From Alkalicella caledoniensis (GTDB taxonomy: Bacteria > Bacillota > Proteinivoracia > Proteinivoracales > Proteinivoracaceae), in contig NZ_CP058559.1 in NCBI RefSeq assembly GCF_014467015.1, forward strand, positions 3,038,001 to 3,102,000: a stretch of DNA of 64,000 bases, written 5' to 3'. A program made the position numbers and the translations under genes. How positions within the stretch are numbered: position 1 is the first letter of the stretch; the number at the start of each line of letters is the position of its first letter. Shown here piece after piece: positions 1 to 64,000 of the stretch. Below the pieces are notes generated by a model. The model had not been told where the DNA came from, did no database searches, and saw only the letters and a program-made list of their open reading frames with translations.

Positions 1-539
1 TAGTTGAGCAACGTGTTTAACAACATGGAGAATATGGCTATATACATGGGATACTTGGTATCTCCTATGGCCCTTAACATACCAGAGTAGGCGAAGGTGA
101 TAGCAGTGGGTATATAGGAGATTGCTACAATCCCTAAATACTTAGAACCTAAATCAACGACTCCTGCATTTGTATTAAAGACACCTATTAAATGGTTGGA
201 GAAAAATAGTCCTCCCATGGTAAAAATTCCACCGAATAGAAGCAATAGAAGCCAAGAAAATGACATAATTTCAGCTATGCTTTTTTTGTCCCCCTTACCA
301 TGGTACTGTGCTGTATACACAAAACATCCCCCTTGGGATCCAGTGATAAAGTATGTAAAGATTAGAAAGATCTGATTGGCTATACTGACAGAAGCTATAG
401 GTATAGTGCCTAGACTTCCAATCATAAATATATCTATAAAATTTAGTGATGCACTGATGAAGTTTTGTATCATTACTGGTATTCCTATCCTATATAACTT
501 CGTAAATACTTCTGTGTTAGTTGCCAATTGAAGTTTCAT
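1..539 (-). CDS. MATE family efflux protein, N-terminal part (partial)
   Basis: The minus-strand frame is open from an ATG at 539 through the left edge, giving about 179 residues. The translation has the repeated hydrophobic segments of a MATE multidrug/Na+ antiporter: an early segment reading RIGIPVMIQNFISASLNFID, then IGSLGTIPIASVSIANQIF, and later GMLRAIGDTKYPM, a typical MATE loop. A GGGG SD lies just upstream on the minus strand. The family normally has about 450 residues and 12 membrane helices, so most of the gene is outside the window. Substrate cannot be told. Confidence 0.85.
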   Translation of the reverse strand, partial: MKLQLATNTEVFTKLYRIGIPVMIQNFISASLNFIDIFMIGSLGTIPIASVSIANQIFLIFTYFITGSQGGCFVYTAQYHGKGDKKSIAEIMSFSWLLLLLFGGIFTMGGLFFSNHLIGVFNTNAGVVDLGSKYLGIVAISYIPTAITFAYSGMLRAIGDTKYPMYIAIFSMLLNTLLN

Positions 540-749
540 GGCTAGCCCCCTATAAATATAAGATGTCTAAATTATATCACAACATATTGGAACTGTAATT
601 CTACATAGTAGAAAATTGCATATGAATGGGGTTAGAAGGAAGGGGAGGTGTGGGATGTAGCTCTTTCTTTTTCCTCGTATGCAGCGACAATCAGCGGTAT
701 TAAAATCTTGTTGAACTGTCATTGGTTTTCTTCTCTGTTTAGCCATTTG

Positions 750-812
750 TAACAGTACTTGGTAGATACCTTTGAAATTAAGCCCAAAATCACAGCAGAT
801 GAGGATCAATAG
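750..812 (+). pseudogene. Remnant of the 3' end of an hcp gene
   Basis: The plus strand from 753 reads QYLVDTFEIKPKITADEDQ followed by a stop. The intact hcp gene at 12677-14329 ends with the near-identical QYLVDTFGIKPISTADED. DNA identity is highest over the CAGTACTTGGTAGATACCTT stretch. No hcp-like sequence is visible upstream of about 750, so only the last tens of bases survive. The similarity continues into the terminator that follows. This is a decayed partial duplicate, not a functional gene. Confidence 0.8.
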
Positions 813-815
813 TAG

Positions 816-854
816 AAACTCCCTTTGATTTTTTAGGTTAAAGGGAGTTTTTTG
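816..854 (+). terminator. Rho-independent terminator copied from hcp
   Basis: Arms AAACTCCCTTT and AAAGGGAGTTT enclose an AT-rich loop and are followed by a T run. The arms match the terminator behind intact hcp at 14348-14383, so gene end and terminator were duplicated together. Confidence 0.75.
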
Positions 855-918
855 GCATGTTTTACAACTCTGCAGAATAATTAATAAAAGGAATTATTAT
901 GTGGAGAGGAGTGTCTTT

Positions 919-1716
919 ATGGGCGATAGTCCGGAAAAGAAGAGGAAAGTTGAAAGAATTACTCTGACTAGTATCATAGTCCTGCTGGTTATTATTATTG
1001 TCCTTATTCTATGTTGCTGTTGCAAAAACAGATATAATTCTATATCACTTAAAAACACCAATGAAGCAACAGCAGGCAGATTAAGTATAGGACTCAAACA
1101 TAATTCAGCAGAGAGTACTACTCTCATGCTGCAACCCCTAGTGCAACCCGGGGATATAATAACTGTTGGGGAGAATAATGTGCCAGGCATGACTAAAATA
1201 GAGATATTTAATAGGGGCAACACAGATCTATTATTTCTGTCTAACTTTGAGTTCAGTGGAGATACAGAGTTAGCAGAGGTTTTTATTTTCTGGGATCTAA
1301 AGGTAGCAATGAAGAATATTCAAGGAGATGAAAATATAGTAGAACATTGGTTAATTAAAGACGGGAAAATATTATCCCAACAGTTGCAAGGGGCCGATGG
1401 GAGCGTGAATGGACAAAAAGATGGTATCATTTCTCTAGCGGAATGGAATAGCGATGAAAATCAAGTAAATGGTATACAAAGAGGATGGGATCTTGCAGGT
1501 CTAACAAAGTCAGATGTATATGAGCTATCCTTTACACTAGTTTTTGACACTGCAGCAGGTAATGAATACCAAAACAAATCCATTGATATAACATATTCGG
1601 TGTTAGCTAGCCAAATGAGGGAAAAAGCTTTAGGAAAACTAATGCAGGATTATCAATTGCCTGAAGTAGAAGACCTAAGCCTACTATTTGCTGGGATAAA
1701 TAGTTCTAGACCTTAG
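919..1716 (+). CDS. TasA/camelysin-like protein with N-terminal membrane anchor
   Basis: About 265 residues. ATG 919 is preferred because GAGAGGAG (903-910) is a well-spaced SD; an in-frame GTG at 901 would lie before it. Residues about 17-38 form one hydrophobic segment ending in four consecutive cysteines. The rest has TasA/camelysin (M73-like) features: a strand reading LVQPGDIITVGENNVPGMTK, then NRGNTDLLFLSNFEFSG, a LAEVFIFWDL segment, and a C-terminal YELSFTLVFDT strand. It lacks the usual SipW-type signal ending in A-W/Y, so it may stay anchored in the membrane. It is upstream of, and separated by a terminator from, the two-component/SipW operon. Function as a matrix or surface protein is inferred from family and context. 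Confidence 0.65.
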   Translation: MGDSPEKKRKVERITLTSIIVLLVIIIVLILCCCCKNRYNSISLKNTNEATAGRLSIGLKHNSAESTTLMLQPLVQPGDIITVGENNVPGMTKIEIFNRGNTDLLFLSNFEFSGDTELAEVFIFWDLKVAMKNIQGDENIVEHWLIKDGKILSQQLQGADGSVNGQKDGIISLAEWNSDENQVNGIQRGWDLAGLTKSDVYELSFTLVFDTAAGNEYQNKSIDITYSVLASQMREKALGKLMQDYQLPEVEDLSLLFAGINSSRP

Positions 1717-1727
1717 ACTAGAAAAAG

Positions 1728-1768
1728 GAGCTCACAAAGAATAATTAAACTTTGTCGAGCTCTATTTT
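1728..1768 (+). terminator. Probable terminator after the TasA-like gene
   Basis: Arms GAGCTCACAAAG and CTTTGTCGAGCTC pair with one bulged base, followed by a short TATTTT tail. It separates the first TasA-like gene from the two-component operon. Confidence 0.55.
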
Positions 1769-1874
1769 GAAATCCCTAAACATTGAATAACCCCAACGGG
1801 AAGAAAGTATTTAGTTTATGTAAATCAGTGCTATAGATTTAAAACTAGAACTAGGGGGGAGCAAACTTGGGAAG

Positions 1875-3506
1875 TTGAAAATAATACTAGTCTATAGGTA
1901 TGTATCACTAATAGTCACCTCAGGGTTTTACCTTTTACTGACACCAGAACACACTATTTCGCGGAAGGTTTTTATTGTTTTATGTATTAGTATATCTTCT
2001 TTATTACTTAGCTATCTTTATTATAAATCTCAAAACTCACAAAGAAAAATAATATTTTTGATTCTAATAGAGACCATAGGAAACTCCCTAGTCTTGATCC
2101 CTTCAGGGGGAATAAACAGCCCCTATGTTTGGTACTCCCTAAATACAATTTTAATTGCAGCATTTTACTTAAATAGTCGATATAGCTGGATTAACTTGAG
2201 TTTCTATCTGATATGTTCCACCATAGTAGTCCATTATTTCATAGAAAATAATCAACAGCTTTTAGATTTAATAGCAAGGGAAAAGAATCTTATACTAAGC
2301 TATATATTAATTACTGCCATAATCCAACTACTTAGGAGAAACTCTGAGAATATCGATATGGAGAGAGCAAAAATCACTGAACTCAATAAAGACTTGCATC
2401 GTGCAAACCAGAGGATCAAAGATAACCTTGACTACTCCATGGAACTGTACCAAGTGGTTCATTTTATCATGGAACAAAAGGAACTAAGCAGCCTCCTAAA
2501 AATCATCGTAGAGTATACTGAAAAAATCACTAAGGAAAATTCCTTTATATTGGTGACAAACAGTGGACAACAAGAAATCTTTGAATCCATAGGTATTAAA
2601 GGCGAAGCAGTTTCTGGATTAAAAAGTAAAATTAAAAAAATGGCTGCTACTACCTTTAATAGCGATACTGTAAATATAGAAATAGATAATAAGAATTACT
2701 TAATAACCCTTATAAAAACTAACTATAATACCTTTGCAGTTATGGGAATTGAAAAACAAAAAACATCAGAAAACCAGCTGGAACAACTAGACTTACTAGG
2801 AAGACTAACTGCTATAATGCTAGATAAGATTCAACTGCAACAGATGAACAATGATTTCCTTATAAATGAAGAACAAAACCGTATAGCTAACGAAATCCAT
2901 GACGGTATTTTGCAACGGCTTTTTAATGCATCCTGTGGTATCTACTGTGTTATGAAGGCATTGGATAAGGAATCCACATATAACCTAAAGGAACAACTAG
3001 CTACAATAAAAAACACCATAAACACTTCCATGAAGGAATTACGGGCCACCGTCTACGGTTTAAGTTGGAATAAATACGGAGGCAATGCATTCAAAGATGA
3101 TATAAAGACCCTTATCAAGGAAATCAGAAATCACAGCAATATTTCCGTAGAGTGTAGCTTACAAGGTAACCATGAATACCTTACTGTGGCTAAGAAGTCC
3201 GCCATATATAGGATTATAAATGAAAGTTTAGCTAACGCTGTACGTCATAGTGAAGGAGATCAGCTAAAGATTCTACTTAACATGGAAAGAGAATTAGTTT
3301 CCCTTAAAATATCAGATAACGGTGTAGGATTTGATGTAAGAGAACTCAAAACAAGTAATAGGGTTGGGCTGGGTTTAAAAAACATTACTAACTTAACTGA
3401 AGTTTTAGGTGGAACCATCAACCTGCACAGCGCAATAGGTGTTGGTACCACAATAGAAATAAAAATCCCCAACAGAGTAGTTTCAATCAAGGAGGAAGCT
3501 GTATGA
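1875..3506 (+). CDS. Sensor histidine kinase, NarL/DesK type
   Basis: 543 residues from TTG 1875, with a GGGGGG-type SD just upstream; no ATG or GTG lies closer in frame. The N-terminal ~155 residues hold about five to six hydrophobic helices. A coiled-coil linker follows (about 165-200), then a GAF-like region (about 205-320). The HisKA_3 dimerisation motif NEIHDGILQRL carries the phospho-acceptor His342. The C-terminal ATPase has an N-box (NESLANAVRHS), a G1 box (DNGVGFD) and a G2-like GLGLKNI. The gene overlaps the response regulator by 4 bases, so the two form a pair. The signal is unknown; the membrane-embedded sensor and position beside SipW/TasA genes suggest control of matrix secretion (inference). 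Confidence 0.9.
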   Translation: MKIILVYRYVSLIVTSGFYLLLTPEHTISRKVFIVLCISISSLLLSYLYYKSQNSQRKIIFLILIETIGNSLVLIPSGGINSPYVWYSLNTILIAAFYLNSRYSWINLSFYLICSTIVVHYFIENNQQLLDLIAREKNLILSYILITAIIQLLRRNSENIDMERAKITELNKDLHRANQRIKDNLDYSMELYQVVHFIMEQKELSSLLKIIVEYTEKITKENSFILVTNSGQQEIFESIGIKGEAVSGLKSKIKKMAATTFNSDTVNIEIDNKNYLITLIKTNYNTFAVMGIEKQKTSENQLEQLDLLGRLTAIMLDKIQLQQMNNDFLINEEQNRIANEIHDGILQRLFNASCGIYCVMKALDKESTYNLKEQLATIKNTINTSMKELRATVYGLSWNKYGGNAFKDDIKTLIKEIRNHSNISVECSLQGNHEYLTVAKKSAIYRIINESLANAVRHSEGDQLKILLNMERELVSLKISDNGVGFDVRELKTSNRVGLGLKNITNLTEVLGGTINLHSAIGVGTTIEIKIPNRVVSIKEEAV

Positions 3507-4114
3507 ATATCCTAGTAGTAGACGACCATCCCCTAGCACGTTTGGGATTATCCTCATCACTAGCCCATGTAACAAACATAGAAAACATTTACGAAGCCTC
3601 CAATGTCTCAGGGGCAATTAAGTTATTATCACATAATGACATAGATATGACACTAATAGACTTAAATCTAGGTAAAGAATACGGTTTAGAAATCGTAAAA
3701 GAGGCTCAAAGACTAAAGATTAGTTCTAAATTTGTTGTGTTAACCTCATCAGGTAAGATGTCAGACTTCACGAAGGCAAGGGAACTGGGAGTTGAGGGCT
3801 ACCTACTAAAAGATGCATTAGTGGAAGATATAATATATGCTATCAGGGTGGTGGCACGGGGAAAACCTTTTTATGATTCAGAACTGGTCAACTGTAATTT
3901 TAAGAAAAAGGAAAATGACATAAGCCAGCTTACTGCTAGGGAAAGAGATGTGCTGGTGGAAATTGGAAGAGGTCTAAGTAATATAGAAATCGCCAGTAAA
4001 CTCTTGATATCAGAATTTACAGTGAAAAAACATGTGAGTAATATACTGGGAAAGCTGAATCTTTCCCATAGAACTGAAGCAGCCCTGTATATAAATAACA
4101 TAGATACAACGTAA
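3503..4114 (+). CDS. NarL/LuxR-family response regulator
   Basis: 203 residues. The receiver domain begins MNILVVDDHPLARLGL; the phospho-acceptor is Asp53 in the TLIDLNLG strand, with the conserved Thr/Ser (VVLTSS) and Lys (YLLKDAL) further on. The C-terminal LuxR helix-turn-helix reads LTARERDVLVEIGRGLSNIE, then the recognition helix TVKKHVSNILGKL. It starts within the stop of the kinase gene (ATGA overlap), which implies translational coupling. Likely targets are the promoters of this locus, including the one upstream of the CalY-like gene at 6172 (inference). Confidence 0.92.
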   Translation: MNILVVDDHPLARLGLSSSLAHVTNIENIYEASNVSGAIKLLSHNDIDMTLIDLNLGKEYGLEIVKEAQRLKISSKFVVLTSSGKMSDFTKARELGVEGYLLKDALVEDIIYAIRVVARGKPFYDSELVNCNFKKKENDISQLTARERDVLVEIGRGLSNIEIASKLLISEFTVKKHVSNILGKLNLSHRTEAALYINNIDTT

Positions 4115-4141
4115 CACTTATAAGAAAGGAGATAGAAGGTA

Positions 4142-4795
4142 GTGAGAAGAAAAAGCTGGATAAATCCCAAAAAAGTAATGCTCCTTTGCTCCATACTATT
4201 CTTAGGACTTATGGGCACATCATACGCTTATTGGAATAGCAGTACCCTGGTAAATGGTACAATTACCCTAGGTGAGATTAAGTTAGGTATTGACAGTGGC
4301 AGTATAGAGTTTATTAGAAACGAATCAAGTGGTGGGGTAAATAATATCAATATAAGTGTTAATGGAAACACCATTAGGCTGTCAGGTGAGGTTAATAAGA
4401 ACTTCAATGCAGTGTTGGAATTCAAAGTGTTAAATATAGGGCAGATTCCATTTGTTATAGACAGCACTACAGTTAATCCTAGTAACTCAATTGTATTAAA
4501 AAGAAATATATTAAGTACAACTGAAAAAATAGAAATAGAGTATAAACAGGGGCAATGGGTTGAAAAAATTATAATAGAAACAGATTTTGAAAAACGTAAC
4601 CAAAAGGACAATCAACAGGGAGAAAATCCAAACACCGAGGAAGGCCTAAGTGATAACCCTGACAAAATAGTTAAGGAAAATACTGAAGAAAATATAGAGA
4701 CAAAAAGTAAAAAAGCTGAAGATGAAAGGGAAAAAAATGAAGATGGAGAAATCGAAACAAATGAGGTTGATGAAGACAAAGAAGATAATGACTAA
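4142..4795 (+). CDS. SipW-type signal peptide protein with acidic C-terminal tail
   Basis: 217 residues from GTG 4142, downstream of an AAAGGAG SD. The N terminus is basic, followed by the hydrophobic stretch VMLLCSILFLGLMG and then SYAYWNSSTLVNGTITLG, the signature of SipW-processed TasA/CalY proteins. A beta-rich region follows (about 35-150). The last ~65 residues are low-complexity and highly charged (Glu, Asp, Lys, Asn), with repeats such as NTEE and NEDGE. The protein lies directly upstream of the sipW-like gene. It is shorter than TasA and could be a matrix nucleator or accessory like TapA. The role is inferred from signal type and neighbours. Confidence 0.75.
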   Translation: MRRKSWINPKKVMLLCSILFLGLMGTSYAYWNSSTLVNGTITLGEIKLGIDSGSIEFIRNESSGGVNNINISVNGNTIRLSGEVNKNFNAVLEFKVLNIGQIPFVIDSTTVNPSNSIVLKRNILSTTEKIEIEYKQGQWVEKIIIETDFEKRNQKDNQQGENPNTEEGLSDNPDKIVKENTEENIETKSKKAEDEREKNEDGEIETNEVDEDKEDND

Positions 4796-4829
4796 GTAAT
4801 TCTAGACAAATGACCAAGGGGGAGTAACA

Positions 4830-6017
4830 ATGAAAAACCTATTAAGTCTAAACGATAATAAGTTGCTACAGATAGCGCTAATACTTATATTTATGAGCAT
4901 ATATTTCCTTGAAAGCTCCCCTGTGATCAAATTAAATCCTCTAACCATGCCTATATTCTGGCTACTGTTAGCAATGGCAATCTGGAAACTTCCTTGCAAG
5001 GGCCCAGCAGCAAAAAGAAAACACAAAACCCTAGTGAAGACATGGGCAATTATACTGGCGATAATCCATGTGGCCATGCTTATTTTGGCAGGACTAGTAG
5101 ACGGATTTGGTAGTAGTCCCTACAGTCACACCATCCTTGGCATTGTGTCAAATTCATGGATTGTTGCTCCTCCACTGTTGGCCAGAGAAATCATACGTGG
5201 ATACTTAATCAACACCTCCATGGGGAAAAAGGAAAATACCCTACGGATAATTTTGATTTCCCTGGGTTTGACTGTGGCAACAATCCCTTTTGCTAGACTT
5301 TTATCCCTATCAAATATAGAACAAACTGTCCAATTCATCGCCCAGCACCTAGGGCCTGAATTTGCCAATAGCATCTTGGCTAGTTATCTAGCTTATTTTG
5401 GGGGACCTATTGCAAGTATTATTTATTTGGGTATACTTCAGGCCTTCCACTGGTTCTCTCCCATACTACCCAACCTTCGTTGGATTATTACAGCAGCTGT
5501 GGGTATACTTACACCTATTTTTTCACTTCTGGCGTTTCAACATCTATACGCAGTGGAAATAAAAAAAATCAAAGTACATGGAAAAAAAGAAAGTATCCTT
5601 AGTTGGATGATAACAAGTTTATTTTGTATAACAATAATTTGGTTTGCAGTGGGTGTATTCCCCTTATATCCATCTGTTATAGCAACGGGGAGCATGCAAC
5701 CCATGATTGATCCAGGGGATATTATAATAGTTGAGAAAATTACTGATATGGAAGGTTTAGAAGCCTTAACTGTAGGGGATGTGATCCAGTTCAAACAAGG
5801 AGGCATACTTATAACTCACCGCATTGAAGAAATTAATGTGGTAGATGGCGTAGTAAATTTCAAAACAAAGGGAGACAATAACTCAATATCAGACAGAGAA
5901 CCAGTCAAACCAGAACAAGTAAGAGGAAGAATAGTAAAGGTAATTCCTAAAGTGGGATGGCCTACACTTTTATTAAAACAACAAAAAGATATCCCACTAG
6001 ACGAAGTAGAATTTTAA
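4830..6017 (+). CDS. sipW: SipW-type (ER/archaeal-type) signal peptidase I with N-terminal membrane domain
   Basis: 395 residues; ATG 4830 follows a GGGGGAG SD. The catalytic domain is C-terminal: Ser288 in VIATGSMQPMIDPGDIIIVE, and His330 in GGILITHRIEEI, in place of the Lys of ordinary bacterial type I peptidases. A conserved KTKGDNNSISDREPV segment supplies the Asp region. Histidine instead of lysine is the hallmark of SipW and ER signal peptidases. Typical SipW proteins have about 190 residues. Here the first ~270 residues add about seven hydrophobic segments of unknown role. The gene sits between two genes for TasA-like substrates. The enzyme should act at the outer face of the membrane. 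Confidence 0.88.
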   Translation: MKNLLSLNDNKLLQIALILIFMSIYFLESSPVIKLNPLTMPIFWLLLAMAIWKLPCKGPAAKRKHKTLVKTWAIILAIIHVAMLILAGLVDGFGSSPYSHTILGIVSNSWIVAPPLLAREIIRGYLINTSMGKKENTLRIILISLGLTVATIPFARLLSLSNIEQTVQFIAQHLGPEFANSILASYLAYFGGPIASIIYLGILQAFHWFSPILPNLRWIITAAVGILTPIFSLLAFQHLYAVEIKKIKVHGKKESILSWMITSLFCITIIWFAVGVFPLYPSVIATGSMQPMIDPGDIIIVEKITDMEGLEALTVGDVIQFKQGGILITHRIEEINVVDGVVNFKTKGDNNSISDREPVKPEQVRGRIVKVIPKVGWPTLLLKQQKDIPLDEVEF

Positions 6018-6129
6018 TTGACCCAATGAATACTTAATTTTCATCTGTGAACTCTACTCCTAAAGTAGTAGAAAAAATCACTCTAAGGTAGGACTTAAGG
6101 ACTAATCAAAAAGCATATAATTAAATCAG

Positions 6130-6147
6130 AAAGGTCATGAGACCTTT
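6130..6147 (+). promoter_or_regulatory. Perfect inverted repeat in the leader of the CalY-like gene
   Basis: AAAGGTC and GACCTTT flank a 4-base loop, 25 bases before the start codon and just downstream of a TATAAT-like hexamer at 6116-6121. It could be a 5' stabilising RNA hairpin or an operator; the sequence does not decide. Confidence 0.4.
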
Positions 6148-6171
6148 ACTATACTTAGAGGAGAGATGTAA

Positions 6172-6747
6172 ATGAAAAAAACGAAATTTATTGCCTTGGC
6201 ACTAATAGTAGCCTTGTCCCTAATCGGTGCCGGTTATGCCTGGTGGACTGATAGTATCAACATTAATGGTACAGTTGAAACAGGTAAATTTGAAGTAATT
6301 GTTGAAAATGTACATGTACAACCAAGCTCGCAGTATGTTAAAGATAATGGAAGTAATGTTAACTCAGCTAAAGATACTGCCAATATTTTAATTAAAGATA
6401 TGTATCCAGGCTCCCATGCAACTGCATACGTCACAGTAAAGAATACAGGTACAGTGAAAGCAGTTTTACAAAGCTTTGACGTTCAACAAATTTCAACCTC
6501 TTCCAGCTTGAACGCAGTTATTTTAGCTAACAACATTCCACTAACCGAAGGATTTTTAGGAGCTGGTCGCCTTGCTTTAAAACTTGCCCTAGATAATCAA
6601 TTTGCTGGAGTAGAAATTGAGCCAGGAGATTCTAGGGTATTTGAAGTAAGATTAAGCATGCCACTTGCAGCTGGCAATAGCACACAAGAGGAAAATGTAT
6701 CCTTTAAAATTAAAGCTAACTGGAGACAATATTTCCCACAGAATTAA
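6172..6747 (+). CDS. CalY/TasA-like (camelysin family) SipW substrate
   Basis: 191 residues; ATG 6172 follows GAGGAGAG. The signal peptide is typical: KKTKFIALALIVALSLIG, then AGYAWWTDSININGTVETG. The mature part shows the TasA/camelysin pattern: DMYPGSHATAYVTVKNTGTV, LDNQFAGVEIEPGDSRVFEV and a C-terminal FKIKANWRQYFPQ strand. It is the best candidate for the main secreted subunit of the locus. It has its own upstream region with a TATAAT-like box and hairpin and a strong terminator behind it, which suits high expression. Metalloprotease activity is reported for some camelysins, but no HExxH motif is visible here. Confidence 0.85.
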   Translation: MKKTKFIALALIVALSLIGAGYAWWTDSININGTVETGKFEVIVENVHVQPSSQYVKDNGSNVNSAKDTANILIKDMYPGSHATAYVTVKNTGTVKAVLQSFDVQQISTSSSLNAVILANNIPLTEGFLGAGRLALKLALDNQFAGVEIEPGDSRVFEVRLSMPLAAGNSTQEENVSFKIKANWRQYFPQN

Positions 6748-6754
6748 AAACTGC

Positions 6755-6794
6755 AAAGAACTTAACTCCCTCAGGAGCTAAGTTCTTTATTATT
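6755..6794 (+). terminator. Rho-independent terminator
   Basis: AAAGAACTTAACTCC pairs with GGAGCTAAGTTCTTT (one G-U pair), followed by a T-rich tail. It ends the CalY-like transcript. Confidence 0.85.
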
Positions 6795-6859
6795 TTATTC
6801 ATATTTTCGCAACTCCCATAATATCTTAGAAGAGGATAAATAATGCTAGGAGTGAGGGT

Positions 6860-7924
6860 ATGAAAAAGAAGATAAGTAAAAATGTAAGGTTAGGCGTTAT
6901 TATATTCAGTATAGTGATAATCTGTGGAGTACTGATAAATATATTTGTGCAAAGGAACGAGGAGAATGAGAAGGCTGCCCTATATAACTACAGTAATATT
7001 GCAAATATATCTTACCAAGTCTCACTAAAACCCAACTCCCTATTCAGTGAAAGGCACTTAGGGGAGACTGAAGTATACCTAACAGAATTTGTGGAACACA
7101 TCGATACAGATTTTACCTATGAATTCAATGGTGAAAGCAGTGCAAATATCTCAGGAGTGTATGAGATTGTGGCAGTGTTAGAGGGGATTAACAACCAAGG
7201 AGATGGACCAAAAACCGTATGGAAAGAGGAATTTATTATTAAACCTAGCACAGATTTCAACACAGTTGATGGCTACTTAGTTATTACTGAAAACATCCCC
7301 TTAACCCTAGACAAATACATAGACTTTGCCGAGGAGGTGGCAACATACACAAGGGTAAGACTAGCAAGTAGGCTCACTGTAAACATGAACATAAACCTAG
7401 CTGCAGAAACAGAGCATGGAATGGTTGAGGAAAAATTAGCCCCAAGCTTGGTAATCCCCTTTGGAGATAATCAATTTGAGATTTTGAAAAACGAAATAGC
7501 GGAAGAAAAGAGCCTTATGGGCACCATGGAATCTATACCCAGCAGTTCAGCAAGAATACTACAGATAGTCATTATAGTGATACTTGTAGCAGTAGTGGTT
7601 TACACAATGGTTTTCACAGCAAATGCAAAACCCAAGGGAAGATATGAGAGAAAGATAGAAAAAGTATTCAAAGAGCATCAAGAACGCCTGGTAGCATTAC
7701 AAACAGAAGTGATAAACAATCATAGAATCACATTTAGAGTAAAAACTTTCGAAGATCTGGTAAGGGTTGCCGATGAACTAACAAGGCCCATAATGTATGT
7801 ATACAGCCACAATTACGTAGATATTAAAAATTTTTTCGTCCTTGATGATATATACATATATCTATACGACATGAGTATCATTGAATCAAATGAGCCCCAA
7901 GAAGAAGGTACCTCCGCCCCATAA
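6860..7924 (+). CDS. DUF5305-like membrane protein of SipW loci
   Basis: 354 residues, with ATG 6860 after GGAGTGAGGG. A signal/anchor helix covers about residues 9-29. A long extracellular beta-rich region follows, with motifs such as SYQVSLKPNSLF and TYEFNGESSANISGVYEIVA. A second membrane helix (about 232-252, IVIIVILVAVVVYTMVF) leads to a cytoplasmic tail of about 100 residues. Two helices around an extracytoplasmic beta domain with a KTVWKEEF-type strand match the DUF5305 family, which often sits beside signal peptidase and TasA-like genes. The exact role is unknown; an assembly or export accessory is an inference. Confidence 0.65.
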   Translation: MKKKISKNVRLGVIIFSIVIICGVLINIFVQRNEENEKAALYNYSNIANISYQVSLKPNSLFSERHLGETEVYLTEFVEHIDTDFTYEFNGESSANISGVYEIVAVLEGINNQGDGPKTVWKEEFIIKPSTDFNTVDGYLVITENIPLTLDKYIDFAEEVATYTRVRLASRLTVNMNINLAAETEHGMVEEKLAPSLVIPFGDNQFEILKNEIAEEKSLMGTMESIPSSSARILQIVIIVILVAVVVYTMVFTANAKPKGRYERKIEKVFKEHQERLVALQTEVINNHRITFRVKTFEDLVRVADELTRPIMYVYSHNYVDIKNFFVLDDIYIYLYDMSIIESNEPQEEGTSAP

Positions 7925-8056
7925 ACACATGGTTATTCACACCATGCAACTGTCCTATCCAGCTAATATAATCCTAGAGGGTAAGACAGATGCAGCGACC
8001 TTGATAGGGTAGTTCAAGTATATTTTAAAGTCACCTAGAATTTTTTTTTAATCATT

Positions 8057-8099
8057 ACCCCACTAAAGTGAGGGAAGAACTCACTTTAGTGGGGTTTAA
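8057..8099. terminator. Strong, probably bidirectional terminator
   Basis: CCCCACTAAAGTGAG and CTCACTTTAGTGGGG form a perfect 15-bp stem with a 7-base loop. A T-rich tail follows on the plus strand, and a run of T precedes it, suiting the minus strand less well. It closes the SipW locus. Confidence 0.85.
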
Positions 8100-8120
8100 T
8101 TGTGTATTTATAGGAAATGA

Positions 8121-8127
8121 TGTCGAA
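8121..8127 (+). promoter_or_regulatory. Possible Spo0A box
   Basis: TGTCGAA matches the 0A box core and lies about 100 bases before the chemoreceptor start; a second near-match TGTCAAA is at 8141. A 7-base motif alone is weak evidence. Confidence 0.25.
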
Positions 8128-8223
8128 AAAAAGAGGAAAATGTCAAAAAAAGTAGAATACTTCATATTAAGAACGGCTAAATATTTTAATACTATTCTAC
8201 AAAATTACAAGGAGGATGATTTT

Positions 8224-10230
8224 ATGAAGTTAAGAGATAAGTTACTCATACCGATTTTGCTATTATTAACCATTACTATTGGAGTAATCGGAATTTTTAA
8301 CTACACCCAAACAAAGAACCGTATTACAGATATGTTCCACGATGAAATGGAAAATGTACTAAATAATACAGTTCAGTCTGTTATTTCTGGTCAGAGAGCC
8401 ATAGAAATAACCACAACATCACTAAATGAAAGTAATTTATCCCTTACACAGTCCATTGCAGAGCTTATTTTAAATAATCGCTCTCTATTAAGCACTGAAA
8501 ACATGACCTCCTTAGCGGAAAGCCTTGGGGTAGATGAAATCCATGTCATTGATGAAAATGGTATAATAACTCACGGAAATATTACAGAATTCTATGGATT
8601 TGATTTTAATACATCTGAACAAACTAAACCTTTTTTGCAGGGGATTACAGATGATAATTTTAGATTAGCCCAAGAGCCAACGGAAAGGGGAACCGATGGT
8701 GTGCTGTTTCAGTACATAGGTGTTTCGCGATTGGATAGGCCTGGTGTTATTCAAATTGGTGTAAGGCCTGAAGCCATCGAAGATATGATTGCCCAGATGG
8801 ATATAAGGGATTTAATTGAGAACATAAGGGTTGGTGAAGAGGGTTATGCTTATGTTATCAATGGTGAAGGTGAAGTACATGCCCACAAAGACTCAACCCA
8901 GGAAGGTGAGAATATTTCTGATTTCCAATGGGGCCAGGAGATTATAAGGACCGGTAGTGGAGAAATAACTTACCGGGAAAATGGTAACGAATACTTAGCA
9001 TTCTTCGACAAAGTAGATGACAACATAGTTGTTCTAACCATTGATTTACAGGAAATCAACGGACCATTATCCACCCTAGCTTGGATAACTATTTTAGCAC
9101 TTGTAGTATCTATACTGATTATGATTCCGGTAATTTTTATAATAGTGAACGTACAAGTATCAAGGCCACTGACTAAGCTTGTTGGTGCTATGCAAAAGGC
9201 AGGACAAGGGGACTTGACTGTTGAGGCAAGACATAACTCAAAAGATGAGATAGGCATTTTAGCCAAGGGATTCAATGCTATGATACTAAACTTTAGAACA
9301 TTGATAATGGATATAGATAATAATTCAGAAAACGTAGCAAAATCATCAAAACAATTGACCATTACCACTGAACAAAACACTTTAGCTGCCGATGAAGTAG
9401 CTAGGACAATTGAAGAGATTGCAAACGCTGCAAATGAACAGGCTCGAGAGACGGAAAAGGGTGTTAGCTATACAGAGGAGCTAGGGTTAGCCCTAGAAAA
9501 TGAGCAATTACTGATTACACAACTAAATAAAAGTGCAGATGAAGTTAATATCCTTAAAGATGAAGGTTTTGTCACACTTGCTGATCTTACGGAAAAAACC
9601 AATAGCAATAGTGTGTCTATTGGTGAAGTTAGAGATGTTATTATAGATACAAATAACAGTGCTGAAAGTATAGCAAAAGCCAGTGAAATGATTCAAAATA
9701 TCTCAAATCAAACTAACTTACTTGCTTTAAATGCTGCCATAGAAGCAGCTAGAGCCGGTGAAGCTGGAAAAGGTTTTGCCGTTGTAGCCGATGAGATAAG
9801 GAAGCTTGCGGAGCAGTCCAATAGTTTTACAGGGGAAATTTCTCAAATAATAAGTGACTTAACTGAAAAAACCCAATACGCTGTAAAAAATATGGCTAGG
9901 GTTGAAGAAACTGTGGAGCTGCAAAATCAAAGCTTACAGAGTACGAACTATAAGTTTGAAGGTATATCCCATGCCATGGAAAACATGAAAAAAGTTATAG
10001 AAGACCTAAACGTATCAAGTGAGCGAATGAAAGAAACTAAAAATGAGGTTATGAATATCATTGGCAGTCTCGCTGCTATATCGCAACAAAACGCAGCAGG
10101 AACCCAAGAGGTTTCAGCTTCTGTGGAGGAGCAAACTGCCTCCATGACAGAGATCGCAGGGGCCAGTGAGGCTTTAGCAGAACTGGCAAATAGTATGAAA
10201 AAAGCCATAGAGAAGTTTATATATTCATAG
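8224..10230 (+). CDS. Methyl-accepting chemotaxis protein
   Basis: 668 residues from ATG 8224, which follows AAGGAGGA; a longer frame from 8068 would start inside the preceding terminator and is rejected. Order: a first membrane helix (about 7-27), a long extracytoplasmic sensor (about 30-280) of the dCache type, a second helix (about 287-312), a HAMP domain ending near [14 protein letters not shown], then the signalling domain. The hairpin tip reads [20 protein letters not shown]. The C terminus ends in [10 protein letters not shown] with no pentapeptide tether. The sensor resembles that of the minus-strand receptor at 54547-56592 (shared VDQIH/VDEIH and FFKYG/LFQYIG patterns). The ligand is unknown. 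Confidence 0.93.
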
Positions 10231-10267
10231 ATAAAATGTATCCTAATTAAAGAACTAAAGACTTAGA

Positions 10268-10308
10268 AACCTCCCATATCATCAATTTGATATGGGAGGT
10301 TTTTTCAT
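10268..10308 (+). terminator. Rho-independent terminator
   Basis: AACCTCCCATATCA pairs with TGATATGGGAGGTT, followed by TTTTT. It ends the chemoreceptor transcript. Confidence 0.9.
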
Positions 10309-10309
10309 T

Positions 10310-10578
10310 CAAAAATAGTAGAATCTATAGAACTATACATATGAGAACTTATTAGCTAGAAGAGTATAATAATACATGGAATTTAAAGGATATGTTAGAT
10401 TAAAATGAAATAGTAAAAAGAGAATGCAAAAGAATAATTTAGAGACAAAAAGATAGTAGGGGCAGTGAACTTTTAGCAGGAAAGTATGATGTTACGGTTG
10501 AATATATACATATGATTAGTATTGTTAAAATTGATAGTATTTTATAGATTAAATCTTTAAAAATTAAGAGGTGATAAA
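10310..10578 (+). other. Intergenic stretch without a recognisable gene
   Basis: AT-rich and stop-rich. A short open run from about 10466 reads ELLAGKYDVTVEYIHMISIV before a stop, but it has no start signal and no family was recognised. It may contain debris from the missing front of the adjacent M55 peptidase fragment; I see no direct evidence for that. Confidence 0.4.
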
Positions 10579-10899
10579 GTGAATAAGTTTGAAACAGTTG
10601 TGGTGAAAAAAGGTTTATCACGTTTCTCTGCTTTATCTGTACACCCAACAAAGGCACGGGAAATGATATATGAAGGGGTTAAAAGGGGCCTAATTAAAAA
10701 GGACTCCAAAAAGCCATTAAAACTTCAGGAGCCAATAACCATGGAAATAGACTTTAAAGATTCTAACATGGCCGACACTGCTTCTTTAATACCTGGAGTA
10801 AAAAGACTTAACCCTAGAACTATTTCTTATACAGGTGATGGGGAGACTATATTCAAGTTGCAGGAGCTTATTATATTTAGGTTAGTCGATCAGCTGTAA
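10579..10899 (+). pseudogene. C-terminal fragment of a DppA-like (M55) D-aminopeptidase
   Basis: 106 residues from GTG 10579, with a GAGGTG SD. The sequence aligns with the C-terminal third of DppA-type D-aminopeptidases: KKGLSRFSALSVHPTKAREM, EPITMEIDFKDSNMADTASL, then IPGVKRLNPRTISYTGD. Family members have about 270 residues, with the zinc ligands (DMEG and HH motifs) in the N-terminal half, which is absent here and not visible upstream. The fragment cannot be an active peptidase. It may still be translated, since SD and start are good. Most likely a deletion remnant. Confidence 0.75.
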
Positions 10900-10932
10900 A
10901 GGAATACTTTAAAAAAAAGGGGTGTGCGCTTT

Positions 10933-11781
10933 ATGAAAGAGATAGATAGTAGGGCTAGGGAAGTGGTGGAAAAACTACAAAAAGATAGATTATTGGGGTA
11001 TATACTGACTTCTTCTTTGTTTGCATTAATGGTGATGTTACCTTTTAGCTTTATTTTTGAAACTAGTCCTGAGCAACGACTGGCCTTATTTTTTATGACT
11101 GTTGCAGCTAAGATAATACTGGATTTGGCCTATAATATAGATAGAATCCTAGAAAGAATACCCAAAAAGCTTATAGCTATTTTAATTGTTCTAATTTTCC
11201 TGCTTACTCCCGTTGGTGGTCTAAACTTATCTAGGAACTTTCACCTTTCACCGGAAGGGGCTTTGGGTTTAGAGATCGACCATATTGAGCTTATAGAAGA
11301 TAATGTTTATGGGGCATATTGGGCTAACGGACTAGAATATGGTGTGGCTATTTTGGAAAACACATTAGGTGGCCTAAGGTGGAAGCAGATAAGTGGGTCT
11401 TTTCATAATGCCATGCCCTTTGGTAGTTCTCACTGGGAAGCTACCGCAATCTCTATGGACTATGATAATCCCACATCATTTTACTATGCATCGTTCTTTA
11501 AGACTTACGAACCTGAAATCAAAGGGAACACTCTCAATGTTTTTTATAACGAAAAAACAGGTATTAAAAGAGTTGAGGAAATTATAGAATTAGATGGGGA
11601 AATAAAGCCGGGAATTAACTTTTTTACAGGCGTGGGTGAGTTATCCAAAGAGCCTAGATGGATAGATATTGTGAACATGGATTATAGAATAGTCATTGAA
11701 GAAGTGGATGTTAGAGAAAATGATGGCGTATATGCTTACTTTAAAATGATAGGGGGTTACCAGCTACATGAAGCAGAATAA
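10933..11781 (+). CDS. Membrane protein of unknown function
   Basis: 282 residues. ATG 10933 is chosen because AAGGGGTG (10917-10924) is a well-spaced SD; the in-frame GTG at 10924 overlaps it. Three hydrophobic segments lie near residues 19-40, 48-65 and 81-98, followed by an extracytoplasmic domain of about 185 residues with many aromatic positions (YGAYWANGLEYGVAILENTL). I do not recognise the family. The next gene overlaps it by 14 bases and also encodes a membrane-anchored protein, so the two are probably co-translated and may form a complex. Confidence 0.6.
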   Translation: MKEIDSRAREVVEKLQKDRLLGYILTSSLFALMVMLPFSFIFETSPEQRLALFFMTVAAKIILDLAYNIDRILERIPKKLIAILIVLIFLLTPVGGLNLSRNFHLSPEGALGLEIDHIELIEDNVYGAYWANGLEYGVAILENTLGGLRWKQISGSFHNAMPFGSSHWEATAISMDYDNPTSFYYASFFKTYEPEIKGNTLNVFYNEKTGIKRVEEIIELDGEIKPGINFFTGVGELSKEPRWIDIVNMDYRIVIEEVDVRENDGVYAYFKMIGGYQLHEAE

Positions 11782-12355
11782 AATTTTTACCCTCGATAAA
11801 CTAATGATCACATGGGTCATTACCCTTATGGTAGCCTTAAGCCTAGCATTTTTGCTTATGGACTCTTACTATCAAAATAGAAAGTATAAAGTAGAAGAAG
11901 AGAGGAGTATAGGAGCTTATATTGCTGAAGTTTCCATAGAGGCAAAGGGTTTTGTATACGAAGTTGATACTCGAAGAAGTAGTGTGGATTTAGATTACTG
12001 GAATCTTGTTTCGTTTGGTAACAAGATTAGAAAGGCTGATGAGTTGGGTCTTAAGGATTTTGGATGGTTATACGATTTTGTATATAGTCTAGTTAGACAG
12101 TATGATATAACTGATGACATAGAGGAAAAGGAAATGTTATTAGACTTTATCGCTGAAGTACACAAAGATATAATTACTATGACAGATATCTACAGAGGCA
12201 AAAGTTTAGAAGATGTAACATGGTCTGAAAACTTCAGATATCGAGAAAAAGTCCAAGGTAAGGATAAGGAATTTAACAAAGAACGGGACGAATTATTCAG
12301 AGGGCTTCATGATCGATACTATATTGAAGTTAGGGAGCAGCTGGGGGCTAAATAA
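11768..12355 (+). CDS. Membrane-anchored protein of unknown function
   Basis: 195 residues from ATG 11768, with an AGGGGGTT SD inside the previous gene. One membrane helix (about 12-32) is followed by a charged soluble region of about 160 residues that is helix-rich by composition (EIEEKEMLLDFIAEVHK-like stretches). No catalytic motif was seen and no family recognised. The overlap with the upstream membrane gene suggests a two-gene operon ending at the terminator at 12383. Confidence 0.55.
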   Translation: MKQNKIFTLDKLMITWVITLMVALSLAFLLMDSYYQNRKYKVEEERSIGAYIAEVSIEAKGFVYEVDTRRSSVDLDYWNLVSFGNKIRKADELGLKDFGWLYDFVYSLVRQYDITDDIEEKEMLLDFIAEVHKDIITMTDIYRGKSLEDVTWSENFRYREKVQGKDKEFNKERDELFRGLHDRYYIEVREQLGAK

Positions 12356-12382
12356 AAATAGATGGTCTAATAAAGGTTTATA

Positions 12383-12419
12383 AAAAAGTCCAATGGGATT
12401 AACCCATTGGACTTTTTGA
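12383..12419 (+). terminator. Rho-independent terminator
   Basis: AAAAAGTCCAATGGG pairs with CCCATTGGACTTTTT around a short AT loop; the T run is part of the stem and continues past it. Confidence 0.9.
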
Positions 12420-12541
12420 CTTTAGATCTCCCTCAGAGTAATAAATTCACAAAGGCACTTTGATGTTTGACTAAACATTAATTAAAGGGAAATACTACTT
12501 TAAGGTTTCCAATTTGTCAGTAATTTAAAGCGAACTAAAGA

Positions 12542-12571
12542 TTGATTATATTTGGATTATTGTGATATAAT
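12542..12571 (+). promoter_or_regulatory. Probable hcp promoter
   Basis: TTGATT (12542-12547) and TATAAT (12566-12571) are separated by 18 bases, about 106 bases before hcp. The leader also contains a small hairpin, GACTCA/TGAGTC, near 12630. Confidence 0.6.
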
Positions 12572-12577
12572 AATATT

Positions 12578-12592
12578 TAATAATCATTACCA
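12578..12592. promoter_or_regulatory. Fur/PerR-like 7-1-7 site at the hcp start region
   Basis: TAATAATCATTACCA matches the 7-1-7 consensus TGATAATnATTATCA at 12 of 14 defined positions. It lies just after the -10 hexamer, where a bound repressor would block transcription. A better match occurs at 41232 before the DUF438/hemerythrin gene. Confidence 0.4.
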
Positions 12593-12676
12593 ATTAGGAG
12601 GGAGTGAGGAACAGTAAATAGAATGTAGGACTCACGTATTGAGTCTTATAACCTAATAAAAACTGGAGGGAACAAT

Positions 12677-14329
12677 ATGGATAATGCAATGTTTTGTTAT
12701 CAATGTGAACAAACAATGGGAGGAAAAGCCTGTACTAAAAGTGGGGTCTGTGGTAAAACTCCGGAAATAGCAAATTTGCAAGATTTATTGATCTATCAGT
12801 TAAAGGGAATTTCCTGCTACGCAAAGGAACTTATGGAAAAAGGCCAAGTAATAGATAAAGAGGTTGTAGAATTTGTGGAGAACTCTTTATTTACTACTTT
12901 GACTAATGTAAACTTTGACGTTCAGTCCCACTTAAATCTATTAAGGGAGTCACAAGGTATAAAGGAGACTCTCAGGAATAAAGCAACAGAAAAAGAGTAT
13001 CCGGATTGTGCTACATATAACCTAAGTGAGACAAAAGAGCAGATGTTAAAGGATGCTGTAAAGGCAGGCATTATGTATGACCAAGATTTAGATGCAGATA
13101 TACGTTCTTTAAGATGGACCATAGTCTATGGATTAAAGGGTATCAGTGCCTACGGACATCAAGCAAGATTTTTAAACTATAACTCTGACCAAGTGGATAA
13201 CTTCTATTTCTTAGGATTAGAAGCCACTACAAATGAAGAATTAACCGTAGAAGAACTGATCCGGATGACAATGAGAACTGGGGAAATGAGTGTAGAAGTG
13301 ATGAAGATCTTAGACAACGCTAACACTACTACATATAAGCATCCAACCCCTCATAAAGTAAATGTTAATAAGAAGAAGGGACCATTTATTGTTGTCTCTG
13401 GTCACGACTTAAAAGACTTAGAGATGTTACTTGAACAAACACAAGACAAGGGAATCAATATCTATACCCACGGTGAGATGCTACCGGCACACGGGTACCC
13501 ATCCCTTAAAAAGTACAACCACCTAGTGGGTAACTTTGGTTCAGCTTGGCAAAATCAACAGAAGGAATTTGATAACATACCAGGATGTATACTTATGACA
13601 ACCAACTGTTTGATGAGACCTAGGGAAACATATAAAGATAGGATATTTAGTACCAATGTTGTAGGTTGGGACGGAGTTAGACATGTTAAGTTAAAAGAAG
13701 ATGGAACAAAGGATTTTAGTGAGATAATCAATAAGGCTTTAGAACTTGGTGGTTACCAAGAAGATGAGGAAGTAAAAGAAATTCTAGTAGGCTTTGGTCA
13801 TGATGCTACCCTATCCCATGCAGGAGCAATTGTTGATGCAGTTAAGGAAGGTAAGCTAAGACACTTCTTCTTAATAGGCGGGTGTGATGGTGCAAGACCT
13901 GGCAGAAATTACTACACCGAATTTGCAGAAAAAGTTCCCGATGACTGTGTTATCTTAACACTAGCATGTGGTAAGTATAGATTTAATAAGTTAGACTTTG
14001 GTACAGTGGCAGGACTGCCTAGATTACTAGATGTTGGCCAATGTAATGACGCATACTCTGCAGTTAGAATAGCAACAGCTCTAGCAGATGCCTTCGATAC
14101 AGACGTAAATTCATTGCCACTAACTATCGTACTTTCATGGTATGAGCAAAAAGCAGTTGCTGACTTATTAGCACTATTATCACTGGGTATCAATGGGATG
14201 TACTTAGGACCTAGCCTTCCTGCATTCATATCACCAAATGTACTACAGTACTTGGTAGATACCTTTGGTATAAAACCCATAAGTACAGCAGATGAGGATC
14301 TGAAGAGCTCGTTGAAGCAAGCTAATTAA
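12677..14329 (+). CDS. hcp: Hybrid cluster protein (hydroxylamine/NO reductase)
   Basis: 550 residues, with ATG 12677 after GGAGGGAA. The N terminus carries the four cysteines of the proximal iron-sulfur cluster, C7, C10, C19 and C25 (FCYQCEQT, GKACTK, GVCGK). Later motifs of the hybrid Fe-S-O cluster are present: VSGHDL, THGEMLPAHGYP, TTNCLMRP, GGCDGA and LACGKYRFN. The length is normal. Hcp is known as an NO reductase and hydroxylamine reductase in anaerobes, with Hcr or another electron donor; no hcr-like gene adjoins. It is monocistronic, with its own promoter and terminator. A decayed copy of its 3' end lies at 750-854. Confidence 0.97.
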   Translation: MDNAMFCYQCEQTMGGKACTKSGVCGKTPEIANLQDLLIYQLKGISCYAKELMEKGQVIDKEVVEFVENSLFTTLTNVNFDVQSHLNLLRESQGIKETLRNKATEKEYPDCATYNLSETKEQMLKDAVKAGIMYDQDLDADIRSLRWTIVYGLKGISAYGHQARFLNYNSDQVDNFYFLGLEATTNEELTVEELIRMTMRTGEMSVEVMKILDNANTTTYKHPTPHKVNVNKKKGPFIVVSGHDLKDLEMLLEQTQDKGINIYTHGEMLPAHGYPSLKKYNHLVGNFGSAWQNQQKEFDNIPGCILMTTNCLMRPRETYKDRIFSTNVVGWDGVRHVKLKEDGTKDFSEIINKALELGGYQEDEEVKEILVGFGHDATLSHAGAIVDAVKEGKLRHFFLIGGCDGARPGRNYYTEFAEKVPDDCVILTLACGKYRFNKLDFGTVAGLPRLLDVGQCNDAYSAVRIATALADAFDTDVNSLPLTIVLSWYEQKAVADLLALLSLGINGMYLGPSLPAFISPNVLQYLVDTFGIKPISTADEDLKSSLKQAN

Positions 14330-14347
14330 TATACTTTGAATATGGAG

Positions 14348-14383
14348 AAACTCCCTTTGAATATAGGATCAAAGGGAGTTTTA
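14348..14383 (+). terminator. hcp terminator
   Basis: AACTCCCTTTGA pairs with TCAAAGGGAGTT, followed by a short T-rich tail. A near-copy is at 816-854. Confidence 0.85.
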
Positions 14384-14412
14384 GTTATAGATGTTTTTTA
14401 GACAATATCAAA

Positions 14413-14419
14413 TGTCGAA
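14413..14419 (+). promoter_or_regulatory. Possible Spo0A box
   Basis: TGTCGAA lies 117 bases before the GGDEF-EAL gene. As a 7-base match it is only suggestive. Confidence 0.25.
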
Positions 14420-14535
14420 ATATGATGAAAAATGTGGTAAAAAACATTGCTAAAATTTACAACATCAATTATATTGGAATAAGTAGTATTTTATTCCAAG
14501 GGCAGAGTTGAATAGTTTAAGGTGGAGGTGGAAAA

Positions 14536-16569
14536 GTGGGTCTATTAAATTTTTTAAACAATAAACTGAAAAGTACCCATGGTGAAGAGGGAGAAACTAA
14601 GAAAATAGTTCTTAAAATTGTAGCTGCTTACGGAGTAATAGGAATTTTTTGGATAATTGTTTCTGATAGATTACTTTACACTTTTATAGGAGAGCCGAAA
14701 ACTCTTCAGAACATTCAAGAATATAAGGGGATTTTTTATGTTCTTATTACTATGTTTTTTATTTACCGACTGGTGTACACGCCAATTAACTTACTAACTA
14801 AATCAAATAAAAGAATAAAGGAAACTAACTTTAAGCTAATGGATACATATAGTGAGCTTGCTGCTACTGAGGAAGAACTAATAGCTCAACTAGATGAAAC
14901 AAAGGCGATAAATAAGCGGTACCAACTTCTTATAGAAGGTTCAAAAGATGGAATATGGGAATGGGATTTACTTAACGATAAATTTAATTTTTCTATAGTT
15001 ACTAAACCTCCATTTAACTATGCTGTGGGTGAAATACAAGGGGGATTTGAGCAGTGGAGTAAGCTCATTCATCCAGATGATAAAGAAAAGGCTAATGTAA
15101 TATTCAACAAGTATTTAGGAGAAAAGAGTGGAACATATAGAAGCACATACAGGCTCCGTTGTAAGGATGGAAGTTACAGATGGATTTTAAGCCAGGGACA
15201 AGCTGAATGGGATGTGGGCGGTAAAGCCATCAGGGTGGCAGGATCACATACTGACTTGACAGAAACCATAGATTTAAAGGAAAGCTTACATAAACTTTAC
15301 TATTATGACAACGTCACAGACTTACCAAACCGTCAGATGATTAAAATGAAAATTGAAGATAAAATTGCTGAATTCCCAAAGGAGAAATTTGCACTTGTGT
15401 GCTTTGATATAGATAACTTCAAGCATATAAACGATACACTTGGTCACTTTGCAGGTGACGAACTTCTGCGGTATGTTGCTAAGGTTTTAAAAGTAAAATT
15501 AGATAGTGTACATAGAATAGCCCGACTAGGGGGAGATGAGTTCTTAATTTTACTAGAGTATAGTGAAATATCAAGAATTTTAGCAGTTACAGAGGAATTA
15601 GTTACAGAATTGAGGAAACCATGGCATTTCCAGGATAAAGAATTCCACATCTCTTTAAGCGCAGGTATAGTAACTTACCCAGATCATGGTAGTAACTTTG
15701 ATGCCTTGCTTAAAAACGCTGATTCCGCAATGTACGCTGTGAAGGAAAATGGTAAAGATAACTTTGGTTTATATACAGATGAAGAACAACAAAGGCGCTC
15801 TGAGTATATGGAGATTGTAAACGACTTACATCATGCCATAGATAAGAAGCAATTTGAGTTATTTTACCAGCCCATATTAAACTTAGAATCTAGGAAGGTA
15901 ATTGCTGTGGAAGCGTTGATTCGCTGGTTTCACCCAGAAAAAGGGTTTATACCACCGGATAAATTCATACCAATTGCTGAGCAGACAGGTCAAATTCATG
16001 AGATTAATAGCTGGGTACTAAGAACGGCATGTACACAAAAGAAGAAATGGGAGCAAATGGGATTTGAACCAATTACGTTTTCCATTAATTTTTCCTGTAA
16101 AAGTTTTACACAGGTAGATCCAGTAAAAAATACACAAATGATAATAAATGAATCCGGTGTAAAATATGATGAGATACAACTAGAGATTACAGAAACTTCT
16201 CTTATTGAAAATTTCGATTTAGCAATAGACACTATAAGAGAACTTAGTGAGCGGGGAATTAAGTTTGCATTAGATGACTTTGGAACAGGTTACTCTTCCT
16301 TTACTTATTTAAAAAAATTACCTATAGATTGTTTAAAGATAGATAGGGATTTTTTACTTACAATAGAAATGGATAAAACAAATGAAATTATAGTTAATAA
16401 AGTAATAGAATTAGCCCACGTACTAGGCATGAAAGTTATTGCTGAAGGAATAGAAACCGTAGAGCAGCTTGAGGTACTAAAGAAATATGGATGTGATAGG
16501 GGTCAGGGGTACTATTTTAGCAAACCATTACCCAGTAGTCATATAGAAGAATTTCTGGTAAAACAATAG
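14536..16569 (+). CDS. PAS-GGDEF-EAL cyclic-di-GMP enzyme
   Basis: 677 residues from GTG 14536, after an AGGTGGAGG SD. Two membrane helices (about 30-50 and 65-85) are followed by a short coiled coil and a PAS domain (about 130-255) with the PAS_3-like WSKLIHPDDKEKANVIF and the closing GSHTDLTE. The diguanylate cyclase core is intact: GGDEF at residues 332-336. The phosphodiesterase core is also intact: EAL at 459-461 in AVEALIRWFHP, with later DDFGTGYSS and KIDRDFL motifs. Both activities are possible; which dominates cannot be read from sequence. c-di-GMP commonly controls matrix production and motility, which fits the TasA locus and the chemoreceptors nearby (inference). Confidence 0.95.
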   Translation: MGLLNFLNNKLKSTHGEEGETKKIVLKIVAAYGVIGIFWIIVSDRLLYTFIGEPKTLQNIQEYKGIFYVLITMFFIYRLVYTPINLLTKSNKRIKETNFKLMDTYSELAATEEELIAQLDETKAINKRYQLLIEGSKDGIWEWDLLNDKFNFSIVTKPPFNYAVGEIQGGFEQWSKLIHPDDKEKANVIFNKYLGEKSGTYRSTYRLRCKDGSYRWILSQGQAEWDVGGKAIRVAGSHTDLTETIDLKESLHKLYYYDNVTDLPNRQMIKMKIEDKIAEFPKEKFALVCFDIDNFKHINDTLGHFAGDELLRYVAKVLKVKLDSVHRIARLGGDEFLILLEYSEISRILAVTEELVTELRKPWHFQDKEFHISLSAGIVTYPDHGSNFDALLKNADSAMYAVKENGKDNFGLYTDEEQQRRSEYMEIVNDLHHAIDKKQFELFYQPILNLESRKVIAVEALIRWFHPEKGFIPPDKFIPIAEQTGQIHEINSWVLRTACTQKKKWEQMGFEPITFSINFSCKSFTQVDPVKNTQMIINESGVKYDEIQLEITETSLIENFDLAIDTIRELSERGIKFALDDFGTGYSSFTYLKKLPIDCLKIDRDFLLTIEMDKTNEIIVNKVIELAHVLGMKVIAEGIETVEQLEVLKKYGCDRGQGYYFSKPLPSSHIEEFLVKQ

Positions 16570-16731
16570 AAGTTACCTATTTGCCACTTAATAATAGGCC
16601 TCTGGGCGTCATACCTTGCATCTTGGCTATTTGTTAAGCTAGGTTTAAGTGAGAAGTAAAATAGATAATATAACTAAAGATGACAGTAATATAATAAATG
16701 CCTAGGTTTTTGCTGTAAGTGGTTTTTTTTT

Positions 16732-16776
16732 AGAAAAAACACCTCAAGTTAATTTGCTTGAAGTGTTTTTTCTATT
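16732..16776. terminator. Bidirectional terminator between convergent genes
   Basis: AGAAAAAACACCTCAAG and CTTGAAGTGTTTTTTCT pair with one G-U pair and give T runs on both strands. It serves the GGDEF-EAL gene and the convergent sigma/anti-sigma-like operon. Confidence 0.85.
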
Positions 16777-16811
16777 CTATTCGTTTATATTTTTGTAATC
16801 TATAGTTCGAG

Positions 16812-18131
16812 CTACTTTACAGGGACATTTATGATTTTATTTGTTGTCTTTTTTGTGGTGATTTGGTTTATTTGCAGTTGGATATTTTCTTTAGCTGTTG
16901 ATTCAAAAAAGAAGGTTCTTGTGTATTTTAAGCTGCCATTGTTTGCATCTTTTGTATAATCGATTTTATTAATATCTGCTAAGGGTACTGTTTTCCCTTC
17001 TGCCATTAGATTTAGATCATTGAAGTTGAAGTGTTCATCTGATTCAATGGTCACGTAGGTGCCAGAGGAATCTATTACTACTTCCGTTATAACTATTTTA
17101 TTGTTCTCTAAGGATATCTCTTCAGAAGCCATATTTTGATTTAGATCCACAACTTTACTTACTTCTTTGGTATGGGAAGACTGTACAAGATGAATTTCCA
17201 GATTTTTTACTGGACCAGTTAAACCTTCAAAATGAAATTCAAAGGTATATCCTCCCTTTAGGGAACTTCCAATTTGTCTTACCGTAGAAGTCTGCCTTTT
17301 GCCATCAATCACTAATATGATTTCTAAGTCGGGAGTATAAACCTCACCGTTTTTTCTCCTTACTATGCTTTCCAATGGTGTATTAAAAGTTCCTAATACT
17401 TTGGTTACTGTAGGAGAAGCGATGATGGCATCAAAGTGAACCTTAGAATCCTCCACCATTACAGTCTGGTTTATACTTTGTTTAATGGTGTGCCCTAATG
17501 CTTTACTTCTATCTAGTTTGAAACTGATCTCCCCCCTTTCCCAGGGGGTATCCCCACGAGAGAAGAGGGAAAAATTAAATGTTAATGTTCTATCAAGGGC
17601 TTTTGGGGCATCGTAGATTGATATCCATTTAACCTCAGTCTCTTCGTCATTTATTAAACCATGACCATGGACATGGTTATAATTACCCCAGAATCCTTTG
17701 AATGAAGTGAGGTCCAAATCATAGGTAGAATTTCCTGATTCATCAGTGATGGTATAAAAAGCAACCATTTGATTATGGTCAATCATTACTCCATCTAGAG
17801 TGACCTTTACTCCATTTTGGAAAGTGTAACTTTCTCCGATTACCTGCCCATGTCCTTGTTCGTTTAGGTCCCCTAAGGTTCCATATACTACTTGGTCAAA
17901 ACCCAGTATTTTTCTACTGTAGTACGCTATGGCAGAGTAGTTGTATGAGGCGATGAGGAGAAGGAGGACTAAGATGGAAGCTACCAGTCCATGGGCTTTT
18001 TTAAGTTTTGGTTTGCTGGTTGCTTTGCTAAGGGAACTTCGCAATCTTGCTTCCAATTCCTCTGGGACTTCTATGTTATCTAGGTCAGTTTTAATACTAG
18101 CTAGGTAATCATTTATTTCTGACATGGTCAT
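16812..18131 (-). CDS. DUF4179-type membrane protein, probable anti-sigma factor
   Basis: 439 residues. ATG 18131 is chosen because GGAGGTG sits 5 bases before it; the longer frame begins with a TTG inside that SD. A cytoplasmic N-terminal part of about 50 residues (MSEINDYLASIKTDLDNIEV) precedes one membrane helix (about 48-66, LVASILVLLLLIASYNYS). An extracytoplasmic DUF4179-like domain (about 75-230) and a DUF5643-like domain follow. The gene overlaps the upstream sigma gene by 23 bases. This pairing is usual for ECF sigma factors and their membrane anti-sigma partners. The signal sensed is unknown. Confidence 0.7.
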   Translation of the reverse strand: MTMSEINDYLASIKTDLDNIEVPEELEARLRSSLSKATSKPKLKKAHGLVASILVLLLLIASYNYSAIAYYSRKILGFDQVVYGTLGDLNEQGHGQVIGESYTFQNGVKVTLDGVMIDHNQMVAFYTITDESGNSTYDLDLTSFKGFWGNYNHVHGHGLINDEETEVKWISIYDAPKALDRTLTFNFSLFSRGDTPWERGEISFKLDRSKALGHTIKQSINQTVMVEDSKVHFDAIIASPTVTKVLGTFNTPLESIVRRKNGEVYTPDLEIILVIDGKRQTSTVRQIGSSLKGGYTFEFHFEGLTGPVKNLEIHLVQSSHTKEVSKVVDLNQNMASEEISLENNKIVITEVVIDSSGTYVTIESDEHFNFNDLNLMAEGKTVPLADINKIDYTKDANNGSLKYTRTFFFESTAKENIQLQINQITTKKTTNKIINVPVK

Positions 18132-18642
18132 ATTCACCTCCAAGTTTTTCTCGTAATTTCTTCAATCCGTTAAACACCCTAGATTTAACAGTCCCCTCTG
18201 AAACCTTGGTGATAGTGGCGATTGTTTTGTAGTCCATGTCCAACAGGTATTTTAGTTTGATTGCCTCTTGTTGGTCTTTGTTGAGCTGTTTTAACTGTTC
18301 GTTGAGATCTATGTTTTGCTCTTTGGACTCGTATTTCTCTAGGTAGCCCATATCCTTCACTGTATCTAAAAAGATAATTCTATGGTTTTTCCTGTGTATT
18401 GATTTTGCACAATTTACAAGTATGGTTTTACTCCAACTATGGAAGGATTCTTTGTTTTTCAGTTGATTAATCTTTTCGTAAAGTATTACTATCATATCCT
18501 CCATGGCGTCTAGAGCATCTTCTTTATTTTGAGTATAAACATAGGAGAGCTTGTAGTATTCACTTTTTTTGTCCATGATTAGTTTCAAAAGGGCTTCTTT
18601 ATCTCCTTTTTTTGCTTTGCGAACAAGTTTGATAACATCCAC
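18109..18642 (-). CDS. ECF-type RNA polymerase sigma factor
   Basis: 177 residues from GTG 18642, with an AAAGGAGG SD seven bases before it. Region 2 is visible around YKLSYVYTQNKEDALDAMED and SFHSWSKTILVNCAKS. Region 4 is visible as LNKDQQEAIKLKYLLDMDYK, then the recognition helix VSEGTVKSRVFNGLKKLREKL. It forms an operon with the overlapping DUF4179-type gene, its likely membrane-bound inhibitor. Confidence 0.92.
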   Translation of the reverse strand: MDVIKLVRKAKKGDKEALLKLIMDKKSEYYKLSYVYTQNKEDALDAMEDMIVILYEKINQLKNKESFHSWSKTILVNCAKSIHRKNHRIIFLDTVKDMGYLEKYESKEQNIDLNEQLKQLNKDQQEAIKLKYLLDMDYKTIATITKVSEGTVKSRVFNGLKKLREKLGGEYDHVRNK

Positions 18643-18819
18643 ACTCCAACCTCCTTTCTACATATAAGAGAAACAGCGGATATATAAAGTTCACTTTTGG
18701 TAGATTTATTTTAATTTGTTTTTAAAGTTTTATTTATACTAGACTTCAGAGTTAATTGTCATATGGAACTATTGTAAAAGGATGCTGTGGTATTTTTGTT
18801 TATATTCTAGTAAAAGTAG

Positions 18820-19422
18820 TTATATAATTTTCACCATGTGATGGTATTTGTGTTCTAAAACCTCATAGATACTGTCAGGGATGTATCCCATTTTTTCGTA
18901 TATGGCCTTGGCTTTTGGATTGTTGATGTCCGCTAGGATGGAGATTCTGTCGAAGCCTTGCTGTTTTCCTTCTGATTCTAGGGCAGCTAAGATTTTTTTT
19001 GATAGGCCATGTCCACGATAGGTTTCATACACGGCGAGGTTGTCTATATAGAACTCACCCCATTGGGCTTCCTTAGAGTTTAAGAGCCTTTGTACATCTT
19101 CAGCTTCATATGTAGCTCCTACCCTTTGATAGGCCTCTATGGTCTGTTTGGTTAAGTTTCTCATATCACGCCCTGGGTAAGCAAAACCAACTCCTGCAAC
19201 TTCTCTTTTTCCATTGTCATCCACTGCCTCAACAATCACCGCATACTCTTTTGAAAACCTAGTGTTAGGAGAGGTATAAGCAGCTAGCATTCTCTCTTTG
19301 ATAACCTCGGGGTCTGAAGAGCTTGTAAACTGATCTGCAAGATCTTCAATGGCCATTATGGTAAGAGGCAATACCTGTTCGAAGTCTTCTGTTTGAGCTT
19401 TCCTTGTAACAAAGTGATTCAT
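18820..19422 (-). CDS. GNAT family N-acetyltransferase
   Basis: 200 residues. ATG 19422 is preferred over an in-frame GTG at 19431 because AGTAGGTG would be the SD. The acetyl-CoA binding motif is clear: YIDNLAVYETYRGHGLSKKI, followed by SILADINNPKAKAIYEKMGY and a C-terminal YHHMVKII. The N-terminal half (RKAQTEDFEQVLPLTIMAIE) is typical of the family. It is a single gene facing away from yaaA. The substrate cannot be predicted. Confidence 0.9.
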   Translation of the reverse strand: MNHFVTRKAQTEDFEQVLPLTIMAIEDLADQFTSSSDPEVIKERMLAAYTSPNTRFSKEYAVIVEAVDDNGKREVAGVGFAYPGRDMRNLTKQTIEAYQRVGATYEAEDVQRLLNSKEAQWGEFYIDNLAVYETYRGHGLSKKILAALESEGKQQGFDRISILADINNPKAKAIYEKMGYIPDSIYEVLEHKYHHMVKII

Positions 19423-19583
19423 GTACTTCACCTACTTTTTTGTTTTCAGTTAGACTACATAATATTATAATGTTACATTTCACCTTGGTCAATTTTGGGG
19501 GGATTTTTTCTCGAAGGGGGCGCTAAATATATGTTATAATAGAATAAAATTTGAAGACTGCTATGTAATGGAAAGGGGAAAGT

Positions 19584-20354
19584 ATGAGGATTATTATTTC
19601 ACCTGCTAAAAAGATGAAAGTAGACATGGATTTAGACTATAATAATCTTCCGCAGTTTATAAATGAGGCGGAAGTGCTTCTAGCATATTTAAAGGAGCTA
19701 AGTTATGAGCAGGCTAAGTCTATCTGGTGCTGTAATGATAAAATAGCCACACTAAACTACCAGAGGATACAGAGGATGGACCTATACTCTAGTTTGACAC
19801 CAGCTATTCTTTCCTATGAGGGGATTCAATATAAGTACATGGCACCTGGAGTATTTGAAACAAAGGAGTTTGCATACATTGAGAAGCATCTGCGTATTAT
19901 ATCAGGGTTTTATGGGATGCTAAGGCCATTAGACGGTGTTGTTCCCTATAGGTTGGAAATGCAGGCTAAACTTAACGGTGGGAATTTGGATTCACTATAT
20001 GACTATTGGAATAGAAAGATGGCTGAACAGTTATTTTCTGAGAGCAATTGTATTGTTAACTTAGCTTCAAAAGAATACAGTAAATGTATCTCTAAATATC
20101 TAAGGGATGATGTTCCATTTATTACGTGTGTTTTTGGGGAAATAATTGGGGGAAAGGTAGTAGAAAAGGGAACTCAGGTTAAAATGGCCAGGGGAGAAAT
20201 GGTACGTTTTATGGCAGAAAAATATATCGATGATGTAAAGGATATAAAGAGTTTTAGACGGCTGGATTATGTTTTTTCAGAAGAATTATCAGATGAAGAT
20301 ACATATGTGTTTATCAAATCGGATGAGAACAAAAAGTATACCCCATTGGTGTGA
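19584..20354 (+). CDS. yaaA: YaaA/UPF0246 peroxide-stress protein
   Basis: 256 residues from ATG 19584, after GAAAGGGGAA. It begins with the family signature MRIIISPAKKM and contains LTPAILSYEGIQYKYMAP, SGFYGMLRPLDGVVPYRLEM and a conserved NLASKEYSK block. The length fits the family. In E. coli YaaA lowers free iron during peroxide stress; the biochemical mechanism is not fully settled. A TATAAT hexamer lies at 19535-19540 but has no good -35 partner. Confidence 0.95.
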   Translation: MRIIISPAKKMKVDMDLDYNNLPQFINEAEVLLAYLKELSYEQAKSIWCCNDKIATLNYQRIQRMDLYSSLTPAILSYEGIQYKYMAPGVFETKEFAYIEKHLRIISGFYGMLRPLDGVVPYRLEMQAKLNGGNLDSLYDYWNRKMAEQLFSESNCIVNLASKEYSKCISKYLRDDVPFITCVFGEIIGGKVVEKGTQVKMARGEMVRFMAEKYIDDVKDIKSFRRLDYVFSEELSDEDTYVFIKSDENKKYTPLV

Positions 20355-20377
20355 GGCCCGCACCTGTTTGATGATTC

Positions 20378-20416
20378 AAAAGCTAGAAGGTAAATAACCT
20401 TCTAGCTTTTTATTTT
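20378..20416 (+). terminator. Rho-independent terminator
   Basis: AAAAGCTAGAAGG pairs with CCTTCTAGCTTTT around TAAATAA, followed by TATTTT. It ends the yaaA transcript. Confidence 0.9.
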
Positions 20417-20628
20417 GGTACAATTGCTAGGCTCACTCAAGCTGTACTTTTAGCAAGGTAAAGTACTAAATATCTATTGTAAAGACTTGGGTTGCATGTT
20501 AAAATTTAACTTAATTATTTAATTCTATTCACTAACCAAAAGATCGTAGAGGAGTGAGTTGACAAATCAGGTATAGTATAATCTAGCCCGAAAGTAGAAA
20601 AATTTCTTAGGAGAGGTGGAGATAGTTT

Positions 20629-22374
20629 ATGAATAGTATTAAAACCAAAATGGTTGTTCTAATTTTATTACTTGTAATTGTTTCGTCTATGTCTACCGTG
20701 GGTGTAGGATTTATAAACAGTATAAAGTCTACAAATAACATTGTTAATACACTATATGAGCAACAGTTAGACAGGATAGGCAGTACCTTTGAGCTATACA
20801 TAAAAGGGCAATTTGGGTCCTTAAGCCTAAATGGGCAAGGTCAGTTAGTTGATCAAGAAGGAGAGAGCATCGAAGAAAGATTTGCTCCCATTGATGAGTT
20901 TTCCAAGGAAGCAGATGTGGTATCAACTATCTTTGTCAAAGAAGGTAATGATTTTAAACGTATTTTAACCAATGTTGAAGATGCACAAGGTAAAAGGATT
21001 GTAGGGACGGTACTGGATAAAGATGGGGAGGCCTACAGGGAGGTTATGAACAAAAACACCTATATTGGCGAGGCTAATATTTCTGGAATGCCTTACGTAA
21101 CAAAGTACAGCCCTATTCTTGATGGTAACAATAATATTATAGGGATATATTTTGTTGGAAAATCCAGTGAGGTTGTTAGTAGTATGGTGAGTGAAACAAG
21201 GGTATCAGCAATTAGAAGTGTTTCTTTAGTAGTTCTGCTTATACTTATTACTGCATCAGGATTAAGCTATCTTTTAGCCAACTCTATCGCGAAACCTATT
21301 ATGAATATAACTTCAGTTATTAAAAAACAAAGTAACTTGGACTTTAGATTTGATGAAAAATCTGAAGCAGCTAAATACTTTAATAGAAAAGATGAAATCG
21401 GTGTTATGACAAAGGCACTAAAGAATATGGAAGACAATGTGCGAGAATTTATTGTTAAAACAGCTGAAACTGCTAGGCATGTGGCAGCTTCTTCAGAAGA
21501 GCTAACTTCAATCACTGATCAATCTGCTAAGGCTTCTGAGGAAGTAGCTAGAGCTATTGAAGAGATTGCAAGGGGAGCTGGTGATCAAGCTAGGGATACT
21601 GAAAATTCATCTTATACAGTTGATGAGATGGGAAGGCTTCTAGGGCAAAATGTTGAATATAATCGAGAACTAAATGAGGCGGCTCAAGAAATTGATAATC
21701 AAAAAAATGAAGGTTTTAATATAATAGAATCTCTAATGCAAAAATCCCGGGAAAACAATGAGGTGTCCCAGGTTGTTTTTGAGGCCATAGTAAGTAATAA
21801 TGAAAGTGCAGAAAAAATAGAAAAAGCCAGTACTATGATCCAGAGTATTGCAGACCAAACAAATCTTTTAGCACTTAATGCTGCTATTGAAGCTGCAAGG
21901 GCTGGAGAAGCAGGACGAGGTTTTGCCGTGGTGGCAGATGAAATCCGCAAACTTGCAGAGAGTTCTAACAGCTTCACTAAGGAGATTAAGGAAGTTATTG
22001 AAGATTTAAAGGCAAAGTCCCAAAGTGCAGTAAAAACCATGGGAGACGCCAAGGAAATAGTTGATGAACAAAATCAAAATGTAATGGATACTAAAGAGAA
22101 GTTTGATATGATAGCATCAGCTGTTACCACAACAAATAGGGTTATTGAAAAGTTGAACCACTCCGTAGAATCTATGAACACTAATAAGGATAGGCTTATG
22201 GATCTTATGCAAAACTTAGCTGCAATTGCAGAGGAAAATGCAGCAGGTACAGAGGAAACATCTGCCTCTATTGAGCAGCAGACGGCGTCTATGGAAGAAA
22301 TAGCAAGTTCCAGTGAGGGACTAGCACAAAGGGCTCAAGAGCTTGAGGAACTTATAAGGAAATTTAAGTATTAA
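20629..22374 (+). CDS. Methyl-accepting chemotaxis protein with single-Cache-type sensor
   Basis: 581 residues, with ATG 20629 after GGAGAGGTGGAG. A first helix (about 8-28) is followed by a shorter extracytoplasmic sensor (about 30-185) with [15 protein letters not shown] and [15 protein letters not shown], the pattern of Cache_3-Cache_2 sensors for small carboxylates. A second helix covers about 190-215, then HAMP and the signalling domain with [20 protein letters not shown] at the tip. The C terminus ends [10 protein letters not shown] without a tether. Ligand class is inferred from the domain pattern only. Confidence 0.93.
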
Positions 22375-22382
22375 TAAAAGAG

Positions 22383-22517
22383 TACGACCAAAAAAATGAA
22401 TATGATATTGCTTAATACATTATCACTACACCTAGGGTAGAAAACTTAGTTAAGCTACTTAGTGATAAATATCTAGAAATTAATGTAGTGAGGATAGAAG
22501 AAGAGCATATAGAATAA
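22383..22517 (+). pseudogene. Possible remnant of an unknown gene
   Basis: One frame reads YDQKNEYDIA, a stop, then YIITTPRVENLVKLLSDKYL and EINVVRIEEEHIE before the final stop. The composition looks protein-like, but there is no start, an internal stop is present and no family was recognised. It lies in the gap between the chemoreceptor and the broken J-domain gene. Confidence 0.25.
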
Positions 22518-22592
22518 CTAGAGAGGGAAAAGTCTCTAACTTGTCCAATTACTATTTTTAAACGCATTTTAACTTGCTTAAGGAGGACATCA

Positions 22593-23907
22593 ATGAAGGA
22601 TTACTATGGCATTTTAGGAATAAACTCTGCTGCCACTGCACAGGAGATTAAAAAAGCTTACAGGGATATGGCTAAGAAGTGGCATCGATGTCAATAAAAG
22701 CCCTGACGCTCAGAACAAGTTTGTTGAGATAACAGAGGCATATGAAATACTGATGAACCCAACTACAAGACAACAGTATGACGGCATGAGAAACAGCGGT
22801 TCTCAAGGCCATGGAAACAGTCAGTCTTATGGAGGATCAAGGGAAGCAAGGGAGTCAGATTTTAACAGGGCTAGAGAATCTGCAAGACAAAGGGGTAGAG
22901 AATATTCTTCTATATCGCTGGATGAGCTTTTTGAGACGATTTTTAGAGGAGCTGTGGATTTAGGGAAGACAACCATTATGGGGGAGAAAGATTATACTGA
23001 TAGTCTCACTTTAGGTGGTAAACTTAAGATAGGGTTAAAAGGATGGTTTGCTGTACTTTTGTTGATAATAACTTTTACTGGGATTTTAGCACCTATAACC
23101 ATACCCTTATTACTTAAGATGGTGATGATATCTAAGGGGAAAGTTGTGGGGTTAGTTCCTATTTTAGCTGGTATGGTGTTATATATTCCCTTTATGGCAA
23201 TGTTTGTGCTATTTGTGGGGTACTCTTTAGATATTCTTTATTTATATGAGTCCCAGTACGTAACCTATATGGTAGTACTATTGGTTATAGCTGCTGTTTT
23301 TTTAACTATGGCCTACAAAAGTAGCTATAGTTTTAAGGGTAGAAGTGCTAAAGGAGCATGGTCAGATAGAGGTTTGCAAAATATGGCTGTTTCTAAAAAA
23401 ATTGGTATTGCTAGTATTTTTGTTATGCTTTACCTAATAGTGCATTGGCTAGGAAGTAGTTTAGATTCAGATATTATATTTAGATTTAATACCGTAATAA
23501 TATTTTTAGCTGGTGTGACCCTTGGTCCATTGTTTGGTTTAGTCACTGGGTTGTTCTGTTTTGTGGTACTAAACTTTAATCTGGACTATTTTTTCTTTAG
23601 CTTTTATATAAGTAATGCTGTAAGGGTAAGCGTTATAGGATTATTTGGAGGGCTTATCACCTTGGATAATACCTTTGATATATTTAACAAGGAAGTTAAT
23701 CAAAGACATTTAATGAAAATATTTATCTATATATTTCTTAGCATCATAGCAGATGTTGCCATTGTATATATAAGTTATAATATTTATTATTCTGGCTACT
23801 GGGATATAGGTGCACAAACATTAAAGTTTGTGTTTAGAGATTTGATATTTTTAACTATTGTAACCTTACCAATTATTAAGGCAGTGAGAAAGTGGAGTAA
23901 GAAATAG
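22593..23907 (+). pseudogene. J-domain (DnaJ-like) membrane protein, frameshifted at the HPD motif
   Basis: ATG 22593 follows AAGGAGGA. The first frame reads MKDYYGILGINSAATAQEIK, then KAYRDMAKKWH, a normal J-domain start. At 22686 the His codon is followed by one leftover base. The frame then resumes in a different phase as DVNKSPDAQNKFVEITEAYE and ILMNPTTRQQYDG. Two bases appear to be missing exactly at the Pro codon of the essential HPD motif. The downstream frame runs to 23907. It holds a Gly/Ser/Arg-rich linker, then a cluster of about eight hydrophobic helices with GVTLGPLFGLVTGLFCFVVL, which resembles a YjiH/ECF-S-type membrane domain. An internal ATG at 22753 could only give a protein lacking most of the J domain. 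Either a pseudogene or a sequencing error. Confidence 0.7.
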
Positions 23908-23999
23908 TGTGTTTTTAACTAAAAAAGGATATTAGCAGATGCAGCAATTATTATTATAGGTATGAGACTATTCGGATGATATAGGAGGTAACGCCGGGG

Positions 24000-24617
24000 A
24001 TGCAAAGGATTTATGGAAAAACCAATAGGTTAAAGCAGTACTTGAAAGTTTTTACTATAGTTATGGTTTGTGTAGGATTACTTTCTTTTGTCATGGTACA
24101 GGCCCTTATTAAAAGTTCTGCAATTTCCGATTCTGATGAACAGATTGATTACATGGTTATTCTAGGTGCTGGTTTGTGGGATTCGCAACCTTCACCAACT
24201 CTACTGAGGCGATTAGAAAAGGGAATAGAGTATTTAAAGAATCACCCTGAATCTAAAGTGATTGTCTCTGGAGGACTAGGGGCAAATGAAGAGGTAACAG
24301 AGGCAGAAGCAATGGCTGTTTTCTTAACTTCTAAAGGGATAGATGAAGACAGGATTATCAAAGAGGATAGGGCAACAAACAGTTTTGAGAACTTGACATT
24401 CACTAAGGAAATACTAGATGCTTTAACTGAAGGGCAAGGGGTAAGTGATATTATGATTGTCACAAGTGATTTTCACCTATTTAGGTCAAAGATGTTGGCT
24501 AAAAGAGTGGGTTTTTCACCCTATGGGCTAGCAGCTGAGACACCAAGTAGCATAACAGTAAAGTATGCTATCCGGGAGTATTTTGCTATTATTAAATCAT
24601 TTATATTTGACAGATAA
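24000..24617 (+). CDS. YdcF/SanA-like DUF218 membrane protein
   Basis: 205 residues from ATG 24000, with AGGAGGT upstream. One N-terminal helix (about 15-37) anchors an extracytoplasmic DUF218 domain: DYMVILGAGLWDSQPSPTLL, KVIVSGGLGANEEVTEAEAM, RATNSFENLTFTKEIL and VTSDFHLFRSKMLAKRVGF. These are the characteristic blocks of YdcF/ElyC/SanA proteins, which are linked to envelope integrity; the reaction is not established. It ends at a terminator shared with the convergent SGNH gene. Confidence 0.88.
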   Translation: MQRIYGKTNRLKQYLKVFTIVMVCVGLLSFVMVQALIKSSAISDSDEQIDYMVILGAGLWDSQPSPTLLRRLEKGIEYLKNHPESKVIVSGGLGANEEVTEAEAMAVFLTSKGIDEDRIIKEDRATNSFENLTFTKEILDALTEGQGVSDIMIVTSDFHLFRSKMLAKRVGFSPYGLAAETPSSITVKYAIREYFAIIKSFIFDR

Positions 24618-24659
24618 AACTAAACATCACTCAATTATAGTTGAGTGATGTTTAGTTTA
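24617..24659. terminator. Bidirectional terminator between convergent genes
   Basis: AAACTAAACATCACTCAA and TTGAGTGATGTTTAGTTT form a perfect 18-bp stem with a 6-base loop. The stop codon of the minus-strand SGNH gene overlaps its edge. Confidence 0.88.
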
Positions 24660-25442
24660 TTTTATAAGCTCTTTTAGTATCTCCATATGTCTTTGGGCGA
24701 TGGATTTATACCCTTCTGCGCTAGGATGCAACATGTCCATGGATATTAGACCTGGATTATACTTGAATAGGTCAAAGGTTGGTACAAAAACCATCTGGTT
24801 TCTGCCCTCTACGGCCCTTAGAGTCTCAAAGTTCCACTGGTGTAAAAGTTCTACTGTTGCTTCATCAGTGAAGTCTGGGAAAGGGTTATAGAGCCCTAAT
24901 TTTGCTACAGGGGCTTTTGGGTTATGTTCTCTAATTATCTGAAGGATTTCCTCAAGGTTTTTTAGGTAGCTATCTTTAGTCTCCATAAAGTCCACGGGAG
25001 ATACGGTTTGAAAAACAGGTAATGTTCTCATATCGTTTCCGCCTATGGAGAGTAGGATTATATCAGCTTCTAAGATGGCAGTTTGAACTATCTCTTTTTT
25101 TACCAGTTCAACAAGCTCCGTGGAAACCATGCCGTCAATGCCTAGGTTTTCATATTCCACAACACCCACTATTTCACCTAATAGTTGATTAAAGTACCCA
25201 CTGTATCCCATACCCATTTCATCACCTGTGCCTTTAGCTAAAGAATCACCTAGGGCAAGGACACGAAAGGTACTGGGGGCTCCAGCTAAAGGTTCTTCTT
25301 CATTTACCTCATCTTCTATGATTTGGCTTATGGGCTCTGGTTCATTGTAGGTTATCCAAAAGGCCCATCCAAAGCCTACTATATATACTAGGGTTGAAAA
25401 TACAGTCACTGCCATCAGTCCATATATTATTTTTCTTAACAT
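24657..25442 (-). CDS. Membrane-anchored SGNH/GDSL hydrolase
   Basis: 261 residues. One N-terminal helix (about 5-32) and an acidic linker precede the SGNH domain. Block I is RVLALGDSLAKGTGD with the catalytic Ser; block II is ENLGIDGM with the Gly; block III is LLSIGGNDMR with the Asn; block V is DMLHPSAEGY with catalytic Asp and His. It acts outside the cell as an esterase or lipase-like enzyme; the substrate is unknown. It follows the ABC exporter genes by 13 bases and is probably in the same operon. Confidence 0.92.
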   Translation of the reverse strand: MLRKIIYGLMAVTVFSTLVYIVGFGWAFWITYNEPEPISQIIEDEVNEEEPLAGAPSTFRVLALGDSLAKGTGDEMGMGYSGYFNQLLGEIVGVVEYENLGIDGMVSTELVELVKKEIVQTAILEADIILLSIGGNDMRTLPVFQTVSPVDFMETKDSYLKNLEEILQIIREHNPKAPVAKLGLYNPFPDFTDEATVELLHQWNFETLRAVEGRNQMVFVPTFDLFKYNPGLISMDMLHPSAEGYKSIAQRHMEILKELIK

Positions 25443-25455
25443 TTTATCCCCCCCT

Positions 25456-26460
25456 TTAGACTAACACATCTTGTTTAGTAAAGATTACAAAGCTTAGGAC
25501 AAAGGAAACCAAGGTCCAAATGGCCAAGATTGCCACAGAGAAAGCCAGTGTCATTCCTTCGATGGGCTGCATGGCACCAGATAGATAATCAGGTAGCTTC
25601 ATGTTGACCATGAAGAGGTACTTCACTATGGCCCAGTCTGATGCAAAGAAACCTAGGAAAGTGCCCCCTACTAGAAGTGACATCATGACACCCATGGCAA
25701 CAGCAGAACTTTTTACAATAACAGACACTAAGAAAGTTATTGTGGCTATGGAGATAGCCACAAACCAGCTAAGTCCATATACCATTATTAGATACTGCCA
25801 CTGGGGGATGTTTTGTACAAAGGATGTATCTAGGCTTCCTTCAATTATTTTAAAGCCTGTGGTTATAGGCATTGTAAAGCCGTTGAAACCAAAGTAGTAT
25901 GTGGACACAACTATGGAGAGTATCCCCGTTGCCACAACAACTATTGTTGTCATGATAAGTAGTGCCATGTATTTACTCATCAATACTTTCCACCTAGGAA
26001 CTGGAGTCGTCAGTAATAGCTTTACAGACCCTTCAGTAAATTCCACAGAAACCATATCACAGGCTAGGATGATTATCAAAAGGGGGAGGAAAAGTGATAC
26101 TAAGTTCTCCATGTATGTTTTTGTAAAGCCTGCTGCGCTAGGGGTGAAGGGGTTAATTCCCCGTTCTAGGTAATACTCCAGTTGTTCAACTTGTACCGCC
26201 AGTGTGGCTCTTCTTTGCTCAGGAATATATGGATTATCTAGCTGCCTTTTAATGTCTGATATTTGCTGACCTAATAAGGTCATCTGATCTATTTCTTGAT
26301 TTTCTCCTAAACGTCTAGTAATACGATGTTCCATTCTATCGGCTCTGTATTGCTCTCCATAGCCAAATAGTACTGTAAGTATAGCTAATATAGCTAAAAC
26401 TACCCAAAGTCTTTTTCTAAGAAGTGTTTTCTTAAGCTCATTTTCTACTAACCTAAACAA
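25456..26460 (-). CDS. ABC-2 type transporter permease
   Basis: Start is uncertain. TTG 26460 gives a usual family start (FRLVENELKKTLLRKRLW) with GAGGTG well spaced before it; GTG 26469 would add three residues but overlaps that SD. A first helix (about 17-35) is followed by an extracytoplasmic segment of about 75 residues. Five more hydrophobic segments then follow, with the typical SVEFTEGSVKLLLTTPVPRW cytoplasmic loop. It overlaps the ATPase gene. Together the two form a two-subunit exporter; the substrate is unknown. Confidence 0.85.
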   Translation of the reverse strand: MFRLVENELKKTLLRKRLWVVLAILAILTVLFGYGEQYRADRMEHRITRRLGENQEIDQMTLLGQQISDIKRQLDNPYIPEQRRATLAVQVEQLEYYLERGINPFTPSAAGFTKTYMENLVSLFLPLLIIILACDMVSVEFTEGSVKLLLTTPVPRWKVLMSKYMALLIMTTIVVVATGILSIVVSTYYFGFNGFTMPITTGFKIIEGSLDTSFVQNIPQWQYLIMVYGLSWFVAISIATITFLVSVIVKSSAVAMGVMMSLLVGGTFLGFFASDWAIVKYLFMVNMKLPDYLSGAMQPIEGMTLAFSVAILAIWTLVSFVLSFVIFTKQDVLV

Positions 26461-27367
26461 TCTGATCACCTCGAGTCAACTCTAAGAATAAATCTTCTAA
26501 GGATTTTTGTTTCTTTTCAATTGTTTGTACCCCTACTCCAGCTTCAAATAAGGCAGCATTAATTTCCTCTATTAACTCTTCGTTAACATATCCTACTAAA
26601 CCATTGTTTACTATCTCAATGGGGACACCTGTAAGCCCTTCTATTATTTCTTTTCCTTTTTGCATATCCCTTACTTGCCAGATAATTTTTTCCTCTTCTG
26701 CCACAAGGGCTTCAATGTTGTCAGTCCTTACAATTTTTCCTTGGCTGATGATGGCAACCCTATCACACATTAACTGAACTTCACCCAATAAGTGGCTTGA
26801 AACAAACACTGCCATGCCTTCTTCATGGGCCAGATTTTTTATAAGCTCTCTAAATTCATTTATCCCTGCAGGGTCTAGACCGTTTGTGGGCTCATCTAGT
26901 ATCAAAAGCTGTGGTTTAGCCAAAAGGGCTTGGGCAAGGCCTAGCCTTTGTTTCATTCCTAAAGAATAAGTATTGACTTTGTGATTTATCCTGTTGCCCA
27001 AACCAACAAGGTCAATTACTTCAAGGTATCGGCTATGGGGAATATGGCCCTTCATAACTCCAAAATGTTTAAGATTATCCATACCTGTCATAAAACCATA
27101 TAGCTCTGGGTTTTCTACTATGCATCCCACATGACTCATGGCCTTTGTAAAGTCTTTTGTCAAGTTGTTACCACATATCCTTATATCTCCTGTGGTGGGT
27201 CTAATAAGACCTACAATCATCCTAATGGTAGTTGTTTTACCAGCACCATTAGGTCCTAAAAAACCAAATACTTCGCCTTTGCTTACACTAAAGGATATAT
27301 CCTGTACTATTGTCTTCTTTTTGATTTTTTTGCTTACACCATTTAAAGCCAAAACTACTTCATTCAT
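26453..27367 (-). CDS. ABC transporter ATP-binding protein
   Basis: 304 residues from ATG 27367 with a GGAGGTG SD. All ATPase motifs are intact: Walker A GPNGAGKTTTI, signature YSLGMKQRLGLAQAL, Walker B LLILDEPTNGLD and H-loop VSSHLLGE. A C-terminal accessory domain of about 85 residues is typical of the bacitracin/lantibiotic and Na+ exporter type. It is the first gene of the minus-strand operon ATPase-permease-SGNH hydrolase. Confidence 0.93.
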   Translation of the reverse strand: MNEVVLALNGVSKKIKKKTIVQDISFSVSKGEVFGFLGPNGAGKTTTIRMIVGLIRPTTGDIRICGNNLTKDFTKAMSHVGCIVENPELYGFMTGMDNLKHFGVMKGHIPHSRYLEVIDLVGLGNRINHKVNTYSLGMKQRLGLAQALLAKPQLLILDEPTNGLDPAGINEFRELIKNLAHEEGMAVFVSSHLLGEVQLMCDRVAIISQGKIVRTDNIEALVAEEEKIIWQVRDMQKGKEIIEGLTGVPIEIVNNGLVGYVNEELIEEINAALFEAGVGVQTIEKKQKSLEDLFLELTRGDQIV

Positions 27368-27465
27368 AGTTACACCTCCAGTTAACTGTTATATTATATC
27401 AAAAAATAATGACAGTTATTTATAGTTGGAAAAAAATACTAGTATATTGGTAATAGATATAGTAA

Positions 27466-27494
27466 TTGACAAAAGATACTAAGAAAATTATAAT
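27466..27494 (+). promoter_or_regulatory. Promoter of the DUF5058 operon
   Basis: TTGACA (27466-27471) and TATAAT (27489-27494) are both perfect hexamers with a 17-base spacer. A transcript would start near 27501, about 114 bases before the first gene. Confidence 0.85.
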
Positions 27495-27500
27495 TAGATT

Positions 27501-27614
27501 AACCGATGGAAACTAATAAAACCATTTAAGTTTCCAGAGTTTAGATTTGGCATTAGTTTTTTTTGACGTTAATACTATGTGTGGTTTCTAAATACCACTG
27601 GGAGGAACGAAAAA
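27501..27614 (+). promoter_or_regulatory. Leader RNA with mutually exclusive hairpins (attenuator-like)
   Basis: TGGAAACT (27507-27514) can pair with AGTTTCCA (27529-27536). The overlapping AAACTAAT (27510-27517) can instead pair with ATTAGTTT (27552-27559), which runs into eight T residues and looks like a terminator. The two helices share AAACT and cannot coexist. A later small hairpin, GTGGT/ACCAC, lies just before the SD GGGAGG. The layout is that of a transcription attenuator or small riboswitch; I match it to no known class. Confidence 0.5.
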
Positions 27615-28334
27615 ATGAGGGATTATTTACTTATTGCAAATAATAAGGTGTTTTTTATTTGTGGGGCTATTTTGGTATTATTTATTACTTTTCAATCTCT
27701 TGTTTATTTGAGACTTGCATTTAAAGAAGGTAAGAGGATTGGTTTAACAAAGGAAAAGATGATAAAAGCTTTTCGAACAGGAGTTATATCAACCATAGTA
27801 CCTACTTTAGCTGTGATAGTGGCATTGATTACTATGACACCTATTTTAGGAATCCCCATTCCATGGATGAGACTTTCAATTATTGGGTCTGCTCCATATG
27901 AAATCATGGCTGCAGGTGTTGGGGCTAAATCCATGGGTATAGATACCTTAGGGGGAGCCGAATATACAGCAGAAGTTTTCGCTTCATCCATATGGATTAT
28001 GTGTGTTGGGTCCATATGGGCTGTGTTGATAGTAACCTTTTTATTAAAGAAAATAAAGGTTAGATATTCTAGAAATGTGGAAACAGATACAAGATGGAGG
28101 ACTACCTTAATGAATGCAGCCTTTTTAGGAGTGTTTGCAATTTTTATGGCAGACCCCATAACTACAGGAGGTTTACCCTTAGGTACAATGTTGTCTGGTG
28201 CTAGTATTATGACATTTTTTGCTCTTTTAATAATAAGGTATAAACAGAAGTGGTTAAAGGAATTTGCCCTAGCTTTTAGTATGGTAGGGGCTATGCTATT
28301 TAGCATCTTATTTACAAATTTTTTTAAATTATAG
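27615..28334 (+). CDS. DUF5058 family membrane protein
   Basis: 239 residues. ATG 27615 is chosen because GGGAGG lies just before it; a longer frame from 27579 would begin upstream of that SD. About six membrane helices are visible, with the conserved YLRLAFKEGKRIGLTKEKM loop, STIVPTLAVIVALITMTPIL, then IPWMRLSIIGSAPYEIMAAG and a late FMADPITTGGLPLGTM. This matches the DUF5058 family as I know it; no transport activity is established. It is the first gene of an operon with a second membrane protein, a CapA-like protein and a TetR regulator. Confidence 0.75.
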   Translation: MRDYLLIANNKVFFICGAILVLFITFQSLVYLRLAFKEGKRIGLTKEKMIKAFRTGVISTIVPTLAVIVALITMTPILGIPIPWMRLSIIGSAPYEIMAAGVGAKSMGIDTLGGAEYTAEVFASSIWIMCVGSIWAVLIVTFLLKKIKVRYSRNVETDTRWRTTLMNAAFLGVFAIFMADPITTGGLPLGTMLSGASIMTFFALLIIRYKQKWLKEFALAFSMVGAMLFSILFTNFFKL

Positions 28335-28424
28335 GAATCTATATATCTACTAGATTAGGATGTAGGTTTAGGAGAGATTTAGTTAAAGGAGCACCTAATG
28401 TGCTACTTTAGGAGGGGCCAAAAG

Positions 28425-29114
28425 ATGAATATATCAACAAATAACAAAATACAACTAGTAGAAAGTGAATATGATAAGAAGGTACATCTTATAGGTAGGG
28501 TTACCTTAGTAGCTGGACTTTTACTTTCTTTTTTGCCACCAATTATTCTTTGGTTAGTCTATGGCATTGTACCTCCGCTGAATAATTTGATAAACGGTAT
28601 TATCAGTATCTCATCGGTTATGATAGCCGTTTCAATTGTGGAAGTATTGACCTTTTCGCCCATACTGGGTTCATCTGCCATGTACATGTCCTATCTCACA
28701 GGAAATATTACAAACATGAAAATTCCTTGTGCTGCCATCAGCATGGAAGTTGCAGAGGTTGAGCCATCTACCCAAGAGGGGGATATTATTTCTACCATAG
28801 CCATTTCGGGGTCTGTTATTGCCAGTCAAATTATCATTCTTATAGGTGTGATCATGATTGTACCTATGGCTGCAAGGTTGGATAATCCGTCGATTCAGCC
28901 AGCCTTTGAACAGATTTTACCAGCACTTTTTGGTTCCATAGGAGCCTACTATATTTTAAAGGAGTGGAAGCTTGCTGTAGCCCCAATAATAGTAGCAGTT
29001 TTGCTATCTTTCATTCCAGGTATTCAAATTGCTATCACTGTACCCATTTGTGTGGGGGTATCGGTTCTAGCTGCAAAGTATTTATACAAAAAAAATATGC
29101 TAAGTTCTCAGTAG
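28425..29114 (+). CDS. Membrane protein, partner of the DUF5058 protein
   Basis: 229 residues. ATG 28425 follows AGGAGGGG; an earlier in-frame ATG at 28398 precedes that SD. About six helices are seen, with EVLTFSPILGSSAMYMSYLT, GNITNMKIPCAAISMEVAEV and IAISGSVIASQIIILIGVIM. I know no named family for it. Tight linkage with the DUF5058 gene suggests that the two membrane proteins make one transporter (inference). Confidence 0.65.
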   Translation: MNISTNNKIQLVESEYDKKVHLIGRVTLVAGLLLSFLPPIILWLVYGIVPPLNNLINGIISISSVMIAVSIVEVLTFSPILGSSAMYMSYLTGNITNMKIPCAAISMEVAEVEPSTQEGDIISTIAISGSVIASQIIILIGVIMIVPMAARLDNPSIQPAFEQILPALFGSIGAYYILKEWKLAVAPIIVAVLLSFIPGIQIAITVPICVGVSVLAAKYLYKKNMLSSQ

Positions 29115-29146
29115 TAATGGATTAAAGGTTTTGAGGGGGGAGAATT

Positions 29147-30523
29147 ATGTTTTTAAGATTTGCGTTTTTAAGAGCTTTTTTACATGTGCTAGGTTTTTTT
29201 TTAGGGGATAGGTATAATTATTCAAAACAGATCGAGGGTAATTTTAAATATATGGATACAGGGGAAAAAGTTTGGTGGGGATATAAATCAGTTGTTCGGC
29301 AAATAGAAAAAGCAGAAAAAGGTAAAGGAATTGAGGAGTATTTTGCAAATCAAGATTTAAGGTTTTACACAGGGGAAGAATTTGTCCCTAAAAACAGGGT
29401 GTTTATAACAGCTGGAGGAGATTTAAGTGCTTCTGAGATGATATTCCCTGAAAATACTGGGGATTTATGGGAAGATATTTTGGAATTTTACTTTAGTGGA
29501 GACATTGTGTGCGCAAACCTTGAAGCACCTGTTGTGCCTACAAAACCACCAGTGGGTGTGCCTGGTATGTGTTTAACTGCTCCAATGATCAACACATCGG
29601 AAAAAATGTTTGACAGATTTATATATGGTGGAAGGGGAGTAAACTTTTTTGCCACTGCCAATAACCATAGTTTAGATCAAGGGGAACAGGGGCTTTTGGA
29701 TACATTGGATTTCCTTGACGCGAGGGGATATCCCCACGTGGGAACAGCCAGGACACAAGAGGAACAAGATGATATACCCATAGTAGAGAAAAATGGTATA
29801 AAGACAGCTTTTATCTCTTATACCTATTCATTAAACGGACTTGATCCCATAGTAGGCAAAGAGTATATGACAAATGTGATTCGCTTGAATAAGCCTGATG
29901 AAGACCTTTCACTTATTCAAAGGCATGTTAAAATAGCTAGGGAAAAGGATGCCCACATAGTTGTGGCTATGCTTCACTGGAGTTTAGAGTTTGAAACATA
30001 CCCCATCGAAAATGTTATAAAAATGGGGCACAGGGTTATGGAATGTGGAGTTGATGTAATTTTAGGTGGGCATCCCCATGTTGCTCAACCCATGGAGAAA
30101 TACAGATTTTATGATCCCATCCAACAACGAGAAAAAGAAGGATTGATTATATACTCCCTAGGTGAGTTAGTTTCCCTTAATCTTTTTAGTAAAAACTCAC
30201 GGCTTGCAATGGTAGTAAAAATTGAACTAACTGAAGGGGTACAAAGGGGTAATACCCTTGTAAAAATAACAGATTTAAAGGTATTGCCCATTTATATACA
30301 TTATAAGGAGTTAGGCAAGGGTAAAAGCCAATACAAGATTTTAGACCTCATGAAAACATTGAGGAATCTTGAACAAGATAGAAATCCCCATGGATTTAGT
30401 GAGGGAGAAATTAAGGAGTTAAGAAGATTAAAGAGATTGTTTTTTGAGAAGATACTGCCCAAACATAGCTGTGGGTTAGTGGGCAATGGTAGTTTAGAAG
30501 GGGAACTCCTATGTATAGTTTAA
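29147..30523 (+). CDS. CapA-family metallophosphoesterase-like protein
   Basis: 458 residues from ATG 29147, after GGGGGGAG. The CapA/PgsA fold motifs are present: VFITAGGDLSASEMIF (metal-binding GD), IVCANLEAPVV, FATANNHSLDQGEQGLLDTL (NNH), KTAFISYTYSLNG, VVAMLHWSLEFE and VILGGHPHVAQPME (GHPH). The first residues contain a hydrophobic run (FLRFAFLRAFLHVLGFFLG), but no clear lipobox. CapA proteins are linked to poly-gamma-glutamate capsule synthesis, but no capBC genes are here; the neighbours are two membrane proteins. A phosphoesterase or hydrolase working with that transporter is an inference. Confidence 0.85.
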   Translation: MFLRFAFLRAFLHVLGFFLGDRYNYSKQIEGNFKYMDTGEKVWWGYKSVVRQIEKAEKGKGIEEYFANQDLRFYTGEEFVPKNRVFITAGGDLSASEMIFPENTGDLWEDILEFYFSGDIVCANLEAPVVPTKPPVGVPGMCLTAPMINTSEKMFDRFIYGGRGVNFFATANNHSLDQGEQGLLDTLDFLDARGYPHVGTARTQEEQDDIPIVEKNGIKTAFISYTYSLNGLDPIVGKEYMTNVIRLNKPDEDLSLIQRHVKIAREKDAHIVVAMLHWSLEFETYPIENVIKMGHRVMECGVDVILGGHPHVAQPMEKYRFYDPIQQREKEGLIIYSLGELVSLNLFSKNSRLAMVVKIELTEGVQRGNTLVKITDLKVLPIYIHYKELGKGKSQYKILDLMKTLRNLEQDRNPHGFSEGEIKELRRLKRLFFEKILPKHSCGLVGNGSLEGELLCIV

Positions 30524-30541
30524 ATAAATGAGGTGGTTTAG

Positions 30542-31099
30542 ATGAAGGATAGAATAATAGAGTCATGTGCTAAGTACATCAATATATACGGTGTTAAAAG
30601 ATTTACTGTTGATGATATTGCAAAGGATTTGGGTATCAGCAAGAGAACAATTTATAAGTACTATGACAGTAAAGATGAGATTGTAAGTGAGTTCATAAAT
30701 ACTAGCATAGAAGACAATATTAACAGTACATTAGAAGCCGTGGAAAAGGAAGAGAGTATTCTCGGGAAGATTAACGCAGCCTTAGTATCCCATCATAAGT
30801 ATGAGATACCCCTAGAAATACTGGAAGGTATTGAAAAATACTATCCCAAGGACTGGGAAAAGATTGAGGGACAGAGAAGTTTTAAGATTGACCTTGTGAG
30901 AAATCTAATAAGGGAAGGTATTGATGTAGGTGTACTGAGAAGTGACATTAACACCGAGGTTTTGAGCCTTATACTTGATAAAACAACAAGAGCTATTTTT
31001 GAATATAACTTCCTGGTGGAAAGCAATCTCAATATAAATACCGCAGTGACAGAAATAAAGAAGATATTGCTATATGGAATTTTAGCAGAAGAAAAGTAG
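30542..31099 (+). CDS. TetR/AcrR family transcriptional regulator
   Basis: 185 residues, with ATG 30542 after GAGGTGG. The N-terminal helix-turn-helix is canonical: YGVKRFTVDDIAKDLGISKR followed by TIYKYYDSKDEIVSEF. The ligand-binding C-terminal part is unassigned. It ends the DUF5058/CapA operon, 18 bases after capA-like, so it probably controls this operon or its promoter at 27466. Confidence 0.92.
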   Translation: MKDRIIESCAKYINIYGVKRFTVDDIAKDLGISKRTIYKYYDSKDEIVSEFINTSIEDNINSTLEAVEKEESILGKINAALVSHHKYEIPLEILEGIEKYYPKDWEKIEGQRSFKIDLVRNLIREGIDVGVLRSDINTEVLSLILDKTTRAIFEYNFLVESNLNINTAVTEIKKILLYGILAEEK

Positions 31100-31109
31100 T
31101 TTGTATGAT

Positions 31110-31148
31110 AAAATGCACCTTGCTTTTTAAGCAAGGTGCATTTTGTGT
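31110..31148 (+). terminator. Rho-independent terminator
   Basis: AAAATGCACCTTGC pairs perfectly with GCAAGGTGCATTTT around a 7-base loop. It ends the operon that finishes with tetR. Confidence 0.88.
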
Positions 31149-31243
31149 GTAGTCTTTTTCTTATATGTAAGAGGATTTTTTACTAAGAATGTAGAATTAG
31201 TCTTATAGTATAAAAGAGAATGTTTAAAGGATAGGTGATATAG

Positions 31244-31921
31244 ATGAATTCCATAGGTGTAAAGATTAAAGAAGCAAGGCTTGAGGCTAAGTTGACAGAA
31301 AAGCAATTGGCTAGAAAGTGTGGTGTGGCTGAGAGTTTCATAATCCAAGTTGAGTCAGGTAGAAAGGTTATAAATGAAAAAATCGCCGAGAATATCCTCA
31401 GTAAATTAGGTAAGAAGTTAGAACCTATAATCCAAGAAGATTTAAGTGAGGATAAAGCTAAACCAAAACAAACTAAGGTTCATGCTAAACCCCAAGAGCA
31501 ATTTAACCCAGTAGAACCCACTGGGCAGTGGGCAGATGCCTTGGCAAATGTTATAAAAAAATTCCCTATATATGAAGTTGATACAAACAAAGTGGTAGGA
31601 AATAAAGACCTGCCAGTCCTTGATAAAAAAGTAGAAGGATACCGATGGGATAAAGTAATGTTTGTAAAAATAACAGATGATGACCTCGGTGAGTTAAGAA
31701 TTCATAAAAACGATACTGTTATGGTCAACATAACCAATGATATTCAGAACAATGGTATATATCTGGTGGAACTCAACAACAAAAGGTTAATAAGAAGAAT
31801 AACTAAAGAATCAAGTAAAGTGACTATGACAAGAGGTTTAAAAGATGTTGAGCCCATTAGTACTCAAATGGATAAGATTAAGTTAGTTGGAAAATGTGTT
31901 AAGGTAGAGTTTCAGTTGTAG
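31244..31921 (+). CDS. XRE-family regulator with LexA/S24-like C-terminal domain
   Basis: 225 residues, with ATG 31244 after GATAGGTGA. The XRE helix-turn-helix is at about 5-62: IKEARLEAKLTEKQLARKCG, then VAESFIIQVESGRKVINEKI. A Lys/Gln-rich linker (about 70-90) follows. The C-terminal half (VMFVKITDDDLGELRIHKND, then TVMVNI and GIYLVELNNKRLIRRI) resembles an S24 peptidase fold. No clear catalytic Ser-Lys pair is seen, so auto-cleavage is unlikely. A single-gene unit; targets unknown. Confidence 0.85.
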   Translation: MNSIGVKIKEARLEAKLTEKQLARKCGVAESFIIQVESGRKVINEKIAENILSKLGKKLEPIIQEDLSEDKAKPKQTKVHAKPQEQFNPVEPTGQWADALANVIKKFPIYEVDTNKVVGNKDLPVLDKKVEGYRWDKVMFVKITDDDLGELRIHKNDTVMVNITNDIQNNGIYLVELNNKRLIRRITKESSKVTMTRGLKDVEPISTQMDKIKLVGKCVKVEFQL

Positions 31922-31929
31922 CATGAACA

Positions 31930-31985
31930 TAAAAGCCTTTAAGCCTCAAACGTATTTATACGCTGGGTTTTTGGGCTTTTTTTTA
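31930..31985 (+). terminator. Probable Rho-independent terminator
   Basis: AAAAGCC and GGCTTTT close an imperfect hairpin with a second inner stem, followed by a run of T. It ends the XRE gene. Confidence 0.65.
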
Positions 31986-32067
31986 GTTATATAGGTGGGG
32001 CGCTGAAGTTAATAAAATGTTCGCTGAAAAGAATTGATTAGTAAGCCAAAAAATGGAAACATATATC

Positions 32068-32115
32068 TGACAACAATGTTTGTCATTTTTTAAGGTAATG
32101 ACAAAGTCATTTTTT
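32068..32115 (+). promoter_or_regulatory. Pair of competing hairpins upstream of the natA-like gene
   Basis: TGACAA/TTGTCA (32068-32085) with a T6 tail and AATGAC/GTCATT (32097-32111) with a T6 tail form two adjacent terminator-like hairpins. The 3' arm of the first and 5' arm of the second can instead pair as TTTGTCATT/AATGACAAA, 9 bp. This could be an attenuator, or clustered TGACAA half-sites for a regulator. Confidence 0.4.
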
Positions 32116-32145
32116 AATTAGCATATTAAAAGAAGGGTAAAGAAC

Positions 32146-32176
32146 AAGAAATATAACAAAGTTCTTGTTTTTATTT
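32146..32176 (+). terminator. Terminator-like hairpin just before the natA-like gene
   Basis: AACAAGAA pairs with TTCTTGTT across an 11-base loop and is followed by a T-rich tail, only about 20 bases before the start codon. Together with the two hairpins upstream it suggests conditional read-through. Confidence 0.45.
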
Positions 32177-32195
32177 TAATGGGGAGGGAAGTTAA

Positions 32196-32492
32196 TTGAT
32201 AAAGGTTGAGAAAGTTAACAAGAAGTTTTATGACAAGAAAAATGGTGATTTTTATGCTTTAGATGACATCAACTTTAATGTGGAGCAAGGTGAAATTTTT
32301 GGATTGCTAGGGCCTAATGGTGCAGGTAAAACCACCATGCTCCGGATTATGGCTACAATTATGGGACAGACAGAGGGAACAGTTACTGTTAATGGGTATG
32401 ATACCGTAAAAAATCCTGAGGAAGTAAAAAAGTCTATAGGTTTTTTATCTGGCAATACAAAACTGTATAAGAAATTAACCCCTGTGGAAACC
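32196..32492 (+). pseudogene. natA-like ABC ATPase, 5' part, split by an IS element
   Basis: TTG 32196 follows GGGGAGGG. The first 99 codons encode an ABC ATPase N terminus with Walker A (LLGPNGAGKTTML) and the Q-loop region SIGFLSGNTKLYKKLTPVET. At 32493 an insertion sequence interrupts the gene, so the frame runs on for a few IS codons and stops at 32534. Codons continue exactly after the 9-base target duplication at 34191. The full protein would have been about 250 residues, of the NatA Na+-exporting ATPase type. As it stands it cannot hydrolyse ATP. Confidence 0.9.
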
Positions 32493-32506
32493 GAGGGCAC
32501 TGAAAA
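32493..32506 (+). repeat. Left terminal inverted repeat of the IS
   Basis: GAGGGCACTGAAAA, the exact reverse complement of the right end at 34177-34190. Confidence 0.92.
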
Positions 32507-32521
32507 AGTCCCTTCAAAGCG

Positions 32522-32569
32522 AAAAAAGGCATAATTCCTTAAACACTAAGGTAATTATGCTTTTTTTGC
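32522..32569 (+). terminator. Hairpin at the left end of the IS
   Basis: Arms with GCATAATT and AATTATGC and the inner CCTTA/TAAGG form a long hairpin with T7 behind it, upstream of the transposase start. Such structures often shield a transposase gene from read-through transcription (inference). Confidence 0.7.
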
Positions 32570-32608
32570 TGTATAATTGAAGTATCAATTAAGAATTGGG
32601 TGGGTGCT

Positions 32609-34060
32609 ATGATACAAAATCAACAGTCAATGATTTTAAGTCCATATATGGAGATATATAATTTGGTCGTTCCAAAGGAAAATTTACTCCGTAGAATTAA
32701 TGATCTGGTCGACTTCTCTTTTGTTTATGGTGAGCTTAAAGATAAATATTGCCATAATAACGGTAGAAATGCTATCGATCCCATTCGCATGTTTAAGTAT
32801 TTATTACTAAAAACGATTTATGACTTGTCGGATGTAGATGTGGTGGAACGCTCAAAATATGACATGTCCTTTAAGTATTTTCTAAATATGGCTCCTGAAG
32901 AGTCGGTGATAGAGCCAAGTTCTCTTACGAAATTTCGAAAACTACGCTTAGAAAATATAAACTTATTGGATATGCTTATCAATAAAACTGTTGAAATAGC
33001 CATTGAAAAGGAAATCATCAAAAGTAAATCCATTATCGTGGATGCCACCCACACAAGAGCGCGCTACAATCAAAAATCCCCCAGAGAAATTCTGATGGAT
33101 CGGTCTAAAAAGCTGAGAAAAGTTATTTATCAGATAGATGAAACTATGAAGGATAAATTTCCTACCAAAAACACAACAGATGCCTTAGAAGCTGAAATAG
33201 ACTATTGCCACAAGCTTATTGAGGTGGTTGAAAAGGAAGATGCTTTTGCTCAATATCCAAAAGTAAAGGAACAATTGAACCTTTTAAAAGAATCAGTTGC
33301 TGATGATATTGAACACTTACAAATATCTCAGGATCAAGATGCAAGAATAGGTCATAAAAGTGCCGATACATCATTTTTTGGTTACAAAACCCATATTGCC
33401 ATAAGCGAAGAAAGAATTATTACAGCTGCAACAGTTACAACCGGAGAAAAAAATGATGGGAAACAATTAGAAACACTGATAGAAAAAAGTGTAAAAGCTG
33501 GGATGAAAGTTGAAACTGTTATCGGTGATGCTGCATATTCTGAAAAAGGCAACATTGAATATACAAAAGAGAAAAAAATAAAATTAGTCGCCAAATTAAA
33601 CCCATCTGTAACACAAGGTTTCCGAAAAAAAGAAGATGAATTCGATTTTAATAAAGATGCTGGAATGTATATATGTAAGGCTGGCCATATGGCTATACGT
33701 AAAGCTCGCCAAGGGAAGAAAAAATTTTCCACTAATCAAACAGACACATACTATTTTGATATAGAAAAGTGTAAGGTATGCCATTTAAAAGAAGGGTGCT
33801 ATAAATCTGGAGCTAAAAGTAAGACCTATTCCGTAAGCATCAAATCTGACGAACATACCGAACAGGCGAAATTCCAAGAAAGTGATTACTTTAAAGAAAA
33901 ATCTAAAGAGCGCTATAAAATAGAAGCAAAAAATAGTGAATTAAAACATAGACACGGGTATGATGTTTCAAAATCCTCGGGTCTAATTGGCATGGAGATG
34001 CAGGGAGCTATGTCAATATTTACGGTAAACCTAAAAAGAATTTTAAAAATAATGGATTAA
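32609..34060 (+). CDS. IS1182-family transposase
   Basis: 483 residues. ATG 32609 follows GGGTGGG; an in-frame GTG at 32600 would use a poorer site. The N-terminal DUF772-like region contains LRRINDLVDFSFVYGELKDK and DPIRMFKYLLLKTIYDLSDV. The DDE acidic residues are probably Asp in SIIVDATHTRARYN, Asp in VIGDAAYSEKGN and Glu in YKIEAKNSELKHRHGYD. A cysteine-rich segment (CKVCHLKEGC) precedes the last motif. The gene looks intact and is probably active. Confidence 0.94.
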   Translation: MIQNQQSMILSPYMEIYNLVVPKENLLRRINDLVDFSFVYGELKDKYCHNNGRNAIDPIRMFKYLLLKTIYDLSDVDVVERSKYDMSFKYFLNMAPEESVIEPSSLTKFRKLRLENINLLDMLINKTVEIAIEKEIIKSKSIIVDATHTRARYNQKSPREILMDRSKKLRKVIYQIDETMKDKFPTKNTTDALEAEIDYCHKLIEVVEKEDAFAQYPKVKEQLNLLKESVADDIEHLQISQDQDARIGHKSADTSFFGYKTHIAISEERIITAATVTTGEKNDGKQLETLIEKSVKAGMKVETVIGDAAYSEKGNIEYTKEKKIKLVAKLNPSVTQGFRKKEDEFDFNKDAGMYICKAGHMAIRKARQGKKKFSTNQTDTYYFDIEKCKVCHLKEGCYKSGAKSKTYSVSIKSDEHTEQAKFQESDYFKEKSKERYKIEAKNSELKHRHGYDVSKSSGLIGMEMQGAMSIFTVNLKRILKIMD

Positions 34061-34092
34061 GAATAAGCGAAATAAAAAATGGCATAATCATT

Positions 34093-34141
34093 AAAAAACG
34101 ACTCTAGATTCAAATTTTGAATAGAGAGTCGTTTTTTTTTA
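34093..34141 (+). terminator. Terminator at the right end of the IS
   Basis: AAAACGACTCT and AGAGTCGTTTT, with inner ATTCAAA/TTTGAAT pairing, form a long hairpin with a run of T. It ends the transposase transcript and would also hinder transcription into the downstream permease genes. Confidence 0.85.
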
Positions 34142-34176
34142 GTACAAGTTATTCTGTTTAAATGAAATACATAAGA

Positions 34177-34190
34177 TTTTCAGTGCCCTC
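34177..34190 (-). repeat. Right terminal inverted repeat of the IS
   Basis: TTTTCAGTGCCCTC, the reverse complement of the left end, followed directly by the 9-base target duplication. Confidence 0.92.
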
Positions 34191-34658
34191 GTGGAAACCA
34201 TGCGCTTTTTTGGAGGCTTTTATGGTATAGATAAGAAGACTATGGATAGTCGTATAGAAGAGATTGTTCAAAGTCTTAACATGGGCGACTTTAAACATAG
34301 GATTATTGAAAAACTTTCAACAGGGCAGGTGCAAAAAACCTCTATTGCTAGATGTATGATCCATGATCCTAAAATATATATCCTAGATGAGCCAACACTG
34401 GGGCTAGATATACTTACGAGCCGTACAATTATTGATTTTATTAAAAACGAGAAGAAAAAAGGAAAGACTATAATTTTTTCCACCCACTATATGGAGGAGG
34501 CAGATAGCCTTTGTGATCGTATAGGCCTTATACACAATGGAAAGCTGATTCAATCAGGTACAATAGATCAGTTAAAAGAAGCAACAAACAAGACAAATAT
34601 TCGGGATATTTTCCTATATTATATTGACAAGGGAGAATGGACCCATGAAGAAAATTAA
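34191..34658 (+). pseudogene. natA-like ABC ATPase, 3' part, split by an IS element
   Basis: From the duplicated GTGGAAACC the frame continues as FFGGFYGIDKKTMDSRIEEI. It holds the ABC signature LSTGQVQKTSIARCM, Walker B YILDEPTLGLD and H-loop STHYMEEADS. Together with 32196-32492 it rebuilds a normal NatA-type ATPase. GTG 34191 could start a truncated product lacking Walker A, which would be inactive. It overlaps the permease gene by 14 bases, showing the original operon structure. Confidence 0.9.
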
Positions 34659-35805
34659 TCTAATTTTTAAAAAGGAGATAAAAGCAACCATACGAGATAA
34701 AAAAGCCTTGCTAACTATATTGCTACCCATACTTATTTACCCTGTGTTATTGATATTATTTTTTGGATTTACACAAATTACTCAATCAAGCTTTGAAGAG
34801 GCCACAAGCTTAGTGGCTGTCTTCGACGATACCCCAGAGGACTTTGTGGCAAGGCTTGAACAAGATCCTAAAATTCATTTGTTTATAATAACCCAAGAAA
34901 CAACAGATGAACAGCTAAAACAACAAGACGTTAATGCCAAGCTAACTTTCGATGAAGAACACAATACCTACATAGTGTCTTATTACTCCACAAACGACTC
35001 CAGTAATCAAGCATTAAATCGCATACAAAGAAATTTTAGGCAGTATCAAGAGGAATACAAAGATGGCATTTTAAAAGAAGCTGACATACTAGATGAGTTT
35101 GAAAGCATTGTTAGTATCCAAGAGGAGGAGATATCTGGGGATATAGGCGGAAGAATTGTAGCTATGGTGCTAGGGTTAATACTGCCCCTTATTATTGTGC
35201 TTTACGGTGTTGTTGGAACTTACACAATTTCATCTGATTTAAGTGCTGGAGAAAAAGAAAGAGAGACTTTAGAGACCATTTTCTCCGTACCAATTAAGCG
35301 CTTCGAAATAATTATTGGAAAGTTATTAGCCTGTGTAACTGTGGGGTTGCTTAGCGGTTTGGTTAACATTTTGGCTATGTTTCCATTAGTTTACGCCATT
35401 TCTTCAAGTATACCTGAGCTAAGTATCAGCATCTCTTTTCCCCTGTTTTTATATCTATTCATTATGTTAATCCCAATAATGATTTTGACCAGTGCTGCAT
35501 TTATTGGGTTAGGTATGTTTTCTAAAACCTACCAAGAATCTCAGTCTTACGGATCAATACTTTTTATTGTCTTTATGGCCCTAAGTTATATTCCACTAAT
35601 ACCAAATATTGAACTCACCCCTGTGACTGTTCTTATACCCATCACCAATGCCATGTTACTAATGAAAGAAGCCTTTTTAGGTAGTTATTCATTGATAAAC
35701 ACTTTTATGGCTTTGGGTATCAATTTAGGTATATCCTTAATTGCTGTAGTGGGGATGAACAAACTATTTCAATCAGACTGGGTTATTTTTGGAGGTGGTA
35801 ACTAA
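34645..35805 (+). CDS. NatB-like ABC transporter permease
   Basis: 386 residues. ATG 34645 has AAGGGAG before it and gives the usual MKKINLIFKKEIKATIRDKK start; an upstream in-frame start is not supported. A first helix (about 25-45) is followed by an extracytoplasmic region of about 130 residues, then five to six helices with the GEKERETLETIFSVPIKRFE cytoplasmic motif typical of NatB-type sodium exporters. It was co-translated with the ATPase and now lies downstream of the IS, so its expression is doubtful. Confidence 0.85.
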   Translation: MKKINLIFKKEIKATIRDKKALLTILLPILIYPVLLILFFGFTQITQSSFEEATSLVAVFDDTPEDFVARLEQDPKIHLFIITQETTDEQLKQQDVNAKLTFDEEHNTYIVSYYSTNDSSNQALNRIQRNFRQYQEEYKDGILKEADILDEFESIVSIQEEEISGDIGGRIVAMVLGLILPLIIVLYGVVGTYTISSDLSAGEKERETLETIFSVPIKRFEIIIGKLLACVTVGLLSGLVNILAMFPLVYAISSSIPELSISISFPLFLYLFIMLIPIMILTSAAFIGLGMFSKTYQESQSYGSILFIVFMALSYIPLIPNIELTPVTVLIPITNAMLLMKEAFLGSYSLINTFMALGINLGISLIAVVGMNKLFQSDWVIFGGGN

Positions 35806-37718
35806 TGAATCTAGGTATTATGTTACATATCATAAAAAAAGAGACTATGGCACTTTTGAGAAACAAAAAAGTACTTGTGGGTATATTTGCCCCAATTGTT
35901 ATCTTGCCAATTATCTTTTATGGGTATCTGGAGATCACTAAAGTTACATCTCGGGAGACAGAGATTAGTAAAAGTGGTATATATCTAGAAGGTGACTTAC
36001 CCACTTTTATAAACAGTGCACTACTTCAAGATGATAGATTTGAGGTTTTAACACAAAAGGATAATGCAGACTTGGTACTGGAATACGCCCTCGAGGGAAG
36101 CAAACACCAGTTTATATTGAAATACGATTTTGGTCGCAATGCTTCCATGAGAGCAGGAGAAAGGATCGCACCCATCTTGTTGGATTTTAAAGAGGCACAG
36201 CAAGCTGCTCTCCTTGAAAGTGAAGGATTAGACTTTGCTCACATATATCCAACACAGCTGGAATATGAAGATTTAGCCACAGAAAAAGAGGTGGCTGGTT
36301 ACTCCATGGGTAACATAATGCCACTTATTATAACACTATACGCCATGATTTCAGTGCTATCCTTTGCCATGGAGCTGTCAACTACTGAGAAGGAGACAGG
36401 TACCTTAGAAACAATTTTTTCGGTACCAATTAAAAAATCTGAGTTAGTCACAGCAAAGCTTTTAGCATGCGTCCTCTTTGGCATAGCAGCCTTGACTATA
36501 AATTTAGGTGTGATTTTGCTTCTTTTACCTAAGGTTATGGATGTCAGTAGTTTTGGTTTGAATATGGGTTTTTCTACATTTATGGCCCTAGTAATAAATA
36601 TCATTCCCCTTACTTTTATGGGAGCAGCACTTAGTTTGGGTATTGGCATGTTTGCAAACAGTTATAAAGAGTCCAATGCTTACATGACTCCCCTCATATT
36701 TGTTTTTATGTTACCTGCATATCTGGCAAGCACACCAGGTTTAGAGCTTAACTTAGGCTTTAGTTTAGTACCCATCGTAAATACAACGCTATTGATTAAA
36801 TCTGTTTTTATGGGTCAATTGAACATGGCTTTATTCAGTGCAACCTTAGTTACAAATACATTGTTTTCTATAATGGGATTGGTTTTCATGTTTAAAGTCT
36901 TTGGCACTGAAAATATTTTATTTGGAAACCAAAAGGGTTTTTCTTTTGCCGTAAAAAGAAGCTCTATAAAAAAATCCACTTTTATACAATTAGAAGATGT
37001 GTATCTGAGCTTGGCAGTTATAACTGTGTTGTATATTTACGCCAGCGTTATACTACCTGGCCATATGGGAATATTTGAAAACCTAGTTTTTAACCAATAT
37101 GTTTTTTTCGCAATGTTACCTATTGGTATAATTTGGTACTTAAAAGCTTCCCATAAAGAAAGTTTAGGTCTTAGGGCTCCATCAGCTATGGGATCTTTTG
37201 GAGGGGTATGGATTTGGCTTTCTGCTTTTTCCTTATCGTTGATTTATCAAATAATCATCACCCCTTATATAGATTTTGTTCCTACTTTAGTGGAGCTAGA
37301 AGGCCAGTTGGAGGCACTGTCACCCTATACTAAATTCTTTTTGATAGCTCTAACCCCTGGGATATGCGAAGAAATATTATTTAGAGGTTTTGCTTTAAGA
37401 CCTTTAGAAAAGAGGTTAGGTGCAAAGTGGGCTGTAATCATTACTGCCATAGCTTTTTCCCTTATTCATTTAGATGTAGTACGCTTAATCCCAACTTTCC
37501 TTTTGGGGATAGCCTTTGGTTACGTGGCAGTGAAAACAAAATCAATTTATCCACCCATTGTTTTACATGTGCTTAATAACAGTGTAGCAATATTTCTACC
37601 AGAGGGAACTCCAATATCCTATGCAGTACTAGTTCCATTGTTTATTGTATCCTTAGCGTTAGGACTAGGAATATACAAGAAATTAGATAATGTAGATAAC
37701 ATTAAGAGTAGTTTTTAA
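35805..37718 (+). CDS. ABC permease fused to a CPBP/CAAX-type membrane protease
   Basis: 637 residues. ATG 35805 overlaps the stop of the previous gene by one base. Residues about 1-395 repeat the NatB plan, including TEKETGTLETIFSVPIKKSE. Residues about 400-630 form a CPBP intramembrane metalloprotease domain: the EEILFRG motif with Glu522-Glu523, the SLIHLD motif and a later VLHVLNN. The permease and protease are thus fused in one chain. Roles of CPBP domains in Bacteria include bacteriocin self-immunity and peptide maturation, so the transporter may handle a peptide rather than sodium (inference). Confidence 0.85.
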   Translation: MNLGIMLHIIKKETMALLRNKKVLVGIFAPIVILPIIFYGYLEITKVTSRETEISKSGIYLEGDLPTFINSALLQDDRFEVLTQKDNADLVLEYALEGSKHQFILKYDFGRNASMRAGERIAPILLDFKEAQQAALLESEGLDFAHIYPTQLEYEDLATEKEVAGYSMGNIMPLIITLYAMISVLSFAMELSTTEKETGTLETIFSVPIKKSELVTAKLLACVLFGIAALTINLGVILLLLPKVMDVSSFGLNMGFSTFMALVINIIPLTFMGAALSLGIGMFANSYKESNAYMTPLIFVFMLPAYLASTPGLELNLGFSLVPIVNTTLLIKSVFMGQLNMALFSATLVTNTLFSIMGLVFMFKVFGTENILFGNQKGFSFAVKRSSIKKSTFIQLEDVYLSLAVITVLYIYASVILPGHMGIFENLVFNQYVFFAMLPIGIIWYLKASHKESLGLRAPSAMGSFGGVWIWLSAFSLSLIYQIIITPYIDFVPTLVELEGQLEALSPYTKFFLIALTPGICEEILFRGFALRPLEKRLGAKWAVIITAIAFSLIHLDVVRLIPTFLLGIAFGYVAVKTKSIYPPIVLHVLNNSVAIFLPEGTPISYAVLVPLFIVSLALGLGIYKKLDNVDNIKSSF

Positions 37719-37759
37719 AAGATTAGTGATGGCAGTTAGCAGACATTTAGTTAGGTGTA

Positions 37760-37780
37760 AGCAGTCAGCAGTCAGCAGTC
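37760..37780 (+). repeat. Short tandem repeat, three 7-base units
   Basis: AGCAGTC occurs three times in tandem behind the ABC operon; no function assigned. Confidence 0.7.
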
Positions 37781-37862
37781 AGGAAAATCAAAATACGGTA
37801 AGCTAGTTGTTAAATGTCATTGGAATTATACCACGGAGGAAAATCTGATTTTGAAGGGATTA

Positions 37863-37897
37863 TCTCACAAAACTGCGGGTTTTGTGGGATTTTTTCT
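37863..37897 (+). terminator. Terminator of the ABC operon
   Basis: TCTCACAAAAC pairs with GTTTTGTGGGA (one G-U pair), then a T run. It lies about 145 bases after the fusion gene. Confidence 0.75.
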
Positions 37898-38137
37898 TTG
37901 TTAAAACATTGTTGAAGGTAATCATGTATGGAATTTCACGGTTAAAACATTTCAGTTGAAGATGGTGTCCGAAGGTTTAATGATTCGATTTGTAGGGGAT
38001 GTAGTGATAGGGAATTTTGTGTGGTGAAAATGGTGTCAGTATGTTTTAGTGATTTTGAATTTTAGTGGAGTTAGTGATGGGAATTTTAGTGTAGTTAGTG
38101 GCAACTTTTTCTAATATGACCCCATTTACATTACTCT

Positions 38138-38188
38138 TGGTGCCAAATGGTGGGTTTTGTTGGTGAAGATGGTGTCCGATGGTTTTTA
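38138..38188 (-). repeat. Degenerate piece of the 330-bp repeat family
   Basis: It reads CTTGGTGCCAAATGGTGGGT and GGTGAAGATGGTGTCC, the reverse-strand form of the CACCAACAAA..CCACCAATTGGCACCAAG block of the tandem array at 48958-50936. Shorter GGTGTC fragments lie between 37960 and 38060. Confidence 0.6.
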
Positions 38189-38214
38189 AGTTTTTAATAA
38201 AATAAAAATATATA

Positions 38215-38243
38215 TTGACATAAATAAAATAATTGTGTAACAT
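38215..38243 (+). promoter_or_regulatory. Promoter of the T-box/yjiH transcript
   Basis: TTGACA (38215-38220), a 17-base spacer and TAACAT (38238-38243). Transcription would begin near 38250, right at the T-box leader. Confidence 0.8.
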
Positions 38244-38249
38244 GATGAT

Positions 38250-38505
38250 TATATCAAGAGCCGAAGATAGGAAAAGTAAGTTTAGCTATGGCTTCAGCGA
38301 GCGGACACAGAGTGGAAGGTCCGCAGTCTAACTTAACTGAAACGCAACCTGGAGGCTGTCTTAAGAAACTAAGTATTAAGACACGGCAATCCCCGTTATA
38401 GGATACGAGTGGCTAGCCTATTTAGGCTAGTAATTAGAGTGGTACCGCGGATAATATATCCGTCTCTTTTGTTAAAGAAAGAGGCGGATTTTCTTATTTT
38501 TATAA
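38250..38505 (+). promoter_or_regulatory. T-box leader (tRNA-sensing riboswitch)
   Basis: The T-box sequence AGAGTGGTACCGCGG is at 38436-38450. It is followed by a terminator whose arms, ATCCGTCTCTTT (38458-38469) and AAAGAGGCGGAT (38478-38489), lead into T-rich sequence. Stem I is recognisable from AGCCGAAGATAGG to CCTGGAGGCT, with the AGCGAGC..GTGGAAGGTCCGC apical part. The specifier loop reads CTGAAACGCAACC. After GAA the codon could be ACG (Thr, 38342-38344) or the overlapping CGC (Arg, 38343-38345); I cannot decide. Uncharged cognate tRNA would allow read-through into the permease gene. Confidence 0.93.
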
Positions 38506-38628
38506 AAAAATTTATTAACTTTGTCCTTGCTTTTGGCCGAAGCAAGGAGTTTTAAAAAATCAATGCATTGTACTGATCAGTAAATATTTAAAATATTAAA
38601 CAATAAAATTAAAAAGGAGAAGAAGCAA

Positions 38629-40005
38629 GTGAGAGCAGACGTAACATTAAAAAAACAATCTAAACAAAAAATACAGCCTAAGAATTTTTTGAAATTTATC
38701 ATACCATCAATTTTAGGTATAATGCTTTTTATGACACCCATTTTAAGTCAAGGTGAGTGGACTATACCTATCGCTATGATGACAAATTCTCTGATGGATT
38801 TATTAGGGGATTATTTACCCATTTTAGTAACTATGACAGTAGTAGTTTCATCTTTAGCTAGTTTAACCTTTAAATTAAGTAAAGGAAGATTCTTAAATCA
38901 CAGTAAGTTTTTGAGAGATTTGCTTGATGTATCATATATGTGGTTAGCTATTAGGGTTTTAGGTGGTATTTTTGCACTTATTACTATTTTAGAAATTGGC
39001 CCAGAAGCCATATGGTCAGATTATACAGGTGGTCTACTACTTTACGAACTTATGCCCATATTGTTCACTGTATTTATTTTTGCAGGTTTATTTATACCCC
39101 TGCTATTGGATTTTGGATTACTAGAATTTGTTGGTAGTATCTTAAAGAAGGTTATGCGCCCTATTTTTACTCTGCCTGGGAGAGCTTCAATAGATTGTAT
39201 CGCTTCTTGGTTAGGGGATGGAACAATAGGGGTTGTTCTTACTTCCAAGCAATATGAAGATGGATACTATAGCCAAAGGGAAGCTGCAGTTATCGGAACT
39301 ACTTTCTCTGTTGTGTCAATAACATTTTGCTGGGTTATAATATCCCAGGTAAATCTATCACACATGTTTTTACCCTTTTATTTGACAGTTCTAGTGTCGG
39401 GAATTATTGCAGCCATTGTGCTACCTAGGATACCACCTTTATCTAAGAAAAAAGATGAATTCTATGTGGAAGGGGAGAATAACTCCACAGAGACTATTCC
39501 TGAGGGATATAATGGTTTTACATGGGGATTTGCCCAGGCAACTGAAAAAGCAAGCAAAACAGAGGAAGCTAGTTTTTATATTAAAAAAGGGATTAACAAC
39601 GTTTTAGATATGTGGCTAGGGGTACTTCCAATTGTTATGGCACTGGGAACAATAACCTTAATTGTTGCTGAATTTACTTCTGTTTTTTCAGTGTTGGGTA
39701 TGCCATTTATACCACTATTAAGATTGTTAAACATCCCAGAAGCAGTGGAAGCTTCTGAGACTTTAGTTATAGGTTTTGCTGATATGTTTTTGCCTGCGAT
39801 TATTGGAAGTAGAATAGAGTCTGAGCTTACAAGGTTTGTTATAGCTTGTGTGTCAGTAACACAACTTATTTACATGTCAGAAGTAGGTGGAGTTATCATA
39901 GGATCAAAGATCCCTGTAAGTTTCAAGGAGCTATTTATCATCTTTATCCAAAGAACGTTGATTACTTTACCAATAATTGCCCTGATTGCACATATGTTGT
40001 TCTAA
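38629..40005 (+). CDS. YjiH-family membrane protein (nucleoside-recognition/Gate domain)
   Basis: 458 residues from GTG 38629 with an AAAAGGAGA SD. About ten to eleven membrane helices are visible, with two Gate-type repeats: FLKFIIPSILGIMLFMTPIL, ASIDCIASWLGDGTIGVVLT, then VIGTTFSVVSITFCWVII and FADMFLPAIIGSRIESELTR. This matches YjiH proteins. The T-box directly upstream and the single-gene unit suggest that it transports an amino acid or a derivative of one (inference from regulation). The gene ends at a strong terminator. Confidence 0.85.
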   Translation: MRADVTLKKQSKQKIQPKNFLKFIIPSILGIMLFMTPILSQGEWTIPIAMMTNSLMDLLGDYLPILVTMTVVVSSLASLTFKLSKGRFLNHSKFLRDLLDVSYMWLAIRVLGGIFALITILEIGPEAIWSDYTGGLLLYELMPILFTVFIFAGLFIPLLLDFGLLEFVGSILKKVMRPIFTLPGRASIDCIASWLGDGTIGVVLTSKQYEDGYYSQREAAVIGTTFSVVSITFCWVIISQVNLSHMFLPFYLTVLVSGIIAAIVLPRIPPLSKKKDEFYVEGENNSTETIPEGYNGFTWGFAQATEKASKTEEASFYIKKGINNVLDMWLGVLPIVMALGTITLIVAEFTSVFSVLGMPFIPLLRLLNIPEAVEASETLVIGFADMFLPAIIGSRIESELTRFVIACVSVTQLIYMSEVGGVIIGSKIPVSFKELFIIFIQRTLITLPIIALIAHMLF

Positions 40006-40008
40006 CTT

Positions 40009-40038
40009 AAAAGACCTCGCAATGAGGTCTTTTGTTTT
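40009..40038 (+). terminator. Rho-independent terminator
   Basis: AAAAGACCTC and GAGGTCTTTT pair around GCAAT, followed by GTTTTTA. It ends the yjiH transcript. Confidence 0.88.
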
Positions 40039-40072
40039 TAAACTAAGCCAAAAGAATACAAAACCTCCTCAC

Positions 40073-40190
40073 ACTAACTTTCACTAAAATGCTCCACACT
40101 ATATAAAAAAAAGTAATAAAGACCTCCTTCTATAACTCTTGGTGTCAATTGGTGAATGGTTTGTTGGTGCAAATGGTGTCCAAAGGCTGA
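40073..40190 (-). repeat. Partial inverted copy of the 330-bp repeat
   Basis: It contains TCTTGGTGTCAATTGGTG, GGTTTGTTGGTGCAAATGGT and GTCCAAAGG, the reverse complement of one end of the tandem unit at 48958-50936, with an internal deletion. Confidence 0.75.
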
Positions 40191-40195
40191 TCTCT

Positions 40196-40330
40196 AAAGT
40201 CTTTAAAATCAGTGGAAATCAGTGAAAATCCGTGGCAAAGACTTTGATTTAGCCCTTAACTATTAGCCTTTAGAGATCATTAGATCATATAGATCTGTGG
40301 CTAAGCTTTTGCCTTTTCTTCTAGCTTTTG
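40196..40330 (-). repeat. Dispersed repeat with CACGGATTTTCACTGATTTT motif, inverted copy
   Basis: It reads AGTGAAAATCCGTGGCAAAG, ACTTTGATTTAGCCCTTAAC and GATCTGTGGCTAAGC. Direct copies are at 48881-48957 and 57522-57745. No coding content. Confidence 0.7.
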
Positions 40331-40335
40331 ACTTT

Positions 40336-40575
40336 TAGATTAATATAGACCATGTTAGATCAGTGGCAACAAAACAGGTCTTTTTTTAAATTAGTCACGG
40401 GCCATATACTGCCAAGATATTTTTACCACGGCCTAAAGAAGCTACTAATTCTGTCCTGCACGGAAGGGCTTGCTCTTTATAAAAAATTAGTAATAAAGAC
40501 CTAACTTCCATAACTTTTGGTGTCAATTGGTGAATGGTTTGTTGGTGAACATGGTGTCCAAAGGTTTCTAAAATC
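40336..40575 (-). repeat. Nearly full inverted copy of the 330-bp repeat
   Basis: It shares a run of about 30 identical bases with the reverse complement of the tandem unit (from GTCACGGGCCATATACTGCC onward), then GCCTAAAGAAGCT, GTCCTGCACGGAAGGGCTT and the GGTGTCAATTGGTG end. It is diverged by small changes from the array units. Confidence 0.85.
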
Positions 40576-40635
40576 CTTAAAATCTGTGACTAAGAATTGA
40601 CCTTATTCATTTAAAAGCAGGAAAATTAATTAGAG

Positions 40636-40642
40636 TGTCGAA
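40636..40642 (+). promoter_or_regulatory. Possible Spo0A box
   Basis: TGTCGAA lies 48 bases before the DUF441 gene. Weak evidence as a lone 7-base match. Confidence 0.25.
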
Positions 40643-40683
40643 TAAAATAACCTTAGGTAAAGACCAAAAATTTTTATAAGGAA

Positions 40684-41163
40684 GTGGAATTGTTGTTTAA
40701 TCAGTATTGGATAGAGATATTTTTGGCTGTTGTACTATTGCTTTCTATAGTTACTAAAAATAGAGCCATGGCCATAGCTACTGCAATCATTCTTGTGTTG
40801 AAGTTACTAAAGGCAGACAGACCTATAGATTATATTGCAAAAAACGGCATTAATTGGGGAATTATACTTATTACCATGGGTTTTTTAGCTCCTTTGGTAA
40901 TGGGGAGATATTCAATGGATGAAATAAAGTCTGTTTTCTTTAAGGCTGACGGGGTTGTTGGTTTCTTTGCAGGCATATCTGTTGCCCTTCTTGGAGCAAA
41001 GGGTATAGAGATAGGTCCAATAAATACCAACCTTACACTAGGTGTTATAGTTGGAACATTTGTAGCAGTGGCATTTTTTAAAGGTACCCCTGTTGGACCG
41101 TTAATAGGTTCTGGGATAGGATATGTATTTTTAATTCTATTGACTAAGATTGGTATTATTTAG
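40684..41163 (+). CDS. DUF441 family membrane protein
   Basis: About 157-159 residues. The start is uncertain: GTG 40684 lies very close to the AAGGA SD, while TTG 40690 has better spacing. Four to five hydrophobic segments fill the protein, with the family pattern NWGIILITMGFLAPLVMGRY, then a Gly/Ala-rich GVVGFFAGISVALLGAKGIE and VAVAFFKGTPVGPLIGSGIG. No function is established. It is monocistronic between dispersed repeats and a terminator. Confidence 0.8.
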   Translation: MELLFNQYWIEIFLAVVLLLSIVTKNRAMAIATAIILVLKLLKADRPIDYIAKNGINWGIILITMGFLAPLVMGRYSMDEIKSVFFKADGVVGFFAGISVALLGAKGIEIGPINTNLTLGVIVGTFVAVAFFKGTPVGPLIGSGIGYVFLILLTKIGII

Positions 41164-41174
41164 GAATAAGAGCT

Positions 41175-41210
41175 AACACTCTGTGACTAAGGTCACTGAG
41201 TGTTTTTTTA
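41175..41210 (+). terminator. Rho-independent terminator
   Basis: AACACTCTGTGAC and GTCACTGAGTGTT pair with one mismatch, followed by T6. Confidence 0.85.
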
Positions 41211-41231
41211 TACAATGATACAATGTTAATA

Positions 41232-41246
41232 TGATAATCATTTTCA
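41232..41246. promoter_or_regulatory. Fur/PerR-like 7-1-7 box
   Basis: TGATAATCATTTTCA matches TGATAATnATTATCA at 13 of 14 defined positions, 56 bases before the DUF438/hemerythrin gene. Which member of the Fur family binds (Fur, PerR or Zur) cannot be told from the sequence. Confidence 0.6.
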
Positions 41247-41301
41247 GTGGAAACCAAATATAAGATATAAAAATAAAAAGTTTGTTAAGGAGGAGATAGT
41301 G

Positions 41302-43059
41302 ATGAAGAGAGACTTAAACTATATAACAATAGATGGGAGAGGGGAGCACGACTCCTTTAGGGATTGTGTTACGAAAGCTATTGAGAATCTTAAGGATGGG
41401 GAGGGAATTCACGTCATTAAGGACTTTGAGCCATTCCCCATGTATAAGATGATGGAAAGCAAGGGATTTGACAAATATGTGGAAAAAATCAGTGATACAG
41501 AGTATCATGGGTACTTTTTCCCCACGGAGAAATTAGATGTTATAAAGATGGGTGAGTTTCTAAAGCTAGACAGTACTAAGATATCTAAGATTGTCCAGAT
41601 AAAGCTAGACTTCTTGCGAGGTACTACTACTCTGAAGGAAGCTAAGGAAAAGATGAATTCATCCTTTGACGAGATTACAGCAGAGGAATTTGCCATGTGT
41701 GAGCAATACCTACAAAACTATGGCATTTCAGATGATGAACTGGCAGAAAGAATGGAAGAAATCCTTGAGATATTTGATGATGTCCTTGTTTCTAAGGATT
41801 TAGATCTACCACCAGGCCATCCCATTAGAACATATATGGATGAGGCAGATGCTATTAAAAAGGTTCTAGCACAAATGGAAGAGATGCTAAAAAACAAATT
41901 TATAAAAAACCAGTGGTTAGAAATATACGAGAACCTAGGCCAGATCAATATTCATTTTAGTAGAAAGCAAAATCAGCTTTTTGCAGCTTTAGAGAGAAAG
42001 GGATTTGATAAACCCTCTAAAGTTATGTGGACACTGGATAATCAGATTAGGGATATAATCAAAAAAGCCCATGTATTATTGAAAGAAGATAAGGATGAAG
42101 AGTTTATAGAACTTCAAAATGAGGTTATTGAGATGATAAAAGATATGATGGTAAAGGAAGTTGAGATATTATTTCCAACATCCATGGAACTTTTGACAGA
42201 TGAAGACTTTATTGTTATGCGCAAAGGTGACGATGAAATTGGATATTGTTTAATCGACTCTCCTGGGCCTTATGGTAATAATGATGGGAAGGAAACCCTT
42301 AATAATTCTGAAAGTGAACTTTTAAGTGACTTAGAAGCGGTGTTAAATAAGCATGGTATTTTAAACAAGTCCAGCAAAGATGATGTACTAGATGTTAGTC
42401 AAGGAAAATTAACATTGGAACAGATTAATTTGATTTTCAAGCACTTACAAGTGGACTTGTCCTATGTGGATGAAAACGAGATTGTAAAATTCTATAGCGA
42501 TACAAAGCACAGGGTGTTTCCTAGAAGTCCAGGTGTAATAGATAGAGAAGTTCAAAACTGTCATCCAAGGGAAAGTGTTGGAACAGTGGAGGAGATAATA
42601 AGGGCATTTAAGTCAGAGGAGCAAGACCAAGCTGAGTTTTGGCTAGAGATGGGCGATAAGTTTATTTACATCATCTATAATGCAGTAAGGGATGATGAAG
42701 GCAGATTTAGAGGCGTCCTTGAAATGATGCAAGATGTTACACATATAAGAAGTTTACAGGGTAGTCAGCGTTTATTATCATGGGAGAATAAAGGCAAACA
42801 AGAAGAGAAGCCCACTGAAACAGTAGATAATCCCTATGGTGTCTCAAAAGACACTATAATTGGAAACCTAGTAAAAGAGTATCCTTTCGTTAAAGACTTC
42901 CTCTTCAACCTATCGCCTAAATTCAGCAAGCTGAAAAACCCCATATTATTTAAAACAATGTCCTCCATAGCTACATTGGAGATGATAGCACAAAGAGGGG
43001 GCATGGAGGTACAGGAGTTAATAGGAAATATTGTGAAAGAGATTGATAGAAACAATTAG
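41302..43059 (+). CDS. DUF2249-DUF438-hemerythrin-PAS-DUF1858 protein
   Basis: 585 residues. ATG 41302 and the adjoining GTG 41299 both suit AAGGAGGAG. Domains in order: DUF2249-like (about 1-75, EGIHVIKDFEPFPMYKMMES), DUF438 (about 80-150), hemerythrin HHE (about 170-320, with GHPIRTYMDEADAIK, INIHFSRKQNQLFAALE and MVKEVEILFPTSMELL as likely His/Glu ligands), PAS (about 385-490) and DUF1858 (about 520-580, GNLVKEYPFVKDFLFNL). Such proteins in anaerobes are linked to O2/NO sensing or repair, like the RIC/ScdA proteins. The Fur/PerR-like box upstream supports a stress role. Confidence 0.92.
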   Translation: MKRDLNYITIDGRGEHDSFRDCVTKAIENLKDGEGIHVIKDFEPFPMYKMMESKGFDKYVEKISDTEYHGYFFPTEKLDVIKMGEFLKLDSTKISKIVQIKLDFLRGTTTLKEAKEKMNSSFDEITAEEFAMCEQYLQNYGISDDELAERMEEILEIFDDVLVSKDLDLPPGHPIRTYMDEADAIKKVLAQMEEMLKNKFIKNQWLEIYENLGQINIHFSRKQNQLFAALERKGFDKPSKVMWTLDNQIRDIIKKAHVLLKEDKDEEFIELQNEVIEMIKDMMVKEVEILFPTSMELLTDEDFIVMRKGDDEIGYCLIDSPGPYGNNDGKETLNNSESELLSDLEAVLNKHGILNKSSKDDVLDVSQGKLTLEQINLIFKHLQVDLSYVDENEIVKFYSDTKHRVFPRSPGVIDREVQNCHPRESVGTVEEIIRAFKSEEQDQAEFWLEMGDKFIYIIYNAVRDDEGRFRGVLEMMQDVTHIRSLQGSQRLLSWENKGKQEEKPTETVDNPYGVSKDTIIGNLVKEYPFVKDFLFNLSPKFSKLKNPILFKTMSSIATLEMIAQRGGMEVQELIGNIVKEIDRNN

Positions 43060-43086
43060 AAGGACGCCAAAAGGCGTCCTTTTTAT
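43060..43086 (+). terminator. Rho-independent terminator
   Basis: AAGGACGCC pairs with GGCGTCCTT around AAAA, followed by TTTTTA. Confidence 0.9.
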
Positions 43087-43108
43087 ACTTGCATAATCTT
43101 TATTAGGA

Positions 43109-43137
43109 TTGACATAGAACAAATGTTCGGTTAAAAT
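43109..43137 (+). promoter_or_regulatory. Promoter with embedded LexA (SOS) box
   Basis: TTGACA (43109-43114) and TAAAAT (43132-43137) have a 17-base spacer. Inside the spacer, GAACAAATGTTC (43117-43128), followed by G, matches the Bacillus-type LexA box CGAAC-N4-GTTCG. LexA bound there would cover the promoter. Confidence 0.8.
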
Positions 43138-43158
43138 AAGGTAAAAGGAGGGGAAAAG

Positions 43159-43716
43159 ATGGAAAATATAGAGATGGAAAATTTAATAAATCATCTTGCA
43201 GCCATTAGGCCTATATATATAGAAGGTAAAGGAAAGGGTTGTGAGATTTATTTAAATGATGGAAGTATAATCATTGATAAACGCGAGGCTAGTACTATAG
43301 TGAAGGATTTAGCAGGGTATTTAGCAGTAGATTTAGGGTCGTTAAAGAAGTTTTGTAGTCATCGTTTGACTGCAAAGAACTCCCTTCCCCTCCCGTTGAC
43401 ACCTAAACTTATGTTAGTTCCCCTGAGGTTGAGAAAACCTAAAGTTATAAAGGACTCTGCCACTGGTTATGTAAATTTTTTTTCTATTGTTAACATACAG
43501 CAGAAAGGACGTTGTTCTCACTTGCATTTAACAGGGGACAGTAATATCATTTGTTTTCAGACATTAAAGACCATACAGGTACATCTAGTATACTCTAGAC
43601 TAATATACAGAGAGTGGCAGTCAGTATATGTGAATCCATATGTAAAAGAAGTGGGTAAGGAACTATACAAGACTGCGAAGCTAGATCTCATTCGTAACAT
43701 TATGGGGGAAGAGTAG
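43159..43716 (+). CDS. LexA-box-controlled protein, possibly ComK-like
   Basis: 185 residues from ATG 43159 with an AAAGGAGGGG SD. No membrane helix or signal peptide. The central part (SLPLPLTPKLMLVPLRLRKP, then GYVNFFSIVNIQ and TLKTIQVHLVYSRL) has a strand pattern that recalls the DNA-binding competence regulator ComK. Identity is too low for a firm call, and the N-terminal 70 residues look different. The SOS-type promoter and position as a single gene suggest a DNA-damage response role. It could be a regulator or an unrelated SOS protein. Confidence 0.5.
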   Translation: MENIEMENLINHLAAIRPIYIEGKGKGCEIYLNDGSIIIDKREASTIVKDLAGYLAVDLGSLKKFCSHRLTAKNSLPLPLTPKLMLVPLRLRKPKVIKDSATGYVNFFSIVNIQQKGRCSHLHLTGDSNIICFQTLKTIQVHLVYSRLIYREWQSVYVNPYVKEVGKELYKTAKLDLIRNIMGEE

Positions 43717-43772
43717 ACTCTTGATTTTTTTGTCAAATTATCCTAGGTATAGATTTGTGAAACAAAAAATAA

Positions 43773-43798
43773 CTGGCGCCGTAAGGCGCCTTTTTTAT
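43773..43798. terminator. Terminator between convergent genes
   Basis: GGCGCC, a GTAA loop and GGCGCC are followed by T6 on the plus strand. It separates the LexA-box gene from the ger operon. Confidence 0.8.
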
Positions 43799-43831
43799 TA
43801 CTTTTTACGTGTGCGTTAATATGCTCTTTGC

Positions 43832-44938
43832 TTACTCGATGGTACCGATAGAGACAATATTTATTTTAGTTACAATATTTATGTCCACATCTTGGAAGGT
43901 TTCATTCCATTTTTCTCCATCAAAATAATTAGGATGATATGCTCTTACATTTTTTCCATAGCCAATACTGTCTACCTTAAAATCATTTTGAAGTTTATTC
44001 ACTATTTCTTCACACATTAATTTAACTTGATAAGCGAAAACTTTTTCTAAACGTCTAATAACATCTTGATCAAGGGGCAGTGGAGAAGTTTGTTCTGTAA
44101 TAGCAGCGTCTATGGTTATGTAGTGATCTATGAAGATATTATCGTCTACTACTTTTGCGATTATTCTATTTTTACCACCTAGTTTTCTGATGGTGACATA
44201 GTCAGATTCTGAGTCAGGTAGGTGGGAGGTTAAAAAACCATCTCTGGCCCTAGCTTTTAGTAGAGCAAAGGCAACACTTTCATCGTGAGTTAATGTTCCA
44301 ATCATTTTATCTTTTTCGAAAATGGCAGTACTATTAACTATCTGCTCTTCTTTTGTGTTACCATATTTTAGATAAGGTACAGTTGGTTCTATACCATCAG
44401 TGTGCAAGTCGTTGTTAAATTCTCTTACTGTGGTAAATGGGACGGTGGATGTAAAGAAACTATTGTGAACTAAATCAAACAGATAAAGGCTTACTAAAGG
44501 AGCAAACTTAGGTTCAATATTCATTAAGTCTGTTGCCCTTCCCTCGGTTACGATCATGCGAATGGTTCCCCTGCTTTCGGGATCACGAACTAGTGTATCT
44601 AAGTGTCTTCTGATACCTTGCTTAGCTACGTCTTCTCCAAGTATAAACATCTTTGTGTTATTAAATGTTATACGCCTTGAAGATTTATTCTGTATGTTAT
44701 CTTGGGCGTTTCTCAGTGTGTTACTTACACTGGATATTTCTATTTTACTTTCTTGTGCCTCAGGGTCCACAGTTGGTGATACGATTGTTACGAGGTATTG
44801 ATCTTCACTGTCCTTGCTGATATCGATACCTATGGCGAATACAAGGTACAGATCATCTATATTTCTTGCATCCCAACAAGCACTTAACATAAAGATCAAA
44901 CCAATGGAAAGTACAATAAACTTACTTTTTCTTTTCAT
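43832..44938 (-). CDS. Ger(x)C family spore germination lipoprotein
   Basis: 368 residues. The N terminus is a lipoprotein signal with lipobox LSAC (Cys21), followed by the family start WDARNIDDLYLVFAIGIDIS. The rest matches GerAC-type C subunits: NTLRNAQDNIQNKSSRRITF, NTKMFILGEDVAKQGIRRHL and a C-terminal KVDSIGYGKNVRAYHP segment. It is the last gene of a gerA-type operon and overlaps the B subunit gene by 17 bases. It works in the inner spore membrane as part of a nutrient germinant receptor. Confidence 0.93.
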   Translation of the reverse strand: MKRKSKFIVLSIGLIFMLSACWDARNIDDLYLVFAIGIDISKDSEDQYLVTIVSPTVDPEAQESKIEISSVSNTLRNAQDNIQNKSSRRITFNNTKMFILGEDVAKQGIRRHLDTLVRDPESRGTIRMIVTEGRATDLMNIEPKFAPLVSLYLFDLVHNSFFTSTVPFTTVREFNNDLHTDGIEPTVPYLKYGNTKEEQIVNSTAIFEKDKMIGTLTHDESVAFALLKARARDGFLTSHLPDSESDYVTIRKLGGKNRIIAKVVDDNIFIDHYITIDAAITEQTSPLPLDQDVIRRLEKVFAYQVKLMCEEIVNKLQNDFKVDSIGYGKNVRAYHPNYFDGEKWNETFQDVDINIVTKINIVSIGTIE

Positions 44939-46031
44939 CTATTTTCACCTTTCTGCCTCTTACTAAAAACATCAACAGTAAAATTAGTGGAAGAGCTATT
45001 CCAAAGAATAAATTAGCATAGCCTATATACTCCTTAATACTACCCAACATCATTGCATTTTTCGGATACAAACTTAAGAAAAATACAACAGGTGAAAATA
45101 TGTAAACAAATATACCATTACTACTTGTAGAAAAGGTTTTTTGCAGGACATACGTTCCCACAAAAAATTGAATTATTATGGTTGCTATAACTGTATATAT
45201 CCAAAAAATCGAGAAAAATACTTCTATTCTTTCTATAATTAAGAAGTCTACCACATCAAGATAATTAATTGTAGGGTATAAGATAGTCTGCAACTCTTGG
45301 TAACCAAATAAAGCTATTTGGGTAAACACTGTTAATGTATAGATTAAGGTTACCATAAATACACAAAGGACTGAGGTTTTAACTATGTTCTTATTTTTAT
45401 TTGCAATCAATGGGTAAATAAATAGAACTATCTCATACCCCGCATATGTAAAGACTGATGGAAGTGCACCTTCGGCAATAGTTGCAAACCCCGTTCCACC
45501 TACAGGCATTACGTTTAATAAAGAAAGTTTGTTAATAGAAACTAAAATTAAAGGAAGCATAGGAAAAAGTGTGTAGAACAGGATTTGAGAAAAACGTGCA
45601 ACTATTGTTATACCATCCTTTGTTAAATTTACAGCAGTTAGTATGGCTATTAAGATAATAACCCATAAGGGTGTGCGGGGTAAAAACCAAGTTGAAATCA
45701 TATCTGCTAAAGACCTTAGTACAGCACTTGTTACAACTAATGAGTAAATAAAATAAAGGATGGATATCACATATGTTACAGGCTTTGAAAGAAGGTAGGA
45801 AAAATACTGAAAGAATGTCATTTCATCAAAATGGCTGGCAATAAAAATAGAAAGGTATGTAAAAATACAGACAAGGATTCCTGCAATTAGTACTGATATC
45901 CATGCATCTTGCATAGATATTTTAGTTACCTGAGTTGCAAGATTCAAAATCCCTGTTCCTATCATTATACTTATTATCACAATGTAAAATTGAATTGCAG
46001 TTATTTGACCTTTAGTATATTTATTGAACAT
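44922..46031 (-). CDS. GerAB-like spore germination permease
   Basis: 369 residues. ATG 46031 overlaps the stop of the A subunit gene; an immediately preceding GTG at 46034 is an alternative. About ten membrane helices are visible, with the endospore germination permease start YTKGQITAIQFYIVIISIMI and later VMPVGGTGFATIAEGALPSV. This family belongs to the amino acid permease (APC) superfamily and forms the ligand-binding B subunit of germinant receptors. The germinant cannot be predicted. Confidence 0.93.
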   Translation of the reverse strand: MFNKYTKGQITAIQFYIVIISIMIGTGILNLATQVTKISMQDAWISVLIAGILVCIFTYLSIFIASHFDEMTFFQYFSYLLSKPVTYVISILYFIYSLVVTSAVLRSLADMISTWFLPRTPLWVIILIAILTAVNLTKDGITIVARFSQILFYTLFPMLPLILVSINKLSLLNVMPVGGTGFATIAEGALPSVFTYAGYEIVLFIYPLIANKNKNIVKTSVLCVFMVTLIYTLTVFTQIALFGYQELQTILYPTINYLDVVDFLIIERIEVFFSIFWIYTVIATIIIQFFVGTYVLQKTFSTSSNGIFVYIFSPVVFFLSLYPKNAMMLGSIKEYIGYANLFFGIALPLILLLMFLVRGRKVKIDEKKK

Positions 46032-47566
46032 CACTTTGCCCTTCTTGTACGCTTGGTTTTAGGTGTGGTTTGTTGGTTGTATAGTGGTTTTCGCAAAAGT
46101 GAATCTGTAATTAGAGCAGGATCGCTTGGGCTGAATGGTGATAAATAGGGAAACCCAAAGGAAGATAGTCTACATAAATGCGCTAAAATCCAGCACCAAG
46201 TAATTATCATTCCATAAGCTCCAAAAGTTGCAGCGGAAACTACCATTGGTATCCTTATAAACCTAAGAGCGTAACTAGTACTATAATAGGGTACTATATA
46301 TGCTCCTAAGGCTGTTATGGCAACCACAATAACCATAATAGGACTTACGAGGTTAGCCCTCACAGCAGCATCACCGAGTACTATAGCACCAACAATACCT
46401 ATTGTTTGACCTATTGAGGCTGGTAATCTAGCACTTGCCTCTCTTAACAATTCTATAGTAACTTCCATTAGAACTACCTCTATAACAGGAGGATAGGGAA
46501 CACCTATTCTTGATTTAGCAATACTAAATGCTAAATCTGTTGGTAAAACGTCCTGATGAAAGGTAGTTAAAGCAACATAAAAAGCAGGAAATGAAGTTGT
46601 TATAAGAAATCCAAGATATCTTATAAGCCTTAAGAAATTACCGTATAATAATCTTTCATAGTAATCATCGGGTGATTGAAATAGCTGGGAAAAAGTTATA
46701 GGCAATAATAAGCAATCGGGTGAACCATCTACAAAGATAGCTATCTTTCCTTCAAGCAGGTTAGAACAAACCTTATCTGGTCGTTCAGTAGTCTGCATTT
46801 GAGGGAACATAGAGTAAGGGCTTTCTTCCAAGTGTTGTTCAATGTAAGCTGTTTCAAATACTCCGTTTATTTTGATTTTTTTTATCCTGCTCAATATATC
46901 ATCTAAGAGGTTTTGATTAACCAATTCTTCGACAAACAGGATTGCAACAGTAGTTTTGGTTCTTTCCCCAATGGTTAATTCCCTTATCTTCAGTTTTGGG
47001 TCTTTTATTTTTCGCCTAATCAAAGAAGTGTTTGTCCTTAAATTTTCTATAAAACCATCCTTTGGACCACGTATAACATGTTCAATTTTTGATTCTTCTA
47101 TGGCTCTATCACTGAAACCTTTTGTGTTTAATATAAGAAATTCGGTGAAAGTATCTATGATTAGGATCGTGCTTCCAGAAAATAAATTGTCTGTTAAACT
47201 GCTTAATTTTATGTCACTACTTATATCATCAATATGTAAATATTGTTGCAGTACACTTATTTTACTGAAATTATTTTTCGATAGAAGGTTTTTCTTGCTC
47301 AACAACGGCCTCAATATGTCTCGATTGATTACCTGCTTATCTACTAAGCCATCAACAAAAATTAATACACCACTCAATTCACCTTCTAATAATTTGATGG
47401 TTATCTCTTTGTATTTCACATCACAGCAGTCAACCAGAATCTGATTCTTTAGCTTGTTGATATTGATTGATATATTTTTGCTAATCATCATTCCTGAACC
47501 AACCTTCATTACTTTTTCTTTTTGGTTGGAGTGCAATAATCGATCCAAGAATTTATCTATTATCAT
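46031..47566 (-). CDS. GerAA-like spore germination protein
   Basis: 511 residues from ATG 47566. A soluble N-terminal domain (about 30-270) contains SGSTILIIDTFTEFLILNTK, RAIEESKIEHVIRGPKDGFI and ENLRTNTSLIRRKIKDPKLK, the clearest GerA signature. About five membrane helices (about 285-460) follow, with YPPVIEVVLMEVTIELLREA and IGIVGAIVLGDAAVRANLVS, then a short basic tail. It is the first gene of the gerA-gerB-gerC operon and shows that the organism forms endospores. Confidence 0.95.
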   Translation of the reverse strand: MIIDKFLDRLLHSNQKEKVMKVGSGMMISKNISININKLKNQILVDCCDVKYKEITIKLLEGELSGVLIFVDGLVDKQVINRDILRPLLSKKNLLSKNNFSKISVLQQYLHIDDISSDIKLSSLTDNLFSGSTILIIDTFTEFLILNTKGFSDRAIEESKIEHVIRGPKDGFIENLRTNTSLIRRKIKDPKLKIRELTIGERTKTTVAILFVEELVNQNLLDDILSRIKKIKINGVFETAYIEQHLEESPYSMFPQMQTTERPDKVCSNLLEGKIAIFVDGSPDCLLLPITFSQLFQSPDDYYERLLYGNFLRLIRYLGFLITTSFPAFYVALTTFHQDVLPTDLAFSIAKSRIGVPYPPVIEVVLMEVTIELLREASARLPASIGQTIGIVGAIVLGDAAVRANLVSPIMVIVVAITALGAYIVPYYSTSYALRFIRIPMVVSAATFGAYGMIITWCWILAHLCRLSSFGFPYLSPFSPSDPALITDSLLRKPLYNQQTTPKTKRTRRAK

Positions 47567-47656
47567 TTCTTTAGACCTACCTTATTCTTTATTAATTATT
47601 AGTATTGATTACCATATGATCAATTATGCTTTAATAAGCAGTAAGTTTTTTTAACA

Positions 47657-47679
47657 AACTATTGTAAATTACAATAGTT
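47657..47679. promoter_or_regulatory. Perfect 23-base palindrome between divergent genes
   Basis: Arms AACTATTGTAA and TTACAATAGTT flank a single A, between the ger operon and the threonine aldolase gene. There is no T tail in the direction of either transcript, so an operator is more likely than a terminator. The bound regulator is unknown. Confidence 0.55.
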
Positions 47680-47750
47680 GTGGAAGAATTTACAAAGCTT
47701 ATAGAGTTGGCACTTAAAAGAAGTCTATAGTATTAGATATTTATTAATTT

Positions 47751-47779
47751 TTGTCAAATTTCCTCAAATATAGTATAGT
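47751..47779 (+). promoter_or_regulatory. Promoter of the threonine aldolase gene
   Basis: TTGTCA (47751-47756) and TATAGT (47774-47779) with a 17-base spacer, 33 bases before the start codon. Confidence 0.75.
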
Positions 47780-47811
47780 AAATAGTAAAAATACTAGAAA
47801 GGGCGTTTTGT

Positions 47812-48837
47812 ATGGGATATAGTTTTAGGAATGATTATAGTGAAGGTTGCCATCAAAGTATTTTAGAAGCCATGCTTAAGAGCAATTTAGATCAGCAAGT
47901 AGGCTATGGTGAAGATGAGTTCAATATAGAGGCGAAAAATATATTGCGTGAAAAGATGGGCAACCCCAATGCTGATATCCATCTGGTGTCAGGAGGTACT
48001 CAAGCAAATCTCATAGTAATATCATCTATTTTGCGACCATATGAATCAGTGGTTGCAGCAAACACAGGCCATATAAATGTACATGAAACTGGTGCCATAG
48101 AAGCCACAGGCCATAAGGTCAATGTGGTTGATAGTAAAGATGGGAAGCTCACTCCTGAGGGTATAAAAGAAGTGCTTGATTTTCATACCGATGAGCATAT
48201 GGTTAAACCTAGGCTTGTATACATATCAAATACCACTGAGATTGGTACTGTTTATAATAAGAAAGAACTGGGAGAATTATGGTCTTTTTGTAAGGAGAAT
48301 GACTTATTATTATTTTTGGATGGAGCACGCTTAGGCTCTGCCTTAACTTCACATGAAAATGATTTATCTTTAGCTGAGTTATCAAAGCTGGTGGATGTGT
48401 TTTACATAGGGGGTACGAAAAATGGTGCACTTTTAGGTGAAGCTATTGTTATTAATAATGATGAACTAAAAAAGAACTTTAGGTTTCACTTAAAGCAACG
48501 GGGTGCTTTGTTAGCTAAAGGTAGAGTGTTAGGTTTACAATTTTTAGAGCTCTTCAAAAATGATTTGTTCTTTGACCTAGCAAAACATTCTAACTCCATG
48601 GCCATTAAATTAAGTCAGGGGATAAAAGAGCAGGGGTACGAATTTTTGACAAAGCCTGAGTCTAATCAGATTTTCCCCATACTACCAAATGAACTCATTG
48701 AGAAGTTGAGCAAGAAGTATGAGTTTTATGTATGGGCAAAAGAGGATGAGACTAGTTCATCAATCAGATTAGTAACATCCTGGGCCACCAGTGAAGAAGC
48801 TGTGGATGAGTTTATACAAGATTTAGCAAAACGTTAG
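47812..48837 (+). CDS. Low-specificity threonine aldolase-like PLP enzyme
   Basis: 341 residues from ATG 47812, with a GAAAGGGCG SD. It matches the beta-eliminating lyase/threonine aldolase family: SFRNDYSEGCHQSILEAM at the start, VSGGTQANLIVISSIL, GHINVHETGAIEATGHK, FLDGARLGSAL and the PLP lysine in YIGGTKNGALLGEA. It would cleave L-threonine or allo-threonine to glycine and acetaldehyde. Precise substrate choice is not readable. Monocistronic, with terminator overlapping the stop codon. Confidence 0.92.
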   Translation: MGYSFRNDYSEGCHQSILEAMLKSNLDQQVGYGEDEFNIEAKNILREKMGNPNADIHLVSGGTQANLIVISSILRPYESVVAANTGHINVHETGAIEATGHKVNVVDSKDGKLTPEGIKEVLDFHTDEHMVKPRLVYISNTTEIGTVYNKKELGELWSFCKENDLLLFLDGARLGSALTSHENDLSLAELSKLVDVFYIGGTKNGALLGEAIVINNDELKKNFRFHLKQRGALLAKGRVLGLQFLELFKNDLFFDLAKHSNSMAIKLSQGIKEQGYEFLTKPESNQIFPILPNELIEKLSKKYEFYVWAKEDETSSSIRLVTSWATSEEAVDEFIQDLAKR

Positions 48838-48860
48838 ACTTATGTCTAGCGTTTTTCTTT
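48829..48860 (+). terminator. Rho-independent terminator
   Basis: AAACGTTAGAC pairs with GTCTAGCGTTT (one G-U) and is followed by a T-rich tail; the left arm overlaps the aldolase stop codon. Confidence 0.8.
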
Positions 48861-48880
48861 ATACCAAACATAAGATTCAG

Positions 48881-48957
48881 TAGCCACAGATTTAGAGATA
48901 TAAAGCTAAGGGGTAAATCAAAGTCTTAGCCACGGATTTTCACTGATTTTCACGGAT
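48881..48957 (+). repeat. Dispersed repeat with CACGGATTTTCACTGATTTT motif
   Basis: It reads AGCCACAGATTTAGAG, then AAATCAAAGTCTTAGCCACG and the GATTTTCACTGATTTTCACG block, directly before the tandem array. Other copies are at 40196-40330 (inverted) and 57522-57745. Confidence 0.75.
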
Positions 48958-50936
48958 TTTAGGGAAGTTTAGAAACCTTTGTACACCATGATCACCAACA
49001 AAGCATCCACCAATTGGCACCAAGAGTTATGTAAGTAGGGTCTTTGGTTACTAAGCTTTTATAAAGAGTAAGCCCTTCCGTTCAGGACAGAATTAAATAG
49101 CTTCTTTAGGCCGTGTTAAAAATATCTTGGCAGTATATGGCCCGTGACTTATTTATATAAAGACCTATTTTGTTGACACATATCTAACATGATCTTTATG
49201 ATCTTTCTAAAAAAGATAAAGACTATAAATCTTTAAAGTTTGCTTTTTATAGTGTTATGCTTTTTAGTGAAAAGTAGTGGTTAAAGCATTTAGGGAAGTT
49301 TAGAAACCTTTGTACACCATGATCACCAACAAAGCATCCACCAATTGGCACCAAGATTTATGTAAGTAGGGTCTTTGGTTACTAAGCTTTTATAAAGAGT
49401 AAGCCCTTCCGTGCAGGACAGAATTAAGTAGCTTCTTTAGCCCTGGTAAAAATATCTTGGCAGTATATGGCTCGTGACTTATTTAAATAAAGACCTATTT
49501 TGTTGACACATATCTAACATGATCTTTATGATCTTTCTAAAAAAAGATAAAGACTATAAATCTTTAAAGTTTGCTTTTTATAGTGTTATGCTTTTTAGTG
49601 AAAAGTAGTGGTTAAAGCATTTAGGGAAGTTTAGAAACCTTTGTACACCATGTTCACCAACAAACCATCCACCAATTGACACCAAGATTTATGTAAGTAG
49701 TGTCTTTATTACTAAGCTTTTATAAAGAGTAAGCCCTTCCGTTCAGGACAGAATTAAATAGCTTCTTTAGGCCGTGTTAAAAATATCTTGGCAGTATATG
49801 GCCCGTGACTTATTTATATAAAGACCTATTTTGTTGACACATATCTAACATGATCTTTATGATCTTTCTAAAAAAGATAAAGACTATAAATCTTTAAAGT
49901 TTGCTTTTTATAGTGTTATGCTTTTTAGTGAAAAGTAGTGGTTAAAGCATTTAGGGAAGTTTAGAAACCTTTGTACACCATGATCACCAACAAAGCATCC
50001 ACCAATTGGCACCAAGATTTATGTAAGTAGGGTCTTTGGTTACTAAGCTTTTATAAAGAGTAAGCCCTTCCGTGCAGGACAGAATTAAGTAGCTTCTTTA
50101 GCCCTGGTAAAAATATCTTGGCAGTATATGGCTCGTGACTTATTTAAATAAAGACCTATTTTGTTGACACATATCTAACATGATCTTTATGATCTTTCTA
50201 AAAAAAGATAAAGACTATAAATCTTTAAAGTTTGCTTTTTATAGTGTTATGCTTTTTAGTGAAAAGTAGTGGTTAAAGCATTTAGGGAAGTTTAGAAACC
50301 TTTGTACACCATGTTCACCAACAAACCATCCACCAATTGACACCAAGATTTATGTAAGTAGTGTCTTTATTACTAAGCTTTTATAAAGAGTAAGCCCTTC
50401 CGTTCAGGACAGAATTAAATAGCTTCTTTAGGCCGTGTTAAAAATATCTTGGCAGTATATGGCCCGTGACTTATTTATATAAAGACCTATTTTGTTGACA
50501 CAGATCTAACATGATCTTTATGATCTTTCTAAAAAAGATAAAGACTATAAATCTTTAAAGTTTGCTTTTTATAGTGTTATGCTTTTTAGTGAAAAGTAGT
50601 GGTTAAAGCATTTAGGGAAGTTTAGAAACCTTTGTACACCATGTTCACCAACAAACCATCCACCAATTGACACCAAGATTTATGTAAGTAGTGTCTTTAT
50701 TACTAAGCTTTTATAAAGAGTAAGCCCTTCCGTGCAGGACAGAATTAAATAGCTTCTTTAGGCCGTGTTAAAAATATCTTGGCAGTATATGGCCCGTGAC
50801 TTATTTAAATAAAGACCTATTTTGTTGCCACAGATCTAACATGATCTTTATGATCTTTCTAAAAGCTAAAGTCTATAAATCTTTAAAGTTTGCTTTTTAT
50901 AGTGTTATGCTTTTTAGTGAAAAGTAGTGGTAAAAG
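48958..50936 (+). repeat. Six tandem ~330-bp non-coding repeat units
   Basis: Units start with TTTAGGGAAGTTTAGAAACC at 48958, 49289, 49620, 49950, 50281 and 50611, giving periods of 331, 331, 330, 331 and 330 bases; the last unit is about 326. No unit encodes a protein. Each contains the landmark blocks ACCAACAAA..CCACCAATTG, AAGCCCTTCCG..CAGGACAG and TTTTTAGTGAAAAGTAGTGG. Variants alternate. Units 2 and 4 share GTGCAGGACAG and CCCTGGTAAAAA, whereas units 3 and 5 share TTCAGGACAG and GGCCGTGTTAAAAA. Thus 49289-49949 and 49950-50610 form two copies of a 661-bp dimer, differing at very few bases. Inverted copies are at 40073-40190 and 40336-40575, and a tail fragment is at 57745-57803. Confidence 0.95.
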
Positions 50937-51026
50937 CTATTTATCTATGTTATAAAAGTCATTGATCTTACTGTGGTAACAAAACTTCTTTTTTGCATTA
51001 TGTAGGGTAAAAGAGGAGGGATTGTT

Positions 51027-51611
51027 ATGATTTACACTGTTAGAAGAGGCGATACATTGTATGGAATTGCTAAAAAACAAGGCATTACCTTGCATCAACT
51101 ACTCCAGCTTAACCCTGCAATTGTTGACCCAAACAAAATCTATGTAGGGGATAAAATTATAATAAAAAAAGGAAAGGTAGAATCAGATTTTGGCGGTGTT
51201 GTTGATTTTTATCTGCAACGGGGATGGAGGATAACTTCAGATTATGGAATAAGACGAGATCCTTTTTCTGGAGTCAATACTTTTCACAGAGGAGTTGACT
51301 TTGGAGGTAAACCAAAAGGGGAACCCATATATACACCCATTGATGGTAAAGTTGCATATGCCTCTAGCTATAGCGGATGGGGGAATTTGATAGGTGTTGA
51401 AGATAAAAATGGGTTCATTCACATATTTGCTCACTTAGATAAGCTGCTTAAATCTGTGGGAGATAATGTTAAAAGGGGAGATGTGGTTGGTTTAAACGGC
51501 TCCACTGGAAATAGCACTGGATCACACCTGCATTATCAGATTAACACCCCAAGGGGAGGGATTGTTGGGGTTAATGCTCATACAGACCCTAAATTTTATT
51601 ACGACTGTTGA
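51027..51611 (+). CDS. LysM-M23 cell-wall peptidase-like protein
   Basis: 194 residues from ATG 51027 after AGAGGAGGG. A LysM domain (about 1-48) reads YTVRRGDTLYGIAKKQGITL and DPNKIYVGDKIIIKK. The M23 (LytM) domain follows (about 70-190). It has RGVDFGGKPKGEPIYTPIDG with the first His-Asp ligands (HRGVDF), FAHLDKL, and the HLHYQI motif giving catalytic and zinc histidines. There is no signal peptide or membrane helix; export would need another route, or it acts in the mother cell on the spore coat or cortex, as LysM proteins do (inference). Confidence 0.92.
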   Translation: MIYTVRRGDTLYGIAKKQGITLHQLLQLNPAIVDPNKIYVGDKIIIKKGKVESDFGGVVDFYLQRGWRITSDYGIRRDPFSGVNTFHRGVDFGGKPKGEPIYTPIDGKVAYASSYSGWGNLIGVEDKNGFIHIFAHLDKLLKSVGDNVKRGDVVGLNGSTGNSTGSHLHYQINTPRGGIVGVNAHTDPKFYYDC

Positions 51612-51640
51612 AAAGCACCCATCTTCTTCGTTGCTTCAAC
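51607..51640 (+). repeat. 34-base repeat, copy 1
   Basis: It starts GTTGAAAAGCACCCATC and ends CGTTGCTTCAAC; the ends GTTGAA and TTCAAC are complementary. It occurs again at 51766-51799. Overlaps the stop codon of the LysM-M23 gene. Confidence 0.85.
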
Positions 51641-51765
51641 GGTTCTGCTTCCTCACGTATAAACCATACGCTGCGGGAGCCGAACCATCTTGCGCCTCAA
51701 ATCTGAATACTTTTGAACAGTCTGGTGGGGTCAAAACAAAGAAAAAATAATCTAAAGTAAAAAAG

Positions 51766-51799
51766 GTTGAAAAGCACCCATCTTCTTCGTTGCTTCAAC
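51766..51799 (+). repeat. 34-base repeat, copy 2
   Basis: Identical to 51607-51640. The stretch between the copies has no convincing gene; its open frames are short and run through repeat sequence. Confidence 0.85.
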
Positions 51800-51800
51800 A

Positions 51801-51829
51801 GCCCCTGCCATTTGGCAGGGGCTTTTTTT
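51801..51829 (+). terminator. Rho-independent terminator
   Basis: GCCCCTGCCA pairs with TGGCAGGGGC and is followed by T7. It directly follows the second 34-base repeat. Confidence 0.9.
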
Positions 51830-51838
51830 ATATACCAT

Positions 51839-51962
51839 TGTAGCCCATCCTTTAGGATGGGAGACCCGCGTTGTCAGCTATCACAAATCGTACCAAGGCT
51901 AAAGCCATTGGTTACAACAAATAACCATGCTTGTATCAAGTGTAGCCCATCCTTTAGGTTGG
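51839..51962 (+). repeat. Two copies of a TGTAGCCCATCCTTTAGG motif
   Basis: Copies begin at 51839 and 51941. The core CCCATCC..TTTAGGATGGG is a small inverted repeat; a related core forms the stem at 53299-53333. The rest of the stretch up to 52179 holds no gene that I can support. Confidence 0.65.
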
Positions 51963-52178
51963 ATGATTACCCAATAATATTTTAATATCAGGTTATTTAA
52001 ATAATATACATCAACAACAGAACATATGTTTTGCGATATATACTTTATATCCCTCTAAACTTATCAAATTCTCCTTCAAAAAGCTTAAATCTCTCTTTTG
52101 AACCAGTGCTAATTCTGTACCATAATGTAATTACCTAGGAATACAATATTGGCTGGTCAATAAGATGGAGAGTTTCAA

Positions 52179-52657
52179 TTGGATAAGGAAAAGGTTATTA
52201 AATCTATGGATAAGGGGATTTATTATTTTATCAACATGTACAACATCGAGACCCAGGATCAGGAGGATGTTTATCAACAATGTATTCTAAAGATACTTAC
52301 TTCTTTAGAACAATATAAACCATCTAAGGGTACTACTATAAACCAATTTCTCATGCCCAGAATTAGGGGAGTTGTAAAAGAAGCAGTTAGGCAGAAAAAT
52401 AAAGGAGCCATTCCTAAAGATGAGATCTACATTATTGACTCATGTGAAATAGAACAAGAACTATTAGCGGAAGAAAAGTATAAAAGCCTCGAAAAAGCAA
52501 TCAGTAAGCTATCTAGGATGCAAAAAAAGTTATAGTGTTGAAATACTTCTATGGAGTTTCCATGTCAGAGATTGCTTTTGGTCTTGGTATACATTACTCT
52601 ACAGTGGCAAAATACCACCAAAGGGGTCTAAAGGCATTAAAGAAATATTTAGACTAG
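52179..52657 (+). pseudogene. Sigma-70-like factor with frameshift in an A7 tract
   Basis: TTG 52179 has GATGGAGA upstream. The first frame gives about 118 residues with a sigma region 2-like part (YYFINMYNIETQDQEDVYQQ, then SKGTTINQFLMPRIRGVVKE) and stops soon after a run of seven A (52522-52528). With one extra A the frame continues as VIVLKYFYGVSMSEIAFGLG, IHYSTVAKYHQRGLKALKKY, LD and a stop at 52657. That second part is a normal region 4 helix-turn-helix. The whole would be about 159 residues, close to UviA/TcdR-like or phage-type sigma factors. The cause may be a mutation, a sequencing error in the homopolymer, phase variation or slippage. Confidence 0.7.
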
Positions 52658-52728
52658 ACTGCAAGTTTCAATTAGCAAAATATGCATTTTATGGTATACT
52701 GGAATTGATAAACAAAGGGGGTAAAGGG

Positions 52729-53280
52729 ATGAAAAGAAAAGTAATATACGGCCTGCTAATTGTCGCTGTACTGGCATTGAGCTTATACAGTGGATATGTG
52801 GGGAGCCTAGAAAAAGCAATGGATAGAGCAGAGATTAACTATAATCAGATTGTTCATACTGTGGGTACGGAAAATGGCACTGTAGTCTTTTACCACTGGC
52901 ATGATTCGTTGGGAGTAGGATTGATAGATAAATCCCTCTTTGGATACAAGTGGATTTCAGGGGGAGGAGTTGAATATGACTCTTCTGGTGATATGTCCCC
53001 CGGATTTATTAATTTGGGAAAGAGTTTGGAAAAGGGACAGGAGAGATTTATAGTCCCCGTTGCTAAAGATTTTATTTCAAACAAAGATATAGACAAAGTG
53101 CAGTTAATAATCAATGATGATCAAATAATTGAGCCCACTATTGTTTCTACAGATAAAATAAAATTTTGGTACGCTATATTAGATGAACCAGGAGGAAGAG
53201 CTAGGGTTATCGGATATAATTCAGATAATGATATTGTTTTCGATACAAAGCCTGAGCTGGGAGAGAAGAGAATTTACTAG
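52729..53280 (+). CDS. Exported or membrane-anchored protein of unknown function
   Basis: 183 residues; ATG 52729 follows GGGGGTAAAGGG, while a longer frame from TTG 52705 precedes that SD. A basic start and a single hydrophobic segment (about 5-24, VIYGLLIVAVLALSLYSGYV) anchor or export a domain with no recognised motif. It includes NGTVVFYHWHDSLGVGLIDK and a C-terminal Gly/Asp-rich end. No family recognised. Confidence 0.6.
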   Translation: MKRKVIYGLLIVAVLALSLYSGYVGSLEKAMDRAEINYNQIVHTVGTENGTVVFYHWHDSLGVGLIDKSLFGYKWISGGGVEYDSSGDMSPGFINLGKSLEKGQERFIVPVAKDFISNKDIDKVQLIINDDQIIEPTIVSTDKIKFWYAILDEPGGRARVIGYNSDNDIVFDTKPELGEKRIY

Positions 53281-53298
53281 TTAATAAATTTCACCCAT

Positions 53299-53333
53299 TA
53301 CGTATACCCATCCCTTTAGGATGGGTATACGTA
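53299..53333. terminator. Long perfect hairpin after the exported protein
   Basis: TACGTATACCCATCC and GGATGGGTATACGTA form a perfect 15-bp stem with the loop CTTTA. There is no good T tail on either side, so termination is uncertain. Its core resembles the repeats at 51839 and 51941. Confidence 0.5.
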
Positions 53334-53369
53334 CTAAAAATTTAAAGTGGTCATAAAGGGGAGATAGCT

Positions 53370-53816
53370 GTGAAATTAGAGCAATTAGAATGTGAAAGAT
53401 TGCTATCTAAATGGCAAGGGATATTGAAGCTTCAAGACTGGGATATAAAAATTCTGATTGTTGACAGTGAGTGGAGAAAATCAGGGGATATAAAGATTGA
53501 TGAGTGCAATAGGAAGGCAATCCTAATGTTAAACGGCATAAACCCTAGGGTTGATAATGTTGAAGAGGTAATAATTCATGAGCTTATCCATGTGAAGCTA
53601 TGGAAAATGGATCAGATGATAGAAAGAATGATAAATACAGTTTACGGAGAGGACGAAAAAGATCCAAAAAGGGAATTAATTTATGAAGAATTTATGGTGG
53701 CATTAGAGTCAACCACCCAGGATGTAACTAAAGGTTATGTACAGTTAGGGGCAGAAAACAAAAACACAGGATTCGGTTATGTAGAGGAGAAAGTAAATGA
53801 GGAACTAGGGCGCTAG
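53370..53816 (+). CDS. Small zinc-metalloprotease-like protein with HExxH motif
   Basis: 148 residues from GTG 53370 with an AAAGGGGAG SD. The sequence VEEVIIHELIHVKLWKMDQM contains HELIH, the zincin metal-binding motif, preceded by a strand (KAILMLNGINPRV). A following Glu-rich helix (YEEFMVALEST) may supply the third ligand. No signal peptide. The size and layout recall small SprT-like or phage-encoded metallopeptidases, but the family is not firmly identified. Confidence 0.65.
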   Translation: MKLEQLECERLLSKWQGILKLQDWDIKILIVDSEWRKSGDIKIDECNRKAILMLNGINPRVDNVEEVIIHELIHVKLWKMDQMIERMINTVYGEDEKDPKRELIYEEFMVALESTTQDVTKGYVQLGAENKNTGFGYVEEKVNEELGR

Positions 53817-53828
53817 GAGGCCATATAC

Positions 53829-54401
53829 ATGAATTTAAAGAAGCAATTACGTAAAGAAGTTCTTGAATGTCGGGAAGCTATTTCTTATGAAATAATCCAA
53901 GACAATAGCAGCAAGATACACAACAAGCTTAAAGCTTTGAATCAGTACCAAGAGGCACAGTGCATTATGCTATATTTATCATTTAAAAATGAAGTGAGAA
54001 CCCAGGAAATCATAACTGAACTTTTCAGCAAAGACAAACGTGTGTTTATACCTGTTACGGTACATAAAACTAAAGAGTTAATAGTATCTGAACTGCTGGA
54101 TTTGGAAAATGACTTAGAGATTGGGAATTTTGGAGTACTAGAACCGAAAAAAGAAGCTCTTAGGCCTGTTTCCCCGGAAATAATCGATCTGGTTTTAGTT
54201 CCAGGAGTTGCTTTTGACCAAAGGGGCTATCGCATAGGATATGGTGCAGGTTACTATGACCGTTTTCTTCCAAAATTAAAAGAGGGTACACCAACAATAG
54301 CCCTTGCCCATGAAGTTCAAATGATAGAGCATGTGCCCAATGAAGATTTTGACATACCTGTACAATATATACTTACCCATGACAGGATTTTAAGGATTTA
54401 G
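53829..54401 (+). CDS. 5-formyltetrahydrofolate cyclo-ligase
   Basis: 190 residues from ATG 53829, with the SD GGAGG just after the upstream stop codon. It begins KKQLRKEVLECREAISYE and has the folate/ATP motifs LVLVPGVAFDQRGYRIGYGA and GYYDRFLPKL, followed by ALAHEVQMIEHVPNEDFDIP. It converts 5-formyl-THF to 5,10-methenyl-THF in one-carbon metabolism. It is 12 bases behind the HExxH gene, so the two are likely co-transcribed. Confidence 0.95.
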   Translation: MNLKKQLRKEVLECREAISYEIIQDNSSKIHNKLKALNQYQEAQCIMLYLSFKNEVRTQEIITELFSKDKRVFIPVTVHKTKELIVSELLDLENDLEIGNFGVLEPKKEALRPVSPEIIDLVLVPGVAFDQRGYRIGYGAGYYDRFLPKLKEGTPTIALAHEVQMIEHVPNEDFDIPVQYILTHDRILRI

Positions 54402-54403
54402 AA

Positions 54404-54449
54404 AAAGTCACCCCCTAGTAGGTCTTACATACTAGGGGGTGACTTTTAA
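54404..54449. terminator. Strong terminator between convergent genes
   Basis: AAAAGTCACCCCCTAGTA and TACTAGGGGGTGACTTTT form a perfect 18-bp stem with a 9-base loop; T-rich arms serve both strands. Confidence 0.88.
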
Positions 54450-54546
54450 AATTTAACCTTGCAGTGCAATAATATGATTTTTGAAAAAGCGAAGTAAGTT
54501 GTTAATCTGTGTGTAATCAGTGGGTATATAATTGGTTTATTGCTAT

Positions 54547-56592
54547 TTAAATTTTGAATTTCTCTACTTGCCTGTTTAACTCTTCTGCTATTTTGGCTAG
54601 CTCTTCACTGGAATCAGATATTTCACTCATGGCTGCAGTTTGTTGTTCCACTGAAGCAGATGCTTCTTGACTACCAGCAGCATTTTCTTCAGAGATAGCA
54701 GATAAGTTCTGTATTAAGTTAATAATTTTTTCTTTTTGGGATGTCATATCATCACTGGAGCTATTTACCTTGTTTAGAAGGTCTTTCATTTCTTCTAGGG
54801 CCTCAGATATACCCATAAACTTATGGTTGGTCATGGCCGCACTATCCAGTTGGGACTCAACAATCTTTCCAACCTCTCCAATTGTTGTCACTGCACTGGA
54901 GGTTTTTTCTGTAAGGTCGTTTATTATGGAGCTTATTTCTTCTGTGAACTGATTTGACTGCTCAGCAAGCTTACGGATTTCATCTGCTACAACAGCGAAA
55001 CCTCTACCTGATTCCCCAGCCCTTGCTGCTTCTATTGCTGCATTTAAGGCCAATAGGTTTGTTTGATTGGCGATGTTTTTAATCATCTCACTGGCTGTGG
55101 CTATCTTACCAGCACTTTCATTTGTATTGATGATTACCTGCTGTACCTGGTGTGTTGAATCACTGCTTTTATCTGTTTTATCCAAAAGGTCTGTGAGTAG
55201 CTCAAAGCCTTCGTCTTTAAGTTGGTTAACTTTTTCTGTGGATATATTTAGGGCTTGTAGGTACTCGGTATTCTTAAGTACAGCATCCCCTAGATCAGTG
55301 GCCAACATGAAACCTTGTTCCGTATCCCTTGCTTGATCACTGGCACCACTGGCTATTTCTTCAATGGCCTTTGCAACCTCATCTGCTGCCTTTGCAGACT
55401 GCTGAGTTGTGGCTGTAAGCTCTTCGGAATATGCAGCTACAGTGTGGGCTTTTTCTAATACATTTTTGAGGATATCCCTTATTGATTGTTGCATTGTGCT
55501 AACAGACTGGGATATTTCTCCAAGCTCATCCTTTTTATTAAGAAGCTTATTAGGAACATCTTGTGTGAAATTACCAGATGCCATAAGGGTCATCTGATGT
55601 TTCAATTCTTTGATGGTCTTAATTGCGTAGTTTGAGGTTGAAAAGAGTGTTGCCCCTAGAAGAAGTGCTACAATAAGTCCAACTATTATTATTATTGATC
55701 TATTTCCAGAAATGGCAGCATCTACAGTTTCCATTGATAGTCCTATGTTAACTGCACCTATTTGCTCTCCATTGATTACTACTGGATATACTATATCAAA
55801 AGTATGTATTTTGTCATCACCAAAGTAATAATCTGAGGAGTAAGGTACACCATCTTTAATTGCAGCAATGGTACCTTCATCATCAGAGAGATCTCTGCCA
55901 ATGCGATCCTTTATACTATGTGCTGAAACAATATAGTCATTGTCAGTAAAAAGGGCGTATACAACCTCATCTTCCATAGCCAGCTGTTCAACTAACCTTT
56001 GAAAACTAAATTGCTCCGTTAAACTATTTATGAAGTCTGCATCTATACCAACTTGAACAAAAGTGCCATCTGGATTTCTTAATACCCCGTATTTAAAAAA
56101 GATACCTGTTGCAACATCTGCACGAATATCCTCCATCATTTCATTTTCATTACCCCTAAAGAATCCGTATAAGGGATGATCTTCATTTGGCTCCCAACCC
56201 ATATAATCTTCAATTGTGGTGTATATTGTTACACCTTCTGGGTTGTAATAATGAATTTGGTCAACACCTAAGTCTTTAGCCAATTGTGTTAGTCTTTGGT
56301 TACTTATATTAGACAAACTAGCTGTGGCCTTGGCTGCAGCTCTTACTTGATCTTCCACAGTGGAGTTAATTACATCTAAAGACCTGGAGTTGTCTTCTAA
56401 GCGGCTTATAAATTCTCTGAGAATAAAATTCCCATTGTTAGCCATTTCTTCAAAGAAACTTTCTTTTGTAGAATACGATGATACTACAGCTATACCTGCT
56501 AAAGCAACTACTACAACCATAAGCGGAATTACCAGTAATCTTACCTTGATAGAACGAAAATTAATCATGTGTTTAGATTTGAATGATTTCAA
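54547..56592 (-). CDS. Methyl-accepting chemotaxis protein with dCache-type sensor
   Basis: 681 residues from TTG 56592, chosen because GGGGAGG lies 8-9 bases before it; an upstream in-frame ATG at 56652 has no SD. A first helix (about 18-38) is followed by a long sensor (about 40-295) with [40 protein letters not shown] and a membrane-proximal half ([15 protein letters not shown]). A second helix (about 300-320) leads to HAMP and a signalling domain with [20 protein letters not shown] at the tip. The end reads [10 protein letters not shown], without a pentapeptide tether. The sensor resembles that of the receptor at 8224. Confidence 0.93.
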
Positions 56593-56673
56593 AAAAAATG
56601 CCTCCCCTTTTGTCAGAAATTTTGCAAACATTCTAGAACAATCATTCTTCATTGTAGAACATTACAAATCAAT

Positions 56674-56702
56674 ATATTACCATTTAAATCATAATTTTTC
56701 AA
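56674..56702 (-). promoter_or_regulatory. Promoter of the minus-strand chemoreceptor
   Basis: Read on the minus strand, TTGAAA (56702-56697) and TAATAT (56679-56674) are 17 bases apart, about 80 bases before the start codon. Confidence 0.65.
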
Positions 56703-56904
56703 TTGTTAGAAGATTAATTCTGTTGTAATTACTAAGGACTTTAGTCCCTGTGGATAGTAGCTGAGAAAAAATAGTATTCTTGATATAAGGATAGAAGGAA
56801 TAAAGGAGAATTATATAGAACTTAATATATAAGATTATCTCATAGTAGCAAATTAACTTGATATTCATATTGTATTAGTGGAAATAAATAAGGAGGTGTG
56901 TATC

Positions 56905-57102
56905 ATGGGATGTCCTAGGTGTGGCAGTGATAACATTCAGGTGGTTAATGAAGTTAAAACAGAAGGCTTCGGATTTGTTGAAGGTTGTTTAGGTTATTTG
57001 ATTTTAGGACCTTTTGGCCTGCTTTGTGGTCTTTGTGGCATGGGTGAATCAAAAAATAATATTTTAAGGGTATGTGCTAACTGTGGAGCAAAATTCAAGT
57101 AG
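56905..57102 (+). CDS. Small zinc-ribbon protein
   Basis: 65 residues; ATG 56905 follows AAGGAGGTG. The first CxxC (CPRCGSDNIQVV) and last CxxC (CANCGAKFK) make a zinc ribbon; the centre has a hydrophobic loop with LGPFGLLCGLCGMGE, possibly membrane-associated. No function assigned. The following DUF2085 gene overlaps it. Confidence 0.7.
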   Translation: MGCPRCGSDNIQVVNEVKTEGFGFVEGCLGYLILGPFGLLCGLCGMGESKNNILRVCANCGAKFK

Positions 57103-57439
57103 GTTATGGGAAATATCTATGGCATGGGGACAATTATTTGGGTGTCATCAACTGGCTAGTCGTAGCTTTTTTATAAAAGGGTTTCAGTTACCAGTTTGCG
57201 CAAGATGTACAGGGGTATTTTTCGGACAAGGTTTAGCAATACTATCTATAATTTTCCTAAGAGAATATTTATCCGCCATATGGTCTGTGGTTGCCATGGG
57301 AATTATGTTTTTAGATTGGTTCGTTCAAAAAATAGGTCTTCTTGAGTCTAATAATTCAAGACGCTTAGTTACCGGAGTGTTAGGGGGATATGGATTTTGG
57401 ACTATTTTGGTGATAATGTTATTTAAAATACTTCGCTAG
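57074..57439 (+). CDS. DUF2085 family membrane protein
   Basis: Up to 121 residues; the start is unclear (GTG 57074, GTG 57083 or ATG 57119). The family core is strong: FGCHQLASRSFFIKGFQLPV, then CARCTGVFFGQGLAI, with three to four hydrophobic segments. The CxxC in CARCTG and the CH pair are the conserved DUF2085 residues. Function unknown. It overlaps the zinc-ribbon gene by 29 bases, suggesting coupled expression. Confidence 0.75.
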   Translation: MLTVEQNSSRLWEISMAWGQLFGCHQLASRSFFIKGFQLPVCARCTGVFFGQGLAILSIIFLREYLSAIWSVVAMGIMFLDWFVQKIGLLESNNSRRLVTGVLGGYGFWTILVIMLFKILR

Positions 57440-57475
57440 TCAAATGCACAGTTTGACAGGAAAATCTAAATATAA

Positions 57476-57518
57476 AAACCCCAGGATTTCCCACTAAGGA
57501 AAAGATCCTGGGGTTTGA
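57476..57518. terminator. Hairpin terminator
   Basis: AAACCCCAGGAT and ATCCTGGGGTTT form a perfect 12-bp stem with a 17-base loop. The T tail is short. Confidence 0.6.
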
Positions 57519-57521
57519 ATT

Positions 57522-57745
57522 TAGCCACAAATCTATAGACTAAAGGCAAAAGCTTAGCCACAGATCTACATGATTTATTGGATCTCTAAAAGCTAAAAGC
57601 CAAATCAAAATATTAGCCACGGATTTACACTGATTTTCTCGGATTTTAAAGGCAAAAGTTCCTTAATTATAAGACCTTTTTAGCCACAGATCTACATGAT
57701 CTACTTGATCTCTAAAAGCTAAAAGCTAGAGGCTAAAAGTATTTC
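57522..57745 (+). repeat. Dispersed repeats with GCCACAGATCTACATGATC-type motifs
   Basis: Several related segments: AGCCACAAATCTATAGAC, AGCCACAGATCTACATGAT (twice), ATCTCTAAAAGCTAAAAGC (twice) and AGCCACGGATTTACACTGAT. Same family as 40196-40330 and 48881-48957. No gene. Confidence 0.7.
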
Positions 57746-57803
57746 CTTAGTTTGCTTTTAATAGTGTAGAGCTTTTTAGTGAAAAGTAGTGGTTAAAGCC
57801 TTT
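57745..57803 (+). repeat. Tail fragment of the 330-bp repeat
   Basis: It contains GCTTTTTAGTGAAAAGTAGT and GGTTAAAGC, the end block of every array unit at 48958-50936, next to the NCS2-type gene. Confidence 0.8.
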
Positions 57804-57808
57804 GATCT

Positions 57809-59308
57809 TTAGGCACCTATGTTTTTGCTTGTTTTAATTGATTTACTTGCTTGTAGGTGGAAGGAGTAAAACAGTGCTGCGATTACTAGATAACCAACTG
57901 CGAATTGGTAATCGTATAAAAGGGCTAAGTTTGGTGCATGCATGAATCCAGTTGCACTTAATACAGTTGCCACCAAAGCAGCAATTGTAGCTTTATGAAA
58001 TTGGTTATCGATGATAAAAACTAAAATTGTTCCCCAGATAAGTCCTGTGAACATTGCCCCTTGACCTAGAGGAACTATTCCTGAAGAAAGCTTTGATACA
58101 ACTTCCCCTGCAGATCCATTGAACCTTGTCATGATATAGTTTGCGAAGTAGGGGAACATGGCAAGGGTTACCGCTGGGAAGTGATTTTTATTAACAGAAG
58201 AAAATGCTTGGGAAACCATTGATATACCCACAAAAACTAATATTGGTGCTATAACAGGCACTGGAATAATTTTTGACATGGCTGCAATTATACCAAATGT
58301 AGAAGCCAGTAAGAAGACAATACCATTTAGTACAGAATAGCCGCGACCTGCACCCATCCATTTAGAACCTATTGAAGCGATATACACAGTTGTTGGGAAA
58401 ACACCACCAAAGATTGTACCAATAATTGTACCTAATCCATCGGCTATTTGCGCTTCTTGTACATCGTAGTCATCACCAGATGCTGCCATTGCTTCAACAT
58501 TGTTCATGGTTTCTACAAAGTTATAAATTGAGATTGGTAGCAAGATAGCTAGAAGTGTTATCATCTCCGTAAATAAGGACCTAATTCCCCATAGGAAGCC
58601 TAAGGAAGGTATTGGAGCATAAAAACTAACGGTATCCAGACCATCTTTAATTTGTGATAATTGAGCATCACCAAAAATATAAGCTAAGGAAGTACCAATT
58701 ATAATTGCAAATAACGATGCGGGAATCTTAAAGGGCATAGGCTTTTTAGCGATCAAACCAATAAGGATTATAGCTAATACAACCATACCTATGATAGGCA
58801 TTTCATAGGTATTAAACAATAGTTCTCCACCGATAAATGCGAAGGCCACACCAGCTAAAGCTCCCAACATGGCTGCTCTAGGGACGTGTTTTCTAACAAA
58901 ACGACCAATAACGCTACCTAGTATCTCAATGGCTCCACCTAGGAAACATGCAGCCATACCAATTTTCCATGCTAAATCTGGATCTCCTGTAAGGGCTAAT
59001 GCTGGGCTTAATACCCCAAATAAGTAAATAAACATTACAGGAGTACTGATGCCATAAGATAGGGCTGTAACATCACTGCGGTTTTCTTTTATGGCAAGTT
59101 TTTTTGCCATGTGGGCGTAATAGAAATTACCAAAAAGGACGGCTACTGCAGCACCAGGGATTACTCTACCAAATACGATATCATTTGGGAAACCCATGGA
59201 AATCATCGTTAAAGCGATAAGTACAAAATTTGCTAAATTATTTTGAAAAAGTGCAAAAAAACCATCAAAATCCTCTCTTTTAAATAATGGGTAAGCTTGC
59301 TGTTTCAT
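57809..59308 (-). CDS. NCS2-type nucleobase permease
   Basis: 499 residues. ATG 59308 is well placed behind AGAGGA on the minus strand; ATG 59317 would be too close to it. About twelve to fourteen membrane helices, with an NCS2-like FPNDIVFGRVIPGAAVAVLF, KIGMAACFLGGAIEILGSVI, PISIYNFVETMNNVEAMAAS and TIFGGVFPTTVYIASIGSKW. The sequence is divergent within NCS2/AzgA-like permeases. The guanine-class riboswitch directly upstream supports purine uptake, most likely guanine, hypoxanthine or xanthine. Confidence 0.85.
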   Translation of the reverse strand: MKQQAYPLFKREDFDGFFALFQNNLANFVLIALTMISMGFPNDIVFGRVIPGAAVAVLFGNFYYAHMAKKLAIKENRSDVTALSYGISTPVMFIYLFGVLSPALALTGDPDLAWKIGMAACFLGGAIEILGSVIGRFVRKHVPRAAMLGALAGVAFAFIGGELLFNTYEMPIIGMVVLAIILIGLIAKKPMPFKIPASLFAIIIGTSLAYIFGDAQLSQIKDGLDTVSFYAPIPSLGFLWGIRSLFTEMITLLAILLPISIYNFVETMNNVEAMAASGDDYDVQEAQIADGLGTIIGTIFGGVFPTTVYIASIGSKWMGAGRGYSVLNGIVFLLASTFGIIAAMSKIIPVPVIAPILVFVGISMVSQAFSSVNKNHFPAVTLAMFPYFANYIMTRFNGSAGEVVSKLSSGIVPLGQGAMFTGLIWGTILVFIIDNQFHKATIAALVATVLSATGFMHAPNLALLYDYQFAVGYLVIAALFYSFHLQASKSIKTSKNIGA

Positions 59309-59445
59309 CAAAATCATCCTCTCAGTTTTTTTTAGTAATAATTATTGGTACAGAGACTGACTTTACCCTAGATGCAGGGTCTTTCTTTTTTTAGCGAATA
59401 GCGAACTGCGAACTGCAATCTGCGTTTACCAGAAAAGACAAAAAA

Positions 59446-59470
59446 AACCTCGTATTATCTACGAGGTTTA
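59446..59470 (-). terminator. Terminator hairpin downstream of the purine aptamer
   Basis: On the minus strand AACCTCGTA and TACGAGGTT pair and are followed by a run of T; it lies between the aptamer and the permease gene, so it is the probable expression platform. Hairpins at 59473-59528 may form the alternative structure. Confidence 0.8.
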
Positions 59471-59533
59471 AAATAGCTAACTGAATATATGAATAAACAG
59501 ACTTACTTGTTTTTAAGTAAGTTAGCTAATAAA

Positions 59534-59603
59534 ACCCGTAGTCAGACCATTTACGGCAGTCTGGTAGAAACTTATGGACCGTATCTCCAAAATTATACGA
59601 GTG
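59534..59603 (-). promoter_or_regulatory. Purine riboswitch aptamer, guanine class
   Basis: Read on the minus strand, the three-way junction is clear. P1 arms are ACTCGTA and TACGGGT. The P2 loop carries GGAGATACGGTCC. The junction reads TTTCTACC, P3 is CAGACTGCCGTAAATGGTCTG-like with the conserved CCGTAAA loop, and the closing J3/1 segment is ACTA. The discriminating base is C, as in guanine-sensing xpt-type aptamers, not the U of adenine sensors. Confidence 0.92.
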
Positions 59604-59768
59604 TAACTTATTCAATTTTGATAAATCATATTCTATTACAATACATAGAATAAATCAAGGGTTATTTAACTTTTCCATATTATTCTTAAAATTAGGAGGA
59701 ATTTCAGCTATATAAGGAGAAAAGTATTTAGGTACAAACGGATGTTTTGGAAGACAAAGGAGGTTTAT

Positions 59769-60686
59769 ATGGAAGATTTGTTTTTCTTAAGGGATATACC
59801 TGAATTTGATAATTGGGTAGTAATCAAGTATATTGACAAAGGCTGGTCTGAGGATAAGAAATTTTACATAAAAGACAAGTCAAACAATGAATTCTTGTTG
59901 CGTTTATCTGAGTTTGAAGCATTTGAGCATAAGAGAGCAGATTTTGAGAGGTTATTAGAAGTCTCTAAAATGGGGTTTGATATGTCTATGCCATTAAGAT
60001 TTGGTGTTTGCGGGGATGGGAGAAAAGCTTATATGTTATTGACTTGGGTAAAAGGAGAGGATGCTATAGAGGTTTTACCTAGATTAGATGAAAATCTACA
60101 GTACAAACTTGGGCTGCAAGGGGGAAAGATACTTAAAAAAATACATTCTATAAGTGCACCCAGTGGGCTGGAGTCTTGGGAAATTACCCATAAAAGAAAA
60201 ATTGATAGGGTGATTACGAAATATCTTAATTGTGGAGTGAAAATTCAAAACCACGACGCCATCATCAATTACATTAGAGAGAACGAGGACTATATAAAGG
60301 ATAGACCCCTTGTACTTCAACATGGCGACTTTCATGTTGGCAATATGCTAATCACTTCAGAAGGACATTTAGGGATCATAGATTTTAATAGGTCAGGATA
60401 TGGAGATCCTTGGGATGAATATGATAGATATATGTTCACATGGGATGTGAGTGAAGCATTCGCCAACGGACAATTACATGGATATTTTAATTATAGTGTT
60501 CCCGATGAGTTTTTTAGGGTTTTATGTTTATATAATGCAAGAAATATACTGGCCAGCATACCTTGGTCCATTCCATTTGGAAGAAAGGACTTGGACAATA
60601 TGCTAGTATATGCAGAAAAAGTTAGTAAGAGCTATAAAGGATTTACAACACATATTCCTACTTGGTATAAAAAGGCAAATACATAG
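59769..60686 (+). CDS. Aminoglycoside phosphotransferase (APH) family kinase
   Basis: 305 residues. ATG 59769 has AAAGGAGG before it; the longer frame from 59742 overlaps that SD. Kinase features: KFYIKDKSNNEFLLRLS as the Lys-bearing strand, LLTWVKGEDA as hinge, LQHGDFHVGNML as the catalytic HGDxxxxN loop, and GIIDFNRSGYGDPWDEYDR as the metal-binding segment. APH-like kinases phosphorylate antibiotics or metabolites such as choline, homoserine or fructosamine; the actual substrate is unknown. It is followed 13 bases later by a small membrane protein gene. Confidence 0.9.
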   Translation: MEDLFFLRDIPEFDNWVVIKYIDKGWSEDKKFYIKDKSNNEFLLRLSEFEAFEHKRADFERLLEVSKMGFDMSMPLRFGVCGDGRKAYMLLTWVKGEDAIEVLPRLDENLQYKLGLQGGKILKKIHSISAPSGLESWEITHKRKIDRVITKYLNCGVKIQNHDAIINYIRENEDYIKDRPLVLQHGDFHVGNMLITSEGHLGIIDFNRSGYGDPWDEYDRYMFTWDVSEAFANGQLHGYFNYSVPDEFFRVLCLYNARNILASIPWSIPFGRKDLDNMLVYAEKVSKSYKGFTTHIPTWYKKANT

Positions 60687-60699
60687 GGGGGCGGAAATT

Positions 60700-60846
60700 A
60701 TGGAAACTATGGAATGGATAGTAAGAGTTATTATAGTCATGTTTGTTCTTATTGTATTTTTAAGAATCTACATGAATTGGGCAGCTGGATTTGGCCAAGG
60801 GCTAAGGGAGTTTTTTGGTGAATTCATTAGGAAAATTAAGGGATAA
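60700..60846 (+). CDS. Small membrane protein
   Basis: 48 residues from ATG 60700 behind AGGGGGGCGG. One hydrophobic helix (about 5-25) precedes an amphipathic tail (GQGLREFFGEFIRKIKG). The SD is strong and the spacing to the kinase gene short, so it is probably real. No family recognised. Confidence 0.6.
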   Translation: METMEWIVRVIIVMFVLIVFLRIYMNWAAGFGQGLREFFGEFIRKIKG

Positions 60847-60850
60847 GGAA

Positions 60851-60874
60851 ATAGCATCTGCATTTGCAGGTGCT
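60851..60874 (+). repeat. 24-base direct repeat, left copy
   Basis: It starts ATAGCATCTGCA and ends GCAGGTGCT and is itself hairpin-forming. The identical right copy is at 61148-61171. Together with flanking bases it was probably the terminator behind the small membrane protein gene before insertion. Confidence 0.9.
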
Positions 60875-61147
60875 TTCAGAATGATGAAAAGTCATTTTTT
60901 AGGAATGTCGCATATTAAACGCTGTACAAAATTCTCCGTCGAGACTTAAGGCTTCTATCTAAACTCCAGAAGGGTACCGCTCCAATTCACCGTCCATGGT
61001 AAGTGGAGCTCTCGAAACGTCCTGTTTCTCGCCCCTTCTTCCGTTTATCTATTCAGCTCTTAAGTCTATCTCCTCGAATTAATTGTACTGCTTTTTAATA
61101 TACACATCTAGGGTCAATGACTTTGTCTTAGGTTTGTCTACAAGCTG
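60875..61147. mobile_element. 273-bp non-coding structured element between 24-base direct repeats
   Basis: No protein-coding frame is convincing. Subterminal inverted repeats AAAGTCATT (60888-60896) and AATGACTTT (61116-61124) bracket a folded core: AGACTTAAG (60942-60950) pairs with CTTAAGTCT (61059-61067). Inside are hairpins GCTCCA/TGGAGC (60979-61009) and GAAAC/GTTTC (61014-61028). It could be a small non-autonomous mobile element with an RNA-like core. The family was not recognised; the structure is visible, but mobility is inferred from the duplicated flanks. Confidence 0.45.
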
Positions 61148-61171
61148 ATAGCATCTGCATTTGCAGGTGCT
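61148..61171 (+). repeat. 24-base direct repeat, right copy
   Basis: Identical to 60851-60874. With the next bases it forms a complete terminator-like hairpin (ATAGCATCTGCA / TGCAGGTGCTAT) with a TTCCTTA tail. Confidence 0.9.
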
Positions 61172-61338
61172 ATTTCCTTATATAAAGGTGCTTCAGACTA
61201 TTGTTTCTATGTATTTACAAGGTCATGAAGTATTATTTTATTGCATTTTTTGCAGGAAAGCAAGAACCACTTATAGAAATTAAATGTAACAGTATTGAAC
61301 AAAATAAACATAATAAATCAAAGGTGGATTTGATATAT

Positions 61339-63477
61339 ATGGAGTACTTAAGTGGTGTTGTGGAACGAATTACATATCAAAATGAAGAGAACGGGTTTTG
61401 TGTTATTAAAATTCGTTCAAAGGGGTTTCCTGACTTAGTGACAGTGGTGGGCAGTTTAGCTGCAGTAAATGTGGGCTCAGTTATTCGCCTTAAGGGTCAG
61501 TGGAAGATGGACTCAAAGTTTGGTAAACAGTTTGCAGTAGAGGACTATAGGGAGACAGTTCCTGCAACTATTGCAGGTATTGAAAAATACCTGGGTAGTG
61601 GCCTTATCAAGGGTATTGGGCCAGCATATGCCAAAAAGATTGTTAAGGAGTTTAAGGAAGACACTTTAAGGGTGATTGAGGAAGAACCGGATTATTTAAT
61701 AAATGTTGAAGGTATTGGTAAAAAGCGAGTGGAGATAATCAAAAAGGCATGGCATGATCAAAAGGAAATCAAAAATGTCATGTTATTTTTGCAGAGCAAT
61801 GGAGTATCCACAGCCTATGCCGTAAAGATTTTTAAAACCTATGGTAATGAAAGTATAGAGATAGTAAAGAACAACCCCTTTAGGCTTGCCGATGATATTT
61901 GGGGGATTGGATTTAAAACAGCAGATAAGATTGCCCAGCAGATGGGCTTTGATAAGAACTCCTATGAACGCTGTAGTTCAGGCATTGTTTATGTGTTAAA
62001 TGAGCTATCTGGTGAAGGGCACTGCTATGCCAACAAAGATCAACTAATTGAAAAAGCTGAACAGATGCTAGAAGTTGAAAGAAGTGTTATAGAATCAGCG
62101 GTTAAGCCCATGATAGAAGAAAAAAAAATCATCTTAGATGAAGAAGATATTATATATATTCCTGCGTTTTATTATAGTGAGGTAGGATGTGCTAAAAAGA
62201 TAAGGGAAATATTAGAAAGTGAAAGCCCATATAATAAATCAGAAGTGAGTAAGTTAATAGAGAAAATTGAGAAAGAAAACAAGATCAGATATGACGAGGT
62301 ACAAAAGGAAGCCATAGAAACTGCAGTAAAATCTAAATTCATGGTTCTGACAGGTGGCCCTGGGACAGGAAAAACCACTACAACATTAGCCATTATAACA
62401 GCGTTACAAGCTTTAGGTGCCAATGTTTTACTTGCAGCACCAACAGGTAGAGCTGCAAAAAGGATGTCAGAAACCACAGGGATGGAAGCTAAAACCATTC
62501 ATCGTCTCCTAGAGTATAAACCAAACGATGGATATGTTAGAAATGAAGAAAACCCTTTGCCCTGTGATGTGCTGATAATAGATGAGACGTCAATGGTTGA
62601 TATCATATTGATGTACAATTTATTAAAGGCTGTTGCCATAAATACAGTGGTAGTTTTAGTGGGAGACGTTGACCAACTTCCGTCAGTGGGGGCAGGAAAT
62701 GTTTTAAAGGATATCATAAATTCAGGTACTGTCAACGTTGTGAAGCTTACTAGAATATTCCGTCAGGCATTAGGAAGCGCTATTATAACAAACGCCCATA
62801 AAATCAATAAAGGGGAGTTTCCAGAGCTGAAGAGCAGTAAAGACAGTGATTTTTTCTTTATGGATGAGGAAGACCCTGGGAAGTTAGTTGAACAAATTAG
62901 AGAGTTGTGTACAGTGAGATTGCCTAAGTACTACAAGGTTGATCCCATTAACGATATTCAGGTTCTTTGCCCTATGCAAAGGGGCGACACAGGGGCTGTA
63001 AACTTAAATTCTGTACTACAGGGGGCATTAAATAGAGCAGAGTTGTCAATTAAGTACGGTGGAACCTTATATAAGCTTGGGGATAAGGTGATGCAGATTA
63101 AAAATAATTACGATAAAAATGTTTTCAATGGGGATATAGGAAGAATAACAGATATCAATACTGAAGATAAAAACTTGATTATCACATACGATAAAACCCC
63201 AGTGGACTATGACTCCACTGAGTTAGATGAAGTGGTGCTAGCCTACGCAACAACGGTGCATAAAAGTCAAGGAAGTGAATATAAAATTGTAGTGGCACCT
63301 TTTACCATGCAGCATTATGTGATGCTACAGAGGAATTTACTTTACACCTGTGTTACAAGGGCTAAAAAGATAATGGTGTTAGTAGGCACAAAAAAGGCCA
63401 TAGGAATGGCTGTGAAAAATAACAAAACAACAAAACGCAACACAAAGTTGTCTGAGAGGTTGAATTTACCTATCTAA
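61339..63477 (+). CDS. recD2: RecD-like DNA helicase (RecD2)
   Basis: 712 residues. ATG 61339 follows AAGGTGG and gives the usual YLSGVVERITYQNEENGFCV start; the frame is open further upstream but without family similarity. An OB-like N-terminal domain (about 1-85) and helix-hairpin-helix region (LIKGIGPAYAKKIVKEF) precede the helicase core: Walker A TGGPGTGKTTTTLAI near residue 338, AAPTGRAAKRMSETTGMEAK, Walker B DVLIIDETSMVD, VGDVDQLPSVGAGNVLKDII, and late motifs VHKSQGSEYKIVVAP and LLYTCVTRAKK. It is a 5'-3' helicase acting in DNA repair without RecBC. Confidence 0.96.
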   Translation: MEYLSGVVERITYQNEENGFCVIKIRSKGFPDLVTVVGSLAAVNVGSVIRLKGQWKMDSKFGKQFAVEDYRETVPATIAGIEKYLGSGLIKGIGPAYAKKIVKEFKEDTLRVIEEEPDYLINVEGIGKKRVEIIKKAWHDQKEIKNVMLFLQSNGVSTAYAVKIFKTYGNESIEIVKNNPFRLADDIWGIGFKTADKIAQQMGFDKNSYERCSSGIVYVLNELSGEGHCYANKDQLIEKAEQMLEVERSVIESAVKPMIEEKKIILDEEDIIYIPAFYYSEVGCAKKIREILESESPYNKSEVSKLIEKIEKENKIRYDEVQKEAIETAVKSKFMVLTGGPGTGKTTTTLAIITALQALGANVLLAAPTGRAAKRMSETTGMEAKTIHRLLEYKPNDGYVRNEENPLPCDVLIIDETSMVDIILMYNLLKAVAINTVVVLVGDVDQLPSVGAGNVLKDIINSGTVNVVKLTRIFRQALGSAIITNAHKINKGEFPELKSSKDSDFFFMDEEDPGKLVEQIRELCTVRLPKYYKVDPINDIQVLCPMQRGDTGAVNLNSVLQGALNRAELSIKYGGTLYKLGDKVMQIKNNYDKNVFNGDIGRITDINTEDKNLIITYDKTPVDYDSTELDEVVLAYATTVHKSQGSEYKIVVAPFTMQHYVMLQRNLLYTCVTRAKKIMVLVGTKKAIGMAVKNNKTTKRNTKLSERLNLPI

Positions 63478-63525
63478 TGATAAGAAAGCTGACTTTTAAA
63501 CAACAGGAAAAAGGGGGGATGAAAT

Positions 63526-64000
63526 ATCAATAAAAGGGTAAAAACTACACTGAAAGTAACTGCTGCACTTTTGGCTGCTTACTTTATATACGCTTTTACT
63601 TTTGGGGTTTTGGTGTTTAGGTTTCACAGGCCAATAACCAGTGACTATTTAGATAATAATCCAGTGGAGAGGTTCTGGGGGGAAGAAGGGAAACTAGGTC
63701 CAGACAGGGTCATTTTGATTGAAGATGGTGATGAAGCAAAACTTAGAAGACTTAATCTTATAGAAAATGCCCAAAATACAATAGACATATCTTACTACAG
63801 TTTTCATGATAGTTTATCCACAGATATTTTTACTGCAGCTATCATGGTCGCCGCCGACAGAGGAGTGAAGATACGTTTTATCCTTGATGGTATAGCTAAC
63901 TTCAGAAGAGAGGAACTGCAAGAGAGCATCTACACCTTTACAGCCCATGAAAATATTGAGTTTAAGTACTATGAACCTATTAACGGTATCAAACCTTGGA
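63526..64000 (+). CDS. Phospholipase D-like (cardiolipin synthase type) protein, partial
   Basis: The frame is open from 63523 to the right edge. After GGGGGGAT (63513-63520) the only codon at a normal SD distance is ATC 63526. The in-phase triplets before it end with a TGA. The next in-frame TTG, at 63571, would cut the membrane helix. The N terminus (KTTLKVTAALLAAYFIYAFT) is a signal anchor. The following RVILIEDGDEAKLRRLNLIE, TIDISYYSFHDSLSTDIFTA and ADRGVKIRFILDGI match the first PLD domain before its HKD motif, which lies beyond the window. An ATC start, or an upstream mutation, is required. Role: phospholipid head-group transfer or related PLD chemistry. Confidence 0.75.
   Translation, partial: MNKRVKTTLKVTAALLAAYFIYAFTFGVLVFRFHRPITSDYLDNNPVERFWGEEGKLGPDRVILIEDGDEAKLRRLNLIENAQNTIDISYYSFHDSLSTDIFTAAIMVAADRGVKIRFILDGIANFRREELQESIYTFTAHENIEFKYYEPINGIKPW

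Follow-up and report, generated by a model that had tools for sequence, protein, structure and literature searches.

The question raised by the locus described here is whether a run of long, nearly identical non-coding units in a bacterial chromosome represents a satellite of the eukaryotic type, or a variant of the repeats already known from bacteria. The array lies in the genome of Alkalicella caledoniensis, which consists of one contig of 3,695,371 bp. The window, i.e. the whole analysed stretch of 64,000 nucleotides, corresponds to positions 3038001-3102000, and all coordinates refer to the window unless they are marked as genome positions.

Structure of the array

The array occupies a 2189-bp intergenic gap between a lyase gene and a LysM-M23 gene. 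Tandem Repeats Finder (TRF) placed it on the plus strand at 48958-50943 with a period of 330, 6.0 copies and 96% match, in agreement with the original prediction of six units of almost constant length (330/331 bp), while a period of 661 bp fitted equally well (3.0 copies) with a wider period limit. The units are also non-coding, as had been proposed: the ORFs inside them reach at most 35 aa (TTG start), with the exception of a 43-aa GTG ORF in unit 6. The array and its neighbours are composed as follows.

47812..48837, plus strand: left neighbour gene, beta-eliminating lyase of the threonine-aldolase type (PF01212)
48958..50943, plus strand: whole array, six units of 330/331 bp (TRF, unit alignment)
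48958..49287, plus strand: unit 1, a chimera with its left part of the unit 2/unit 4 type and its right part of the unit 3/unit 5 type (variable columns)
49288..49618, plus strand: unit 2, type A, without any difference from unit 4 (unit alignment)
49619..49948, plus strand: unit 3, type B, one difference from unit 5 (unit alignment)
49949..50279, plus strand: unit 4, type A; together with unit 5 a repeat of units 2+3 (unit alignment)
50280..50609, plus strand: unit 5, type B (unit alignment)
50610..50943, plus strand: unit 6, nearest of all units to the outgroup copy, with most ancestral states (outgroup comparison)
51027..51611, plus strand: right neighbour gene, LysM + peptidase M23

The alignment shows no difference between units 2 and 4 and a single one between units 3 and 5, compared to 14 between units 2 and 3 and 15 between units 4 and 5, which establishes the claimed near-identical dimers 2+3 and 4+5 as real. 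Unit 6 is the most divergent one, differing from the others at 10-21 positions. Because the 661-bp dimer occurs as only one near-identical repeat of itself, the array was not classified as a higher-order satellite, which would contain many copies of a multi-unit period. A CRISPR array, with repeats of about 24-47 bp and unique spacers, was likewise rejected, since the units of 330 bp are repeated throughout and are without unique spacers.

The unit as a composite of dispersed modules

The genome-wide search for the 330-bp unit that had been called for yielded 82 matches of one unit in its own genome, most of them partial, and thereby revealed the composite nature of the unit. The ends of the partial matches coincide within the unit, delimiting segments at about positions 17-109 (C), 112-163 (E), 164-200 (F), 210-248 (B), and 260-330 (D). 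The unit is composed of these five short intergenic repeat modules in the order C-E-F-B-D, and a sixth module, A, is located directly upstream of the array. The modules are represented in unit 6 and at the left edge by the following segments.

50626..50718, plus strand: module C (CACCAACAAACCATCCACCAATTGACACCAA...), about positions 17-109 of the unit (match boundaries, HMM)
50721..50772, plus strand: module E (GCCCTTCCGTGCAGGACAGAATTA...GGCCGTGTTAAA) (unit matches, HMM)
50773..50809, plus strand: module F (ATCTTGGCAGTATATGGCCCGTGACT) (unit matches, HMM)
50825..50857, plus strand: module B (GCCACAGATCTAACATGATCTTTATGATCT) (unit matches, HMM)
50887..50934, plus strand: module D (AAGTTTGCTTTTTATAGTGTTATGCTTTTTAGTGAAAAGTAGTGG) (repeat matches, HMM)
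48927..48960, plus strand: module A at the left array edge (CACGGATTTTCACTGATTTTCACGGATTTT) (repeat matches, HMM)

Profile HMMs were built for C, E, F, B, and D as well as for A and a further module, K. They gave 265 non-overlapping matches in 357 kb of stretches that had been chosen for their unit matches, a biased sample enriched by design whose counts do not stand for the whole genome, compared to 9 matches in an even 300-kb sample, indicating that the modules are clustered rather than evenly spread. When ORFs of 90 aa or more are considered, 261 of the 265 matches are located outside them. About 34 places in the 3.7-Mb genome bear similar modules, on both strands and in preferred order; in the stretches read, these modules are intergenic. 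Neighbouring modules hold their order and strand in the HMM map, as is evident from the numbers of adjacent pairs (BA 28 vs AB 6, AD 14 vs DA 0, EF 11 vs FE 0, CD 13 vs DC 8, with DC representing the junction of tandem units). The usual chains are B-A-D, C-D, A-E-F-D, and C-E-F-B-D, the last of which is the array unit. The HMM seeds G and H gave no matches in the stretches, although such sequences were visible by eye, and short palindromic modules are therefore undercounted. One mosaic repeat, at genome positions 615316-618161, is seemingly interrupted by an inserted sequence of about 1.7 kb, probably an IS, which has the inverted ends GAGACTGTGTC/GACACAGTCTC and is accompanied by a duplication of CTTGTG.

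Apart from the array, the window contains diverged inverted and fragment copies of the unit, as originally reported, which were recovered at four locations, and a 24-base core word of the unit has seven matches in the window, compared to none in 100 shuffles.

40343..40583, minus strand: diverged inverted copy of C-E-F-B, used as outgroup (unit match 40343-40581, 89%)
40072..40342, minus strand: modules B, A, C, D (minus-strand reading) adjoining the inverted copy (HMM; fragment match 40112-40186)
38118-38189, minus strand: fragment copy of the unit
57547..57810, plus strand: second mosaic of the order B-A-B-D (HMM; unit match 57662-57799)

Further intergenic tandem arrays were detected by TRF in the fetched stretches, with periods and copy numbers of 254 bp x 7.2 (also 507), 69 x 8.8 (also 137), 222 x 3.7, 350 x 2.4, 194 x 2.5, and 198 x 3.8 (also 401). 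Most of them share modules with the 330-bp unit, while the 69-bp array at genome positions 185097-185699, which has the repeat AAGGCTGAAGCCTTGGCTACAA and a dimer period of 137 bp, represents a repeat family of its own. In the array of 254 bp x 7.2 (genome 3679543-3681375), E and F have opposite orientations. All of its units but the divergent first one are nearly identical, similar to the 330-bp array, where the divergent unit is the last. With several other intergenic arrays of periods between 69 and 350 bp, some of them showing a dimer period, the 330-bp array belongs to a genome-wide pattern. The view of the unit as a satellite monomer has therefore to be abandoned, since it is a composite of dispersed modules that several other intergenic arrays share.

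Genomic setting and distribution

In two relatives, the M23, lyase, and sigma-like genes are neighbours, arranged as M23-lyase-sigma, and the gaps measure about 85 and 245 bp; no match to the unit is found anywhere in the genomes of these relatives. The order here is lyase-array-M23-sigma, which places the array at a spot where the gene order differs between lineages. Elsewhere in the window, a T-box leader (38255-38470, plus strand) and a purine riboswitch (59519-59620, minus strand) score above the respective Rfam gathering thresholds, and a spore germination operon coding for a GerA-type protein, a spore permease, and a third adjoining protein is found at 43832-47566 on the minus strand.

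The unit matches its own genome only: it has no match in the four other genomes of the family (five genomes from three genera, with family and order searched), nor in phage and plasmid collections searched by blastn. Viral contigs do not contain the exact core word of the unit, and the exact F-module word was not found in a set of bacterial and archaeal contigs from which the own genome was possibly excluded. Phrase A is the sole module word found outside this genome. It occurs once in the phylum sample (397 other genomes), and eight loci of a single Anaerolineales metagenome-assembled genome (MAG) carry it. The loci read in this MAG sit in an element with the inverted ends CTAGC...GCTAG. This small repeated element has the inverted ends CTAGCCACCTGACAGTTT...AAACTGTCAGGTAGCTAG, and one locus also carries a hairpin-like repeat (ACCGCAGAG/CTCTGCGGT). 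The shared phrase may reflect common ancestry or the convergence of a simple phrase, and it concerns module A only, not the array unit.

Origin of the array

Taken together, it is quite probable that the array arose as a recombination-made tandem amplification of one C-E-F-B-D composite of dispersed intergenic modules. At the outset, families of short non-coding modules would have accumulated and joined in preferred intergenic orders, a pattern that is directly visible in the present genome, and an A-C-E-F-B-D chain would have come to lie between the lyase and M23 genes, as judged from the inverted outgroup copy together with unit 6 and the left flank. A single duplication of the C-to-D block would then have followed, brought about by illegitimate joining where 4-5 bp are similar (ATTTA/ATTTTA). 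The exact D-to-C junction occurs five times in the genome, always within this array, indicating that the first duplication took place at this locus. It reads AAAGC-ATTTA-GGG, compared to AAAGCTATTTATC at the right and GGATTTTAGGG at the left flank, which suggests a joining at 4-5 similar bases. At the columns varying between units, unit 6 agrees most often with the outgroup (40343-40583), in a score that takes in a few flank columns. This likeness and the array-only junction suggest one illegitimate duplication followed by unequal exchange, while the old look of unit 6 may also result from edge units escaping homogenisation.

Unequal exchange of the RecA type or slipped replication would subsequently have led to six units; the resulting pattern is observed, and either process is a candidate agent. 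The last large growth step would have involved the 661-bp two-unit block, whose duplication appears to be recent, on the basis of one difference in 661 bp. Adjacent identical dimers of unlike units turned up in 41% of the runs when six-unit arrays were simulated by random block duplication, a simple and arbitrary growth model, and the dimer thus needs no special explanation. The initial interpretation as a satellite shaped by unequal crossing-over on a dimer was accordingly of the right kind with respect to unequal exchange, but its higher-order aspect comes down to just a single two-unit duplication. A selected function would not be required for any of these steps. Judged from one assembly of one strain, the array is probably prone to changes in copy number, and neutral or nearly neutral.

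Alternative explanations

The foremost alternative would regard the composites ending with D as MITE-like non-autonomous mobile elements, whose arrays grow by insertion beside old copies. The fixed order of the modules, with array units always beginning with C or B and finishing with D, fits this explanation, as do their dispersal over about 34 loci on both strands and the occurrence of the related phrase A within the Anaerolineales element with inverted ends. However, the block identity of unit 2 with unit 4 and unit 3 with unit 5 is better explained by block duplication, and terminal inverted repeats are not found at the ends of the unit; neither unit 6 nor the outgroup copy has a pair of inverted arms at its two ends. 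A partner transposase did not come to light either, short of a systematic search. Similarity to an IS or MITE that would account for the units had been considered from the start, and no known element explains them. We therefore consider a MITE-like origin unlikely. It is slightly less probable still that the C-to-D and B-A-D composites represent small elements of a new class, mobile or self-spreading, that are built from phrases of about 10-bp periodicity (CACGGATTTT, CACTAATTTT, CACCAATTTT, ACATGATCT) recurring in unrelated phyla, and that form arrays by adjacent insertion.

There is little reason to attribute the copy number to an assembly artefact. The identical units 2 and 4 are indeed the type of sequence that assemblers miscount, but the units differ at many positions, the edges are unlike the centre, and similar arrays occur elsewhere in this one-contig genome.

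An equally poor case can be made for a multi-copy conserved non-coding RNA gene, a conserved RNA being among the functions initially considered, or for a cis-regulatory RNA. Units 1-5 each contain a promoter-like TTGACA-N18-TATGAT sequence (49173-50524; 11/12 of the promoter consensus), and on the minus strand a weak hairpin resembling a terminator is present in each unit. Against this stand the 11 promoter-like sites found compared to 8.6 expected, and the missing TTGACA in unit 6 and the outgroup, both of which read TTGCCA, identifying the TTGACA of units 1-5 as a derived change. The structure prediction with covariation that had been suggested is similarly unfavourable, with folding z-scores of +1.3 (plus strand) and -1.5 (minus strand), and two-sided changes in 0/7 pairs of the consensus fold of the E-F alignment. 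A search of Rfam with the region 48840-51030 gave no match at E values up to 1.

Finally, a nucleoid-organising or segregation site, another of the functions initially proposed, is the least probable explanation, with the two parS motifs located at 1.9377 Mb, 1.15 Mb away from the array at 3.087 Mb, with modules on both strands in both halves of the chromosome, and with the array absent from the relatives. Loci bearing the repeats do become commoner with increasing distance from the parS motif (4, 6, 9, and 15 per distance quarter; KS p 0.001, for loci that are clustered and not independent), and this trend is only a lead. An orientation rule of the modules with respect to the replichores was rejected, since they are found on both strands.

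Comparison with known repeats

Several motifs in preferred combinations at many intergenic loci, which are characteristic of intergenic mosaic repeats, are present here. The array is most likely a well-formed example of this known bacterial kind, and not a centromere-like satellite. Eukaryotic satellites with higher-order repeats consist of tandem units with divergent edges and a dimer pattern and are subject to unequal exchange. The array shares with them the tandem arrangement, a divergent edge, the dimer pattern, and probably the unequal exchange, but has only six units, one dimer duplication, and no known centromere role.

Among the bacterial repeats, NIME arrays combine several short intergenic repeat types over 200-2700 bp and are seen as recombination substrates; they are built on the 20-bp dRS3 (ATTCCC N8 GGGAAT) with inverted ends (PMC3898611). 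A mixture of several short intergenic repeat types is also found in the array, whereas the repetition of whole composites head to tail sets it apart. Membership in the NIMEs was rejected, as dRS3 with two mismatches occurs three times in the window compared to 2.9 expected, and never in the array. The BOX elements of Streptococcus pneumoniae show a fixed subunit order with tandem boxB between boxA and boxC, vary in length by unequal exchange or slippage, are predicted to fold, and are linked to an IS (PMC3049150). Compared by architecture only, they resemble the array as tandemly amplified composites of fixed order, but just boxB is multiplied in BOX, while it is the whole composite here, for which no stable fold was found. 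The BIMEs of enterobacteria are many-copy intergenic mosaics built on REP palindromes in alternating orientation (PMC2817692, PMC3049150). Similarity to the array lies in the many copies of an intergenic mosaic of several motifs; an assignment to BIME/REP was dismissed, since the unit contains no palindromic hairpin, as indicated by the folding z-scores given above and the presence of weak inverted pairs only. The STAR elements of staphylococci, which are intergenic direct repeats of a short motif in variable number with spacers and a period of about 50 nt (PMC3532100), resemble the array in being intergenic direct repeats, but are without a composite of several modules.

A search of the open-licence literature for an earlier description of the phrases returned nothing relevant, and the sequence family is apparently undescribed among the open-licence papers searched. 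The array adds a firmicute that has several tandem arrays and whose set of ordered intergenic modules is rich and apparently undescribed. It also illustrates that a satellite-like look, including the dimer, is obtainable from one block duplication, and it offers a good natural system in which to follow how arrays in bacteria arise, expand, and become homogenised.

Follow-up and report, generated by a model that had tools for sequence, protein, structure and literature searches.

Insertion sequences of the IS1182 family (NF033551), which includes IS1272, share with the group of elements described here both their terminal repeats and the palindromic kind of their targets. IS1272 targets hairpins, several of which are confirmed terminators (PMC4923244), and is reported to leave no target duplication, the stem-loop being deleted or replaced (PMC4923244; PMC5678879). 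One route in the model of its transposition (route b) joins the ends to the 5′ feet of stem-loops and thereby leaves a copy of the hairpin on either side (PMC5678879). Bacterial MITEs are a second point of comparison: they are short, gene-less and present in many copies, and they have IS-type terminal repeats and duplicate their targets, all of which applies to the element described here. Small RNAs derived from MITEs have been reported in Coxiella (review, PMC10969869). A third comparison is with TwoAYGGAY RNA (RF01731), which was listed in 2010 as a probable RNA that is probably not cis-regulatory (PMC2864571) and which Rfam classes as cis-regulatory; binding of CsrA by this RNA has been proposed (PMC4333381).

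The element at this locus differs from IS1272 in that it duplicates the hairpin, has no transposase and carries an RNA, and from bacterial MITEs in that the RNA family of its core is also met with outside the element, and in that the core has no match in the related IS elements examined. The best explanation overall, and one that we regard as likely, is a non-autonomous element moved by IS1182 and carrying an RNA of TwoAYGGAY type that probably binds CsrA. Fold and mobility are well supported; expression and binding of CsrA we infer. The literature covered, mostly without subscription papers, on TwoAYGGAY/RF01731, MITEs and CsrA, IS1182 targets and clostridial CsrA sponges contained no link between TwoAYGGAY and a transposon in the passages available.

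The 271-bp element and its IS1182-type ends

The window is the 64,000-nt piece of DNA that was analysed. Sequence comparison of the window copy places exact 24-nt direct repeats at 60851–60874 and 61148–61171, just as an earlier sequence-only reading of this DNA had described them. Lengthened to 26 nt, the repeats contain one mismatch, and the element then occupies 60877–61147 (271 bp, minus strand), between a left (60851–60876) and a right (61148–61173) target-site copy of the same palindromic, terminator-like hairpin, to neither of which a strand is assigned. The terminal inverted repeats lie at 60877–60891 (plus strand; a divergent copy of CAGACTGATGACAAA that falls outside the strict end pattern) and at 61133–61147 (minus strand; CAGCTTGTAGACAAA, which matches the end pattern at 3099133–3099147 of contig C1). 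Further inside, the motif AAAGTCA at 60888–60894 (plus strand) pairs with a partner read from the sequence at 61118–61124 (minus strand), and the matching alignment columns pair as well, in agreement with the subterminal inverted repeats of the earlier reading. Its statement that the insert holds no open frame stands too: the ORF scan of the window copy found none of 60 aa or more inside the 271 bp, and the element therefore has no transposase of its own. The claim that the joined flanks rebuild one perfect terminator holds in part. The joined empty site is a long palindrome with 13 pairs on the dyad and a stem that extends 8 bases past the repeat, but it is imperfect. Since its T-tail is short and the terminator scan of the window does not have it among its predictions, it is termed terminator-like only. 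The whole stretch from repeat to repeat folds far better than its shuffles (z = −8.9; 0 of 100 shuffles as good).

Copies of the element are numerous, and their counts are lower bounds, as 40 candidates were scored per genome in the DNA search and six in the RF01731 search. The genome of origin (G000; 3.70 Mb, one contig) gave at least 41 matches, ten of which, the window copy among them, cover at least 256 nt of the query at 92–100% identity. At least 41 matches were likewise found in G002, which belongs to another genus of the same family, 32 of them spanning positions 14–268 of the 273-nt query at 78–80% identity; three further genomes of this family yielded no match in the DNA search. Elements also occur in G121, from a second family, and as one copy in G035, from a third, where the same ends are accompanied by a 20-bp palindromic repeat. 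The genome-wide and cross-genome search that the sequence-only reading had proposed thus returned copies in both settings; of the two outcomes that this reading would have taken as refuting it, a lack of further copies and a lack of covariation, neither came about. The small non-autonomous mobile element with an RNA that it had offered as one possibility is upheld by the copies in several genomes, by covariation and by the IS1182 ends. Beyond that reading go the mobilising family IS1182, the TwoAYGGAY-like character of the RNA, its likely strand and the secondary IS1182 insertions in one loop.

The ends of the 271-bp element fit the pattern CAGNNTGNNGACAAA, which was counted 36 times in G000, 72 times in G002 and at least 112 times in G121, against 1, 1 and 2 for a reversed-pattern control. 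A partial IS1182 transposase gene of G002, located at a contig end, is preceded by the end CAGACTGAAGACAAA, adjoining a palindrome, and relatives of this transposase, many of them distant, are present in 124 of the 398 genomes of the phylum. Both ends lie within three mismatches of CAGACTGTAGACAAA, 1.52–1.73 kb apart, at 11 of 30 loci with a related transposase; four of these 11, when scanned, scored 454–474 bits against the NCBI IS1182 model NF033551 (cut-off 270). Terminal inverted repeats are accordingly common to the element and to a group of IS1182 elements. No TwoAYGGAY match was obtained in 12 IS1182 loci (nine of the shared-ends group and three of the secondary IS described below), and no intact IS1182 with the ends of the element was recognised in the examined loci of G000, G002 and G121. 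Because its ends match those of IS1182-family elements of other genomes that mostly also sit in palindromes and are devoid of the core, the 271-bp element is, judged by sequence comparison, a non-autonomous IS1182-type element (MITE).

Thirteen copies in G000 are about 1.93 kb long, have both ends in common with the short form and enclose a 499-aa IS1182 transposase. These shared ends could indicate that an autonomous IS1182 of 1.9 kb, with its gene in the RNA loop, gave rise to the 271-bp copies by internal deletion, a reading to which hardly any credence can be given. The 499-aa transposase sits in a 1.66-kb element of its own, which has the ends CAGACTGTGTG...CACACAGTCTG together with a 4-bp repeat (ACGT or a variant of it), and this element is found at seven unrelated sites as well as in loop A of the 271-bp element, in both orientations there (7 and 6); the short form, moreover, exists without interruption in another genus. 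The separate IS1182, its own ends and its 4-bp repeats rule out the 1.9-kb copies as an autonomous parent, and an intron-like or IStron reading falls with it on the same evidence. The coding sequences of this IS are 97–100% alike, while divergence from the query reaches about 12% among the 271-bp copies around them; this suggests that the IS entered the one loop several times independently. Among the 20 G000 copies of the 499-aa IS1182 that were examined (L224–L230 and L009–L021), 13 are in this same RNA loop. Another locus of this genome (L261) shows GGTAGGGGGG and has a 42%-identical IS1182 nested in the element, and the window itself contains another IS1182 transposase, a 501-aa frame at 32645–34048; the genome has five copies of it with equal scores, this one included.

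Duplicated palindromes at the insertion sites

The targets were compared in a set of 77 copies, from which G000 L022, L024b and L026–L028, G002 L096, L109, L115 and L120, and the IS locus L239 (at a contig end) are omitted. By a set rule, a direct repeat was found in 57 of them, namely 20 of 24 in G000, 25 of 36 in G002, 4 of 6 in G121 and 8 of 11 IS1182 elements, and by the same rule the other 20 have none. Repeats are 16–40 nt long, with group medians of 21.5 to 26; in the IS1182 elements the eight repeats are palindromic and 21–35 nt in length, and of the 66 element copies 49 have repeats of 16–40 nt. In 47 of the 57, the centre of the repeat coincides with the dyad of the palindrome to within one half-step, and self-complementarity averages 0.65 for the repeats and 0.27 for shuffles. 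The window copy falls outside these 47, since its exact 24-nt repeat misses the dyad by one base; taken as 26 nt, its repeat is centred. Thirteen further G121 elements, with ends about 260 nt apart, were picked by their paired end repeats among the matches listed, and all 13 lie between duplicated palindromes, as read from their sequences. In G000 and G002 the flank that precedes the palindrome is rich in A and the one that follows it is rich in T, as in bidirectional terminators, with no clear orientation in their composition, and repeat length is uncorrelated with loop length (Spearman 0.17, p = 0.26). A preference for terminators, which the earlier reading had brought up, is thus matched by copies in G000, G002 and G121 that sit between duplicated palindromes.

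Similar hairpins could be neighbours by chance or through local duplication, and the repeats would then be an ordinary pair of similar terminators with nothing mobile between them. The same 270-bp unit is nonetheless found between different palindromes at many loci of G000, G002 and G121, and this explanation is close to untenable. Replacement of the IS1272 type, with the stem-loop removed and no duplication, is not what the copies display either, the hairpin being duplicated in the 57 of 77 given above. The observed duplication fits route b of the IS1272 model (PMC5678879), and the present copies would provide dozens of natural cases of a hairpin-duplicating route that the model draws as one alternative.

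In the mechanism that we propose, an IS1182 transposase would act in trans on the CAGnnTGnnGACAAA ends, which comparison shows to be common to the element and its IS1182 partners. Insertion would take place at a palindromic, often terminator-like hairpin, presumably recognised as a structure, given that comparison reveals the same kind of target in both groups, and the ends would be joined at the two feet of the stem-loop, whereby the hairpin is duplicated. With the hairpin copied to both sides, the upstream neighbour gene would keep its stop signal and the element would come to lie between the two copies; a minus-strand RNA, if transcribed, could have its 3′ end at the copied hairpin. By landing in stop hairpins, a regulatory RNA would be able to spread while doing genes little harm, and a genome could in this simple way accumulate it in many copies.

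The structured core and TwoAYGGAY RNA

The structured core of the window copy, on the minus strand at 60931–61077, matches the RF01731 model over its full length (1–168 of 168) and has the same multi-branch with two hairpins, but its score of 29.1 bits is under the family cut-off of 43. A search at the Rfam gathering cut-off consequently missed the window element; in E-value mode with the full TwoAYGGAY model, a G002 copy scored 42.0 and a diverged G000 copy 37.7 bits. The wider RF01731 search gave up to 45.7 bits in G002, where 3 of 6 scored copies exceed the cut-off, and among the G000 copies listed none reaches it (best 42.0). All 13 of the G121 elements that were found by their ends alone scored 50–61 bits; two further G000 elements in the same scan had no TwoAYGGAY match. 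Relatives above the cut-off therefore include both the homologous G002 copies and the G121 elements, which are built in the same way. The two hairpins of the window core are present in one multi-branch, and the AYGGAY motif is found in one of their loops: loop B, AUGGACGG at 60990–60997 (minus strand), contains AUGGAC, which fits, whereas loop A at 61018–61024 (minus strand), into which the second IS1182 is inserted in 13 other copies, reads CAGGACG.

Covariation was evaluated in an alignment of 42 distinct cores from G000 and G002, with identical ones collapsed and 45 pairs considered; L022, L024b, the 1.9-kb copies, G002 L096, L115 and L120, and also L023 and L025, which contain another insert, are omitted from it. 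Paired cells amount to 99.4%, a figure favoured by the prediction of the tested structure from the same 42-core alignment; both partners have changed in 14 of the 45 pairs, where shuffles average 5.9, and covariation scores 0.125, compared with 0.060 in shuffles. On none of these three measures was any of 500 shuffles as high. Sliding the partners by 1–3 columns lowers pairing to 33–52%, and a measure of further pair types is in no excess over the shuffles (323/500). The closing helix with two inner hairpins of the sequence-only reading, which had named covariation as a check, thereby gains support, with the qualification that the RNA is most likely that of the minus strand. The core alone, folded as minus strand, gave z = −5.5 (0 of 200 shuffles as good). 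In the alignment the two strands fold about equally well (−129.7 and −130.4). Read as minus strand, the aligned cells include 15 of G-U and 4 of A-C, 8 of the 15 G-U cells being in one pair, which leans to a minus-strand RNA. A scan of the element limited to sigma-70-type promoters found no promoter-like site. While the surrounding stems vary, all 42 cores have the same AUGGA in loop B, and 39 of the 42 retain the CAGGACG of loop A. Three G002 cores (L090, L100 and L106) have CAAGACG in loop A instead of CAGGACG and have lost the GGA. In two G000 copies (L023 and L025), a further small structured insert, starting with GTAGGGG and ending with CCCCTAC, is located inside the RNA core. That the core is a folded, TwoAYGGAY-like RNA rather than a remnant of an IS, with the window copy below the family cut-off, is well supported by these comparisons. 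The cargo would then be an RNA of TwoAYGGAY architecture, most likely encoded on the minus strand, with a long closing helix, a multi-branch and two hairpins with GGA loops.

With six candidates scored in each genome, TwoAYGGAY RNA is found in at least 51 of the 398 genomes of the phylum and exceeds the cut-off in 34 of these; none of 14 control genomes gave a match. In 6 of 16 scanned genomes (G246, G223, G061, G112, G295 and G359), an RNA above the cut-off is present with no IS1182 match in either search; in G049, which also has an RNA above the cut-off, IS1182 is absent in one search and weakly matched in the other. No long palindromic repeat was found at 34 TwoAYGGAY loci of G179, G280, G246, G061, G073, G049, G223 and G004, a 33-nt repeat at one G073 locus (L181) not being clearly palindromic. 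In a sample of 30 TwoAYGGAY loci, those of G121 and G035 have IS1182-type ends or palindromic repeats and that of G162 has partial ends; for three loci near contig ends, the one in G002 has both element ends and those in G147 and G367 are without them, the latter lacking its left flank. Most of the examined copies in other genomes are thus without element ends and without a long palindromic repeat. As the RNA occurs without element ends and in genomes without an IS1182 match, the core looks like cargo and not like a component of the IS. Two TwoAYGGAY copies, L124 (G304) and L138 (G359), lie between direct repeats of another kind, 42 and 26 nt long, which may belong to other carriers. The copies at L171–L181 (G061 and G073), judged by eye, look alike within each genome, and their flanks are abruptly different.

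CsrA and the competing readings

CsrA is encoded in 49 of the 51 genomes with TwoAYGGAY RNA, as against 236 of the 347 others (Fisher p = 4e-6, a value that ignores phylogeny, and some of the 347 may hold the RNA). The lists of CsrA-bearing and RNA-bearing genomes were matched by eye, the handles G000–G397 being taken as the same 398 genomes in both. The two RNA-bearing genomes without CsrA are G183 (94% complete) and G236 (75% complete), and G000 encodes CsrA. A simple rule counted 39 GGA-loop hairpins in a set of 24 RNAs, whereas shuffles average 0.66 for each RNA; 14 of the 24 have at least two such hairpins and ten have fewer than two, one of which has none. CsrA-sequestering sRNAs of the CsrB/RsmZ type display GGA in hairpin loops, and the CAGGACG of loop A resembles the CsrB repeat; unlike these sRNAs, the present RNA has only two such hairpins. 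Its GGA loops probably serve to bind, and so to titrate, CsrA, and among single roles this would be the most plausible one. Our reading of the element is that of a probable CsrA-binding RNA spread by an IS1182 transposase. TwoAYGGAY, an orphan family for which the available literature passages mention no tested function, would thereby gain a mode of spread and a testable role. A bolder extension, which we hold to be doubtful, is that of a mobile sponge for a global regulator: each insertion would add a CsrA-binding RNA between stop hairpins, copy number would set the dose of titration, and the TwoAYGGAY family would have repeatedly become mobile cargo.

Two other readings of the core compete with that of a CsrA-binding cargo RNA. 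The core might be a stand-alone small RNA with a function apart from CsrA, captured as a passenger between IS1182 ends; the RNA is indeed also found without element ends, the link to CsrA is built on loop sequence and genome co-occurrence, and the simple rule leaves ten of the 24 RNAs with fewer than two GGA-loop hairpins. Against this stand the near-invariance of the loops while the stems vary and the occurrence of CsrA in nearly all RNA-bearing genomes, and we regard this passenger reading as possible, if on the less probable side. The core might, on the other hand, be folded DNA that is needed in cis, as transposase-binding sites or as a single-strand signal, in which case covariation would stem from DNA hairpins or from template-switch correction of imperfect palindromes. 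Pairing that is mostly Watson-Crick, the nearly equal folding of the two strands and the location of the secondary IS1182 insertions in one hairpin are compatible with such a role. However, the scanned IS1182 elements with the same ends have no match to the core, the RNA exceeds the cut-off in the six genomes named above without an IS1182 match, and the excess of G-U (15) over A-C cells (4) in the minus strand, with 8 of the 15 in one pair, leans to RNA; a DNA function in cis is in our view improbable.

Two known RNA elements of the window scored above their Rfam cut-offs, namely a purine riboswitch at 59519–59620 (minus strand) and a T-box leader at 38255–38470 (plus strand).
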